Assembly (NCBI GenBank): GCA_947072905.1
Contig: CAMTKF010000016.1
Location: forward strand, 1-49,406
Source of the DNA: an uncultured Bacteroidales bacterium
GTDB lineage: Bacteria > Bacteroidota > Bacteroidia > Bacteroidales > Muribaculaceae
Length of the DNA: 49,406 bases
Direction: 5' to 3'
Position 1 is the stretch's first letter. Each line of letters begins with the position of its first letter. The notes under the pieces were generated by a model. That model did no database searches, was not told the DNA's origin, and was given only the letters and a program-made list of their open reading frames with translations. The translations under genes were made by a program, and so were the position numbers. Below, piece by piece: positions 1-49,406 of this stretch.

Positions 1-42
1 CGCAAGAAAGCAGCCTGATTCTCTCAATATTAAATCTAAAAA

Positions 43-77
43 AGAGACTGCCTAACTTTGATTGTTAGACAGCCTCT
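43..77 (-). terminator. Terminator downstream of gdhA
   Basis: Imperfect inverted repeat with arms 43-56 and 64-77 (14 positions, two mismatches) and a 7-nt loop. Read on the minus strand it is followed by a T-rich stretch. It lies 30 bp past the gdhA stop. Confidence 0.6.
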
Positions 78-106
78 CTGTTGTTATCTTAGGTGTTTAT
101 CTGCTA

Positions 107-1444
107 TTAGTAAACGCCCTGGGCCATCATAGCGTCAGCAACCTTCATGAAGCCGGCGATATTGGCACCCTTCATGTAGTTGATGAAGCCGTCCTTTTCA
201 ACACCGTATTCAAGGCACTGTGTGTGGATGTCGGCCATGATGGTGTGGAGTTTGGCGTCAACTTCTTCAGCGCTCCACTGGAGGTGTTCGGCATCCTGGC
301 TCATTTCGAGACCTGAGGTAGCAACACCACCGGCGTTCACAGCTTTACCGGGAGCGTAAGTTGTGCGGGTTTCGATGAAGTGGTCGATAGCTTCGGGTGT
401 GCAACCCATGTTTGATACTTCAGCTACGAGTTCTACACCGTTGGCTACGAGCATGCGTGCGTCGTCGCCGTTGAGTTCGTTCTGAGTTGCGCAGGGCAGA
501 GCGATGTCAACCTTACGTTCCCAAGGCTTCTTGCCGGCGAAGAATTCAGAGCCGGGGAATTTCTCGGCGTAGGGAGCTACAACGTCGTTGCCTGACGAAC
601 GGAGTTCGAGCATGTAGGCAATCTTTTCGTCGTTGAGACCTGCGGGATCGTAGATGTAGCCGTCGGGACCTGAGATAGTCACAACCTTGGCACCGAGTTC
701 GGTAGCCTTTGTGGCAGCACCCCATGCTACGTTACCGAAGCCTGAGATAGCCACAGTCTTGCCCTTGATAGAGTCTTTCTTTTCGTTGAGCATAGCCTGA
801 ACGAAGTAGAGAGCGCCGAAACCGGTGGCTTCGGGGCGGATGCGAGAACCGCCGAAGCTGAGGCCCTTGCCTGTGAAGGTACCTGTGCATTCGCGTGAGA
901 GTTTCTTGTACATACCGTACATGTAGCCTACTTCACGGCCGCCTACGCCTATATCGCCTGCGGGTACGTCCTGGTCGGGACCGAGCTGACGCCAGAGTTC
1001 GAGGATGAATGCCTGGCAGAAGCGCATGATTTCGCGATCGCTCTTGCCGCGGGGCGAGAAGTCAGAGCCGCCCTTGGCACCGCCCATGGGCAGTGTGGTG
1101 AGTGCGTTTTTGAAAGTCTGCTCGAAACCGAGGAACTTAAGGATTGAAAGGTTTACAGAAGCGTGGAAACGGATACCGCCTTTGTACGGGCCGATAGCGT
1201 TGTTGAACTGCACGCGGTAGCCTATGTTGTTTTGTACTTCACCCTTGTCATCGAGCCATGTTACTCGGAAAGTGAAGATACGGTCGGGTTCGACCATGCG
1301 TTCGATAATCTTGTTGCGTTCGAATTCGGGATGCTGGTTGTAAACGTCCTGAACTGAGAGGAGAACTTCTTTGACAGCCTGGAGATATTCTTTTTCACCG
1401 GGATGCTTGGCTTCGAGATCAGCCAAAATTTTGTTGATATCCAT
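107..1444 (-). CDS. gdhA: NADP-type glutamate dehydrogenase
   Basis: Hexameric glutamate dehydrogenase of the 445-aa bacterial class, interconverting 2-oxoglutarate plus ammonia and glutamate in the cytosol; a main entry of ammonia into amino acids in gut Bacteroidales. The N-terminal dimerisation and catalytic domain carries the motif PMGGAKGGSDF near residues 120-130 with the catalytic lysine, followed by GDIGVGGREVGYMYG. The C-terminal Rossmann domain contains GFGNVAWGAA near 237. Length is exactly that of the small hexameric class. It stands alone, with its own strong promoter (1502-1533) and a terminator after it. NADP preference is assumed from the family and not proven by the sequence. 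Confidence 0.96.
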   Translation of the reverse strand: MDINKILADLEAKHPGEKEYLQAVKEVLLSVQDVYNQHPEFERNKIIERMVEPDRIFTFRVTWLDDKGEVQNNIGYRVQFNNAIGPYKGGIRFHASVNLSILKFLGFEQTFKNALTTLPMGGAKGGSDFSPRGKSDREIMRFCQAFILELWRQLGPDQDVPAGDIGVGGREVGYMYGMYKKLSRECTGTFTGKGLSFGGSRIRPEATGFGALYFVQAMLNEKKDSIKGKTVAISGFGNVAWGAATKATELGAKVVTISGPDGYIYDPAGLNDEKIAYMLELRSSGNDVVAPYAEKFPGSEFFAGKKPWERKVDIALPCATQNELNGDDARMLVANGVELVAEVSNMGCTPEAIDHFIETRTTYAPGKAVNAGGVATSGLEMSQDAEHLQWSAEEVDAKLHTIMADIHTQCLEYGVEKDGFINYMKGANIAGFMKVADAMMAQGVY

Positions 1445-1501
1445 AACGGAATTGTTTTAGGGGTTATGTAGTTTTTTATCGTTGCCGTTTGTTTGGCATG
1501 G

Positions 1502-1533
1502 CAAATGTAATCAATAAAATTGTGCCAACCAAA
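1502..1533 (-). promoter_or_regulatory. Bacteroidota promoter of gdhA
   Basis: On the minus strand TTTG (1533-1530), 20 bp, then TACATTTG (1509-1502), matching TTTG-N19-21-TAnnTTTG. Start of transcription is expected near 1495, giving a leader of about 50 nt. Confidence 0.75.
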
Positions 1534-1598
1534 TAAAATTTGAAAAATTGTCCGGGGATATTTGATGACACCCCGGACAATGGAGTTTGCTATTGATT

Positions 1599-3758
1599 TT
1601 ATTCGTCGTTTCCGCTCTTTTCGGCGTATTCTTTCAGGAGACGATCCTGAACATCGCCGGGTACAAGTTCGTATGAAGCGAACTTCATTGTGAATGATGA
1701 GCGGCCACCGGTGATAGAGCTGAGGGCGGTGGAGTATGATGCCATTTCCTTAAGAGGCACCTTGGCCGAAATCTTTTCAAAGTGGTTTTCGCTGTTCATA
1801 CCCATGATGATGGCGCGGCGTCCCTGCAGGTCGCTCATTACATCGCCCATCACGTCGGCAGGTACGAATACTTCCACATCATACACGGGTTCGAGTACCT
1901 TGGGATTGGCATTGCGGAATGCTTCAGAGAAGGCATTGCGGCCGGCGAGACGGAATGAGATTTCGTTTGAGTCTACCGGGTGCATCTTGCCGTCGTAGAT
2001 GCAAACACGTACGTCGCGGGCGTAAGAACCGGTGAGGGGACCTTGTTCCATGCGGTCCATGAGACCCTTGACGATAGCGGGGATGAAGCGCGAGTCGATG
2101 GCACCGCCCACGATGCAATTGCATACGACGAGCTTGCCGCCCCATGCCAGAGGTATTTCCTGGGTGTCGCGAACGTTCATCTTGAATTCCTGATTGCCGA
2201 ATTTATAGGTGTCGGGAGCGGGCATACCCTCGCTGTAAGGTTCTACGATGAGGTGTACCTCGCCAAACTGTCCGGCACCGCCCGACTGTTTCTTGTGACG
2301 ATAGTCGGCACGTGAAGCTCTGGTGATGGTTTCGCGGTAAGGAATTTTGGGTTCCTCGAATATGATGGGGAGTTTGTCGTTGTTTTCAACGCGCCATTTG
2401 AGTGTGCGGAGGTGGAATTCGCCCATACCCGATAGGATGGTCTGCTTGAGTTCCTTGGACTGTTCGATGGTCCATGTGGGATCTTCCTCGTGCATGCGGG
2501 TAAGAATCTGATTGAGCTTTTCGGCGTCGCTTTCGGTAACGGGACGTACGGCACGCTGATACTTGGGAGCGGGATATTGGATGAAATCATATTCCCAGTC
2601 GAGACCCTTTTGATTGAGAGTGTTGCCGGTGCGTACATCTTTCATCTTCACTGTAGCGCCTATGTCGCCTGCTTCGAGAGCGTCGATTGGAGTCTTTATC
2701 TGGCCGCATACGCAGTAAATCTGGGCAAGGCGTTCCTTTGAGCCGCGTGTCACGTTGTCGAGGTCATCGCCTGCGTGCAGTGTGCCGCTCATAACCTTGA
2801 AGTAGCTGACTTCGCCGATATGGGGTTCGATTGTGGTTTTGAATACATAGAGACTCAGAGGGCCGTTTGCATCGGGCTTCACTTCCTGGCCGGCGGTGTT
2901 GCACGGAGCACCCATATCGTCTACAAAGGGTACTACGTTGCCCAGGAATTCCATCATGCGGCGTACGCCCATATCCTTGGCTGCGCTTACGCAGAATACC
3001 GGATAAATCGAACGGTCGATAAGGCCCTTGCGGATACCCAGACGAAGTTCGTCCTCGGTGAGGTGCTCTGATTCGAAGAATTTCTCCATGAGAGATTCGT
3101 CATTTTCAGCGGCAGCTTCAACAAGGGCTTTGTGAAGTTCCTGTGCGCGTTCGGCCTGGTCGGCGGGTATATCTTCTACCTTGGGAGCGCCACCGTCGGG
3201 GCCCCAGGTAAGTTTTTTCATGATCAGGACGTCAATGATAGAGTTGAATCCTGCTCCGCAAGCTATGGGGTATTGGATGGGAGTGATTCTCGAACCGAAA
3301 ATCTCGCGCATCTGTTCAACCACGTTTTCGTAGTCGGCCTTTTCGCCGTCGAGCTGGTTGAGAGCGAAGATCACGGGCTTGTTGAGTGATGTGGCTGTGC
3401 GGAAAATATTCTGTGTTCCAACCTCCACGCCATACTGGCCGTTGATTACAATCACGCCGGTATCGGTTACGTTGAGGGCTGTGATGGCATTGCCTACAAA
3501 GTCATCGGCGCCCGGGCAGTCAACTACATTGAGCTTCTTGCCGTTGAACTCGGCATAGAATACGGTAGAGAAAACCGACGAGCCATATTCTTTCTCAACA
3601 GGAAAGTAGTCGGCAACGGTCGTTCCGGCTTCTACGGTGCCGCGACGTTTTATAACTCCACACTCGTAGAGCATAGCTTCGGCGAGTGTGGTTTTACCCG
3701 AGCCTTTGCTTCCGAGCAAGGCTATGTTTTTGATTTCGGAGGTTTTGTATATTTTCAT
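1599..3758 (-). CDS. EF-G-like translation GTPase (EF-G2 type paralogue)
   Basis: Five-domain elongation factor G homologue of 719 aa. The P-loop is GSKGSGKT (16-23) and G4 is NQLD (134-137). Two places differ from canonical EF-G: the G3 box reads DCPGA (80-84) instead of DTPGH, so the hydrolysis-promoting histidine is alanine, and the switch I segment reads EYGSS (57-61) where EF-G has RGIT. Bacteroidota carry such a second EF-G; for Bacteroides thetaiotaomicron, as I recall, EF-G2 was reported to support translocation without GTP hydrolysis and to matter for gut colonisation. Domains III to V (for example SGMGEFHLRTL and GSYARDVRV) are intact, so ribosome binding is expected. The gene is alone in its transcript; no canonical fusA-rpsL-rpsG context is present. 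Confidence 0.9.
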   Translation of the reverse strand: MKIYKTSEIKNIALLGSKGSGKTTLAEAMLYECGVIKRRGTVEAGTTVADYFPVEKEYGSSVFSTVFYAEFNGKKLNVVDCPGADDFVGNAITALNVTDTGVIVINGQYGVEVGTQNIFRTATSLNKPVIFALNQLDGEKADYENVVEQMREIFGSRITPIQYPIACGAGFNSIIDVLIMKKLTWGPDGGAPKVEDIPADQAERAQELHKALVEAAAENDESLMEKFFESEHLTEDELRLGIRKGLIDRSIYPVFCVSAAKDMGVRRMMEFLGNVVPFVDDMGAPCNTAGQEVKPDANGPLSLYVFKTTIEPHIGEVSYFKVMSGTLHAGDDLDNVTRGSKERLAQIYCVCGQIKTPIDALEAGDIGATVKMKDVRTGNTLNQKGLDWEYDFIQYPAPKYQRAVRPVTESDAEKLNQILTRMHEEDPTWTIEQSKELKQTILSGMGEFHLRTLKWRVENNDKLPIIFEEPKIPYRETITRASRADYRHKKQSGGAGQFGEVHLIVEPYSEGMPAPDTYKFGNQEFKMNVRDTQEIPLAWGGKLVVCNCIVGGAIDSRFIPAIVKGLMDRMEQGPLTGSYARDVRVCIYDGKMHPVDSNEISFRLAGRNAFSEAFRNANPKVLEPVYDVEVFVPADVMGDVMSDLQGRRAIIMGMNSENHFEKISAKVPLKEMASYSTALSSITGGRSSFTMKFASYELVPGDVQDRLLKEYAEKSGNDE

Positions 3759-3892
3759 GATATTTGGGTTAGATATTTTACAATTGTGTGTTATCTTTAT
3801 GGGCGCAATTTAGAAAATATTTTTTACTTATTAGCTAAAAACTGTTATGTTATAAAACATATAATTTAATATACACATTATTATAATAAGAA

Positions 3893-3958
3893 GATACTAT
3901 AAAAACAGAGGGATATCAAGCCTTTATGCAGGCGATATCCCTCTGTTTTTATAGTATC
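3893..3958. terminator. Long perfect inverted repeat between mdh and EF-G2 gene
   Basis: Perfect 25-bp arms (3893-3917 and 3934-3958) with a 16-nt loop that can itself form a 4-bp stem. The arms contain A5/T5 tracts. It lies 10 bp past the mdh stop and terminates mdh before the next leftward gene. Confidence 0.85.
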
Positions 3959-3967
3959 AGTCAAGTT

Positions 3968-4969
3968 TTATTTGATATTGGGGTTAAGTTCGTGCCAGTC
4001 TTTGACGGGAGGAAGCACACCCATTTCTATAACTTCGTCGCGGAGCTTGCACAGGTGGTGGTAGCTCTGGTCGAGTTCTTTCTTTTCTTCGGGAGTACCG
4101 CCTACGGGATGCACGGTTACACCGTTCTTGTCGATGGTGGTTTCCATGGCCATCATTATGTGGTTGTATGTGCCGTTGTCAACGTATGTTCCCACAGGCC
4201 AGTTGAAGGGCTTGCCGCCCATAGCTGCACCAATCATTTCGATAGAAAGGTAAGCGGGGCTCTGGAATGATGAACGGCCACGAAGGTCGATGATGTTCTT
4301 ACCGCCCTGAATTACGCGCTGCTTCATTTCTTCCCATTTCTGCTCGGGCAGAGCTTCTGTACCGATAATCTGCGACAGGGGCTGGCCGGCAACCTTGGTG
4401 GTTGAAGCGAATACGGCCATCTGCTCGCCGTGACCGCCGTATGTACGGGGTGTCTCGATTTCATCGGGTGAAACCTTGAAGTATTTGGCAAGCTCGGTGC
4501 GCAGACGTGTAGAGTCGAGAGCGGCAAGAGTTGAAACCTGCGAGGGCTTCAGACCCGAGTACAGCAGGGTGATAAGGCCTGTGATATCGGCGGGGTTGAA
4601 AATCACAACCACATGTTTCACATCGGGGCAATATGAGCGGATATCCTTACCGAGCTGTTCGGCGATTGCTGCATTGCCTTTAAGGAGGTCTTCGCGTGTC
4701 ATGCCGGCCTTACGTGCGGCACCACCGCTCGAAACTATGTATTTGGCACCGGTAAAGGCTTTCTTTATATCGGAAGTGTAGGTGAGGTTGAGACCCTGAA
4801 ATCCGCAATGGTTCAGTTCTTCTGCCACACCTTCAAGACCGGGTGCGTATGTATCGTAAAGACAGATGTTGGGGGTTAGACGCATCATGGCTGCTGTCTG
4901 GGCCATATTTGAACCGATCATGCCGGCTGCTCCGACAATGACAAGTTTTTCATCAGTGAGAAAGTTCAT
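3968..4969 (-). CDS. mdh: Malate dehydrogenase
   Basis: NAD-dependent malate/lactate dehydrogenase superfamily protein of 333 aa that interconverts oxaloacetate and malate. In Bacteroidales it mainly serves the reductive branch to fumarate and succinate. The nucleotide-binding glycine motif VGAAGMIGS is at 12-20. The substrate-loop arginines are seen in GAARKAGMTREDLLKGN (about 83-99), the second substrate arginine in DSTRLRTELA, and the catalytic histidine in YGGHGEQM. It is transcribed leftward 64 bp after folC, so it may be read from the folC promoter; I see no clean -7 box in the gap. A very strong hairpin follows the stop. Confidence 0.93.
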   Translation of the reverse strand: MNFLTDEKLVIVGAAGMIGSNMAQTAAMMRLTPNICLYDTYAPGLEGVAEELNHCGFQGLNLTYTSDIKKAFTGAKYIVSSGGAARKAGMTREDLLKGNAAIAEQLGKDIRSYCPDVKHVVVIFNPADITGLITLLYSGLKPSQVSTLAALDSTRLRTELAKYFKVSPDEIETPRTYGGHGEQMAVFASTTKVAGQPLSQIIGTEALPEQKWEEMKQRVIQGGKNIIDLRGRSSFQSPAYLSIEMIGAAMGGKPFNWPVGTYVDNGTYNHIMMAMETTIDKNGVTVHPVGGTPEEKKELDQSYHHLCKLRDEVIEMGVLPPVKDWHELNPNIK

Positions 4970-5033
4970 GGTAAATAATGTTTTTGATTACTGTAGATAG
5001 AAACAATCTTGCTGATAAAAAGTTCGTCAACCT

Positions 5034-6338
5034 TCAACTTTTTTTGAAAAAGTTCAAAAAATCAGCTACCACGAATGTAGAACCGCCTACAAAAATAGTT
5101 CCGTCGGCAGGCATTCCCTGCTTTGCGGCCTCAAAAGCCGACGCCACATCGTTGTAAGCCTCGCCTTTCAAACCGTGTTCTTCAGCCATGCTTTTAAGGC
5201 TCTCGGCCGGGCGGGCGCGTTTCACAGAGGGAGCGGTGAAAAAGTATTCGGCGCGGGCCGGCATCATCTTAAGCACCGAAGTTATGTCCTTGTCGTTCAC
5301 AAATCCTATGACCATACGCAGCGGTGCTTTTTCACTGAGCTTGCTGAGGCGAGAGCCCAGGAACTGCCAGCCGCCGGGGTTGTGGCCGGTGTCGCAAACT
5401 ACCGTCGGATTGCGGCTCATCACGGTCCATCGTCCCATAAGGCCCGAATTTTGGCATACATTTCTGAAGCCGTCGGCCACTTTTTCAGGATTAAGTTTCA
5501 AGGGCAGATGCTTCAACACATTGAATACTGTATTGGCATTTTCAATCTGGCATTCGCCCGTTAGCGGACATTCGATGTTTCCCCAGGGTGTGTCTGAATA
5601 AATATTGAAATCATCGCTTTGCGAAACTTCGGCATACAGCAGATTGTCCTGAGCAAAGTATACGGGAGCGCCTTCGGTCTTAGCTTTTTCCTCGAAAACT
5701 TTTTTCACACCGCCTTCGGCACGGCCGATAACCACCGGAATATCTTTTTTTATAATGCCAGCTTTTTCGTAAGCAATCAGCTCGGGAGTATCGCCCAGCA
5801 ATGCCGTGTGGTCAAGCGATATGTTGGTGATTACCGATACCAGCGGGCTTATGATATTGGTGGAATCAAGACGGCCGCCAAGGCCCACCTCCATCACTGC
5901 TACATCCACATTGCGTGAGGCAAACCAGTCGAGAGCCATCACGGTGGTAAGTTCAAAGAACGAAGGCTCTATGCCGAGATTCATTGCGCGGTAGCGCTTG
6001 ATGAAGTCAACTACCTCGGCTTTGCTTATCATCTCGCCGTCAATGCGTATGCGTTCTCTGAAGTCAATAAGATGCGGCGAGGTGAAAAGACCGGTGCGCA
6101 AAGAGTTTTCGGTAAGTACCGATGCGAGTAGGCTCGATGTGGAGCCTTTGCCGTTGGTGCCTGCCACATGGATGGTGCGAATTCGGGTATGCGGAGAGCC
6201 AAAGGCCTCGGCCAGTATCGTGACTCTCTCAAGGCCGGGTTTATATGCGTTGGCTCCAAGGTCCTGAAACATCGGAATTTGCCTGAACATCCATTCAGTA
6301 GTCTCTTCGTATAGTTGCTCTATGTTGTCTGTATTCAT
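5034..6338 (-). CDS. folC: Bifunctional folylpolyglutamate / dihydrofolate synthase
   Basis: Mur-ligase superfamily enzyme of 434 aa that adds glutamate to dihydropteroate or tetrahydrofolate with ATP. The ATP loop is AGTNGKGSTSS; the Mg/ATP helix ITNISLDHTALLG and the C-terminal domain motif VCDTGHNPGGW are present. An upstream ATG at 6362 would add eight residues, but a perfect -7 box (TAATTTTG on the minus strand, 6369-6362) covers that codon. The transcript therefore should begin near 6355 and the start at 6338 (MNTDNIEQ) is preferred. hisS starts divergently 118 bp away. mdh follows in the same direction. Confidence 0.92.
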   Translation of the reverse strand: MNTDNIEQLYEETTEWMFRQIPMFQDLGANAYKPGLERVTILAEAFGSPHTRIRTIHVAGTNGKGSTSSLLASVLTENSLRTGLFTSPHLIDFRERIRIDGEMISKAEVVDFIKRYRAMNLGIEPSFFELTTVMALDWFASRNVDVAVMEVGLGGRLDSTNIISPLVSVITNISLDHTALLGDTPELIAYEKAGIIKKDIPVVIGRAEGGVKKVFEEKAKTEGAPVYFAQDNLLYAEVSQSDDFNIYSDTPWGNIECPLTGECQIENANTVFNVLKHLPLKLNPEKVADGFRNVCQNSGLMGRWTVMSRNPTVVCDTGHNPGGWQFLGSRLSKLSEKAPLRMVIGFVNDKDITSVLKMMPARAEYFFTAPSVKRARPAESLKSMAEEHGLKGEAYNDVASAFEAAKQGMPADGTIFVGGSTFVVADFLNFFKKS

Positions 6339-6361
6339 ATCAATCACATAAAAGTGTAGCA

Positions 6362-6369
6362 CAAAATTA
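6362..6369 (-). promoter_or_regulatory. -7 box of folC promoter
   Basis: TAATTTTG on the minus strand, a full match to TAnnTTTG. It overlaps the upstream in-frame ATG at 6362 and so decides the folC start. Confidence 0.6.
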
Positions 6370-6431
6370 CTTCATCGAACAGTTTTAAACAAGAAAAAAA
6401 TGAAATTATGGTTATATTGGTGAAAAATTTG

Positions 6432-6439
6432 TAATTTTG
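6432..6439 (+). promoter_or_regulatory. -7 box of hisS promoter
   Basis: TAATTTTG, a full consensus match, 17 bp before the hisS ATG. The leader would be about 10 nt. No clear TTTG lies at the ideal distance. Confidence 0.6.
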
Positions 6440-6456
6440 CGGAAAATCTAAGATTT

Positions 6457-7818
6457 ATGGCACAAAAACCGTCAATACCTAAGGGAACTCGCGACTTTTC
6501 GCCTGCCGAGATGGCGCGACGCAATTATATATTCGATACCATCAGAAGCGTATTCAAACTGTATGGTTATCAGCAGATTGAAACTCCGGCAATGGAGAAC
6601 CTCTCCACGCTCATGGGCAAGTATGGCGAAGAGGGCGACAAGCTCCTTTTCAAGATTCTTAACTCCGGAAATTATCTTGCCGGTGTTGATCCTTCATTGC
6701 TAAATGAAGAGAAATTCACCAAGCTCACCACTCAGATATCTGAAAAGGGTCTGCGCTACGACCTCACAGTTCCTTTCGCACGATTTGTGGTTCAGCACCG
6801 CAATGACATACAGATGCCTTTCCGCCGTTTTCAGATTCAGCCGGTATGGCGAGCCGACCGTCCTCAGAAGGGTCGCTACCGCGAGTTTTATCAGTGCGAT
6901 GCCGACGTAGTTGGCTCTGACTCGCTGGTCAACGAGGTAGAACTGCTGCAGCTGATTGACGAGGTATTCCGTCGCCTTGGCGTGCGTATCACCATCAAGC
7001 TCAACAACCGCAAAGTGCTTGCCGGCATAGCCGAGCTTATAGGTGCGCCCGACAAGATGATTGACATAACCGTAGCAATCGACAAAATCGACAAAATCGG
7101 TATTGAAAAGGTCAATGAAGAACTTGCCGACCGCGGCCTGTCAGCCGAATCAATTGCAGCCCTGCGTCCGATACTCGAAATAGACGGCACTGTTGAGCAG
7201 CGTCTGGCTCAACTCGAAACCCTGCTCGCAACATCAGAAACCGGAACCCTCGGTGTCAAGGAGCTGCGCGAGGTAGTAGACGGAACACTCGCCCTGGGCC
7301 TCAATGCCGAGCTTGACCTTGACGTTTCGTTGGCACGTGGTCTGAACTATTATACCGGCACTATCATCGAAGTGAAGGCACGCGATTTTGCAATAGGTTC
7401 AATCACAGGTGGTGGTCGCTACGATAACCTTACCGGTGTATTCGGCATGCCCGGCATCTCAGGTGTAGGCATATCATTTGGTGCCGACCGTATATACGAT
7501 GTGCTTAACGGGCTTGACCTCTATCCCGAGGAACTGCGCGCCGGCTCAAAGGTGATGTTTGTGAATTTCGGCGGTGCCGAGACTCTTGCATCACTTAAAG
7601 CCGTAAAGGCTCTGCGCGCTGCCGGTGTGTCGTGCGAACTATATCCCGATGCCGTGAAGATGAAGAAGCAGATGGCATACGCCAACTCTTCGATGATTCC
7701 CTTCGTGGCCATAATAGGTGAGAGCGAGGCTGCCGACGGCACCGTTACACTCAAAAACATGGTAGAAGGAACACAGGAAACAGTTAAGTTGGCCGACGCC
7801 ATCGAAAAATTGCGTTGA
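6457..7818 (+). CDS. hisS: Histidyl-tRNA synthetase
   Basis: Class II aminoacyl-tRNA synthetase of 453 aa that charges tRNA-His. Motif 2 region [21 protein letters not shown] spans about 128-148. The histidine-specific motifs [12 protein letters not shown] and GGGRYDNL are near 300-327, and motif 3 GADRIYDVL is near 345. A C-terminal anticodon-binding domain follows (about 365-453). Length fits the Bacteroidota form. It is monocistronic: own promoter just upstream and a strong hairpin 20 bp after the stop. Confidence 0.96.
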
Positions 7819-7838
7819 ACAAGCTCTAAATAAATTGA

Positions 7839-7874
7839 CCCGGCACGGACTCTATTGCAGATGTCCGTGCCGGG
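7839..7874 (+). terminator. Terminator after hisS
   Basis: Perfect 12-bp GC-rich stem (7839-7850 with 7863-7874) and 12-nt loop, followed by a T-rich run (CGTTTGTTGTT). Confidence 0.8.
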
Positions 7875-7938
7875 CGTTTGTTGTTCCGGTTTTAGTACCA
7901 AGTCAATGCAGACTTGGCAAGGGTAAAAAGATTGTGTT

Positions 7939-8286
7939 TTATTTGCCTAATTTATCAGATAACTGATGTGCTTTGTCAGAGAGTGTGTCGAGCAAGTCGC
8001 CGCCTTTGTCAAGAGCCTGAGCCGCGAGGTTTGAAGCCTTCTCCTTAAGAGTGCCTAATTTCTCGGAAGCCTGATCGTTGAAATCTTCAAGCTTGTCTGA
8101 AGCCTGTTCTTTGAGGTCCTTTAATTTATCGGCTGCCTGATCCTTCAGGTTAGCTGCTTTGTCGCTGAGTACTTCAGCCTGAGATTTGGCTGCTTCTTTG
8201 GCTGCATCGGCCGATACCTGTGCCGCCTGCTGCGAGATTTCTGATTCAAGACGGGCTTTCTGTGCTGCAATTTGTTCGTTAGTCAT
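7939..8286 (-). CDS. Small LEA/apolipoprotein-like helical repeat protein
   Basis: Hypothetical cytosolic protein of 115 aa with no signal peptide or membrane segment. From residue 40 on it is a run of degenerate 11-residue amphipathic repeats rich in Lys, Asp, Ala and Leu (for example DKLKDLKEQAS, DKLEDFNDQAS, EKLGTLKEKAS). Such repeats occur in late-embryogenesis-abundant-like and apolipoprotein-like proteins, which are unfolded in solution and become helical on membranes or on drying. A role in stress protection is an inference from composition only. The gene is single, between hisS and the divergent TonB receptor. Confidence 0.75.
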   Translation of the reverse strand: MTNEQIAAQKARLESEISQQAAQVSADAAKEAAKSQAEVLSDKAANLKDQAADKLKDLKEQASDKLEDFNDQASEKLGTLKEKASNLAAQALDKGGDLLDTLSDKAHQLSDKLGK

Positions 8287-8343
8287 AGTTGTAATGTTTT
8301 TAGAGTCATATTTTAAGGTAAAAACAATTTATAGTGGCTAAAG

Positions 8344-8376
8344 TTGTGCTTATTAAGCTAAAAAATTGTAATTTTG
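8344..8376 (+). promoter_or_regulatory. Promoter of TonB-dependent receptor gene
   Basis: TTG at 8344-8346, 22 bp, then TAATTTTG (8369-8376). Expected transcript start is near 8383, which excludes the GTG at 8334 and supports the ATG at 8451. Confidence 0.6.
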
Positions 8377-8450
8377 CACTTAGAAAAAAACTATCCCGAC
8401 AATTCCATTACATTAATCCAAGGCATTTGCCCGGTTTCCAATTTGTAATT

Positions 8451-10766
8451 ATGCTTAAAAATTTATTTTTGAGAATTGCCATTCTGCTATCCTATGTTTT
8501 AACTGTTCAGTATGCTTTTGCAGCCGCGCATGCGGCTTCAGATGCAAATATAGCCGGCCATGTGGTTGATGCCGAAACCGGCGAACACATGCCATACTAT
8601 CTCATTAAAATAGTTGATACAAATCTGGCCACCCTCACTGATGGTTCGGGACACTACGTCTTCCGCCACCTGGCTCCCGGCGAATATACCATCGAGGCTT
8701 CTTTTACCGGTTACAAGACCGAGACCAAGAAAGTCAAGGTGTCGAATGATGAGACTGTAGAACTTAATTTTGACGTAAAGCCCGATGCCTTTATGCTCGA
8801 TCAGGTTGTGGTGACGTCTTCAAAGAGTGAAGTTACCCGACGCGAAAGCCCCTCGCTGGTGAGCGTGATCAACAGCAAGATATTCGACAGGGTGGGGGCA
8901 TGCTCGCTTGCCGACGGCCTTAACTATCAGCCGGGTGTGCGTGTGGAGAACGATTGCCAGAACTGTGGTTTCACACAGGTGCGAATCAATGGTCTCGACG
9001 GCCACTATTCACAGATTCTGATGAACTCGCGCCCCGTATTCTCGGCTCTTGCCGGTGTGTACGGACTGGAACAGATACCGGCTAATATGATTGACCGTGT
9101 GGAGGTTATGCGTGGCGGTGGCTCGGCATTGTTTGGTTCATCGTCAATAGGCGGTACTATCAACATCATTACCAAGGACCCTATGGTCAATTCGGCCCAG
9201 CTGTCGCATACCATATCATCTATAGGTCCCTCGGGTTCGTTTGACAATAATACTACCATGAACGCTTCGGTGGTGACAGCCAACAACAAAGCCGGCATAT
9301 TCATTTACGGACAATCGCGCTATCGCGACGGTTATGACCACGATGATGACGGATTTACCGAAGTGGCTCAGCTTAAGACACAGACCATAGGTGCCCGCAG
9401 CTTCCTGCGCCCGTCTGACATTTCACGACTCACTATAGAGTATCACAATACACACGAATACCGCCGTGGCGGCGACCAGCTCGATAATGTGGCCCACATG
9501 GCAATGATTGCAGAACAGGCCGACCATAACATCCACTCAGGCGAGGTTACCTTTGACCTGTGGCCCCGCGAGCACCGCGATCATGTGTCGGTTTACAGCG
9601 CACTGCAGAGTACCCGTCGCCAAAGTTATTACGGCTCAAATATGGATCCCAACGCATACGGCCGTACTTCTGATATCGTTGTAACAGCCGGCACACAGTG
9701 GACTCACAAGATTGACCGCTTCCTCTTCATGCCGGCCGAGCTTATAGGTGGACTCGAATATTCGTACAACCGCCTGCACGACGTGACTCTCGGATATAAT
9801 CACGACATAATGCAGAAAGTGAATATATACAGCGGATATCTGCAGAACGAATGGCGCGACAAGCACTGGGGATTTCTCGTGGGCGCGCGTGTCGACAAAC
9901 ACTCGCTTATACATAACGCAATAGTATCGCCCCGCGCCAACATCCGTTATAATCCGAGCGATAATTTCAATTTCAGAGTTTCGTACTCAACCGGCTTCCG
10001 CTCGCCCCAGGCATACGATGAAGACTTCCATGTGGCTATCGTAGGCGGTGAGCGCGTAGTCACTGTTCTTGCTCCGGATCTGAAGCAGGAAAGCTCGCAG
10101 AGCGTGAGCGCATCGGCCGACCTGTACCATCGTTTCGGCAACGTGCAGACCAATCTGCTTATCGAAGGTTTCTTCACCGATCTGCGCGATGTATTTGCTC
10201 TGCGTCAGCTCGAAGACAAGGATGCCAACGGCAACGATGTGCTCGAACGTTATAATGGTTCAGGTGCGCGGGTATTTGGTATAAATATCGAGGCCAAAGC
10301 ATTTTTCTCAAGTCATTTCGACATGCAGGGCGGTATCACATGGCAACGCAGCCGCTACAAGGAACCTGAAGTATGGAGCGACAATCCCGACGTGAAGCCC
10401 GAAAAACGCATGTTCCGCACTCCCGACCTCTATGGCTATATCACCGCCAACTGGGAAATAACCCATAAGCTCAAGGCTTCGCTATCTGGCACATATACAG
10501 GCCACATGATTGTTCAGCACCTTGCCGGTTCCGGTACCCCTGTGGATGAGGCTGTGAGAACTCCCAACTTCTTTGATGCCTCGATAAAGCTCTCATACAA
10601 CTTCAAAGTGCTTAATCTCGTTAATATGATAGCATCGGTAGGAGTGAGCAACATATTCAACTCTTACCAGAGTGATTTTGACAAAGGCCCTGAGCGCGAC
10701 TCAGGATATATCTACGGTCCTTCGCTGCCGCGAAGCGTCAATGCAGGATTGACAATTAATATCTGA
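8451..10766 (+). CDS. TonB-dependent outer-membrane receptor
   Basis: Outer-membrane 22-strand barrel receptor of 771 aa that imports a ligand with TonB energy. A signal peptide (1-28, ending AFAAAHA) is followed by a carboxypeptidase-regulatory-like beta-sandwich (about 33-112), then the plug (about 117-240) with INGLDGHYSQILMNSRPV and RVEVMRGGGSALFGSSSIGG, then the barrel. There is no SusD partner next to it, and the plug resembles stand-alone metal, haem, cobalamin or siderophore receptors more than SusC glycan receptors. The plug has a pair of cysteines (C169, C172; DCQNCGF) seen in many Bacteroidota receptors of this type; a metal role is speculative. A longer in-frame start (GTG at 8334) is rejected because the promoter lies inside it. 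Confidence 0.9.
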   Translation: MLKNLFLRIAILLSYVLTVQYAFAAAHAASDANIAGHVVDAETGEHMPYYLIKIVDTNLATLTDGSGHYVFRHLAPGEYTIEASFTGYKTETKKVKVSNDETVELNFDVKPDAFMLDQVVVTSSKSEVTRRESPSLVSVINSKIFDRVGACSLADGLNYQPGVRVENDCQNCGFTQVRINGLDGHYSQILMNSRPVFSALAGVYGLEQIPANMIDRVEVMRGGGSALFGSSSIGGTINIITKDPMVNSAQLSHTISSIGPSGSFDNNTTMNASVVTANNKAGIFIYGQSRYRDGYDHDDDGFTEVAQLKTQTIGARSFLRPSDISRLTIEYHNTHEYRRGGDQLDNVAHMAMIAEQADHNIHSGEVTFDLWPREHRDHVSVYSALQSTRRQSYYGSNMDPNAYGRTSDIVVTAGTQWTHKIDRFLFMPAELIGGLEYSYNRLHDVTLGYNHDIMQKVNIYSGYLQNEWRDKHWGFLVGARVDKHSLIHNAIVSPRANIRYNPSDNFNFRVSYSTGFRSPQAYDEDFHVAIVGGERVVTVLAPDLKQESSQSVSASADLYHRFGNVQTNLLIEGFFTDLRDVFALRQLEDKDANGNDVLERYNGSGARVFGINIEAKAFFSSHFDMQGGITWQRSRYKEPEVWSDNPDVKPEKRMFRTPDLYGYITANWEITHKLKASLSGTYTGHMIVQHLAGSGTPVDEAVRTPNFFDASIKLSYNFKVLNLVNMIASVGVSNIFNSYQSDFDKGPERDSGYIYGPSLPRSVNAGLTINI

Positions 10767-10888
10767 TAATATCTGATGAATACGGGATATCGGTTGATTT
10801 GAAACCGATATCCTTTATTTTTTGCGTTTAAGAATAAATTTTTATAAATTCGCATATTGAAAAAGCAATTCAGAAAAGTAATTCGTTT

Positions 10889-11398
10889 ATGTCCTATACC
10901 AATTTTCAGTTTAATCCCGAAGTCATAACTCCGGTTGATGATCTGCAATATACTCCACTCGGCGGCAAGTATAGAACTGCGTATATGGTGGCTACATCGC
11001 TCGTGTATTTAGTATTGATGGCAGCGGCTCTGCTTCTTCTGTGCCTCGATTCAGTATGGTACTGTGTGGCGGTTGAAATCTTGCTTGCGGCAGCATTTAT
11101 TATTAATATGGTGATTTTGCCAAAAGCGGTTGTGTACAAGGGTTATGCTTTCAGGGAACATGATCTGAGCTACCGCAGCGGCATTATTTTCCCGAAGACA
11201 ATCACCGTGCCGTACCGTAAAGTGCAGCAGGTGAGTGTTAAGCAAAATCCCGTTACCAAGTTTTTCGGGCTTTATACCGTAGGTATTGCCAACGGAGCGC
11301 AGAATATGTCTATGATAAGCATTCCGGGTCTTACCCGCGAGACGGCTGAGATGATCAAGGCTTGGTTAACCGATAAACTCCGTAACGGCCATGATTGA
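10889..11398 (+). CDS. PH-domain membrane protein, YdbS-like
   Basis: Protein of 169 aa with a short N-terminus, two adjacent membrane segments (about 35-75) and a C-terminal bacterial PH (bPH_2) domain containing VPYRKVQQVSVKQNPVTKFFGLYTVGI, the hallmark of the YdbS/YdbT family. It overlaps the next gene by 8 bp, as the two usually do in other bacteria. Biochemical function of the family is not settled; a membrane-complex role is inferred. Confidence 0.8.
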   Translation: MSYTNFQFNPEVITPVDDLQYTPLGGKYRTAYMVATSLVYLVLMAAALLLLCLDSVWYCVAVEILLAAAFIINMVILPKAVVYKGYAFREHDLSYRSGIIFPKTITVPYRKVQQVSVKQNPVTKFFGLYTVGIANGAQNMSMISIPGLTRETAEMIKAWLTDKLRNGHD

Positions 11399-12854
11399 TT
11401 TTTCAAAGCCTAAGCGGATGAGCCTTAGTGCGCTGTTCATAATATTCACAAAAAATTTCAAGAGTTTTTTTGGCGCTTTCGTTGTACTGATCTTGATAAA
11501 GATGTTTGATTCAGACATCAGCCTTGCCAAAAGAGGTCTTGTGACTTTGTTGAGTTTCGGTGCCCTCACTGCGGTGTCTTTTGTAACGGCGCTCATAGCC
11601 TATATGCCTAAAAAGTTCTATGTGAGCGATGGCAATCTCATCTTCTCTCATGGGTTATTCCATCGCGAGACATCAACAATCCCTCTCGACAGAATTCATA
11701 CCCTCAGAACCCGGCGCGGCCTTTGGTACAGGCTTTTTGAGATGCGTGGAATTTCATTTGACACATTAGCATCGCGGGGCGAGGAAATAGAACTGATACT
11801 CGATGAGACTGAGTGGCAACAGCTGTTGCAGGTTATTGAGCGGGAAGAAAAGCACGAAGTTCAAGCCACGGTGAGCGAGCCGGTTGCACCTGCACACAGC
11901 ATGAACTTAGACAACAGTTCACTCATAGCCGATGCGCTCTGCCAGAACCATCTCAAGGGGTTTGCGATACTGATGGGCTTTTTGGCAACGATATACGACA
12001 GTGTAAATGACTTCTTAGACAACTCCGCCGTGTATGATATGGCTGTTGATACGGCGGATAAGGCCGAAGGTTTTTTATCGTCGGTATGGTTGGTTGCCGG
12101 TGCCGCAGTTATATTATATATTGTGGTTTTGGCCTTATGGATTGGTAAAATCTTTATGAGGTATTCTGATACAACGCTTGACTTCAACACAAGGCTGCTT
12201 ACATTCACCTATGGACTGGTGCAGCGTTCAAGCAGCCGTTTTGCTTTCGATAAAGTATGCACCTTGTGGGTCAAACGTAATTTTTTGGAAAAGAAATGTG
12301 GACTGGCTACCATAATGCTTAAGCAGGCATTCAACGCTACCGCCATGAAAGACGATGATAATTACAGAATGTACGGGCGCGATAATTCAGACTTCCTGCT
12401 TAAATGGTGGCTTGGCGAGAACTATGCCGGGGATAAAGTTCTGATAAGTGCAGCGTCGGGTCGTGGAGTTTTCTGGGCTTCTTTCCTGTTCCCCTTGGCA
12501 CTGTGCATTATTGCCGCATTTATCCTTTACTTCACCGCCGAGTACGGATGGCTGATGGTGCCGGCTATATTCCTGATATTCTTCATGCTTAGAGCCTGCA
12601 TGGCCCGTCGGCGCAGCAAAATTGTATTGAAAGAATCATATATTGAGATATATGGCGGATATTTTGCAGAAAATGTCAGCTATGTGAAATACGAAGATGT
12701 GGAAGTGGTGCGTAAAACCTGCACACCCCTTGCGCGATGGTCACACCGTGCTTCAATTGCCTTGTCTACTTCCGGTACCGGATTCAATGTGAGAAGCCTT
12801 CGTGAAAAAGACGTGGAAAAGATTTACGAAATGTTGTTATTAAACAAGCTCTAA
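11391..12854 (+). CDS. PH-domain membrane protein, YdbT-like
   Basis: Partner of the preceding YdbS-like gene, 487 aa. Membrane pairs at about 15-60, 185-255 and 360-405 alternate with PH-type domains. The first contains IPLDRIHTLRTRRGLWYRLF near 97-116, the second RFAFDKVCTLWVKRNFLEKKCGLATI and the third YVKYEDVEVVRKTC followed by a basic stretch. The arrangement of three bPH_2 domains is that of YdbT. It ends 7 bp before a third PH-domain gene, so the three are probably one transcript. Function unknown. Confidence 0.8.
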   Translation: MIDFSKPKRMSLSALFIIFTKNFKSFFGAFVVLILIKMFDSDISLAKRGLVTLLSFGALTAVSFVTALIAYMPKKFYVSDGNLIFSHGLFHRETSTIPLDRIHTLRTRRGLWYRLFEMRGISFDTLASRGEEIELILDETEWQQLLQVIEREEKHEVQATVSEPVAPAHSMNLDNSSLIADALCQNHLKGFAILMGFLATIYDSVNDFLDNSAVYDMAVDTADKAEGFLSSVWLVAGAAVILYIVVLALWIGKIFMRYSDTTLDFNTRLLTFTYGLVQRSSSRFAFDKVCTLWVKRNFLEKKCGLATIMLKQAFNATAMKDDDNYRMYGRDNSDFLLKWWLGENYAGDKVLISAASGRGVFWASFLFPLALCIIAAFILYFTAEYGWLMVPAIFLIFFMLRACMARRRSKIVLKESYIEIYGGYFAENVSYVKYEDVEVVRKTCTPLARWSHRASIALSTSGTGFNVRSLREKDVEKIYEMLLLNKL

Positions 12855-12861
12855 TAAGTGT

Positions 12862-13281
12862 ATGGAAAAAGTCAGATATAATTCAGGCGTTGACTGGTGG
12901 CTTGTAATTACGGCTGCATTGGTGATGATTCTTGTGATCTATGCCGTAATAGATGCAGGATGGGAAGTAATTATTCCGTTGGGAGCATCGGTTTTGTTAT
13001 TCTTTGTAATGCTTTTTGGTTGTTGGTATGAAATAGAGGGTGACACACTCATCGTATATCAATTTTTCAGACCCCACCGCTTTCCAATTTGCAAAATTAA
13101 GGAAGTAAAGAAGACCATTGGCTATCTGGCCACGGCCGGAATGTCCAGAAAGCGTGTATCAATAAAATTCGTAGACCGTTCAGTACTCAAAAGCGCAATG
13201 CCACTGGAAATCTCTCCCAAAGACCGCGATGCCTTCATCAACCACCTCAAAGAAATCAATCCGGAGATAGAAGTTTTGTAA
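12862..13281 (+). CDS. Small PH-domain (bPH_4/DUF1200-like) membrane protein
   Basis: Protein of 139 aa: two membrane helices (about 13-32 and 36-55), then one compact domain starting YEIEGDTLIVYQFF and ending PKDRDAFINHLKEINP. This is the pattern of the bPH_4 family (formerly DUF1200). It lies 7 bp after the YdbT-like gene. Finding a third, different PH family member in the same operon suggests that the three act in one membrane assembly (inference). Confidence 0.7.
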   Translation: MEKVRYNSGVDWWLVITAALVMILVIYAVIDAGWEVIIPLGASVLLFFVMLFGCWYEIEGDTLIVYQFFRPHRFPICKIKEVKKTIGYLATAGMSRKRVSIKFVDRSVLKSAMPLEISPKDRDAFINHLKEINPEIEVL

Positions 13282-13431
13282 AAACGGCGAGAATAATTAT
13301 TGGTAGAATAGATGATGCATTCATCCTAAGGCCTTTAACCGTTCATCATTTACATAGCTCGCTACGCTTCTTCATGATGAAAAACTCGTAATTGACTCTC
13401 AAGCTTATACGAGTTAAATTCAAGCACACTC

Positions 13432-13962
13432 TTATACAAAATTTTTAAGATCGAAGAACATTAATCGTGTCTCATCGTCCTTGTCTTCTCCTGTAAAGAA
13501 TTGGAATCCATTCTTCTCATAAAAATGGGTGGCTGATTTCAGTGCATCTACAGTCAAAAAACGGCAACCAAGTCTTTTTACAGTGGTGAACGCATATTTA
13601 ATACTGTCAATCACAAAAGTCCCGACACCTTCGTTAGCATAGTTTTCGTTAACAGCGAGTCTGCCAATTTTCAGAGCCGGATAGTTGCGACGTCGCTTAG
13701 GATTGGGAATGTTGCGGTTGAGACGATTCCAGATGGCTTTTTCTCCAGGATTGAATGTTATTTTATCTGCTAACAAACTGAAATATGCAACAGTCACATT
13801 CATTTCCCGATCTTCCAATAAATACGTAACGGCCATAAGCTCATCTTGAAAATGCTTGGCATTGTCAAAAAGAAAGCCATACAAATCATCTTCTGCGCAT
13901 TTGAATGGCTTGATATCAGTTTTGGAAGAGAGTTGTATCTGAGTTAACTTTGAAAAGTCCAT
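13432..13962 (-). CDS. GNAT acetyltransferase, probable toxin of a TA pair
   Basis: Protein of 176 aa with the GNAT fold. The acetyl-CoA motif A region is KIGRLAVNENYANEGVGTFVIDSI (about 98-121, pyrophosphate loop NEGVGT), and a C-terminal FYEKNGFQFF is typical of the family. The short N-terminus and overall size match GNAT toxins that acetylate aminoacyl-tRNA (TacT/AtaT type). A 52-residue basic protein gene ends one base before its start, the usual antitoxin position. An ordinary GNAT enzyme with a small partner cannot be excluded. The last 30 codons are AT-rich. Confidence 0.75.
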   Translation of the reverse strand: MDFSKLTQIQLSSKTDIKPFKCAEDDLYGFLFDNAKHFQDELMAVTYLLEDREMNVTVAYFSLLADKITFNPGEKAIWNRLNRNIPNPKRRRNYPALKIGRLAVNENYANEGVGTFVIDSIKYAFTTVKRLGCRFLTVDALKSATHFYEKNGFQFFTGEDKDDETRLMFFDLKNFV

Positions 13963-13963
13963 A

Positions 13964-14122
13964 TCACCATTGGAAGTTACTTATGGATTTCATTACCTCG
14001 TATGCTTTACGCGCCCTCTCTCTCTCTTCTTTTGATACAGGTTTAGGTTGCGAAATCAGCTTTTCAAAGCGTTCTGCATCCTTGCCATAAAGTTCCGGAG
14101 TTTCTTTAATTGGTCTTGCCAT
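13964..14122 (-). CDS. Small protein, probable antitoxin of the GNAT
   Basis: Translated by hand from the minus strand: 52 residues starting MARPIKETPELYGKDAERF and ending SISNFQW, then TGA. The middle is strongly charged (KEERERARKAYEVMKS) and predicted helical. It ends one base before the GNAT start codon, so the two are translationally coupled. Small proteins with this MARPIKETP-type beginning are, as far as I recall, common before GNAT genes in Bacteroidales. A -7 box lies 25 bp upstream. Antitoxin function is inferred from position. Confidence 0.65.
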   Translation of the reverse strand: MARPIKETPELYGKDAERFEKLISQPKPVSKEERERARKAYEVMKSISNFQW

Positions 14123-14146
14123 GATTGAGGTTTTATTTATTGATTA

Positions 14147-14154
14147 CAAAGATA
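14147..14154 (-). promoter_or_regulatory. -7 box before the small-protein/GNAT pair
   Basis: TATCTTTG on the minus strand, a full match to TAnnTTTG, 25 bp upstream of the ATG at 14122. Confidence 0.5.
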
Positions 14155-14219
14155 TAACAAATTTTTGAAACTATATGATTTGACCGATAATAAATTTATG
14201 TTGTGCTCTGAAAACTGAA

Positions 14220-14255
14220 AGCACTCCAAAGTTTTGTGCCTGACTTTGGAGTGCT
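14220..14255. terminator. Terminator after clpC
   Basis: Perfect 12-bp stem (14220-14231 with 14244-14255), 12-nt loop. It is followed by T-rich sequence on both strands, and lies 27 bp past the clpC stop. Confidence 0.75.
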
Positions 14256-14281
14256 ATCGTTTTAGTTTCTACTTATATTTA

Positions 14282-16858
14282 TCAGTTACTTTCCTGATCT
14301 TCGGGGAGCGATTTCGGTGAGTCGTCTACTACCCGGGTGGTGATTTTATCATTATCCTTGTCGTAGTCTACCACAACTTCGTGACCGGGTTTGAGGGCCG
14401 ACGAAAGTATGAGTTCGGCAAGTTCGTCCTCGAGGTATTTCTGAATGGCTCGTTTGAGCGGACGTGCTCCATATTGCGGATCGTAGCCCTTGCCGGCTAT
14501 TAAGTCCTTGGCTGCATCGCTCAGTGTGAGCACATATCCGAGGTCGGTAAGGCGTTTGCGGAAACCGGCTATCTCTATGTCGATAATCTTGAATATGGCC
14601 TCGCGCGAGAGCTGGTCAAACATTATAATGTCGTCTACACGGTTGAGGAATTCGGGTGAGAACGCCTTGTTGAGTGCCTTACGGATTACAGCGTGCTGGG
14701 CATCGGCCGCGGCTGCTGCTGTCTGTGTGGTGGTAAAACCTACACCGGTTCCGAAGTCTTTGAGCTGACGTGTTCCTATATTTGAGGTCATTATTATGAT
14801 GGTATTCTTGAAGTCGATACGGCGACCCATAGAGTCGGTAAGGCGGCCTTCATCGAGCACCTGAAGCAGCAAGTTGAACACATCGGGATGCGCTTTTTCT
14901 ATCTCATCGAGCAATACAACCGAGTAGGGGCGACGGCGTACCTGCTCGGTGAGCTGTCCGCCCTCGTCATAGCCTACATATCCCGGAGGTGCCCCCACCA
15001 GACGGCTCACGGTGAACTTCTCCATATACTCACTCATGTCTATGCGTATAAGGGTTTCGGGCGAGTCAAAAAGGAATTCAGCAAGCTTTTTGGCAAGGTG
15101 GGTCTTGCCTACACCGGTCGGCCCGAGGAACATGAATGTACCAATGGGTTTGTTGGGATCTTTTAGGCCTATGCGGTTGCGGCGTATAGCCTTTGCTATC
15201 TTTTCGATGGCTTCGTCCTGGCCTATGATGGCTTTGTGCAGGGTAGGACCCATTTCGAGCAGGCGCAGACCCTCGGCCTGGGCTACTCGCTGTACGGGAA
15301 CACCTGTCATCATGGCAACAACTTCTGCCACTTTTTCCTCATCCACGGTCACACGGTTCTGTTCGAGTGTCTTTTCCCACTTAGCCTTGGCTTCTTCAAG
15401 TTCTTCAGCTATCTTCTGAGCGCGGTCGCGCCAAACGGCTGCCAACTCAAAATTCTGCGAATGCGCAGCTTCGAGCTTCTTAGCCGAGGCTTCCTCAACG
15501 GCCTTTTCAAGATTTTCTATTTCTTCGGGCACTGCCACATTGGTTATATGCGCGCGCGCACCGGCTTCGTCGAGGGCGTCTATGGCCTTGTCGGGGAAAT
15601 TGCGGTCGCTGATGTACCGGTCGGTGAGTTTCACACAAGCCTCCAGCGCTGAGTCGGTATAGAGCACGTTATGGTGTTCTTCGTACTTGGGCTTGATGTT
15701 GTTGAGAATCACAAGGGTCTCATCGGCTGTGGTAGGTTCTACCATCACCTTCTGGAAACGGCGTTCGAGGGCACCGTCTTTTTCGATGTTCACACGGTAC
15801 TCGTCGAGGGTGGTGGCACCGATGCACTGCAGTTCGCCGCGGGCAAGGGCGGGTTTGAGCATGTTGGCGGCATCCATAGAGCCTTGGGCGTTTCCGGCTC
15901 CTACAATGGTGTGAATCTCGTCAATAAACAATATCACATCTTTGTTTTTTGAAAGCTCGGTGAGGATTGCCTTGATGCGTTCTTCAAATTCGCCGCGATA
16001 TTTGGTGCCTGCTACGATAGAGGCCATGTCGAGAGCCACAACGCGCTTGTTGAAGAGCACACGCGGAACCTGGCGCAGGTTGATGCGCAGGGCAAGGCCT
16101 TCTACAATGGCCGATTTGCCCACCCCGGGTTCGCCTATGAGCACGGGATTGTTTTTCTTGCGACGGCTCAGAATCTGGGCAAGGCGTTCAATCTCGGTAT
16201 CGCGACCTACCACGGGGTCAAGGCGTCCTTCGGCAGCCGCGCGGGTCATGTCGTGTCCGAATTTATCGAGCATGGGGGTGTCGCCTGTACCGGAGCGTTT
16301 CTTTGAAGTTGCCGACTGACGCTGCGACTGCTGTTTGGGTTCGTTCTCGCGGCCCGGCAGCTCGTCTGATTCGTCATCACCGTCCATGAATCCTGCACCG
16401 GCTTTGGGCGCAATGCCGCGTTTTTCCTGTGCGGCTTTGAAAATCTTCTCATACGAGATACCGGCCGAGAAGAAGGGCTTGAACAGCTCGGAGTTGCGTA
16501 TTTCAAAGTTATGCAGCAGGGCAAGTATGAGGTGTACCGGCTCAATCACGTTATCCTTGAGCATGCGAGCTTCGAGCACCGACAGCTTTGTGATACGCGC
16601 GGTGAGTTCACTAACGTTTATTTCATTGGTCACAGGGCCCGAAAGTTCGTATATTTCATTGTCAAGATATTCCTTAAGCCGGTCGATAGAGCTTCCGGTG
16701 GTGGCGTTATCAAGCAATATGTATGCGTCCTCGTCGGGATTGGTGAGCACGGCCAGCATAAGATGTGCAGGCTCCACCGAAGCACTGTTATGCAACTGTG
16801 CTTGTTTGCGGGCTTCTCCCAACAAAGTTTTGAATTTATCTGAGAATGTATTATCCAT
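14282..16858 (-). CDS. clpC: ClpC-type AAA+ unfoldase of the Clp protease
   Basis: Hsp100 protein of 858 aa that unfolds substrates and feeds them to ClpP. Order: Clp N-domain (about 1-150), charged linker, first AAA module with Walker [10 protein letters not shown] and Walker [10 protein letters not shown], a short UVR-like coiled coil ([14 protein letters not shown]), second AAA module with GPTGVGKTH and [11 protein letters not shown], then the D2-small domain. A VGF tripeptide in GTGVGFTTT fits the ClpP-docking loop, which separates ClpC from the disaggregase ClpB. The upstream ATG at 16906 would add 16 hydrophobic residues; the start at 16858 (MDNTFSDKF) agrees with the family N-domain. 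Confidence 0.92.
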
Positions 16859-16922
16859 GTTCTGAAAGAGACTAATATAATAGAATGACAGCAAAATGTG
16901 TGCCAAATTTTGGAAACTTATT

Positions 16923-16954
16923 CAAAGTTACAAAAAATTCTTTTCACAGACAAA
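16923..16954 (-). promoter_or_regulatory. Promoter of clpC
   Basis: On the minus strand TTTG (16954-16951), 20 bp, TAACTTTG (16930-16923). The same upstream TTTG is part of a second TACATTTG box. The divergent space 16859-17124 holds this and the glycosyltransferase promoter only. Confidence 0.75.
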
Positions 16955-17094
16955 TGTAAGTGATGAATTATACTTAATAAACTTTAAACAAACGATTCCT
17001 GCTTATGGATTGATAAGAAGAGGACTTTCTGAGCATATTATTAATTTTTACTTTCTTTAACATAATTGGCACAGAAGAAAACACCGAAAAAAAT

Positions 17095-17102
17095 TAACTT
17101 TG
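17095..17102 (+). promoter_or_regulatory. -7 box of glycosyltransferase gene
   Basis: TAACTTTG, a full consensus match, 22 bp before the ATG. The nearest upstream TTG is 26 bp away, longer than ideal. Confidence 0.5.
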
Positions 17103-17124
17103 TATCTGGCTAAACCTGAAAGAA

Positions 17125-18081
17125 ATGTTGAAACCCACCGAGCCTGTCATAGCTATAGTTGTACCTTGTTACAACGAAGAGTCTGCACTCAAGCACACTA
17201 TGCCTGAGTTGCTTAAAATTTTGTCAAATTTGTCAGAAGAGGGCGAAATAAGTGACGAAAGCTATATACTATGCGTAGACGACGGCAGCCGCGATGCCAC
17301 CTGGCGCGATATTTGCGCTCTGGCCGGCTCATATCCCGGCAGAGTTCATGGCGTGGCTCTGGCTCACAACCGCGGCCACCAGTATGCCTTGCTTGCCGGA
17401 TTGATGACTGCAAAAGAAAACTGCGACGCAGCCATCTCGATTGATGCCGATCTGCAGGATGACCCGCAGGCTATCGTGGCGATGGTGAAGCAGTTCAAGG
17501 CCGGAAGCGAGATAGTGTACGGGGTAAGGCGTTCGCGCAACACTGATACATGGTTCAAACGCAATTCGGCCCGAGCGTTCTATAAATTGCAGAGGGCAAT
17601 GGGGCTTGAAACGGTTTACGATCATGCCGATTACCGACTGATGAGCAAGCGCGCGCTCGACATACTTTCTGAATACGGGGAGCAGAACCTGTTCCTGCGC
17701 GGTATCGTGCCACAGATAGGTCTTACCACTTCTATCGTATATTATGACCGCGCCGAGCGTGTGGCCGGCGAGTCAAAATATCCGTTCAAGAAGATGCTGG
17801 CGTTCTCCATCGACGGAATAACATCGTTTTCAGCCAAGCCCATGCAGTGGATTTTCAATATCGGTATCCTGATATTGGCCGTAGATATAGTAGTGGCTAT
17901 ATATGTGCTTGTGTCGCATTTCTGCGGCAATACTGTGAGCGGCTGGAGTTCTTTGATGCTTTCGGTATGGTTCCTTGGCAGCCTGATTTTGATAGCCATA
18001 GGCATGGTGGGCGAGTACGTGGGCAAGATGTTTATGGAAGTAAAACACAGGCCACGCTACAATATCCGCGACAGAGTGTAG
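17125..18081 (+). CDS. Family 2 glycosyltransferase, GtrB/DPM1-like
   Basis: Membrane-bound GT2 enzyme of 318 aa, likely transferring a sugar from a nucleotide donor to polyprenyl phosphate. The GT-A domain starts IVVPCYNEESAL (11-22), followed by VDDGSRDATW and the metal-binding SIDADLQDDP. Two C-terminal membrane helices (about 240-265 and 275-300) and a basic tail (KHRPRYNIRD) complete the bactoprenol-glucosyltransferase layout. No flippase or polymer locus is adjacent, so the acceptor pathway cannot be told. It ends two bases before the stop of a convergent small gene. Confidence 0.85.
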   Translation: MLKPTEPVIAIVVPCYNEESALKHTMPELLKILSNLSEEGEISDESYILCVDDGSRDATWRDICALAGSYPGRVHGVALAHNRGHQYALLAGLMTAKENCDAAISIDADLQDDPQAIVAMVKQFKAGSEIVYGVRRSRNTDTWFKRNSARAFYKLQRAMGLETVYDHADYRLMSKRALDILSEYGEQNLFLRGIVPQIGLTTSIVYYDRAERVAGESKYPFKKMLAFSIDGITSFSAKPMQWIFNIGILILAVDIVVAIYVLVSHFCGNTVSGWSSLMLSVWFLGSLILIAIGMVGEYVGKMFMEVKHRPRYNIRDRV

Positions 18082-18082
18082 G

Positions 18083-18235
18083 CTACCTGAGAACAGGCGA
18101 CAGGATAAATGCGGCTACATCGGTATCTCCGGTAAGAGATGCTACGGTGAGCCATACAAGCAGAAGAATGATGAGAATTGCTGCACCTACAGCAAGCCAT
18201 ACATGTTTTGATGAGATACGCGGTTTCTTATCCAT
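18083..18235 (-). CDS. Small single-pass membrane protein
   Basis: Translated by hand: 50 residues starting MDKKPRISSKHVWLAVG, one strong membrane helix (about 13-33, AAILIILLLVWLTV) and a short tail ending SPVLR. It is transcribed leftward 51 bp after the MATE gene and may be the last gene of that operon. The positive N-terminus and helix argue for a real product, but there is no recognised family and no clear ribosome-binding site. Confidence 0.45.
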   Translation of the reverse strand: MDKKPRISSKHVWLAVGAAILIILLLVWLTVASLTGDTDVAAFILSPVLR

Positions 18236-18285
18236 GATGAATGTAATTTTAATTTGAATTAGTTAATAAGATATATTGAAAACAT

Positions 18286-19584
18286 TCATCGGTATAGAAA
18301 GGTTCTCAGAGATACTCCGCGAATTGCAAGATATGCGACAAATGCAAGCCACAGGCCGTGATTACCGAGCCGCGGCATCAGCAATGCGCACAAAATGAAG
18401 AATACTCCCATGCCTATGGCCACTGACCAAAGCATCTGTCGGGTCTTGGTAAGGCCTACGGCCACACCATCGTAGATGAATGCCATTATGCCGCACACAG
18501 GCACCATTATAGCCCACGGCAGGTATTGATGTGCAGTGGTGATTACCGAGGCTTGGTCGGTGAGGACATTTAGTATTATATTGCCGAACAAGTAGTAGAC
18601 TGATGTGAATGCCAGGGCTATTCCCATACCCCAGCGCACCAGCGATTTCATCAGCTGTGAAAGTCCCGAGCGGTCGTTGGCTCCGTGCATTTTGCCTGCC
18701 AAGGCTTCGCCGGCAAAAGCAAATCCATCCGAGAAATACGAGAAAATCATGAAAAGCTGCATCAATATGGCATTAGCTGCAAGTATATCCACACCTTGAT
18801 TTGCCCCTGCACGGGTAAACCATGCGGTGACTGCCACAAGGCACAGTGTGCGCAGAAATATATCAAAATTTATCTTGAACAGTCGCGATACGGCACTGCG
18901 GTCAAGCAGTTCGGAGCGCATGATCCTTTCGGGACGGTATCGCAGCCATACGAGCGTAAGGCAGGTGATGAATCCTATCCACTGAGCCGAGAGGGTGCCG
19001 AGGGCGATGCCTTCTATTTTCATACTGAATATAAAAACGGCCGATGCGCTCACAACAATATTAATAACATTTGTCAGGAGTGCAATCCACATCGGCAGCC
19101 GAGTGTTCTGCATTCCAAGCAGCCATCCGTTAAGTGTGTACATGCCCAGCACGGCCGGCGCACCGAATATCACCATTGCAAAATATGAGCGGGCCAGGGC
19201 GGCGGTTGAATCCTCGGCATCAAGAAAATTCAATGCCGTATAACCTATTGGCTTGTACAGAACTATCATGACAAGCGCGAATGCTATGGACATGAGCAGC
19301 CCTCGGGTAAGTGTGGCGGATGATTGGTGGAAGTCGCCGGCTCCGTAGTTCTGCGAAGTTATTCCGGCCGTTCCCATGCGCAGGAAGCCAAAGAGCCAAT
19401 AGAGCATGTTGAACATGGTAGACCCAACAGCAATGGCCCCGATGTAGGTGGCCGAACCGATGTGGCCGGTGATGGCCACATCAATCAGCCCCAACAACGG
19501 GGTCGTTATGTTGGATACAATCGCCGGCAGGGCGATTGCAAGGATTTCTCTGTTCAGAGGTTTCACGATTTCTTGGCCTTGCAA
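18286..19584 (-). CDS. MATE family efflux transporter (DinF-like)
   Basis: Multidrug and toxin extrusion protein of 432 aa with about 12 membrane helices. The N-terminal signature is LNREILAIALPAIVSNITTPLLGLIDVAITGHIG, and the second half repeats the fold. Such pumps export cations or drugs with Na+ or H+. Its start overlaps the end of the upstream OPT gene by 22 bp, so it is translated from the same message. Substrate cannot be inferred. Confidence 0.88.
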   Translation of the reverse strand: MQGQEIVKPLNREILAIALPAIVSNITTPLLGLIDVAITGHIGSATYIGAIAVGSTMFNMLYWLFGFLRMGTAGITSQNYGAGDFHQSSATLTRGLLMSIAFALVMIVLYKPIGYTALNFLDAEDSTAALARSYFAMVIFGAPAVLGMYTLNGWLLGMQNTRLPMWIALLTNVINIVVSASAVFIFSMKIEGIALGTLSAQWIGFITCLTLVWLRYRPERIMRSELLDRSAVSRLFKINFDIFLRTLCLVAVTAWFTRAGANQGVDILAANAILMQLFMIFSYFSDGFAFAGEALAGKMHGANDRSGLSQLMKSLVRWGMGIALAFTSVYYLFGNIILNVLTDQASVITTAHQYLPWAIMVPVCGIMAFIYDGVAVGLTKTRQMLWSVAIGMGVFFILCALLMPRLGNHGLWLAFVAYLAIRGVSLRTFLYR

Positions 19585-21569
19585 GAATCTATGTAGAGGT
19601 ATGCAATGATAGCGGCGTAAGCCACGAGGCCGAGAATCTGGGGAGTGAATTCCATGCCGTTTGAGGGCACTTCCTTACCGCACATGATGGTGATGGCTGC
19701 GAATACGCCGAAGAGCGCACCGCCGGCAATGAGACCCGAAGCAATGAGAGTACCACGGTCAAGGCGGGCCTTCACGAGTTCTTTATCCTTGGAGCTGCGT
19801 CCTACAAACCACGATACAAGACCGCCTACGAGCATGGGTGTATTGAGATGGAGAGGCAGGAACATGCCGAGGCAGAAGGGCAGAGCGGGTACGCCGAGCC
19901 AGTTGAGTATAAGGGCGAGAATCGCACCTACGATGTACAGAATCCAGGGAGTGTCGCCGCCCATCATCATGGGTTCAAGAACCTTGGCCATGGCGTTGGC
20001 CTGAGGTGCTGCAAGAGCGTCGTCGCCGGCAAAACCGTATACATTGTTGAGCATGAGGATAACACCGCCTACGGTTGCTGCCGATACGAGTGTTCCGAGG
20101 AATTTCCAGCTTTCCTGTGTCTTGGGTGTAGAGCCAAGCCAGTAGCCAATCTTAAGGTCGGTTACAAAGCCGCCGGCCATAGAGAGCGCTGTACATACCA
20201 CACCGCCCACAACCATGGCTGCCACGATACCCGAGGTGCCGTTGAGACCGATGGCTACGAAGATGGCCGATGCGATGATGAGGGTCATGAGAGTCATACC
20301 GCTCACGGGGTTTGAACCCACGATTGCGATTGCGTTGGCCGCTACGGTGGTGAAGAGGAAGGCGATGACTGTAACTACAATCCATGCTATCAGAGCCTGC
20401 CAGAAGGTATGGATCACACCAAACCAGAAGAATACAAATACGGCGATGAGAGCTATCATCACGAAGTAGGCGATGTGCTTCATAGAGATATCGCTCTGCC
20501 AGCGGATGGCTTTGGTATTGCTCTGTGCGCCCTTGAGTTCGCGCGATGCGAGTCCTACGGCCTGGGCGATGATGCTCCACGACTTGATGATACCCAGGAT
20601 GCCGGCCATGGCTATGCCGCCGATACCTATAAGACGGGCATAATCCTTGAAAATGGCATCGGGCGACATGGCTGCTATCTCTGCTGCACCGTAAGTACCC
20701 ATCAGAGGTATGATGATCCACCATACGAATATAGATCCGGCAAAGATGATGAAGGCATATTTAAGGCCTACGATGTAGCCAAGACCGAGCACGGCAGCAC
20801 CGGTATTGCATGAAAATGCGAATTTGAACTTATCGGCAAGAGTCTGTCCCCAAGTATAAGCTGTGGTGGTTACAGTCTCGGCCCAGAAACCGAATGTGGC
20901 TACAAGATAATCGTAGATACCGCCTATGAGCGATGCCATCACGAGCAGGCGTGCCTGACCGCCACTCGATGCTTCCTTGCTTTGACCGGAGATCAGCACC
21001 TGGGTTGTGGCAGTGGCTTCGGGGAAAGGATACTTGCCGTGCATGTCCTTTACGAAATACTTGCGGAAAGGAATGAAGAACAGTATGCCCAACACACCGC
21101 CGAAGAGCGATGAAAGGAAAATCTGGAAGAAGTTAACTGTGATTTCAGGATGAGATGCCTGAAGGATGTAGAGAGCGGGCAGGGTGAAGATGGCACCGGC
21201 CACAATAACACCTGAACATGCTCCGATAGACTGTATTATCACATTCTGTCCAAGAGCGTTCTTCTTTTTGAGCGCACCCGACAGACCTACGGCGATGATG
21301 GCAATAGGTATGGCGGCTTCAAATACCTGTCCAACCTTAAGGCCGAGATATGCGGCTGCCGCACTGAAGACGACAGCTAAAATCAGACCCATGGTGATGG
21401 AGTAGGGGGTGGCTTCGGGATAGTCGCGCGAGGGGTGCATCACCGGCACGTATTCCTCATCGGCCGCGAGTTGCCTGAATGCGTTTTCGGGAAGGTCTAC
21501 GGGATCGAGGTCAGCTGCCGGGATGTCGGGAGCTTCCGTAGGATTGAATTTGTTGTCTTTCATATTCAT
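19563..21569 (-). CDS. OPT family oligopeptide transporter
   Basis: Inner-membrane protein of 668 aa with about 14-16 helices. It has the OPT features: a glycine-rich first region (ITMGLILAVVFSAAAAYLGLKVGQVFEAAIP), an internal repeat and a conserved FPFRKYFVKDMHGKYPFPEATATTQVL-like loop near 170. The bacterial OPT branch imports small peptides or metal chelates with protons. It starts 5 bp after the lytic transglycosylase stop and overlaps the MATE start. A role in recovering cell-wall peptides next to a murein hydrolase is tempting but unproven. Confidence 0.9.
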   Translation of the reverse strand: MNMKDNKFNPTEAPDIPAADLDPVDLPENAFRQLAADEEYVPVMHPSRDYPEATPYSITMGLILAVVFSAAAAYLGLKVGQVFEAAIPIAIIAVGLSGALKKKNALGQNVIIQSIGACSGVIVAGAIFTLPALYILQASHPEITVNFFQIFLSSLFGGVLGILFFIPFRKYFVKDMHGKYPFPEATATTQVLISGQSKEASSGGQARLLVMASLIGGIYDYLVATFGFWAETVTTTAYTWGQTLADKFKFAFSCNTGAAVLGLGYIVGLKYAFIIFAGSIFVWWIIIPLMGTYGAAEIAAMSPDAIFKDYARLIGIGGIAMAGILGIIKSWSIIAQAVGLASRELKGAQSNTKAIRWQSDISMKHIAYFVMIALIAVFVFFWFGVIHTFWQALIAWIVVTVIAFLFTTVAANAIAIVGSNPVSGMTLMTLIIASAIFVAIGLNGTSGIVAAMVVGGVVCTALSMAGGFVTDLKIGYWLGSTPKTQESWKFLGTLVSAATVGGVILMLNNVYGFAGDDALAAPQANAMAKVLEPMMMGGDTPWILYIVGAILALILNWLGVPALPFCLGMFLPLHLNTPMLVGGLVSWFVGRSSKDKELVKARLDRGTLIASGLIAGGALFGVFAAITIMCGKEVPSNGMEFTPQILGLVAYAAIIAYLYIDSCKAKKS

Positions 21570-21574
21570 TGATT

Positions 21575-23344
21575 TTATTTGCGGCGTTTACCGGTTTTGG
21601 CTGGAGCAGGGATGTTGAGGGTCTGGCCTTCGCGAATATTGTCGTTCTTCATGCCGTTGGCAGCGCGGATAGCCTTGACTGTGGTTCCGTACTTGTTAGC
21701 GATGCGGCCGAGGTTCTCGCCTCGTTTCACTTTATGCTTGGTGGCCTTGGGCTGTGAAGTCTGCTTTTTGGCTTTAGCCTGAGTTTTCTCTTTTTGGGAT
21801 GCAGCTGCGGCTACCTGTTGCTTGCGCGAGTTGCTGCCCGACATGGCTTGCACCACGTGGTTGTTCTGCACCGATTCAACCTTTGATTCAGCTGTGGTCT
21901 CAGCCACGGTATCGCTTGCAGCTGTATGTTCCACATACGAGGGCTGTACAGTCATGGTGACTGTATCGGTTGCCCGGGCTTCGGTAGCGGGCTGAACGGT
22001 TTCAACAGCGGGTGTTTCTTTCACTTCAGGCTTAGGCTCTATGTATTTGCGCTTGTAAGTATTGATGCGGAGAGTCTTGCCTGTGCGTACTTTCTTACCG
22101 ATTTTGTTGGTCTTTCGTATCGAGGCGGCAGTAACGCCATACATCTTGGCGATGGAATTGAGGGTCTGGCCTTTCTTCACCTTATGGTATTTCACCACCA
22201 GTTCCTCAACGTATTCACCCTTGCTGTCTACACCCGAGCCTGTAGGAGCCGGTTCAACAATGTCGCGGCGGGCGTATTTGGAGGCATTATGGTTAACGAT
22301 TGAGTCTTCGTTGGCAATGTATGCGTAAACCTGCAGTGAGGGCAGTACAAGAGTGTACGGACGGATGTCGCCGGGAATCAAGCCTGTGCGGTACTGGGGG
22401 TTGAATGTCTGCAATTCTTCCATGGGAATACCGAGCACATCGCGTATCTGCTCAAAGTGTACACGGCGCTTCACGTGGATGGTATCTGTCACAATAGGTT
22501 TGCGTGCGAGAGCCGGCGAGATATTGTGCTTGTCATAGAAGTTCATTGCATAGTTGGCGGCGATGAATGCCGGAACATATCCGCGTGTCTCGCCGGGGAG
22601 ATAGGGATAAATCTGCCAGAAGTCTTTTGTGCCGCCACCTGCACGGCGTATGGCTTTGTTTACATTGCCCGGACCGCAGTTGTAGGCAGCTATGGCCAGC
22701 GACCAGTCGCCGAAAATGTCGTATAATTTCTTGAGGTATTTGGCAGCGGCTTCAGAAGATGCGTAAGGGTCGCGCCGCTGGTCTACGAGCGAGCTTATTT
22801 CAAGACCTTCGCCTGTGGCGGTAGGCAGCATGAACTGCCACAGACCGGTAGCTCCGGCACGTGAGACGGCATCGGGATTCAGGGCCGATTCAATTACAGG
22901 AAGGTATTTCAGTTCAAGCGGCATGCCGTTACGGTCGAGAGCCTGCTCGAATATAGGCATGTAATACAGGCTCATGCCGAGCATATTCTCAACGAGTTGC
23001 TTCTTGCGGTTGACATACATTGAGATGTAGTTGCGCACGACCGAGTTGAAGGGCAGTTCTATGACCGTAGGCATGGATTGCAGGCGTTCAATGAGAACTT
23101 CGTCAGACGGCAATTCTACCGCCGACCTTTCGTCGGCAGAACGGTCGATGTCGGCATAGTTTTTCAGATACCAGTTTTGCTGCATCTTGTGTACGTCAGT
23201 CTCAAAGCTTTCGGGGTATATTATAGGCGAATTATGAAGACTGTCGCGCACCTGCAGTATAGATAATGGCGCGGCAAACAGGCTCGTGGAACCCGTGCTC
23301 GCCATTAGCAGGCAGAAAGATGTGAGGATTGATTTCAGTTTCAT
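21575..23344 (-). CDS. mltD: LysM-containing membrane-bound lytic transglycosylase, MltD-like
   Basis: Periplasmic murein hydrolase of 589 aa. A signal peptide (about 1-25, ending SLFAA) is followed by the SLT domain (about 135-260) with the catalytic glutamate in VIESALNPDAVSRAGATGLWQFM and the signature AAYNCGPGNVNKAI. Two C-terminal LysM repeats start near VKYHKVKKGQTLNSIA and KHKVKRGENLGRIA, separated by a Thr/Ala/Glu-rich linker. It cleaves glycan strands to 1,6-anhydro ends. It sits 33 bp downstream of the DUF5683 gene in the parAB operon. Confidence 0.92.
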   Translation of the reverse strand: MKLKSILTSFCLLMASTGSTSLFAAPLSILQVRDSLHNSPIIYPESFETDVHKMQQNWYLKNYADIDRSADERSAVELPSDEVLIERLQSMPTVIELPFNSVVRNYISMYVNRKKQLVENMLGMSLYYMPIFEQALDRNGMPLELKYLPVIESALNPDAVSRAGATGLWQFMLPTATGEGLEISSLVDQRRDPYASSEAAAKYLKKLYDIFGDWSLAIAAYNCGPGNVNKAIRRAGGGTKDFWQIYPYLPGETRGYVPAFIAANYAMNFYDKHNISPALARKPIVTDTIHVKRRVHFEQIRDVLGIPMEELQTFNPQYRTGLIPGDIRPYTLVLPSLQVYAYIANEDSIVNHNASKYARRDIVEPAPTGSGVDSKGEYVEELVVKYHKVKKGQTLNSIAKMYGVTAASIRKTNKIGKKVRTGKTLRINTYKRKYIEPKPEVKETPAVETVQPATEARATDTVTMTVQPSYVEHTAASDTVAETTAESKVESVQNNHVVQAMSGSNSRKQQVAAAASQKEKTQAKAKKQTSQPKATKHKVKRGENLGRIANKYGTTVKAIRAANGMKNDNIREGQTLNIPAPAKTGKRRK

Positions 23345-23377
23345 TTTACGGAGTGATGGGGAGTGGTTTTATCAGAT

Positions 23378-24124
23378 TTAAAAATTCAAGGCCCACGCCA
23401 GGCCGATGCCGGGTTTCTGACCACGCGAGTCGATGATGAGCTGCGGGGTGAGGTCCATCGAAAGATCGGGCGTTATGTCGAAGTGGGTGAGAGAGGCGTC
23501 GACGTATGCGTCTACCATAGCTATCAGATACACACCCACCATACCTATTATACATAGGTCGCGGTTGCGCCGGAAATAGTTTTTCCTGCTCTGCAGCAAG
23601 TTGGTGAGCCAGGTCTTGTCGAGGTCAGCTTCGTTGGTGGTGGGAGGGAAAAAGTTCATGTAGGAATTAGTCGACGGATCATTGTCCATTATGTCGCGGT
23701 AGGCTTTGGTGTACTCCGACAGCATGTTGTTGTTCCATGAGGTGGCATATCCCAGCCCCATGTATGCACCCACCACGATGGGCAGTTTCCAGTATCGGCG
23801 GTTGTACACCTGACCCAGCCCCGGGAATAGGGCCGACATCCATACGGCCCTGTTGGGATCGGGGCTGAATACAATCTCTCTCTCTTCCCATACGTCGTAT
23901 TCGCTCGGCGCTTTCACCGGGGCGAGAATCGAATCGGATTCGGCAGCGAGTATTGAGTCGTTGCGCGCGTTTTCGATTGAGTCTCCCTGCAAAACGGTGG
24001 TCGACGGCGAGCGATGGTTGCGCTTGACGGGTTTGCGCTCGTTCTGTGCGAAGGCCGCGGTGGCCGAACACAAGAGCAAGACAAGCGAGAGAATGATTTG
24101 TATGATTGATCTGCTTTTACTCAC
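23378..24124 (-). CDS. DUF5683 family membrane protein
   Basis: Protein of 248 aa with an N-terminal signal peptide or anchor (SIIQIILSLVLLLCSATAAFA), a disordered stretch rich in Ser and Asp, then the DUF5683 core. The core begins near 93 with RAVWMSALFPGLGQVYNRRYWKLP and contains a second hydrophobic helix (CIIGMVGVYLIAMVDAYVDA). This family regularly follows parB in Bacteroidales. Its start overlaps the parB stop by 4 bp. Function unknown; envelope location is inferred. Confidence 0.82.
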   Translation of the reverse strand: MSKSRSIIQIILSLVLLLCSATAAFAQNERKPVKRNHRSPSTTVLQGDSIENARNDSILAAESDSILAPVKAPSEYDVWEEREIVFSPDPNRAVWMSALFPGLGQVYNRRYWKLPIVVGAYMGLGYATSWNNNMLSEYTKAYRDIMDNDPSTNSYMNFFPPTTNEADLDKTWLTNLLQSRKNYFRRNRDLCIIGMVGVYLIAMVDAYVDASLTHFDITPDLSMDLTPQLIIDSRGQKPGIGLAWALNF

Positions 24125-25011
24125 TGTTGTGACTTTAAGGTGTCAAAGAGAGCGATGAGACGTTCGAGTTCTTCATCGCCTTTGAAAGAAAACGTAATCA
24201 TGCCCTTGCCGGTATTGTCGCATTTGAAACCTACCGAGGTGTTGAATGTCGAAGAAAGATGCTTCTTCAAGATGTCAAAGTCGCCTGATGTGTAGCGACT
24301 TGTGTTTTTGGGAGCTTCGGGCACCTTGGGTATCTCGCCTTTCTGATAAGCCTTGGCAAGTTCCTCGACTTTGCGCACAGAGAGGTCGTTTTTCAGTATC
24401 TCGTTGTAAAGTTTCAGTTGCAGGGCAGGGTCGGGAATTGTGAGCAACGCACGCGCATGCCCCATGTCAAGGCGCTTGTCGCGCAGGCCGAGCTGAACTT
24501 CAGCCGGCAGCTTGAGCAGGCGCAGGAAGTTGGCCACGGTGGCGCGTTTTTTGCCTATGCGTTCGCTCAGGCGCTCCTGTGTGAGGTTGTATTGGTCTAT
24601 GAGCTTGCGGAATGTAAGTGCGATTTCGATTGCATTGAGGTCTTCGCGCTGTATGTTCTCAATCAGAGCCATTTCGGTAAGCTCTGAGTCGCTGGCGGTG
24701 CGTATGTAAGCGGGCACCGACTGCAGACCGGCAAGGCGGGCGGCGCGGTATCGGCGCTCGCCGGCTATGATCTGATATGAGTCAGCACCGGTTTTACGCA
24801 GCGAAAGAGGCTGAATGATGCCCAGCTCGCGTATTGAGCCGGCAAGTTCTTCGAGGGCTTCCTCGTCGAATGACCGTCGGGGCTGGTCGGGATTGACCGC
24901 AATACGGTCGAGAGGTATGTCGTTGATAGCCGAAGATCCGGATGCCGGTACATCGTCCATTGATATAAGCGAGTCTAAGCCGCGTCCTAAGGCATTGCGT
25001 TTTACAGACAT
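24121..25011 (-). CDS. parB: Chromosome partitioning protein ParB
   Basis: CTP-dependent clamp of 296 aa that loads at parS and spreads. Order: N-terminal box (PLDRIAVNPDQPRRSF), box II GERRYRAARLAG, the IENIQREDLN motif, the central helix-turn-helix (LTQERLSERIGKKRATVANFLRLLKLP, about 145-171), and a C-terminal dimerisation domain. It lies 36 bp after parA. No full parS palindrome was found in the window; only half-like copies lie near the start of the operon. Confidence 0.95.
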   Translation of the reverse strand: MSVKRNALGRGLDSLISMDDVPASGSSAINDIPLDRIAVNPDQPRRSFDEEALEELAGSIRELGIIQPLSLRKTGADSYQIIAGERRYRAARLAGLQSVPAYIRTASDSELTEMALIENIQREDLNAIEIALTFRKLIDQYNLTQERLSERIGKKRATVANFLRLLKLPAEVQLGLRDKRLDMGHARALLTIPDPALQLKLYNEILKNDLSVRKVEELAKAYQKGEIPKVPEAPKNTSRYTSGDFDILKKHLSSTFNTSVGFKCDNTGKGMITFSFKGDEELERLIALFDTLKSQQ

Positions 25012-25047
25012 GATTTTAATTTTAGAACGGTGATGGAGAGAGTTGCG

Positions 25048-25824
25048 TCAATTCTTGGCTTTCTTGTGCTTTGAGATTATCTCTTTGGCCAGCAATACGT
25101 GCGATGTGGCTCCGCGTGACTCAGAATCGTAAAGAATCACAGGCAGGCCGTGGCTGGGAGCCTCGCTCAGGCGTATGTTGCGCGGAATCACGGTATCGAA
25201 AACCATGTCGCCGAAGTGACCCTTCAATTCTTCGTATATCTGATTGGCCAGTCGCAGTCGGGCATCGTACATGGTGAGCAGGAAGCCCTCTATTTCGAGC
25301 GATGTGTTAAGACGGCCTTTGATAATGCGGATTGTATTGAGCAGCTTTGTGATGCCTTCGAGCGCGAAATACTCGGCCTGCACGGGAATAATCACCGAGT
25401 TGGCTGCGGTGAGGGCGTTTACGGTGATTAGTCCGAGCGATGGGGAGCAATCAATCAGGATATAATCGTATTTACCTTTTATAGGCTCGAGAAGATTGGC
25501 CAGCACGCGTTCGCGCTGGGGCTTGTTTACCAGCTCCAGCTCCGCACCGGCAAGGTCAATGCGCGAACCGATAAGCTGCAGGCCTTCGATACATGTGTTT
25601 ACCTGAGAGCCGTCGAGAGGATATCCGTCGACAAGGCATTCGTAGATTGAAGAAGACATGGAGCGTGGGTCGATACCGTAGCCCGAGGTGGCGTTAGCCT
25701 GTGGGTCGGCGTCGATTATCAGTACTTTTTTACCTTCTTTAGCCAGGGATGCGGCAAGATTTATCGTAGTAGTGGTTTTTCCTACTCCGCCTTTTTGGTT
25801 TGCTATCGCTATGATTTTTCCCAT
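25048..25824 (-). CDS. parA: Chromosome partitioning ATPase ParA
   Basis: Deviant-Walker ATPase of 258 aa (Soj type, no N-terminal DNA-binding domain). It carries ANQKGGVGKTTTTINLAASLA (8-28) with the signature lysine, the aspartate motif IIDADPQANAT, and DYILIDCSPSLGLIT. It forms the nucleoid-bound gradient that moves ParB-parS complexes. First gene of the leftward operon that continues to 18286. A near-consensus -7 box is at 25858-25865. Confidence 0.95.
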   Translation of the reverse strand: MGKIIAIANQKGGVGKTTTTINLAASLAKEGKKVLIIDADPQANATSGYGIDPRSMSSSIYECLVDGYPLDGSQVNTCIEGLQLIGSRIDLAGAELELVNKPQRERVLANLLEPIKGKYDYILIDCSPSLGLITVNALTAANSVIIPVQAEYFALEGITKLLNTIRIIKGRLNTSLEIEGFLLTMYDARLRLANQIYEELKGHFGDMVFDTVIPRNIRLSEAPSHGLPVILYDSESRGATSHVLLAKEIISKHKKAKN

Positions 25825-25857
25825 CGTTTAATGAGTAGTAATGAAGAGATTTATCTG

Positions 25858-25865
25858 CAAAGTAA
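25858..25865 (-). promoter_or_regulatory. Probable -7 box of the parA operon
   Basis: TTACTTTG on the minus strand, seven of eight positions of TAnnTTTG allowing one mismatch, 34 bp before the parA ATG. Confidence 0.4.
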
Positions 25866-25949
25866 CGAAAAATTAGCGAGATATTGAAACTTTTGTTCCA
25901 CGAATTAATAAGAAAATAAGAAAAATGTAGATAACTCCAAAATTCTTAC

Positions 25950-25957
25950 TAACTTTG
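25950..25957 (+). promoter_or_regulatory. -7 box of surE promoter
   Basis: TAACTTTG, 23 bp before the surE ATG, giving a leader of about 15 nt. Confidence 0.55.
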
Positions 25958-25980
25958 TGGCAAGATAAACACAAAGAATT

Positions 25981-26751
25981 ATGATAGAAACACGTCCGTT
26001 GATACTGATAACAAATGATGATTCGGTGCAAGCTCCGGGTCTGTTGAGGTTGATTGATTGCATGCCTCAAGATGTTGATATAATAGCAGTTGCTCCGGCA
26101 GAGCCGCATTCGGGACAATCGTCGGCCATAACCGTAGGGGCGCCGCTGCGCATCAAGTCCTTGCCCGACTACGGCAATGCGCGTATGTTTGCAGTGACCG
26201 GTACTCCGGTCGACTGCGTCAAGATAGCCATGCACGCAATTGTTCCACGAAAACCCGATCTGGTGCTTGCCGGCATCAATCACGGCTCCAACTCGGGCTG
26301 TAATGTGGTATACAGCGGCACGATGGGCGCTGTGCTCGAAGGTTGTACCGAGGGAATAGCTTCGTGCGGTTTTTCGCTTCTCCATCATTCATGGCAGGCC
26401 GATTTCACGATGGGAATGCCCTTTATCAGCGAGATGGTTAAAAAGCTTGTCAAAGACGGCCTGCCCGAGGGTGTATGCCTGAATGTGAATATCCCTGCAA
26501 GAGTAGAGCCTAAGGGCATACGTGTGTGCCGTGCCGCAAAAGGCTATTGGACTGACGAATATGAAAAATATTCTGACCCTTCGGGAAATCCGTTTTACTG
26601 GCTTACCGGCCGATTTGTAAACTCAGAACCAAATGCCACGGATACTGATGAATACTGGCTCTCGCAGGAATATATTTCGGTAGTACCTGTGGCATGCGAT
26701 ATGACGGCTGCGCAGCCTATTGACTTCCTTGCAAAACGTTTTGATAAGTAA
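25981..26751 (+). CDS. surE: 5'/3'-nucleotidase SurE
   Basis: Metal-dependent phosphatase of 256 aa acting on nucleoside monophosphates. The metal site is formed by the N-terminal TNDDSVQAPG (10-19; most homologues have NDDG), Ser in GQSSAITVG and Asn in GINHGSNSGCNVVYSGTMGAVLEG (about 97-120). Length and order match the family. Its stop shares one base with the next start (TAATG), so the two genes are coupled. Confidence 0.93.
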   Translation: MIETRPLILITNDDSVQAPGLLRLIDCMPQDVDIIAVAPAEPHSGQSSAITVGAPLRIKSLPDYGNARMFAVTGTPVDCVKIAMHAIVPRKPDLVLAGINHGSNSGCNVVYSGTMGAVLEGCTEGIASCGFSLLHHSWQADFTMGMPFISEMVKKLVKDGLPEGVCLNVNIPARVEPKGIRVCRAAKGYWTDEYEKYSDPSGNPFYWLTGRFVNSEPNATDTDEYWLSQEYISVVPVACDMTAAQPIDFLAKRFDK

Positions 26752-27350
26752 TGGAAAACGGTGCAAACGACTTTAATATAATGCAGCAGGTGAAGCGGTC
26801 GCTGTTTGCGATGCGCAACGGCGTAGTGGCCGATTCACTGCGCAAGGCCGGCTGCCCTCACCGCATAGTGTTCGGTGTAAATTTGCCTCAACTCAATGAG
26901 ATAGCGGCCAAATACGGTCCGTCGGAGGAATTGGCCGAGGCGCTGTGGGCCGATACCGCACTGCGCGAGAGTGCCCTGCTGGCACCAATGCTTTATCCCA
27001 AGGAAAAACTTACACTCGACAAGGCCTGCAAGCTCTGCTATTCGGTGATGTGGCATGAGGATGCCGATATATTGTGCTTCAAACTGCTGCGCGACGCACC
27101 ATTCGCACCTGAATTGGCCAAGGAGCTGGTAGCCTGCGAGGTGTCGCGCATGGCCCGGTATACCGGCATGAGGCTGTATATGTCTATGCTTTCGTTGCTC
27201 AGCCCTGATAAACTGAAAGGCACAACAGTGTTGAATGATGCGCTTGAGGCGGCCGAGGCAGAACTGGCAAGGCCCGATGCCATTTCGACACTCGCATCCA
27301 TGCTCAAGGAAGAAGCATCGTTCCTGCTTAATCCCGACGGCGTAATGTGA
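26751..27350 (+). CDS. DNA alkylation repair-like HEAT-repeat protein
   Basis: Protein of 199 aa, all helical, with weak HEAT-like repeats and the layout of the AlkC/AlkD-like family found in Bacteroidota (NLPQLNEIAAKYGPSEELAEALWADTALRESALLAPML near 42-80). AlkD-type enzymes remove bulky or cationic N-alkyl bases, using Trp/Asp residues in a concave surface. The copy here is shorter than AlkD (about 230 aa) and I cannot confirm the catalytic aspartate, so repair activity is tentative. Translationally coupled to surE. Confidence 0.6.
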   Translation: MENGANDFNIMQQVKRSLFAMRNGVVADSLRKAGCPHRIVFGVNLPQLNEIAAKYGPSEELAEALWADTALRESALLAPMLYPKEKLTLDKACKLCYSVMWHEDADILCFKLLRDAPFAPELAKELVACEVSRMARYTGMRLYMSMLSLLSPDKLKGTTVLNDALEAAEAELARPDAISTLASMLKEEASFLLNPDGVM

Positions 27351-27382
27351 TTTGTCCTTTTCGCCAAAAATGCGTAACTTTG
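27351..27382 (+). promoter_or_regulatory. Promoter of lepA
   Basis: TTTG (27351-27354), 20 bp, TAACTTTG (27375-27382): full match to the Bacteroidota consensus. Leader about 13 nt. Confidence 0.8.
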
Positions 27383-27401
27383 CACATTATTTGAAAAATT
27401 G

Positions 27402-29192
27402 ATGAAGAATATTCGCAACTTTTGTATCATAGCTCATATTGACCATGGTAAGTCGACATTGGCCGACCGTCTCCTTGAATTCACCAATACGGTGACAGGA
27501 AAGGATATGGAGGCACAGGTGCTTGATGATATGGATCTTGAGCGCGAACGAGGCATCACTATCAAGAGCCACGCCATACAGATGGAATACATGCTTGATG
27601 GCGAAAAGTACACTCTCAATCTTATAGACACTCCGGGACACGTGGACTTCTCGTACGAGGTATCGCGCTCGATTGCCGCATGTGAGGGTGCTTTGCTTAT
27701 CGTTGACGCTACCCAAGGTATTCAGGCCCAGACTATTTCAAACCTCTACATGGCAATTGAAAACGACCTGGAAATCATACCGGTGCTCAATAAGTGCGAC
27801 CTTGAGTCGGCCAATCCGGAGGAGGTCGCCGACCAAATTGTAGAACTTCTGGGTTGTGACCACGAAGATATTATCCAAGCCAGCGGAAAGACAGGATTGG
27901 GTATTCCTGAAATACTGCGCGCGATAGTAGAACGCATACCCTCTCCCAAGGGCGACCCGTCGGCTCCGTTGCAGGCTTTGATTTTCGACTCGGTGTTCAA
28001 TCCTTTCCGCGGAATCATTGCATATTTCAAGATTGAGAACGGCACTATCCGTACCGATGATTTCGTAAAATTCGTAGCCACCGGCAAGGAGTATCATGCC
28101 GATGAAATAGGAGTGTTGAAACTCGACCTCTCGCCGCGCAAGGAGCTGTCGGCCGGAAATGTAGGCTATATCATTTCGGGTATCAAGAATTCACGCGAAG
28201 TTAAGGTGGGCGATACCATCACTCATGTCGACCGTCCGTGCGACGAGGCTATCAAGGGCTTCCAGGAGGTAAAGCCTATGGTGTTTGCCGGTGTTTACCC
28301 AATTGAAACCGAGGATTTTGAAAATCTGCGCACATCGCTCGAAAAGCTTCAGCTCAACGATGCATCGCTAACATTCTCGCCTGAATCGTCGGCGGCCCTG
28401 GGCTTCGGTTTCAGATGCGGATTCCTCGGACTGCTCCACATGGAAATCATTCAGGAGCGACTCGGCCGAGAATTCGATATGGATGTGATCACCACCGTGC
28501 CTAACGTTTCTTACCGTGTATTCGACAAGAAAGGTAATGTGACCGAGGTACATAATCCGTCGGGATTGCCTGACATCACACTCATCGACCATATTGAAGA
28601 ACCGTATATCCGCGCCAGCGTCATCACCACGCCCGAATTTATCGGTCCCATCATGACTCTGTGCCTGGGCAAGCGAGGTGAACTTGTAAGGCAGGAATAC
28701 ATCTCGGGCGGCCATCGCATGGAGCTTACTTTCGATATGCCTCTTGGCGAAATTGTGATAGACTTTTATGACAAACTGAAGAGTATATCAAAAGGATATG
28801 CCTCGTTTGACTATCATATCCACGGATTCCGCGAGTCGAAGCTCGTGAAGCTCGATATCCTGCTCAACGGCGAGAGTGTGGATGCCTTGTCAACCCTCAC
28901 TCATGTTGACAATGCCGTGACATTCGGCCGCCGCATGTGCGAGAAATTGAAGGAACTCATACCGCGCCAGCAATTTGACATAGCCATTCAAGCAGCGATC
29001 GGAGCCAAAATCATAGCCCGCGAAACCATCAAGGCTGTACGTAAGGACGTTACGGCCAAGTGTTACGGCGGTGATATATCGCGTAAGCGCAAGCTGCTCG
29101 AGAAGCAGAAAAAAGGTAAAAAACGTATGAAGCAGATAGGTTCGGTAGAAGTGCCGCAGAAGGCATTCCTTGCAGTCCTTAAGCTTGATTAA
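27402..29192 (+). CDS. lepA: Elongation factor 4 (LepA)
   Basis: Ribosome-associated GTPase of 596 aa that back-translocates or rescues stalled ribosomes and aids 30S assembly. The G-domain has [17 protein letters not shown] and NKCD. The LepA-specific C-terminal domain ends in the basic stretch [17 protein letters not shown]. Canonical hydrolysis residues are intact, in contrast to the EF-G2 paralogue at 1599-3758. A TTG at 27399 would extend it by one residue; the ATG at 27402 is chosen. Confidence 0.96.
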
Positions 29193-29201
29193 GACTTTAT
29201 T

Positions 29202-29230
29202 ATAGTTTGGGAGTAAGTCTCCCAAACTAT
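29202..29230 (+). terminator. Terminator after lepA
   Basis: Perfect 11-bp stem (29202-29212 with 29220-29230), 7-nt loop, followed by TTTTTG: a classical intrinsic terminator 10 bp after the stop. Confidence 0.85.
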
Positions 29231-29279
29231 TTTTTGTATTTATTTGTTCCAATAGTACAACGTTCAAAAAGATTTATTT

Positions 29280-30713
29280 ATGAGGAAAGAAGATTCCTAC
29301 CGCCCGGAACTAACCCCGGGCGGGGGAGATTCGGGAGCCGGATTTCCCAACATCTTTTATGCAGCCCGTCAGGCATTGCGCCGGCACGCCAGCGGTGGTA
29401 ATATACTGATTGCCGCTACGGTGCTGGCTATGGTCATAGCCAATATTTCGTCGATAAACTCATATTATTTTGAGTTCTGGAACCTGCCTGTGCGTCTGCA
29501 GATAGGCGATTTCAACGTATTCAGCCACTCGGGTGAGCCAATGAATCTGCTTGCATTCATCAACGATGCCCTGATGGCCATATTCTTCTTCTCGATCGGA
29601 CTTGAGATCAAGCGCGAAATACTTGTGGGGGAATTGGCCTCGTTCCGTCAGGCACTACTGCCTATAGTAGGCGCGGTAGGCGGTATGGTGATGCCTGTTC
29701 TTATATTCTACCTGTTTGCCCGAGGCACCGACTACGTGGGCGGTGCAGCCATACCGATGGCTACCGATATAGCCTTCTCGCTGGGTGTGCTGGCCATGCT
29801 CGGTAAACGTGTGCCCGTCTCGCTCAAAATATTCCTTACCACTCTTGCTGTGGTAGACGATATAGGCGGTATCATAGTTATCGCCGCGTTCTATTCCACA
29901 CACATCGAGCTGTCGTATCTGCTCATTGCCGCAGTATTGCTGCTGGTGCTCGTGATAGGCGGAACGGTAATGAAAGTGCAAAGAACCTCATTCTACTTCC
30001 TGATAGGAGCTGTGGTATGGTTCCTGTTCCTTAATTCAGGCATACATCCCACCATCGCCGGTGTGCTTGTAGCCTTCACCGTACCGGCTCAGCCGCAGTA
30101 TGATCCGCGCAAGTATATAAATAAAATCAAGAAAGCCATGAGTCACTTCCAGAACGAAAGCGACGAAACCGGCATGAACAAGCGCACCATACTGTCGAAT
30201 GACCAGATGAACTGGCTCAAGCAGGTGGAGTCGGCTTCGGATAAGGTGATTTCACCCTTGCAGGAGCTTGAAGATACATTGCACCCGTTCGTCAACTATT
30301 TCATCATCCCTCTGTTTGCATTTGCCAACGCCGGTATCTTCTTGCTCGATACCAATCCTATGTCGGCATTTGAAGGAATATCGCTGGCAATCATGTGCGG
30401 CTTGATAATCGGTAAGTTTGTAGGTATATTCACATTCTCGTGGATTACTGTAAAACTGAAACTCGCGCCTATGCCTGCACATTCCAACTGGCACATGATG
30501 GCATCAGTAGCGATGCTCGGAGGTATCGGTTTCACCGTTTCGCTTTTCATAGCTACACTGTCGTTTGGCGGAGCCGGCGAACATCTGCGCGATTTGCTCG
30601 ACCATGCCAAGCTCGGCATTGTGCTCGGCTCTTTGATTTCGGGAATCTTAGGCTTCGTGTGGTTGCATTTCACACTGCCCAAGACTGCAGCTCCCGACGT
30701 AGAAGAAAACTGA
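29280..30713 (+). CDS. nhaA: Na+/H+ antiporter NhaA
   Basis: Inner-membrane antiporter of 477 aa exporting Na+ against H+. The adjacent aspartates needed for ion binding are in LTTLAVVDDIGGIIVIAAF (about 185-203). The helix-IV region PMATDIAFSLGVLAMLG is present. Compared with the 388-aa Escherichia coli protein it has a longer N-terminus and an extra cytoplasmic loop of about 60 residues (near 275-335, KKAMSHFQNESDETG onward), as in other Bacteroidota. Own transcript, with a strong hairpin behind it. Confidence 0.93.
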   Translation: MRKEDSYRPELTPGGGDSGAGFPNIFYAARQALRRHASGGNILIAATVLAMVIANISSINSYYFEFWNLPVRLQIGDFNVFSHSGEPMNLLAFINDALMAIFFFSIGLEIKREILVGELASFRQALLPIVGAVGGMVMPVLIFYLFARGTDYVGGAAIPMATDIAFSLGVLAMLGKRVPVSLKIFLTTLAVVDDIGGIIVIAAFYSTHIELSYLLIAAVLLLVLVIGGTVMKVQRTSFYFLIGAVVWFLFLNSGIHPTIAGVLVAFTVPAQPQYDPRKYINKIKKAMSHFQNESDETGMNKRTILSNDQMNWLKQVESASDKVISPLQELEDTLHPFVNYFIIPLFAFANAGIFLLDTNPMSAFEGISLAIMCGLIIGKFVGIFTFSWITVKLKLAPMPAHSNWHMMASVAMLGGIGFTVSLFIATLSFGGAGEHLRDLLDHAKLGIVLGSLISGILGFVWLHFTLPKTAAPDVEEN

Positions 30714-30727
30714 CATTTGACATAGTT

Positions 30728-30788
30728 ACTGTCGTGCAGCCGATGTTTGAAAGATACACCTCCGTATCTACATCGGCTGCACGACAGT
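30728..30788 (+). terminator. Terminator after nhaA
   Basis: Perfect 19-bp outer stem (30728-30746 with 30770-30788) continuing after a 5-nt bulge into an inner 6-bp stem (30752-30757 with 30764-30769) with a 6-nt loop. A short T-rich stretch follows. Confidence 0.75.
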
Positions 30789-30852
30789 CGCTTTGTTATA
30801 GGGGATGGCTTATTTTGATACATGCAAATGCACGAAATATTGAAAATTTTAG

Positions 30853-30860
30853 TAATTTTG
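30853..30860 (+). promoter_or_regulatory. -7 box of the LysM-dnaB operon
   Basis: TAATTTTG lies inside the longer reading frame that starts at 30822; it places the transcript start near 30867 and the start codon at 30882. Confidence 0.6.
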
Positions 30861-30881
30861 CAAAAAAAACAAAGATTTCAG

Positions 30882-32624
30882 ATGAATCTATCTCTCAGAC
30901 ATATACTTATTGGTCTCTCAATAATGGCGGCGGTACCGTCGACAATAGCCTTGGATCTCCCTATAAAGCGTATCAACGGCAAGGATTACTATTATTATCA
31001 GGTAAAACGCAATGAATCGCTGCTCTCGATAGCTGAAGACCTGGGTGTTACCCGCGAGGATATCCTGCGCAACAATCCCGGTGCGTCTGACGGCGTGAGG
31101 GTAGGAATGAAGATATACCTGCCTGTAAGCGAATTTGCCGAAAGCGATAAAAGCAAAGGCGGCATGTCGGCCGGTGAGCAAAACCTTCGCTACAAGGTGC
31201 AGAAGGGCGAGACTCTATTTGGCATCGCATACCGCTTTGACATCACGCCCGAAGATATAGTGGCGTTGAATCCCGGAGCCAATAAAGGTGTGAAGGGCGG
31301 AGATATTCTGTTGCTTCCTGTGAAGGGTGCCGGCAGCATACCCGCTGTGGCCGAAAATGTAAGCTCTCAGGCCCCTGTAAAGTCGGCTGAACAGGTCAAG
31401 GAACAAGTACCCGAAACTGTGGTTCAAGAAGAACCCCGGGAAGAAGTGGTAGCCGCAGCGACCGAATCGGTGGCTGAAAATGAAAATACCGAGATCATTG
31501 AGGTCGTGGAGGATACAGTGCAAGCAGAAAAGGCTAACATAGCCGTGCTGATGCCCTTGATGTTGAATGAAAACAACCCCGACAAGCATACCCGTGCGTC
31601 GAAAGACTTTATACGCGGTTTCATGCTCGGTATGAAATCAATGAGCGATCAGGCCGGTCCGGTAGACCTGCATATCTACGATACGCAAAACTCACTTGAA
31701 AGAACCTTGGACATTCTGAAAGGCGATGAACTGAAGGACGTAGATGTGGTAATATCGCCCGAGGAAGCCGGTTCGATGAAGCAGGTACTCGATGTCACAG
31801 CTCAAAGTGAAGCCTACGTGCTGAATCTGTTCTCGGCACAAGATACAACATATCTCGAGAACCCGCGCTCAATCAAGACATACATACCGGCAATGCTGAT
31901 GTATGAAAAGGCGGCTCAGGCTCTGATCGACATGTATGAAGACTACACCCCGGTGTTCCTCATAGCAAAGAGCGGCAAGACCGAGAAACTGCCGTTTACC
32001 AACTATCTGCGCGAACGCTTTGCCGAAGCCGAGGTACAGCCGATTGACCTTGTATTCGATTCTATGCTGAGCAGCGAAGACCTGCTTTCGCTCGACCGCA
32101 CCGGCAAATATATATTCATACCCTCGTCGGGTTCGCATGCCGAGTTCAATAAATTCGCTCGTGCACTTGTGACATTGCGGGATGAGTTTGCCGATCCTTC
32201 GTCGATAGGTCTTTTCGGTTATCCCGACTGGACAACTTTCAGAGGCGAATCAGCCGAACGACTGCATCAGTTGGGCGCAACAATCTACTCTCGTTTCTAT
32301 GAAGACGAGTACTCGCCCGAAACCCGTAAGTTTATCTCTGATTTTACGGAAGCATACGGTGTGAAGCCCATAGAGCAGGTGCCTTCGCAGGCTTTGCTCG
32401 GATATGACTCGGCCCGCTATCTGCTGACCAATCTCAAGGCCAACAAAGGTGTGTTTACACCCGAGGAGAGCGCGGCATTCAAGGGATTGCAGTCTACATT
32501 TATGTTCGTTACAGCCGACGAAGAGGTTGCCAACGATGACATACGCACCACAGGACCTGTGAATCAGGCTCTTTATATAATTAAATTCCTGCCCGGCGAA
32601 CAGGTGTCGGTACAGGTACTTTAA
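30882..32624 (+). CDS. LysM and periplasmic-binding-fold protein
   Basis: Exported protein of 580 aa. A signal peptide (1-24, MNLSLRHILIGLSIMAAVPS onward) precedes two LysM repeats (about 38-82 and 103-147), a Glu/Val-rich linker (150-225) and a type 1 periplasmic-binding fold (about 230-575; NIAVLMPLMLNENN, then PVDLHIYDTQNS, VVISPEEAG). This pairing resembles LpoA-like activators of penicillin-binding proteins more than an ABC uptake receptor, because there is no transporter nearby. It probably binds peptidoglycan in the periplasm (inference). First gene of an operon with PorT-like, dnaB and an AI-2E exporter-type gene. Confidence 0.8.
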   Translation: MNLSLRHILIGLSIMAAVPSTIALDLPIKRINGKDYYYYQVKRNESLLSIAEDLGVTREDILRNNPGASDGVRVGMKIYLPVSEFAESDKSKGGMSAGEQNLRYKVQKGETLFGIAYRFDITPEDIVALNPGANKGVKGGDILLLPVKGAGSIPAVAENVSSQAPVKSAEQVKEQVPETVVQEEPREEVVAAATESVAENENTEIIEVVEDTVQAEKANIAVLMPLMLNENNPDKHTRASKDFIRGFMLGMKSMSDQAGPVDLHIYDTQNSLERTLDILKGDELKDVDVVISPEEAGSMKQVLDVTAQSEAYVLNLFSAQDTTYLENPRSIKTYIPAMLMYEKAAQALIDMYEDYTPVFLIAKSGKTEKLPFTNYLRERFAEAEVQPIDLVFDSMLSSEDLLSLDRTGKYIFIPSSGSHAEFNKFARALVTLRDEFADPSSIGLFGYPDWTTFRGESAERLHQLGATIYSRFYEDEYSPETRKFISDFTEAYGVKPIEQVPSQALLGYDSARYLLTNLKANKGVFTPEESAAFKGLQSTFMFVTADEEVANDDIRTTGPVNQALYIIKFLPGEQVSVQVL

Positions 32625-32635
32625 TCGGCTGATCA

Positions 32636-33337
32636 ATGAAGATTCGTAAACCGATTATATTCAAGGGAATAATGTTGGCGCTCTGCCTTGTGCTCGGTAT
32701 GAACGCATGGGGACAGACCCACTACAAGCCCAGAGTGTCGATAGGAGGCAAAGCCGGTGTGTCGATGGGGCGTCTGGAGCTTTCGCCCAGCGTGCCTCAG
32801 AGCTACCTTATGGGAACCACAGGTGCTGTGACTTTTCGCTTTGCTGAGGAAAAACTCTTTGGCCTTGTGGCCGAGTTGGGTTGGACCCAACGCGGATGGA
32901 AAGAAGACTTCGAGGAGTCACCATTGCAGTATTCGCGCACATTGACATATATCAATATGCCGATTATGACACAGATAATCTTTGGCTCACGCCGCTTCAA
33001 GTGTTTTATAAACCTTGGACCGGAGGTTGGCTATATGATATCAAATTCCATCTCGGCAAACTTTGATTATACAGATCTGAGCAGCGTTCACGACTGGCCC
33101 GAACGTCGCCGTATGACCGAGCAGCTCAACATGGAAGTCAAGAACAAGTTTGACTACGGAATCACCGCCGGCATAGGTTTTGAGTTTTATGTGAAACCCA
33201 AGCATTCCATTACCTTGGAGGGCAGATATTATTATGGTCTCGGCAACGTGTTTCCGTCAACCAAGGCCGATACATTCAGCGCATCGAGGAACTCTGCCAT
33301 CGAAGTAACCATGGGATACTATTTCCGACTAAGATAA
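32636..33337 (+). CDS. PorT-like outer-membrane beta-barrel protein
   Basis: Protein of 233 aa with a signal peptide (about 1-26, ending MNAWGQ) and an eight-stranded barrel of the OMP_b-brl_2/PorT kind. Glycine-aromatic alternations include SIGGKAGVSMGRLEL, LVAELGWTQRGW and CFINLGPEVGYMISNS, and the last strand ends in MGYYFRLR. PorT in Porphyromonas is needed for gingipain secretion, but most relatives have no known task. It starts 11 bp after the LysM gene. Confidence 0.8.
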   Translation: MKIRKPIIFKGIMLALCLVLGMNAWGQTHYKPRVSIGGKAGVSMGRLELSPSVPQSYLMGTTGAVTFRFAEEKLFGLVAELGWTQRGWKEDFEESPLQYSRTLTYINMPIMTQIIFGSRRFKCFINLGPEVGYMISNSISANFDYTDLSSVHDWPERRRMTEQLNMEVKNKFDYGITAGIGFEFYVKPKHSITLEGRYYYGLGNVFPSTKADTFSASRNSAIEVTMGYYFRLR

Positions 33338-33347
33338 AGCTGTAAAT

Positions 33348-34925
33348 ATGGCTGATAATCAACAGTATAATAATGCTCGCCGCCCACAGCGGCCCACACC
33401 ATCGGCAATTGAACTCACCGGCATCAAGCCTCCAAGCGACGAAGCCACCGAGGCTGCGGTTCTGGGTGCACTGCTCATAGCCAAAGATGCCTATACCAGT
33501 GTATGCGACACTTTGCGCCCCGAGGTGTTCTATAATCCGGCCCATAAGCTGATATATGAGGCCATACAGACCCTCGGTGCCGCTCAGCAGCCTATCGACT
33601 TCATTACAGTAATCAATCAGCTCGAGAAGAACGAGACCCTCGAAAAGGCCGGTGGCCGTGCCTTCATCATAGGACTTACCACCAACATAGGCTCGGCCGC
33701 ACATATCGAGTATCACGCAAAAATCGTGATGCAGAAGTATCTTGCCCGCGAGCTGATTCAGTTTGGCGACAAGGTACAGAAGTCGGCATTTGACGAGAGT
33801 AATGACATTGAGGAGGTAATGCAGACCACCGAGGGCGAACTCTTTGAGCTCTCGCAGCGAAATGTCAAGAAAGATGTAACCCAGATCGACCCTGTGATTA
33901 TGCAGGCCGTGGCACAGATGCAGGCTTCGTCGCAGAGAGCTTCGGGTCTGAGCGGTCTTGAATCGGGTTATCGCGAGCTCGACAGGCTTACATCCGGTTG
34001 GCAGAATTCCGACCTTATAATCATAGCAGCCCGTCCTGCGATGGGTAAAACTGCATTCGTACTGTCAATGGCCAAGAATATGGCGGTTAATTTCAATATT
34101 CCCGTAGCCATATTCTCGCTCGAAATGAGTAACTTGCAGCTTGTAAACCGTCTTATCTCAAACGTGTGCGAGATAGATGGTGCCAAGATCAAGAGCGGTC
34201 AGCTCACCCAGATGGAGTGGCAGCAGACCATGGCCAGGCTCAACGCGCTGTATGGCGCACCGCTGTACGTGGACGACACGCCCTCGCTCTCGGTATTTGA
34301 GCTGAGAACAAAGGCTCGCAGGCTTGTGAGGGAAAAGCAGGTGAAATTTATCATTATCGACTACCTGCAGCTGATGAATGCCTCGGGTATGAAATTTGGC
34401 TCGCGAGAACAAGAAGTATCTATGATATCGCGATCGCTGAAGCAGCTGGCCAAGGAACTTAATATCCCTATCGTGGCGCTCTCGCAGCTCAACCGTTCGG
34501 TAGAATCGCGCACAGAGAGCAAGCGACCGCAGCTCAGCGACCTTCGTGAATCGGGAGCCATCGAGCAGGATGCCGATATGGTATGTTTCATTCACCGTCC
34601 GGAGTACTATACACGCAGCGGTGAGGATGCGCAGGGCAACGATATACGTGGTCTTGCCGAGTTTATCGTGGCCAAGCACCGTAGTGGTTCGGTTGACGAT
34701 GTCAAGCTTAGATTCCGTGCATCGTATGCAAGATTTGAGAACTGGGACGATGTAGGCGCTTCGTTCAAGGAGGTAGGTTCGCGACTCAATGCCGATCCTT
34801 TCGGCGGGTCAGCGTCGGCACCGGCCGGCGGGCAGGGAATGATGCCCGGTATCGCAGAAAGCAATCCGTTCAGCGGCGGTACAGCCGGGCTTGATACCGG
34901 TCATGGCGATGAAGCTCCGTTCTGA
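33348..34925 (+). CDS. dnaB: Replicative DNA helicase DnaB
   Basis: Hexameric 5'-3' helicase of 525 aa at the replication fork. The N-terminal DnaB domain (about 28-130, SDEATEAAVLGALL) is followed by a RecA-type motor with Walker A ARPAMGKTAF (about 228-237), Walker B FIIIDYLQLM, and DnaB motif LSQLNRSVESR. The C-terminal tail is glycine/serine-rich and disordered. It sits 10 bp after the PorT-like gene. No intein or other insertion interrupts it. Confidence 0.96.
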   Translation: MADNQQYNNARRPQRPTPSAIELTGIKPPSDEATEAAVLGALLIAKDAYTSVCDTLRPEVFYNPAHKLIYEAIQTLGAAQQPIDFITVINQLEKNETLEKAGGRAFIIGLTTNIGSAAHIEYHAKIVMQKYLARELIQFGDKVQKSAFDESNDIEEVMQTTEGELFELSQRNVKKDVTQIDPVIMQAVAQMQASSQRASGLSGLESGYRELDRLTSGWQNSDLIIIAARPAMGKTAFVLSMAKNMAVNFNIPVAIFSLEMSNLQLVNRLISNVCEIDGAKIKSGQLTQMEWQQTMARLNALYGAPLYVDDTPSLSVFELRTKARRLVREKQVKFIIIDYLQLMNASGMKFGSREQEVSMISRSLKQLAKELNIPIVALSQLNRSVESRTESKRPQLSDLRESGAIEQDADMVCFIHRPEYYTRSGEDAQGNDIRGLAEFIVAKHRSGSVDDVKLRFRASYARFENWDDVGASFKEVGSRLNADPFGGSASAPAGGQGMMPGIAESNPFSGGTAGLDTGHGDEAPF

Positions 34926-34957
34926 TAAAGTCACGCCTGAACGTCACATACCCGATT

Positions 34958-36103
34958 ATGAAGGAAACAGCACCATTATCACAAAATAATCAAAACAGTT
35001 TTAGAAACAAGCCGTATACATTTGACCGGGTGGTGAGAATGTTGATAAGCCTTGCGTTATTTGCAGGTGTTATATGGCTGATAGACGTATTGCATGACGT
35101 GCTGTTGCCCTTTGTGGTCGCATGGCTCGTGGCATACATACTTGAGCCTTTTGTGCAGTATAACCGGAGGTTATTGCGTATAAAGGGTAGGGCGCTTGCG
35201 GTGTTCATGACTCTGTTTGAATGTCTGCTGCTCGTGTGCGTGATGGTTATGTTTCTGGTACCGTCAGTAGCGTCAGAATTGACACAGGTGTCGGTGTTGC
35301 TCGATAAATATGCCATAAGTTCATCAACGATACCGCTGATACCTGCATCGGTACACGAATATCTGCGCAACAACATAGATTTCATAGCTTTGTCCAAGGA
35401 ACTGTCGCGTCAGGATTTCGAATCAATCCTCGATGCCATAGGCGGAGTTGTATCCGGTGGATTTGGAGTGGTTATGTGGGTGTTAAACTGCTTTATCACC
35501 ATGCTCTACATAGTGTTTATAATGCTCGACTATGAAAAGCTGATAAAGGGTATACGCCGTATGGTACCACCCAAATATCGTAAACCTACATTCCATATCC
35601 TCAGGGATGTGAAGACCGGGATGAATCATTATTTTCGCGGGCAGGCGCTTGTGGCGCTGATTGTAGGAATATGCTTCAGCATAGGATTCATAATTGTAGG
35701 ATTGCCCTTGGCTGTGATACTCGGTATGTTCATAGGGCTGCTCAATCTGGTGCCATATCTGCAACTCATATCACTTGTGCCCACTACCTTGCTCTGCATA
35801 GTGTATACTGCAAATTCCGGTGATGGATTCTGGGAGATATGGTGGAGCTGCATGGCCGTTTATGTAGTGGTGCAGTGCATACAGGATTTGTTCCTTACGC
35901 CCAAAATAATGGGAAAGGCCATGGGACTGAATCCCGCCATCATATTGCTGTCGCTGTCGGTATGGGGCACATTGCTCGGTTTTATAGGGCTGATAATAGC
36001 GCTGCCGCTTACCACACTACTGCTGTCGTATTACGACCGGTATATAACCAGCCGCGAGAACCGAGAGCTGTATCGTGAGATAACAACCGACGAGGATGTC
36101 TGA
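34958..36103 (+). CDS. AI-2E family transporter (PerM-like)
   Basis: Membrane protein of 381 aa with about eight helices. The family pattern includes a hydrophobic N-terminal pair with LPFVVAWLVAYILEPFV, a long central soluble part, and the C-terminal region GLPLAVILGMFIGLLNLVPYL and DLFLTPKIMGKAMGLNPAIILLSL. Family members export autoinducer-2 or act as Na+/H+ antiporters; which applies here is unknown. Last gene of the operon, followed by a strong hairpin. Confidence 0.88.
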   Translation: MKETAPLSQNNQNSFRNKPYTFDRVVRMLISLALFAGVIWLIDVLHDVLLPFVVAWLVAYILEPFVQYNRRLLRIKGRALAVFMTLFECLLLVCVMVMFLVPSVASELTQVSVLLDKYAISSSTIPLIPASVHEYLRNNIDFIALSKELSRQDFESILDAIGGVVSGGFGVVMWVLNCFITMLYIVFIMLDYEKLIKGIRRMVPPKYRKPTFHILRDVKTGMNHYFRGQALVALIVGICFSIGFIIVGLPLAVILGMFIGLLNLVPYLQLISLVPTTLLCIVYTANSGDGFWEIWWSCMAVYVVVQCIQDLFLTPKIMGKAMGLNPAIILLSLSVWGTLLGFIGLIIALPLTTLLLSYYDRYITSRENRELYREITTDEDV

Positions 36104-36136
36104 CACATAAATAAGATACAATAAATAAGATACAAT

Positions 36137-36175
36137 AAATATGCCCTCGATAATCAGATTATCGAGGGCATATTT
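36137..36175. terminator. Bidirectional terminator between the dnaB operon and ferredoxin
   Basis: Near-perfect inverted repeat with 19-bp arms (36137-36155 and 36157-36175), forming a stem with a small loop and AT-rich feet on both sides. The two neighbouring genes converge on it. Confidence 0.85.
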
Positions 36176-36192
36176 ATAATCGTTCCGACCAA

Positions 36193-36363
36193 TTATTGGG
36201 GAGGAAGGATAGCGTCGTTGGGGCAAACTGCTGCGCAGGAGCCGCATTCGATGCAAGTGTCGGGGTCGATTACGTAGATGGGGCCTTCAGAGATAGCCTC
36301 AACGGGGCATTCGGGCAGACAGGTGCCGCAAGCCACGCATGAATCGGTGATTACGTATGCCAT
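36193..36363 (-). CDS. 2[4Fe-4S] ferredoxin
   Basis: Translated by hand: 56 residues starting MAYVITDSCVACGTC, with two cluster motifs CxxCxxCxxxCP (cysteines 9, 12, 15, 19 and 37, 40, 43, 47) and the typical PxxAI after each. It is a clostridial-type low-potential electron carrier for anaerobic enzymes such as pyruvate:ferredoxin oxidoreductase. A strong promoter lies 48 bp upstream, and the terminator behind is shared with the convergent operon. Confidence 0.93.
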   Translation of the reverse strand: MAYVITDSCVACGTCLPECPVEAISEGPIYVIDPDTCIECGSCAAVCPNDAILPPQ

Positions 36364-36410
36364 AGTTGGTAAAATTAAGTTAAGTAAGTTCGTTTTGTTG
36401 TTTTACAATG

Positions 36411-36441
36411 CAAATTTAGTCATTATTTCATTTCCTGCAAA
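36411..36441 (-). promoter_or_regulatory. Promoter of ferredoxin gene
   Basis: On the minus strand TTTG (36441-36438), 19 bp, TAAATTTG (36418-36411): a full consensus match, as expected for a highly expressed gene. Confidence 0.8.
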
Positions 36442-36482
36442 TTCATTTGGCTTAATTTTTGCATAAATAGCTAAAAAAGGAC

Positions 36483-37556
36483 TTACATTTCAGCTTTTCT
36501 GTATAATATTATGGCAATAACGCCGTAAATGATGTTTGGAATCCACATGGCAATCAGTGGCGAGGTGAGGTCAGAATAGGCAAAACTCTGAGTGATGGCC
36601 ATGAACAGGATATAGCTGAACGACAGGGCCAGTCCTATACCTATGTTGAGACCTATACCGCCCTTTGCTTTGCGCGATGATAGCGACATGCCTATGACCG
36701 TGAGGATAAATGCCGCGGCACACATGGCATAGCGTCGGTGATATTCCACTTCAAAGCTTTGTATGTTTGCCACGCCCCTGTTGCGCTGACCTATGATATA
36801 CTCTTTTAGCTCGGGAGTTGTCATCTTCTCGTGGTCATACTTGCCTATGAGGAAGTCGCGTGGCTCAAAGGGTATGATGGTGTCGAGCTGATATCCTTTG
36901 CGTATGAGTTCCCTGCCGTCTTTGAAGTCGCGTACTATATAGTTCTGCACTTGCCACGAGTACAGGGTGTCCCACTTGATGCTTTGGGCCGTGAGCCTGG
37001 AAATCAGGTTTTTGTCGTCATCAAACTGATCGAGGTAGAATCGCGAGCCCAGTTTTGAGATGTTGTCATATCGGCTCATGTAAGCAATCTGGTTCGGGGC
37101 TACCATAAGCATGATGTTTGCACCGTAGTCCACTCGTTTGTTCTTGACATAGGTGTTTGTATAATCGATGCGCTTGACATTGGCGGGCGGTATGATGTAA
37201 GCGCCAAGTACCCATGTGGCCGCCGCGATAACAAATGCCGAGAACAAGTATGGACGCATGAGCCTGCGGAAACTTACGCCCGACGACAGCATAGCTATTA
37301 TCTCGTTGTTGCCTGCAAGCTTCGACGTAAAGAAAATTACGGCGATGAATACAAAGAGCGGCGAGAACTGATTGGCGAAATATGGCAGAAAATTCACGAA
37401 ATAGTCGACAAGGGTGGCCTTGATGGGGGCTTTGAGAAAAGCGTCGAACTTTTCGTTGACATCAAACATTATCACGATTGCCAGCAGCAGGGCAATCGCG
37501 AAAATGTATGTGCCCAAGAATTTTTTAATTATATATCGGTCGAGAATCTTGAACAT
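36483..37556 (-). CDS. LptF/LptG family lipopolysaccharide export permease
   Basis: Inner-membrane protein of 357 aa with the YjgP/YjgQ layout: N-terminal membrane helices (starting ILDRYIIKKFLGTYIFAIALLLAIVIMFD), a periplasmic beta-jellyroll domain (about 130-260), and three C-terminal helices (from AMCAAAFILTVIGMSLSS). It forms the channel that, with LptB, extracts LPS toward LptC and LptA. LptF versus LptG cannot be told from this sequence. It starts 9 bp after tgt. Confidence 0.9.
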   Translation of the reverse strand: MFKILDRYIIKKFLGTYIFAIALLLAIVIMFDVNEKFDAFLKAPIKATLVDYFVNFLPYFANQFSPLFVFIAVIFFTSKLAGNNEIIAMLSSGVSFRRLMRPYLFSAFVIAAATWVLGAYIIPPANVKRIDYTNTYVKNKRVDYGANIMLMVAPNQIAYMSRYDNISKLGSRFYLDQFDDDKNLISRLTAQSIKWDTLYSWQVQNYIVRDFKDGRELIRKGYQLDTIIPFEPRDFLIGKYDHEKMTTPELKEYIIGQRNRGVANIQSFEVEYHRRYAMCAAAFILTVIGMSLSSRKAKGGIGLNIGIGLALSFSYILFMAITQSFAYSDLTSPLIAMWIPNIIYGVIAIILYRKAEM

Positions 37557-37565
37557 AATTCAAAT

Positions 37566-38696
37566 TTACAGGCGTCGCTGCAGTTTTTCAACCATTTCTT
37601 TTTTCCATGAAGCAAACGAGCCGTCGATAATACGGCGACGAGCCTCGCCTACAAGCCATAGATAGAAGGCAAGATTATGAATTGAAGCTATCTGCATAGC
37701 CAGCAATTCCTGAGCGATGAAGAGGTGGCGCAAATATGCGCGTGAGTAAACACGGTCGACCATGCAGGGGCTGTCTTCCCAGATAGGGCTGAAGTCGTCG
37801 GCCCACTTTAGATTGCGCATGTTCATGGTGCCTTCGGGTGTGAACAGCATGCCGTTGCGGCCGTTGCGGGTGGGCATCACACAGTCCATCATGTCTACAC
37901 CGCGGTCGATGGCTTCGAGTATATTGGCCGGAGTACCTACGCCCATGAGGTAGCGCGGGCGGTCTTCGGGCAAAATTTCATTACACACCTCAATCATCTC
38001 GTACATCACCTCGGTGGGTTCGCCTACGGCCAGACCACCTATGGCATTGCCCTCGGCTCCGAGGTCTGCGACGAATTTGGCTGAGTCGCGGCGCAGGTCG
38101 GCATATTTGCATCCCTGTACTATGGGAAAGAAAGCCTGGCTGTGGCCATACAGCGGAGAGGTGGAATTGAAGTGCTTCCATCCGCGTGTAAGCCAGCGCT
38201 TGGTCAGTTCGAGCGATTTGCGGGCATATTGATAGTCTGATGTGCCGGGTGGACATTCGTCCAGAGCCATCATTATGTCAGAACCTATCATACGCTGTAT
38301 ATCAACCACTTTTTCGGGGGTAAAGAGGTGTTTGGAGCCGTCGATATGGCTGCGGAAGTGTGCTCCCTCTTCGGTAAGTTTGCGATTGGCGCTGAGCGAG
38401 AAAACCTGAAAACCGCCGCTGTCGGTGAGTATGGGGCGATCCCAGCCGTTGAACTTATGCAGACCGCCGGCACGGGTGATTATGTCCATGCCCGGGCGCA
38501 GATACAGATGATATGTATTGCCAAGTATTATTTGAGCTTTGACGTCTTCGCGAAGCTCATGTATGTGAACGCCTTTAACCGAGCCTACAGTTCCCACCGG
38601 CATAAAAATCGGGGTTTCGATGACTCCGTGGTCAGTGGTTATAATTCCGGCTCTTGCTTTGGTATCGGGCGCGACAGATACAAGTTTAAAATCCAT
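37566..38696 (-). CDS. tgt: tRNA-guanine transglycosylase
   Basis: Enzyme of 376 aa exchanging guanine-34 for a queuosine precursor in tRNAs with GUN anticodons. Catalytic features: DSGGFQVFSL (about 92-101), GGLAVGEPTEVM, and the nucleophile region DRGVDMMDCVMPTRNGRNG. The bacterial enzyme normally has a structural zinc site CxCxxC...H; here the segment before YSRAYLRH reads EDSPCMVD, so two of the three cysteines are missing. My impression is that other Bacteroidota lack them too. Operon with the LptF/G gene. Confidence 0.93.
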   Translation of the reverse strand: MDFKLVSVAPDTKARAGIITTDHGVIETPIFMPVGTVGSVKGVHIHELREDVKAQIILGNTYHLYLRPGMDIITRAGGLHKFNGWDRPILTDSGGFQVFSLSANRKLTEEGAHFRSHIDGSKHLFTPEKVVDIQRMIGSDIMMALDECPPGTSDYQYARKSLELTKRWLTRGWKHFNSTSPLYGHSQAFFPIVQGCKYADLRRDSAKFVADLGAEGNAIGGLAVGEPTEVMYEMIEVCNEILPEDRPRYLMGVGTPANILEAIDRGVDMMDCVMPTRNGRNGMLFTPEGTMNMRNLKWADDFSPIWEDSPCMVDRVYSRAYLRHLFIAQELLAMQIASIHNLAFYLWLVGEARRRIIDGSFASWKKEMVEKLQRRL

Positions 38697-38715
38697 AACT
38701 TTTGAAATTGAACTG

Positions 38716-38723
38716 CAAAGTTA
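38716..38723 (-). promoter_or_regulatory. -7 box of tgt operon
   Basis: TAACTTTG on the minus strand, 20 bp before the tgt ATG. Confidence 0.55.
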
Positions 38724-38788
38724 ACTAAAAAATCGCATAAATATTCATTATCGCCGCAATTGCTTGAGCCTATTTTGACAAAGATTAT

Positions 38789-38796
38789 TAATTTTG
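38789..38796 (+). promoter_or_regulatory. -7 box of PAS gene
   Basis: TAATTTTG, 18 bp before the ATG at 38814. It excludes the upstream TTG start at 38760. Confidence 0.55.
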
Positions 38797-38813
38797 TAAA
38801 AAAAACAGAGTGT

Positions 38814-39149
38814 ATGGAAGATTTTAATTGGGCGGAGCAATTGAATTGCGCCGTGACAGTATGTGACAAAGAAGGATTGGTGCTTTATATGAACGAGTGT
38901 GCCCGCGCTACGTTTGCTTCAAGCGGCGATATGGTAGGACGCAGTCTTATGCCTTGCCATAATGAACGCAGCAGAGGGATTATAGCCCACATGCTCAGCA
39001 CCGGAGAAAGCAACAGCTATACAATCACCAAAAACGGTCGCCGCAAGATGATTTATCAGACCCCGTGGCGCAAGGACGGTGAGATTGCCGGCCTTGTGGA
39101 GATTTCTATGGTAATACCCGACGAAATGCCCCATTACAACCGCGACTGA
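38814..39149 (+). CDS. Single PAS-domain protein
   Basis: Cytosolic protein of 111 aa that is almost only one PAS domain (about 8-102: NCAVTVCDKEGLVLYMNECA, a GRSL helix, and final strands YTITKNGRRKMIYQTPW and LVEISMVI). No output domain is attached and no kinase is adjacent. Stand-alone PAS proteins of this size occur in Bacteroidales. Ligand and partner are unknown; several cysteines and a histidine (MPCHNE) near the pocket could bind a metal or haem (speculative). Confidence 0.75.
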   Translation: MEDFNWAEQLNCAVTVCDKEGLVLYMNECARATFASSGDMVGRSLMPCHNERSRGIIAHMLSTGESNSYTITKNGRRKMIYQTPWRKDGEIAGLVEISMVIPDEMPHYNRD

Positions 39150-39165
39150 CCTGATTATAAACACA

Positions 39166-39214
39166 ATATCCCTGAAAAGACAGGCTTGTGATTGGCCTGT
39201 CACTTCAGGGATAT
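39166..39214. terminator. Bidirectional terminator after PAS gene
   Basis: Outer 10-bp stem (39166-39175 with 39205-39214) and inner 7-bp stem (39179-39185 with 39195-39201). A second perfect palindrome (39226-39247) touches the stop of the leftward hydrolase fragment. Confidence 0.75.
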
Positions 39215-39247
39215 ATTATTGTTTAGAGCTTGTTTTTAAACAAGCTC

Positions 39248-39718
39248 TTAATTGCTGAGATATTCGGTGAAGAAAGCGGCGATTTCATCCATAGGAATGA
39301 TGTCGAGCCGGTCGTAGAGATCGCAGTGCGAGGCTCCATTCACGGTGAGCATTTGTTTGTTGTCGCCTTTGAGTTTGGCAAATGTGTCCTTACCGAAGTA
39401 ATATGAATGTGCCTTGTCGCCGTGGACTATGAGCACGGCATTTTCGAGTTCATCGGCGTATTCAAAGAACTTGAAGTTAAGGAACGGCAGGTTTGATGTC
39501 ACGTTCCAGCCGTCGTTTGAGTTGCCCGAGCGTGTGTGGTAGCCACGTTCGGTCTTATAGTAGTCGTGGTAATCCTTTACAAACTGTGGAGCATCCTCAG
39601 GGAGCGGATCCACCACACCGCCGTCTCGGCGATATGAACCGTTTTTGAAGTCAGCCGAGCGTTGGGCGGCCATTGCCGCACGTTTGGCAATACGTTGTTG
39701 TGCAGAGTTCTCGCTGTC
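39248..39718 (-). pseudogene. C-terminal fragment of an alpha/beta hydrolase cut by the prophage
   Basis: About 157 codons remain, reading back from the stop at 39248. They hold the last part of an alpha/beta hydrolase: the acid region ENAVLIVHGDKAHSYYFG and the catalytic histidine NGASHCDLYDR. The nucleophile serine half is absent. Codons continue in frame past the ATG at 39673 (reading SENSAQQRIAKRAA before it) up to about 39716. Beyond that the sequence changes to low-complexity phage DNA and a stop follows at 39185-39187 of the next hundred (39785-39787). The N-terminal half should lie on the far side of the prophage, outside the window. Confidence 0.8.
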
Positions 39719-40048
39719 AAAGTGAGGGGCACAGAACGAAGCGTATTTGGGTGGGGTTGGCGTATTGGGTTTGGTTTCAGTTAGTTAGGTGGTCTTTTGT
39801 GGGTCTAATCAAAAAAACGAAACGTTTACATTGGTTTACATTTGGTTTACATTTGGGGCTGTTTTAAGGGGTTTTTGGTTTACATTGGGGTTACCTTAGG
39901 TTTACATGGTGTTTACGTGTGAGAGCCGGCGAAATGGGGCTCGGGGTGTGCTGTTTGGGGGGTATTGATGCCGGTGTTTGTGCCGGTTTTTTTGTGGGGT
40001 TTTGTAATTTTTATTATTTAAAAAGGTTGCAAATAACGGTAATATGTG
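39719..40048. other. Non-coding left end of the prophage
   Basis: No credible gene. G/T-rich on the plus strand. It contains the GTTTACAT array (39824-39921) and one copy of TTTGGTTTCAGTT (39770-39782; the other copy is at 40708-40720). It probably holds the transposase end-binding sites. Confidence 0.6.
39824..39921 (+). repeat. Array of six GTTTAC(A/G)T motifs
   Basis: Copies start at 39824, 39834, 39845, 39878, 39900 and 39911, all in the same orientation. Intervals are 10, 11, 33, 22 and 11 bp, i.e. near multiples of one helical turn, so the sites face the same side of the DNA. They lie within 210 bp of the prophage end, where Mu has its MuA sites. Most likely a binding array for the transposase or repressor (inference). 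Confidence 0.75.
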
Positions 40049-40056
40049 TGTCTTTG
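40027..40056 (+). promoter_or_regulatory. Promoter of the small left-end gene
   Basis: TTG (40027-40029), 19 bp, TGTCTTTG (40049-40056), which has one mismatch to TAnnTTTG. It lies 17 bp before the ATG at 40074. Confidence 0.5.
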
Positions 40057-40073
40057 CGGAAAATTATAAACGT

Positions 40074-40310
40074 ATGAGACAGGTAAAAGTGGTACATGTG
40101 CATCTGATTGGGAAGCGTAGAGATTTGTATTTCGGGTCTATTGCGGCAATATTTCACCATCTGACGGCTGAACAGGTGGGATGCGGGTATGATTACCTGC
40201 GCCGAGCCGGGTTGAGCGGAGGTGGTACTGTAATTACGAAACGTGCTATAATTAAGCAATCTACGCTGCTCACAGCCCCACGTGGAGCGATGGACGGGGC
40301 AGACGATTGA
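40074..40310 (+). CDS. Small prophage protein of unknown function
   Basis: Protein of 78 aa starting MRQVKVVHVHLIGKRRDLYF, with the conserved-looking core GSIAAIFHHLTAEQVGC and a tail TKRAIIKQST. No membrane segment. Similar short proteins seem to recur in Bacteroidales prophages, but I know no function. It sits between the left-end array and a terminator, apart from the early operon, with its own promoter; it may therefore be expressed in the lysogen. The ATG at 40044 is upstream of the -7 box and is rejected. Confidence 0.6.
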   Translation: MRQVKVVHVHLIGKRRDLYFGSIAAIFHHLTAEQVGCGYDYLRRAGLSGGGTVITKRAIIKQSTLLTAPRGAMDGADD

Positions 40311-40366
40311 CGGGCTTGAAACGTGGTTATATTGGCCTTTTATGGCCGTTATAATGAATTTAAGGA

Positions 40367-40388
40367 AGGGGAGCCTCGAGGCACCCCT
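40367..40388 (+). terminator. Terminator after the small left-end gene
   Basis: Stem AGGGG-A-GCC with GGC-A-CCCCT around a TCGA loop (one internal A/A mismatch), followed by ATTTTAT. Confidence 0.6.
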
Positions 40389-40418
40389 ATTTTATGCCCA
40401 AACGGGTCGATTTTTAGG

Positions 40419-40476
40419 GTTAAACTTACTGTTAAACATACAGTTTAGACTTACATTTCTGAAAGTTTAGACTTAC
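40419..40476 (+). repeat. Array of four GTTNARAC(A/T)TAC motifs
   Basis: Copies start at 40419, 40431, 40443 and 40465: GTTAAACTTAC, GTTAAACATAC, then GTTTAGACTTAC twice. Intervals are 12, 12 and 22 bp. Distinct from the outer GTTTACAT array, although both share a GTTTA core. Confidence 0.65.
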
Positions 40477-40752
40477 ACTTTTGGGTTTTTCGGGTGCAAA
40501 TAGCTGAGGGTGGAAAAATACCGTTTTTTCGAGTTTAGAGGCCAAAAACCGCGTTTCGATATGAAGAAAAAACCATACCCTTTTCGGTTTGCACATTATT
40601 AATATAGCATTAATCAGGCATTTAGGCTCAAAGAAGGGTCGATTTAGGGGGGTAACAGGGGTAAAAAGGGCGAACCGGGGTATGGACGGAGGGCGGTTTG
40701 GTATCCATTTGGTTTCAGTTTGGACATATCCCGGTACTCTCCCATTCGTATC

Positions 40753-41283
40753 TTAATCTGTCGGTGAGATTTCCAACTCCTTTGGGATAGTCTGAGAAGA
40801 GAGTACATAGTCGTTTTTTTCGCGTTCAAGTTGTTCTACACGTTCCTTGAGCCTTCCTATCTCCTCTGCTTGAGACCTTATAATATCATCTTTCTCCCTT
40901 ATTAATGCTAAAAACGGGTCATCCCCACTTAACGAACTAGTTTTCTGTGGCATTGAACTCTCGCTTGGGTAAATGCTTGTTAAATCATCATCATCTACCC
41001 AATATTTTGGCAGGTTTGGATTTTCTCTGAAAATATTGTTGCCTCTACTCATAAGTAGCCATTCCGCAGAAACTTTATAGAAGTCGCACATTATAGCGAG
41101 CATATCAGTTCCGGCTTTCATGCGTCCGTTCAGAATTTCTGAAAATTTTGCTTGTTTTACCCCAAGAGATTCAGCCAATGCAGACTTATTGGGGACTAAA
41201 TTGTGGCGTATAACGGCATTAACCGCCATAATAAAGCGGTTATTTATCTCATCCTTGGATAGTAATTTCTGAAATAGTTCCAT
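40753..41283 (-). CDS. XRE-type prophage repressor with C-terminal coiled coil
   Basis: Protein of 176 aa. An N-terminal helix-turn-helix (about 25-75: NKSALAESLGVKQAKFSEILNGRMKAGTDMLAIMCDFYKVSAEWLLM) is followed by a flexible Ser-rich part and a C-terminal coiled coil (about 130-160, REKDDIIRSQAEEIGRLKERVEQLE). No LexA-type protease domain is present, so induction by RecA cleavage is unlikely. Its place and direction are those of Mu repressor c. The longer frame from 41490 is rejected because the promoter at 41357-41387 lies inside it. Four TTTCTG-type operators flank its start. Confidence 0.8.
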   Translation of the reverse strand: MELFQKLLSKDEINNRFIMAVNAVIRHNLVPNKSALAESLGVKQAKFSEILNGRMKAGTDMLAIMCDFYKVSAEWLLMSRGNNIFRENPNLPKYWVDDDDLTSIYPSESSMPQKTSSLSGDDPFLALIREKDDIIRSQAEEIGRLKERVEQLEREKNDYVLSSQTIPKELEISPTD

Positions 41284-41325
41284 TTTTTCTGAAATTAATT
41301 TGGTTTTATTACAGAATTTCTGTAA
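41131..41325. promoter_or_regulatory. Cluster of TTTCTG operators
   Basis: CAGAATTTCTG occurs at 41131-41141 (inside the repressor gene) and 41312-41322 (overlapping the early -7 box); each is a perfect palindrome around one base. TTTCTGAAA occurs at 41267-41275 region (palindrome 41265-41275) and 41286-41294. Binding by the repressor would block the early promoter; this is inferred from position. Confidence 0.55.
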
Positions 41326-41330
41326 CTTTG
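41299..41330 (+). promoter_or_regulatory. Early promoter of the prophage
   Basis: TTTG (41299-41302), 20 bp, TAACTTTG (41323-41330): full consensus. Start expected near 41337. An operator palindrome covers its spacer and -7 box. Confidence 0.75.
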
Positions 41331-41356
41331 CAGCGGGTTCAGTTATGAACCGGTGC

Positions 41357-41387
41357 CAAAGATACGAAAAAGGCATGATTTTACAAA
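41357..41387 (-). promoter_or_regulatory. Repressor promoter
   Basis: On the minus strand TTTG (41387-41384), 19 bp, TATCTTTG (41364-41357): full consensus. Start expected near 41350, so it fires toward the early promoter and the two transcripts overlap by a few bases. Confidence 0.7.
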
Positions 41388-41398
41388 ATTTAAAGATT

Positions 41399-41770
41399 AT
41401 GAGAACTGTAAAAGAAATATGCGCTGCAATTGATGAGGCAAAGAAGAAGTTGATGAAAGCTTCCTCAACATCAGCCTTGACAAAGAGCATAGATGAACTG
41501 AGCCAACTTACATGGAGACTCAGCTTGCATGAGCAGGAACCAAGTGCGAAAGTTGATGTGTGTGTCTTCGCTACTGCACCAATGAGTGCAAGCGTAGATT
41601 CCGCAAAGAAACTCTCAGAACACTATCGACATAAGACTCATATAAAGGCTTGGGAAACCTTAGAGCCGAATGAAGTGGTCATATTCCCGGTGGATTACGC
41701 CGACCTTATAAAGGTTCTCGGAGACCTTGAGGAATGGGGATACGAGTACCGTGTAGAGAAAAAGGGTTAG
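41399..41770 (+). CDS. First early protein, unknown function
   Basis: Protein of 123 aa starting MRTVKEICAAIDEAKKKLMK: a helical N-terminal half (about 1-52) and a C-terminal alpha/beta part ending IKVLGDLEEWGYEYRVEKK. No family is recognised. The start at 41399 follows the early promoter by about 60 nt; earlier in-frame starts overlap that promoter. Its stop is at the very edge of the structured RNA segment, so the RNA is probably transcribed behind it. It occupies the position of Mu ner but has no evident helix-turn-helix. Confidence 0.65.
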   Translation: MRTVKEICAAIDEAKKKLMKASSTSALTKSIDELSQLTWRLSLHEQEPSAKVDVCVFATAPMSASVDSAKKLSEHYRHKTHIKAWETLEPNEVVIFPVDYADLIKVLGDLEEWGYEYRVEKKG

Positions 41771-42326
41771 ACCCAAGAGAGGGCGATCCTCCGGCGAGAG
41801 AGCCGGGAAAGCCGTAAGGCAAAAGATTAAGTCCACATCCCCCGGTAGAAGCTTCCGGGGGAACAAGGGAGCGAGACAGTAGGGAAATGCCGCCTACAGG
41901 GCGCACGGATGAATAAAGAGGAGACAGGCCCGTGTGTACTCGCCAACGGTTGGGGCTTCGCCGCCCCCGCTCCCGCAAAGATATGAGATGTGTGTGTGGA
42001 AAGTTGACAGCCGGGAAAGACCGGCATGGAGACGAGAGGGCCACGGTAATGCCTCGTGGCTGATAACATTCGAGACCGGGTTGCAGAGTCGCATCTGCCG
42101 TCTCCACAACGTGATTAAGAGAATGTTTGAATAATTTAGCTAATAGATTGGTAATGAAGATTGTTTATTGAGTTTCAAAACAAGGCCAACCCGAGAGGGC
42201 ACCTGCCGCAGAGGCGGCGAAAAGGACTTCATAGTAGAAATTGTTTTCAAACGGTCGTCCGCCAGTGATGTCAATGATAATACAGCGTTATTAGGGTTTA
42301 TAATCCATTAAAGGCGGGACGACAAA
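41771..42326 (+). ncRNA. Candidate large structured non-coding RNA
   Basis: About 555 nt without a credible protein gene but full of stable helices. Examples: GCC-GTAA-GGC (41811-41820), an 8-bp stem 41838-41845/41855-41862, long-range GGGAGC/GCTCCC (41867-41872/41969-41974), hairpin 42010-42014/42021-42025, an 8-bp closing helix 42027-42034/42099-42106 enclosing hairpins 42040-42060 and 42083-42098, CCC-GAGA-GGG (42190-42199), GCCGC/GCGGC (42205-42218), and a 10-bp helix 42254-42263/42313-42323 ending three bases before the tRNA-like element. Size, GNRA loops, phage location and adjacent tRNA recall the ROOL and GOLLD RNA classes, but I cannot assign it to either. There is no internal promoter; it should be made from the early promoter. 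Confidence 0.6.
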
Positions 42327-42401
42327 GCGGAGGTAGCTCAAGACGGTAGAGCGGTGTCGTGAGACACATGGGAGCGGGTTCGAGGCCCGCCCTTCGCACC
42401 A
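42327..42401 (+). tRNA. tRNA-like element lacking an anticodon loop
   Basis: 75 nt. Acceptor GCGGAGG pairs with CCTTCGC (one G-U at 4-69), discriminator A, encoded CCA. D-arm GCTC/GAGC with loop AAGACGGTA keeps A14, GG and A21, and position 8 is T. T-arm GCGGG/CCCGC has loop TTCGAGG. The anticodon arm is GTGTC/GACAC (42354-42358/42363-42367) closed by GTGA: four bases, a GNRA tetraloop, so no triplet can be presented. Opening pairs gives only 6- or 8-base loops. It should fold as an L-shape and be cut by RNase P, but not decode. A degenerate tRNA is the alternative. Confidence 0.7.
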
Positions 42402-42419
42402 AATATAAAAATAACAAAG

Positions 42420-42638
42420 ATGAAAGCAAAATCAGAACAGAGGACTGCGAAGGCAGTAAAACAGCTACAGAAGTATCTGGAGCGCAAAACACTGGACATA
42501 GGGTTAACGCTCAACGACTATGAGATGACCCACAATGACAGTGAGTGCACCGGCTCAAAGGAGTACAACGCACTGGTAGCCGGCTACTTTTCGCTGAGAG
42601 AGACAATCGAAAAAATGAACAGACAACTAAAAAAGTGA
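42420..42638 (+). CDS. Small early protein, helical
   Basis: Protein of 72 aa starting MKAKSEQRTAKAVKQLQKYL, basic and helical at both ends with an acidic middle (LNDYEMTHNDSECTGSKEYN). No family recognised. It starts 18 bp after the tRNA-like element, so RNase P and 3' processing there would free its message. Confidence 0.6.
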   Translation: MKAKSEQRTAKAVKQLQKYLERKTLDIGLTLNDYEMTHNDSECTGSKEYNALVAGYFSLRETIEKMNRQLKK

Positions 42639-42642
42639 GACT

Positions 42643-42801
42643 ATGAAGACAATGACAGTCAAGGCTCTGTTGGAGACAATATCCTATGAGACCTACATCA
42701 AATTAAGAAACAGAGGTAAAATCATTTTGGCCAAGTACGCGCCAAATGCAGAAGTTGATCTTGAACGTTCGTTTATTCCTCAGCTTCATAAACAGATCTG
42801 A
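42643..42801 (+). CDS. Very small early ORF
   Basis: 52 residues starting MKTMTVKALLETISYETYIK and ending LHKQI. It begins 4 bp after the previous stop and overlaps the end of the leftward gene by 29 bp. The tight spacing favours translation; nothing is known about the product. Confidence 0.45.
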   Translation: MKTMTVKALLETISYETYIKLRNRGKIILAKYAPNAEVDLERSFIPQLHKQI

Positions 42802-43072
42802 CTTCATCCTTGTAGCCCAATATGACATAACGGTTCACAAGAGCGAATGACTTGATGACATCAAGGAGATCGGGAGAGAATACCATGTCGGAGACGTAGC
42901 TGATATTGATGGACAGAAGCATAAGATCTTTATCAAAAAAAGATACCTCAGCCCACATTGAGAACGCCTTGGCAAGACCCTTGGCAGCTTCAACCTCAAA
43001 ATCACAATCAGGTGAATCCAAGAACTTCTGAAGATTCACAGTTTTGCAGGTATAAAAATCACTATTGTTCAT
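42773..43072 (-). CDS. Leftward small gene inside the early region
   Basis: Protein of 99 aa starting MNNSDFYTCKTVNLQKFLDS, acidic, with no membrane helix or known motif. It runs against the early operon and has its own full-consensus promoter (43098-43129). It could be expressed during lysogeny, or its transcript could oppose the early message. Function unknown. Confidence 0.6.
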   Translation of the reverse strand: MNNSDFYTCKTVNLQKFLDSPDCDFEVEAAKGLAKAFSMWAEVSFFDKDLMLLSINISYVSDMVFSPDLLDVIKSFALVNRYVILGYKDEVRSVYEAEE

Positions 43073-43097
43073 AATGGTTCAGTATTGAATCAGGGTT

Positions 43098-43129
43098 CAA
43101 AGATAATAAAAAACTAAATAAGTTTCAAA
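43098..43129 (-). promoter_or_regulatory. Promoter of the leftward early-region gene
   Basis: On the minus strand TTTG (43129-43126), 20 bp, TATCTTTG (43105-43098): full consensus. Confidence 0.7.
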
Positions 43130-43494
43130 TGAAAAAGAATATAGCTGTATCAAAAGAGGCGAGGGAGAACATCGCCAAAGCATTCGGCGTAACGATGCGC
43201 ACGGTGTGGAATGCACTCAATCTTGAATATCCGGCAACCGACATAATCAAGAGAATCAGGAAGGCGGCAAAAGAGTCGGGAGGCGTGTACATGGTATCAA
43301 TTCCGGCCGGTGAAGCGATACACTTCTCAGACGGTACTATGAGAATGGATCTTGAGAACGGAGCCAGCTGTGAATTCTATCAACAGGACGGCACGGGCCA
43401 CATATTTTTCAAAGGCCGCGAGGTGGCATCGTTTGAGAATGTCAACGTACCCATGATTTACGAAATACAGAAACAGGCAGCAGCACTCAGATAA
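43129..43494 (+). CDS. Small early protein with N-terminal helix-turn-helix-like part
   Basis: Protein of 121 aa. The first 50 residues (SKEARENIAKAFGVTMRTVWNALNLEYPATDIIKRIRKAA) look like a LacI-type or Ner-like helix-turn-helix; the rest is beta-rich (HFSDGTMRMDLENGASCEFYQQDGTGHIFFKG). It directly precedes the transposase gene (11-bp gap), the position where Mu-like phages keep a small regulator. DNA binding is an inference. Confidence 0.6.
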   Translation: MKKNIAVSKEARENIAKAFGVTMRTVWNALNLEYPATDIIKRIRKAAKESGGVYMVSIPAGEAIHFSDGTMRMDLENGASCEFYQQDGTGHIFFKGREVASFENVNVPMIYEIQKQAAALR

Positions 43495-43505
43495 CAGGAA
43501 GTGTT

Positions 43506-45506
43506 ATGGAATATTACGGTAACATACTTTGCATATCACGCAACGACCTCATTTCCGGCGGCATCATGACATCATCAAATTATGATGCTATGGTATCGAG
43601 GAAACGTATGACGGTAGTTCGTCCTGGAAAAGGCCGTGGTAATTATGCGCTGGTTGCCGTTGATAGCTTACCACAACGCTACAAAGATAAAGTTGATGAG
43701 GTTTATCCCGGGGGGGCGCGTGTGCGACTTGAGGGCTGGATCAAGAGCAACTATGAGGTAGACCAGGCAGCCGTCGCATTCTTTTCATCCCCAAAGAAGT
43801 GTGGGATAACACTTGAATATGATAAGATACGAACCTATATCATAAACGCATCGGTACTGAACACCTGCATAAAGCTGTATGAGAGAGCCTCGACCGCACA
43901 GAAGCTCTTTGGCGGCAAGTATGACTGGACCATGATGGCCTCAACGATAGAAACCCTGCGCAATCACTTCGGGCACACGCTACCGGCATCGCCCCTGAGA
44001 TTCCGCAAGAAGGTGAATGAATACAAGGCCAACGGTTACGCATGCCTGATTAGCGGAAAATTTGGTAATCAATGCGCCCGATTACTTACCAATAAAGAGC
44101 AATCTGTACTATTAGGAATAGCAGTATTAGAAAACAGACCATGGAACAAGAATGTACATGACATGTATGAAATGTTCATCTGCGGAGAGCTTGATGTATG
44201 GGATCCGGAAACAGGAGAATTAATGGATCCGGATCAGTATGCAAGAGAAAAGGATGGAGATTTATGGGTTCCCAGTGAATCAACAATAACAAACTTTCTA
44301 AACAAGCCAACAACCAAGCTTAAGATAGCAAAACTTCTAAAACCGCGCATGAATTTTTATCATGAGGATATGCCGCATGTACATCGACACAGCGGAAGCT
44401 ACTCATTGTCTCAGATAACGATGGATGACGTTGATTTGTCAAGACGAATGAAAAACAATGAAATAGTACATGCGTATTATGCTTATGACATGGTAAGTCA
44501 ATGTGTTCTTGGCGCATCATATTCAAGAAAAAAAGACAAAAATCTTGTGGATGAATGCTTCAGGGATTTATTCAGGCTCATCAAGAAGCGCCATTGGGGA
44601 ATTCCATTGGGAGTAGAGGTAGAGAACCATCTTATGACCGGGTATAGAGAAGGCTTCCTAAAAGAAGGTGCTGTTTTTACAAAGGTCAGATACTGCGCAC
44701 CTCAAAACTCTCAAGACAAATATGCAGAATCCCTAAATGGCGCAAAGAAAAGGAGTATAAATCATAAGAATCATTCCGGAATAGGCCGTTTTTATGGTAA
44801 AGGGAAGTGGAAGGTTTATTATGATAAAGCAAGCGATGAGACTAATCAGTTATGGATTGCAAAAAAATACTACACTTTTGAAGAGCTTGTGGCAGATGAT
44901 AAAGCGGACAACCATGAGTGGAATCACAGCCTGCATCCCAATCAGGACAAATATCCCGGCATGACAAGATGGGAGGTTTTAATAGCCAATATCAACCCCA
45001 ATCTGCGCCCCTATGACGAATCGTACTTAGCACGTTTTCTTGGAGAAGAAGTGTCTACAAGTATAAAGCGCAATTCGTATGTGAGGGTGTGTCACAGGGA
45101 TTGGTGGCTAAGTTCTCCGGAGATATTGGAAAAGCTGGAGACTAATAATTATAAAGTAACAGCATATTATATGCCTGATGATTCTACCGGAAGCCCTGAA
45201 AATGTATATATTTACCAAGGGGGGAGGTATATTGACACCCTTGAGCCAATAGAGACATTCAACAGAATTGTTACGGAACAGACGGAAGAAGATCAAGACA
45301 AATTTCATCGTCAAATAAAAAAGATAAATGAGTTCAAGAAGTATGTTGAGAACACCAAAGTAACAAGACTTAGTGTAATGAAGCGCGACAGAGCCGCAGA
45401 AACGGTAGAAGCCGAAGAAGTACCCATGCCGGTAGAAGAGCCGCGAGAAACGCAAGATATGGGCTTCGCTGACGACTACGCCGCACGAGCCTTGGCAGAC
45501 CTTTAG
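43506..45506 (+). CDS. MuA-like DDE transposase
   Basis: Protein of 666 aa with the Mu transposase layout: an N-terminal DNA-binding part (about 1-170), a linker, an RNase H-like core (about 300-415), a beta-barrel domain (about 470-590) and a charged tail that could contact the ATPase. The core begins SLSQITMDDVDLS (first catalytic Asp at 307 or 308), continues with YAYDMVSQCVLG, and ends with KYAESLNGAKKR holding the catalytic Glu 408. The second acidic position lies in GVEVENHL (371-374), where most DDE enzymes have Asp-Asn; here it is Glu. A ribosome-binding site (AGGAAG) precedes the ATG. Confidence 0.88.
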   Translation: MEYYGNILCISRNDLISGGIMTSSNYDAMVSRKRMTVVRPGKGRGNYALVAVDSLPQRYKDKVDEVYPGGARVRLEGWIKSNYEVDQAAVAFFSSPKKCGITLEYDKIRTYIINASVLNTCIKLYERASTAQKLFGGKYDWTMMASTIETLRNHFGHTLPASPLRFRKKVNEYKANGYACLISGKFGNQCARLLTNKEQSVLLGIAVLENRPWNKNVHDMYEMFICGELDVWDPETGELMDPDQYAREKDGDLWVPSESTITNFLNKPTTKLKIAKLLKPRMNFYHEDMPHVHRHSGSYSLSQITMDDVDLSRRMKNNEIVHAYYAYDMVSQCVLGASYSRKKDKNLVDECFRDLFRLIKKRHWGIPLGVEVENHLMTGYREGFLKEGAVFTKVRYCAPQNSQDKYAESLNGAKKRSINHKNHSGIGRFYGKGKWKVYYDKASDETNQLWIAKKYYTFEELVADDKADNHEWNHSLHPNQDKYPGMTRWEVLIANINPNLRPYDESYLARFLGEEVSTSIKRNSYVRVCHRDWWLSSPEILEKLETNNYKVTAYYMPDDSTGSPENVYIYQGGRYIDTLEPIETFNRIVTEQTEEDQDKFHRQIKKINEFKKYVENTKVTRLSVMKRDRAAETVEAEEVPMPVEEPRETQDMGFADDYAARALADL

Positions 45507-45531
45507 AACAAACTTATAACACTGTTAGAAT

Positions 45532-46404
45532 ATGATTACAACAGAAATCAAAAACAAAATACTGGCCGCGATAAAGGCGAACCGCGCCAACTATCCGAGC
45601 GATGCGAAACATGCAGCCTACCTTGGTATCACCACCTCGGTATACAGCTCGGTAAAGAACGGCCAGACCGAGCGCGTGCTGAGCGATGCCAACTGGATAA
45701 GCATAGCGAGAAAACTTGGTGTGACCCTGCGCAATGAGATAGAATGGAAAGCAGCCAAGACACCGACCTTCCAATTTATCACGGCACAGTTGGAAGCCTG
45801 CCAAGGCAGCGGAATCAGCGCAATAATGTGCGATCTGCCCAATATAGGTAAGACTTTCACGGCCCGGCACTATGTAAAGACGCACCCTAACGCCGTGTAT
45901 ATAGACTGCTCGCAGGTGAAGACCAAGCTGAAGCTCGTGCGCAAGATTGCGGCAGAGTTTGGTGTAAACGCCAAGGGGCGCTACTCGGATGTATATGACG
46001 ACCTCGTGTACTATCTACGCTCACTTGACAGCCCGCTGATCATACTTGATGAAGCCGGGGACCTGCAATATGAAGCATTCCTGGAACTGAAGGCACTGTG
46101 GAATGCCACCGAGCGCTGCTGCGCATGGTACATGATGGGCGCGGATGGCCTAAAGGAGAAAATCAACCGCTCCATAGAATGCAAGAAGGTAGGCTACACC
46201 GAGATGCTGAGCCGCTATGGCGACCGCTACAGCAAGGTAACGCCGGACGATGGCAAGGAGCGCACCAAGTTCCTGATAGAGCAGGCCCGAATTGTGGCTA
46301 AAATCAATGCTCCGGAAGGAACGGACGCCGGGGAGATAGCCCGGAAGAGTGGCGGAGGACTCCGCCGAGTATATACAGAAATCGAAAAACTGAAAAGACA
46401 ATGA
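45532..46404 (+). CDS. MuB-like AAA ATPase, target-DNA activator
   Basis: Protein of 290 aa: an N-terminal helix-turn-helix (about 25-65), then an ATPase with P-loop DLPNIGKT (101-108), Walker B LIILDEAGDL (169-178) and a C-terminal basic helical domain (GGGLRRVYTEIEKLKRQ). The first P-loop position is Asp where Gly is usual. MuB-type proteins coat target DNA, bring it to the transposase and give target immunity. It lies 25 bp after the transposase and overlaps the next gene by 4 bp. Confidence 0.87.
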   Translation: MITTEIKNKILAAIKANRANYPSDAKHAAYLGITTSVYSSVKNGQTERVLSDANWISIARKLGVTLRNEIEWKAAKTPTFQFITAQLEACQGSGISAIMCDLPNIGKTFTARHYVKTHPNAVYIDCSQVKTKLKLVRKIAAEFGVNAKGRYSDVYDDLVYYLRSLDSPLIILDEAGDLQYEAFLELKALWNATERCCAWYMMGADGLKEKINRSIECKKVGYTEMLSRYGDRYSKVTPDDGKERTKFLIEQARIVAKINAPEGTDAGEIARKSGGGLRRVYTEIEKLKRQ

Positions 46405-46664
46405 TCATGATAAGCATACTTGAGAAACAATATATGGAAACGGTGATCAGAATGGGTCGCCGACTCCAAAGTGGAGAAATTGATTGGGAGCAGCGCAGAT
46501 ATGAGATAGCCAAAGATGCCATGACTGCGATTCTCAGCAACCCCGAGATAGTGAATGAAGTGACAGAAGAAGGCGAGCCTGTGTGGGGCGCACCTGTGGC
46601 AATAGCCAAGACATCTGTAGAGCTTGCAAAATTATTGGTAAGGGAACTCCAAAAGCAGAAGTAA
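46401..46664 (+). CDS. Small early protein, unknown
   Basis: Protein of 87 aa starting MIMISILEKQYMETVIRMGR, helical, with a short beta turn GEPVWGAPVAIAK near 60-72. Translationally coupled to the MuB-like gene by ATGA. No family recognised. It ends 2 bp before the next gene. Confidence 0.6.
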   Translation: MIMISILEKQYMETVIRMGRRLQSGEIDWEQRRYEIAKDAMTAILSNPEIVNEVTEEGEPVWGAPVAIAKTSVELAKLLVRELQKQK

Positions 46665-46666
46665 GG

Positions 46667-47326
46667 ATGGCCAAGCGAGCATACAGTCCGAAAGAGGTTA
46701 TATCCAAGACCTACAAGACGCTGCCATGGGGAGAAAAGTGGAGCGGACCATTTGGCTTCGTTCCCACCAACGAGATATGGTTTATAAGCGGTGCGTCAGC
46801 ATCCGGCAAGAGTAGTTTTGTGATGCAGCTTGCCAAGGAACTCGCAAACTATGGGTTGGTACTGTACGGCTCGTATGAAGAAGGAATAAGCCAATCGTTC
46901 AAGGATCGGATAAATCTCTTCAAGATGAAAGAAGTGCAAGGCCGGTTCAGGGTGGTAACAGACGATACTTATAACGAGCTGATAGAGCGGCTTGCCAAAC
47001 CGAAAAGTCCTCGTTTTGTGATTGTAGACAGTTTTCAGGTAGCCGGCTGGACCTACGAGCAAGCCAAAAGCCTGATTGCCCGTTTCCCGAGTAAAAGCTT
47101 TATCTTCATCTCCCAGGAATATAAAGGCCAGCCAATGGGCAAGGCCGCAGTAAGGCTGAGATATATAGCCGGGATGAAAGTGAGGGTTGTAGGCTATAAG
47201 GCATTCTGCCAAGGACGCTTCACCGGGGACCCCGGAAGTTATTACACCGTGTGGGAAGAAGGAATTATAAGGACCTCAAATAATGTTGCAGGACATGAAC
47301 CGGAAAAGAGAAACGATGACGGATGA
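46667..47326 (+). CDS. RecA-fold phage ATPase
   Basis: Protein of 219 aa with Walker A GASASGKSS (42-50) after NEIWFIS, Walker B RFVIVDSFQ, and a strand FIFISQE like the RecA/DnaB sensor segment. It lacks the N-terminal and C-terminal domains of DnaB or RadA, so it is a minimal core. In this position it may help replication of the phage or strand exchange (inference). The longer frame from 46583 overlaps the upstream gene and is rejected; the ATG at 46667 has GTAAGG before it. Confidence 0.75.
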   Translation: MAKRAYSPKEVISKTYKTLPWGEKWSGPFGFVPTNEIWFISGASASGKSSFVMQLAKELANYGLVLYGSYEEGISQSFKDRINLFKMKEVQGRFRVVTDDTYNELIERLAKPKSPRFVIVDSFQVAGWTYEQAKSLIARFPSKSFIFISQEYKGQPMGKAAVRLRYIAGMKVRVVGYKAFCQGRFTGDPGSYYTVWEEGIIRTSNNVAGHEPEKRNDDG

Positions 47327-47555
47327 AGAGGCTGTAAGGATGGCCGAGGCAATCAGGGAAGTTGCAATCGCTTTTGGGGTTTGTGTTAAGGAAGTAGAAA
47401 GACTCATCACTCAGATTGGAAATTGTTCCAAGCCGGTGGAGAAAATAAAAGAATTTGCCAAGGCTCAGAATAGGTTATTGAGAGAACTAAATCCCAAGCG
47501 GAGCTATGAATCACCATACGCAAAGTTTGATAAATATCATAAAAAGAAGAAATAA
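47316..47555 (+). CDS. Small helical early protein
   Basis: Protein of about 79 aa starting MTDEEAVRMAEAIREVAIAFG, with a very basic C-terminus (KFDKYHKKKK). Starts at 47283 and 47295 are also possible; 47316 gives an 11-bp overlap with the ATPase gene. No family recognised. It touches the next gene without a gap. Confidence 0.55.
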   Translation: MTDEEAVRMAEAIREVAIAFGVCVKEVERLITQIGNCSKPVEKIKEFAKAQNRLLRELNPKRSYESPYAKFDKYHKKKK

Positions 47556-48029
47556 ATGACACAGCAGGTAACAAACTTCGGGCGGTTTTTCTCCGCCTTC
47601 CACAAGCTCACGATCCACGGGGAGCCGGACGAGGCAAGGCGTCAGTTTGTGTTACAGTACACAGCCGGACGCACCGACTCACTCAAGGAGATGAGCGTAA
47701 AGGAATACACCGCACTCTGCATGGCGGTCGAAGCCATGAACGGCAGCCGTGATGAACTGAAAGCCCGGCGCAGCATAGTACTGAAGCTGATGCAGGAACT
47801 CGGAGTTGACACCACCGATTGGGCGCAGATAAATGACTTCTGCCGACATCCAAGGATAAGCGGGAAAGCCTTCGGCCGGCTGAGTATCGAGGAACTCATG
47901 TCATTGGCGACCAAGCTACGCTCCATCAAGCGCAAAGGCTGGCAACGCAGGCAGCAGCCACAGCAGCAAGAACCTCGACAACGCATAACCTATCTGATAA
48001 ACCTTGCCGGCAGTGAAGAAGCAAATTAA
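47556..48029 (+). CDS. Possible GemA/Gp16-like early protein
   Basis: Protein of 157 aa, helical. Its order resembles the GemA (Mu Gp16) family: an early G-R-T-D-S-L-K-E-M-S segment and a later Trp/Asn-containing helix (LMQELGVDTTDWAQINDFC) followed by a basic helix KLRSIKRKGW. GemA in Mu affects host gene expression and DNA topology. The match is by pattern only. The C-terminal tail is Gln-rich (RRQQPQQQEPRQR). Confidence 0.5.
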   Translation: MTQQVTNFGRFFSAFHKLTIHGEPDEARRQFVLQYTAGRTDSLKEMSVKEYTALCMAVEAMNGSRDELKARRSIVLKLMQELGVDTTDWAQINDFCRHPRISGKAFGRLSIEELMSLATKLRSIKRKGWQRRQQPQQQEPRQRITYLINLAGSEEAN

Positions 48030-48039
48030 AGACAATAAT

Positions 48040-48201
48040 ATGACAGCAGCAATAACAGATATAAAGCAGACAATAAAGGAGCGCACCGTGGAACTCAGCA
48101 TGGAGGAATATGTGGAACTGCTGCGCGACCTGGCAATGTGGGCCGAGGACGAAGCCAACATAATCGAATATCAACCTGAATTTAATACAGAGGAGGAATG
48201 A
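48040..48201 (+). CDS. Small acidic early protein
   Basis: Protein of 53 aa starting MTAAITDIKQTIKERTVELS, acidic C-terminus. An ATG at 48004 would add 12 residues but lies inside the previous gene. Coupled to the next gene by ATGA. Function unknown. Confidence 0.5.
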   Translation: MTAAITDIKQTIKERTVELSMEEYVELLRDLAMWAEDEANIIEYQPEFNTEEE

Positions 48202-49004
48202 AACATATAAAACTGAAACCGATAACCGAACGTATAGCAGTCCACACTCCAACCGAGGAGGAAGCCAAGGAACTGCTTTCCATGTTGCATGCGAATGGGT
48301 ATAAGTGGTACTGCGGGGATTCGCTCATTAAGCAAAACTATTGGTATGAGCATAAGCATGAATCTGCGTATAGCATAAAATCAAACAAGAGTATAGGTTT
48401 TAGCTCTTGCAGTGGTTATAAGGGGATGGGTGTTAAAATCTTATCTCTTGCCGAGTTCGTGGTCGAGTATGTCGACATCAAATCTATCTGTGACGAAATC
48501 TTCGTTGCTTTTACGAAGTTACAGAATGACATGAGATATGTTTGGAAGCCCCAACCAACCGAGGACATGGAGACATCGGGAGAAACAGGGAAAAATTCAA
48601 AAAAATCCCAATTGAATCTCTGCGAGCTACTGAAAGGGCATGAGGGAGAGAAGTTCTATTCCTCCTTATATGACAATATGGTAGACATTCGTTTGTACAG
48701 GGATGTCATTGACATAACCTTTGGAGAATATAATACCTCCATCTTTTCAAATGGAGCTTATTACAAACGTGGAGTTTGTACATTGTTCCCCTCTCGCGCC
48801 CTTTATGAGCAACACCCTCTCGATGCGACCAAAGCGTGGTCTGTATGGGAAGAGGAGCAGAAACGAATACTGATGTCAGTCACTCTCGGAGCGATGGGTG
48901 ATGGCAAAACCATGCACAGAATTTACCAATTCCGCACCCCCGCCGACCGCGACAAGTGCATCTCCAAAATCAAAGCAATCCTCGAAAAATACAGCAAGAA
49001 ATAG
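48198..49004 (+). CDS. Hypothetical prophage protein
   Basis: Protein of 268 aa with no recognised family. It falls in two parts separated by a polar linker (about 118-140, TEDMETSGETGKNSKKS). The N-terminal part (TPTEEEAKELLSMLHANGYKWYCGDSLI) resembles short phage domains that occur in many unrelated early proteins; the C-terminal part is alpha/beta. No signal or membrane segment. Confidence 0.6.
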   Translation: MKHIKLKPITERIAVHTPTEEEAKELLSMLHANGYKWYCGDSLIKQNYWYEHKHESAYSIKSNKSIGFSSCSGYKGMGVKILSLAEFVVEYVDIKSICDEIFVAFTKLQNDMRYVWKPQPTEDMETSGETGKNSKKSQLNLCELLKGHEGEKFYSSLYDNMVDIRLYRDVIDITFGEYNTSIFSNGAYYKRGVCTLFPSRALYEQHPLDATKAWSVWEEEQKRILMSVTLGAMGDGKTMHRIYQFRTPADRDKCISKIKAILEKYSKK

Positions 49005-49036
49005 CCTTGGGCGGCTTTATAAAACCCGAAACAAAA

Positions 49037-49351
49037 ATGAAGAAGTACATCGGTACAAAGGTAGTAACCGCTACACCTGCGATTCGCAAAGGCGGCAAAG
49101 TGTATCTCCCGACAGACGAGATACCCAAATCAATGGAGCCGGTTGAGGAAGGCTACAAAGTGATATATGAGGACGGCTATGAGAGCTGGAGTCCCAAAGA
49201 CGTGTTTGAGAAAGCCTACAGAATTGCTGAAACTCCACTTGACTGTGTGATGGTTGAATACTATGACCTTGACGACAAATGCTGCAATATGTCAAATTTC
49301 ATCAAGAGCGACGAGTTTAAAAAGCTTGATTCGTACAACCATCCGCGATAG
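49037..49351 (+). CDS. Small prophage protein with YxDGYxSWSPKxVF motif
   Basis: Protein of 104 aa starting MKKYIGTKVVTATPAIRKGG, with the segment YKVIYEDGYESWSPKDVFEKAY in the middle. Short proteins with this MKKYIGTK...SWSPK pattern are frequent in phages of Bacteroidota, of unknown function. The final 35 residues (DCVMVEYYDLDDKCCNMSNF onward) look like an added piece. The ATG at 49037 is preferred over in-frame starts inside the preceding gene. Confidence 0.6.
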   Translation: MKKYIGTKVVTATPAIRKGGKVYLPTDEIPKSMEPVEEGYKVIYEDGYESWSPKDVFEKAYRIAETPLDCVMVEYYDLDDKCCNMSNFIKSDEFKKLDSYNHPR

Positions 49352-49355
49352 CGTA

Positions 49356-49387
49356 TTGACGAACTCCGAAAGAGAGTTGTATCTTTG
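49356..49387 (+). promoter_or_regulatory. Promoter of the next prophage unit
   Basis: TTG (49356-49358), 21 bp, TATCTTTG (49380-49387). An ATG follows at 49403, cut by the window end, and suggests that a new transcript (perhaps the middle genes) begins here. Confidence 0.55.
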
Positions 49388-49406
49388 TCGACAAAAAGAA
49401 TCATGG

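Follow-up and report, generated by a model that had tools for sequence, protein, structure and literature searches.

Within the window, the whole 49,406-nucleotide stretch of Bacteroidales DNA that we analyzed, the locus belongs to a Mu-like prophage and lies in its early operon. A divergent repressor-like gene (40753-41490) is found in the early region of the prophage, and a structured stretch of about 41763-42401 lies between two small early ORFs, followed in the same operon by a Mu-like transposase gene; a MuB-like protein of this operon matches phrog_296. These genes bear out the early-operon location given in a preliminary description of the DNA. Three units in a row make up the structured stretch, and each has a terminal tRNA-like structure (TLS): two TLS of a new family (41867-41976 and 42028-42107), represented by a covariance model, R1, built from six B sequences, and one at 42327-42401. 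The features are as follows.

41300..41770, + strand: upstream small early ORF (longest frame), with an internal ATG start; its stop codon lies within the first helix of head A.
41763..41820, + strand: head A, three helices (AGGGUU/GAUCCU enclosing CCC/GGG; CCGGC/GCCGG; GCC/GGC).
41838..41862, + strand: hairpin before TLS-B, ending 4 nt 5' of it.
41867..41976, + strand: TLS-B, with a 7-bp acceptor, a hairpin at the D-arm position with a GAAAUGCCG loop, a variable arm, a T-arm-like hairpin and the tail GC; a member of the R1 set, with covariation.
42010..42025, + strand: hairpin with a GAAAGA loop, 2 nt before TLS-C; a like hairpin precedes the TLS of loci L081 and L082.
42028..42107, + strand: TLS-C, of the TLS-B family (model R1, E 1.3e-6), outside the R1 training set.
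42183..42225, + strand: head D, a shorter head variant (AGG/CCU, CCC-GAGA-GGG, GCCGC/GCGGC), with relatives with changed stems in L013, L033 and L057.
42254..42323, + strand: long hairpin, helix 42254-42263 with 42313-42323, ending 3 nt before the third TLS.
42327..42401, + strand: third tRNA-like element, with acceptor, D-arm, T-arm and encoded CCA; a GUGA tetraloop replaces the anticodon loop.
42420..42638, + strand: small early ORF, starting 22 nt downstream of the third TLS's acceptor stem; the same gene follows many related TLS.
43506..45506, + strand: Mu-like transposase gene (phrog_310, E 6.6e-39).

Searches of Pfam and PHROG gave no match to the ORF at 41300..41770, and the transposase as a single query matched one viral and three genome loci. 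From the named relatives of the transposase alone, the host probably belongs to the Muribaculaceae. The palindrome ACAGAATTTCTGT occurs at 41311-41330, adjoining TAACTTTG, which we take to resemble a Bacteroidetes -7 box and, with the palindrome, to form a possible operator and early promoter.

The ORF list, judged by eye, holds no credible ORF from 41770, where the upstream ORF ends, to the next ORF start at 42420, and a coding reading was rejected, the internal ORFs being short and overlapping the structures (by eye). For 41765-42405 the fold energy is -226 kcal/mol, whereas 20 dinucleotide shuffles average -203.6 (sd 8.2), which gives z -2.7. Fold energy by itself is evidence of modest weight, and the comparative evidence is stronger: folded alone, TLS-B reaches z -0.7, with 39 of 200 shuffles equally stable, and single sequences of the B/C family fold only moderately better than shuffles. 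Together with the covariation described below, these results uphold the claim of a non-coding structured RNA between two small early genes. Its extent was in part misjudged, as the structure takes in the upstream stop codon, its start being near 41763, and as the tRNA-like element, previously taken as a neighbor, belongs to the system.

At gathering scores over the whole window, Rfam gave no match, to ROOL, GOLLD or any other class, and its fast filters overlooked even the tRNA; at E <= 10 on 41300-42700 it returned the tRNA above cut-off and four matches below theirs. This sole match above cut-off (RF00005, 42327-42398, 41 bits with a cut-off of 29), together with an ARAGORN report, agrees with the earlier observation of a tRNA-like element after the last helix, and that helix (42254-42263 with 42313-42323) does end three bases before it. 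In tmRNA, an acceptor and T-arm close a larger domain, a likeness to the present elements; tmRNA was rejected, with G3-U70 in 2 of 46 elements, 7.8 bits for the model versus 47, and no tag ORF identified. GOLLD and ROOL, too, are large and structured, occur in phages and prophages and lie close to tRNA shapes, with tRNAs sometimes in the GOLLD linker (PMC12286853, in excerpt), and that likeness of setting stands, whereas the present RNA has no match to them in Rfam and is a modular chain of small units. The idea of one ROOL- or GOLLD-like molecule of about 555 nt is not supported: the modules occur apart in homologues, which usually have the first module, one hairpin and one TLS, and a single giant RNA was rejected on that ground. 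At the DNA level, 14 of 196 related genomes matched (own genome included), and when phage and plasmid records were searched with the RNA, the matches listed were pieces of just 22-28 nt.

The head A element is present in 23 viral contigs. Of the 32 copies listed, a count that includes the window and any duplicates, 31 are followed, as judged by eye, by a tRNA-like element; the exception, L009, is broken. Most copies have the order head, one hairpin, TLS and the small ORF known from 42420; the chain of L033 (head A, hairpin, TLS, head D, hairpin, type-B TLS, small ORF, transposase) resembles that of the window. A head descriptor, whose strict loop rule leaves out the window's own heads, gave 14 matches, or 13 credible distinct variants after removal of L082, which looks like chance, and none in 217,516 shuffled bases. 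The outer stem of these variants is AGG/CCU in nine and CGG/CCG, GGC/GCC or GGG/CCC in the others. Pair counts for 13 copies of head A show most pairs to be invariant, while two change on both sides, one as CG/GC/UA.

Model R1 finds TLS-C of the window, which lies outside its training sequences, at E = 1.3e-6, and within the host family it matches 14 of 297 genomes, own genome counted. In an order-wide sample of 393 it matches only two, its own genome and another from that family, so the B/C fold seems confined to the family. The exact TLS-C pattern was absent from the viral contigs searched, and the one weak R1 match in nine relative loci (L085, 21.5 bits) falls within a coding gene and was taken as chance. 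Among 23 members, 99.5% of cells are paired in an alignment fitted to R1 and hence leaning to structure (slid controls pair 36-62% of cells). Double-changed cells number 110, against 33.0 (sd 5.9) in shuffles, a count reached in 0 of 500; none of the 500 reaches the covariation score either, one reaches the number of pairs changed on both sides (12 of 17) and 41 reach the number of pair types. By these figures the new TLS family covaries strongly. Since the homologues covary and Rfam is without a match apart from the tRNA, the structured RNA has withstood both outcomes, a known Rfam class and a lack of covariation, that the preliminary description had named as counting against it. The structures of the elements are well supported, while their function is an inference.

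To describe elements of the classical kind, we used a descriptor consisting of a 12-bp acceptor/T-stem stack around a UUCRANN loop, with neither D-arm nor anticodon required. It gave 29 matches in 18 sources, at least three of them long and seemingly due to chance; three shuffles in 200-nt mononucleotide blocks averaged 0.0. The larger set comprises 45 distinct matches of up to 125 nt in phage loci, at least one doubtful (L025, minus strand); the strict descriptor misses L004 and unusual TLS seen by eye in L077, L080, L081 and L082. In a Porphyromonas Mu-like phage, the relaxed descriptor gave one match, below the shuffle mean of 1.6.

The element at 42327-42401 has the cloverleaf core of RF00005 (acceptor, D-arm and T-arm), ranks 39th by score of the 40 tRNA matches of its own genome and is reported by ARAGORN as 'tRNA-???'; its anticodon arm is GUGUC-GUGA-GACAC, with a tetraloop instead of a 7-nt loop on a 5-bp stem. 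Of 45 elements, 5 could form a canonical anticodon arm and 40 could not, compared with 19 of 19 host tRNAs that have one under the same test, and among the five the tRNA-Phe of L069 alone is convincing by eye. The laxer ARAGORN names an isotype for 9 of the 20 elements it reports in related loci and gives '???' for 11; in L004 the isotype is Phe and the anticodon loop plausible. The element L069:6179-6251 has a convincing tRNA-Phe anticodon loop (UUGAAAA), lies 22 nt before an ORF and may show the origin of such elements. Three identical ordinary tRNA genes stand in tandem at L116:1206-1528, in a genome of another family.

While the middle parts of the elements are very variable, the acceptor and T-arms are constant: the 12-bp acceptor/T-stem stack is kept, as are the D-loop/T-loop elbow in classical elements and the discriminator followed by C74. 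A D-arm occurs at the tRNA position in 26 of 46 elements (L117 added), all 26 with GG in the loop, and C74, the C after the discriminator, in 44 of 46 classical elements, in 21 of 21 B/C elements, where it forms part of the model, and in 18 of 18 host tRNA genes with a readable tail. Such features are those that tRNA end-processing enzymes recognize. With C74, stack and elbow kept and the anticodon mostly gone, the elements have therefore retained the parts used by end-processing enzymes and mostly lost the part that the ribosome reads. It is very improbable that they are remnants, that is, decayed tRNA genes or attachment sites acquired from hosts: their D- and T-arms do look tRNA-derived, and a halovirus tRNA-like gene is attP (PMC8707807, in excerpt), but pairing, D-loop GG and C74 are kept despite letter changes, which together with the covariation contradicts decay. 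Moreover, an 801-bp query matches its own genome once, at itself, and Mu-like phages insert by transposition.

Elements of this kind were also found in other phages. In Bacteroides hankyphage p00 (L085, OY725592.1), a tRNA-Arg is annotated at 1767-1850, the corresponding place in the early operon, where no feature is given in the older record BK010646. The anticodon arm of this annotated tRNA reads CUCC-UAUAAU-GGAG, 27 nt separate it from the following ATG, and the anticodon test finds one candidate, mismatched and in another register. The 'tRNA-Arg' looks like an anticodon-less tRNA mimic and not a working tRNA. A hankyphage 82.7% identical over the stretch has CUCCC-GCAA-GGGAG at the anticodon arm and a changed enclosing helix, and by this comparison the fold is kept with changed letters. 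In a separate order-wide sample the hankyphage element matched 1 of 295, and there only the T-arm of ordinary tRNAs. Relatives of the transposase in faecal phages are accompanied by smaller elements with acceptor and T-arm (by eye), and carriers include non-Mu phages, with genes for a RecE-like exonuclease, a RecT-like protein, a DnaC-like loader, a DNA polymerase and a helicase in the loci. We found no report of such elements in the open-licence literature searched, and the word 'tRNA' is absent from the main text, as available, of PMC12135933 and PMC6199706.

Rfam, which presumably holds a C4 family, matches tRNA only at this locus, and the elements are found upstream of unrelated genes, as well as in further phage types. 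A prophage immunity or antisense RNA, like the phage antisense C4 RNA processed by RNase P (mentioned in PMC11143913, in excerpt), is thus scarcely to be expected, even though the early-operon place adjoins a repressor gene.

The placement of the elements relative to genes was examined in the set of 45. A first-ATG ORF start lies 0-35 nt downstream of 24 elements (23 at 13-30 nt), compared with 9.7% of random positions, and 21 elements have no ORF start in range. Counting elements of both kinds, 42 of 67 are followed within 45 nt by the start of an ORF of 40 aa or more, and these ORFs form 21 clusters; one shared downstream ORF accounts for 17 of the 42, and because the cases are related in this way, the statistics, which rest on related loci and home-made descriptors, are inflated. 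Among the 17 single downstream ORFs there may be some that are not genes. Within the window, no ORF starts in range of TLS-C, and TLS-B is followed by a 48-aa frame that traverses TLS-C and is not credible; these two elements are without a gene directly behind them. On the upstream side, the 50 nt before a TLS have a median fold energy of -16.4 kcal/mol, versus -9.6 for random stretches, and 31 of 45 elements have their last upstream pair at a distance of 1-6 nt, with spacers in the window of 4, 2 and 3 nt before TLS-B, TLS-C and the third TLS. The position before start codons would also suit an uncut leader, in which the TLS remains in the mRNA as a protein-binding site or a translation control of the next gene; we regard this as improbable, since the conserved C74 and the hairpins immediately upstream fit cutting better and the downstream genes are unrelated (21 clusters).

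Judging from sequence and structure, we think it slightly more likely than not that the TLS are RNase P and tRNase Z signals for cutting the early mRNA, arranged here as a three-unit cassette of a kind reused in Bacteroidales phages. Host RNase P would cut at the 5' end of each TLS, and tRNase Z or exonucleases at its 3' end, splitting the polycistronic early transcript; a protective hairpin would then remain at the 3' end of the upstream message, and the following gene would begin with a short open leader. RNase P cleavage, already proposed for the last unit, is plausible, although RNase P may not read the B/C elements because their T-arm loops differ from classical ones. Where no gene separates successive TLS, as is the case in the window, the units may also survive excision as small stable RNAs; such gene-less chains and the constant B/C loops suggest an additional role as RNAs for some units.

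The alternatives rank, in falling order, as decoy, uncut leader, immunity RNA and remnant. As trans-acting decoys, excised tRNA-like RNAs would build up early and occupy host factors that read the elbow or acceptor end, such as defence proteins that attack tRNA, the changing middle reflecting an arms race. We consider this unlikely. The anticodon is the target of many tRNases, and its absence, the trains of TLS without genes and the highly variable middle parts around constant acceptor and T-arms would all suit decoys, but decoys of anticodon nucleases should retain the anticodon, and a recurrent position directly before start codons would not be needed.

Cutting at TLS would have its nearest parallel in the t-elements of plant mitochondria, tRNA-like elements that are cut by RNase P and tRNase Z. 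Similarly to these, elements of the window type are tRNA-shaped, lie between transcript parts and have no decoding role, whereas they belong to bacterial phages and show chains, heads, upstream hairpins and a new TLS fold, the cutting here being predicted. The use of t-elements extends to Haloferax constructs (PMC4946936, in excerpt). Phages such as T4 encode tRNAs with precursors processed by RNase P (PMC11143913, in excerpt), and the present elements are likewise phage-encoded, tRNA-shaped and probably RNase P substrates, but mostly lack a canonical anticodon arm and stand singly or chained before protein genes.

More tentatively, and short of an even chance in our estimate, the elements may form a general punctuation system of gut Bacteroidales phages, in which fast-changing, anticodon-stripped tRNA mimics, equipped with a conserved head and with a TLS fold that is new (GAAAYGCCG loop), would let host tRNA maturation enzymes split early transcripts and set free a group of small RNAs that have their own functions during phage take-over. 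If so, phages of abundant gut bacteria would process messages with the cell's tRNA-cutting enzymes, a practice better known from organelles. Annotations such as the hankyphage 'tRNA-Arg' would be corrected, two RNA motifs unmatched by Rfam (the B/C fold and the head) would be added, and a rule for locating transcript borders in these phages would be gained.

Some further observations concern hairpins and chains in other loci. A recurring hairpin, CCGG..GUCYGUGARGAUAG..CCGG, precedes several TLS (L068:10690-10740, L071:6080-6117 and L075:4920-4965). At L048:6860-6900 (minus strand), a solitary GAAAGA-loop hairpin stands with no TLS before a gene similar to one that follows a TLS elsewhere. The non-Mu phage region L043:4641-8190 holds several TLS of both kinds, including four consecutive ones before a gene, with GUGA hairpins between them.
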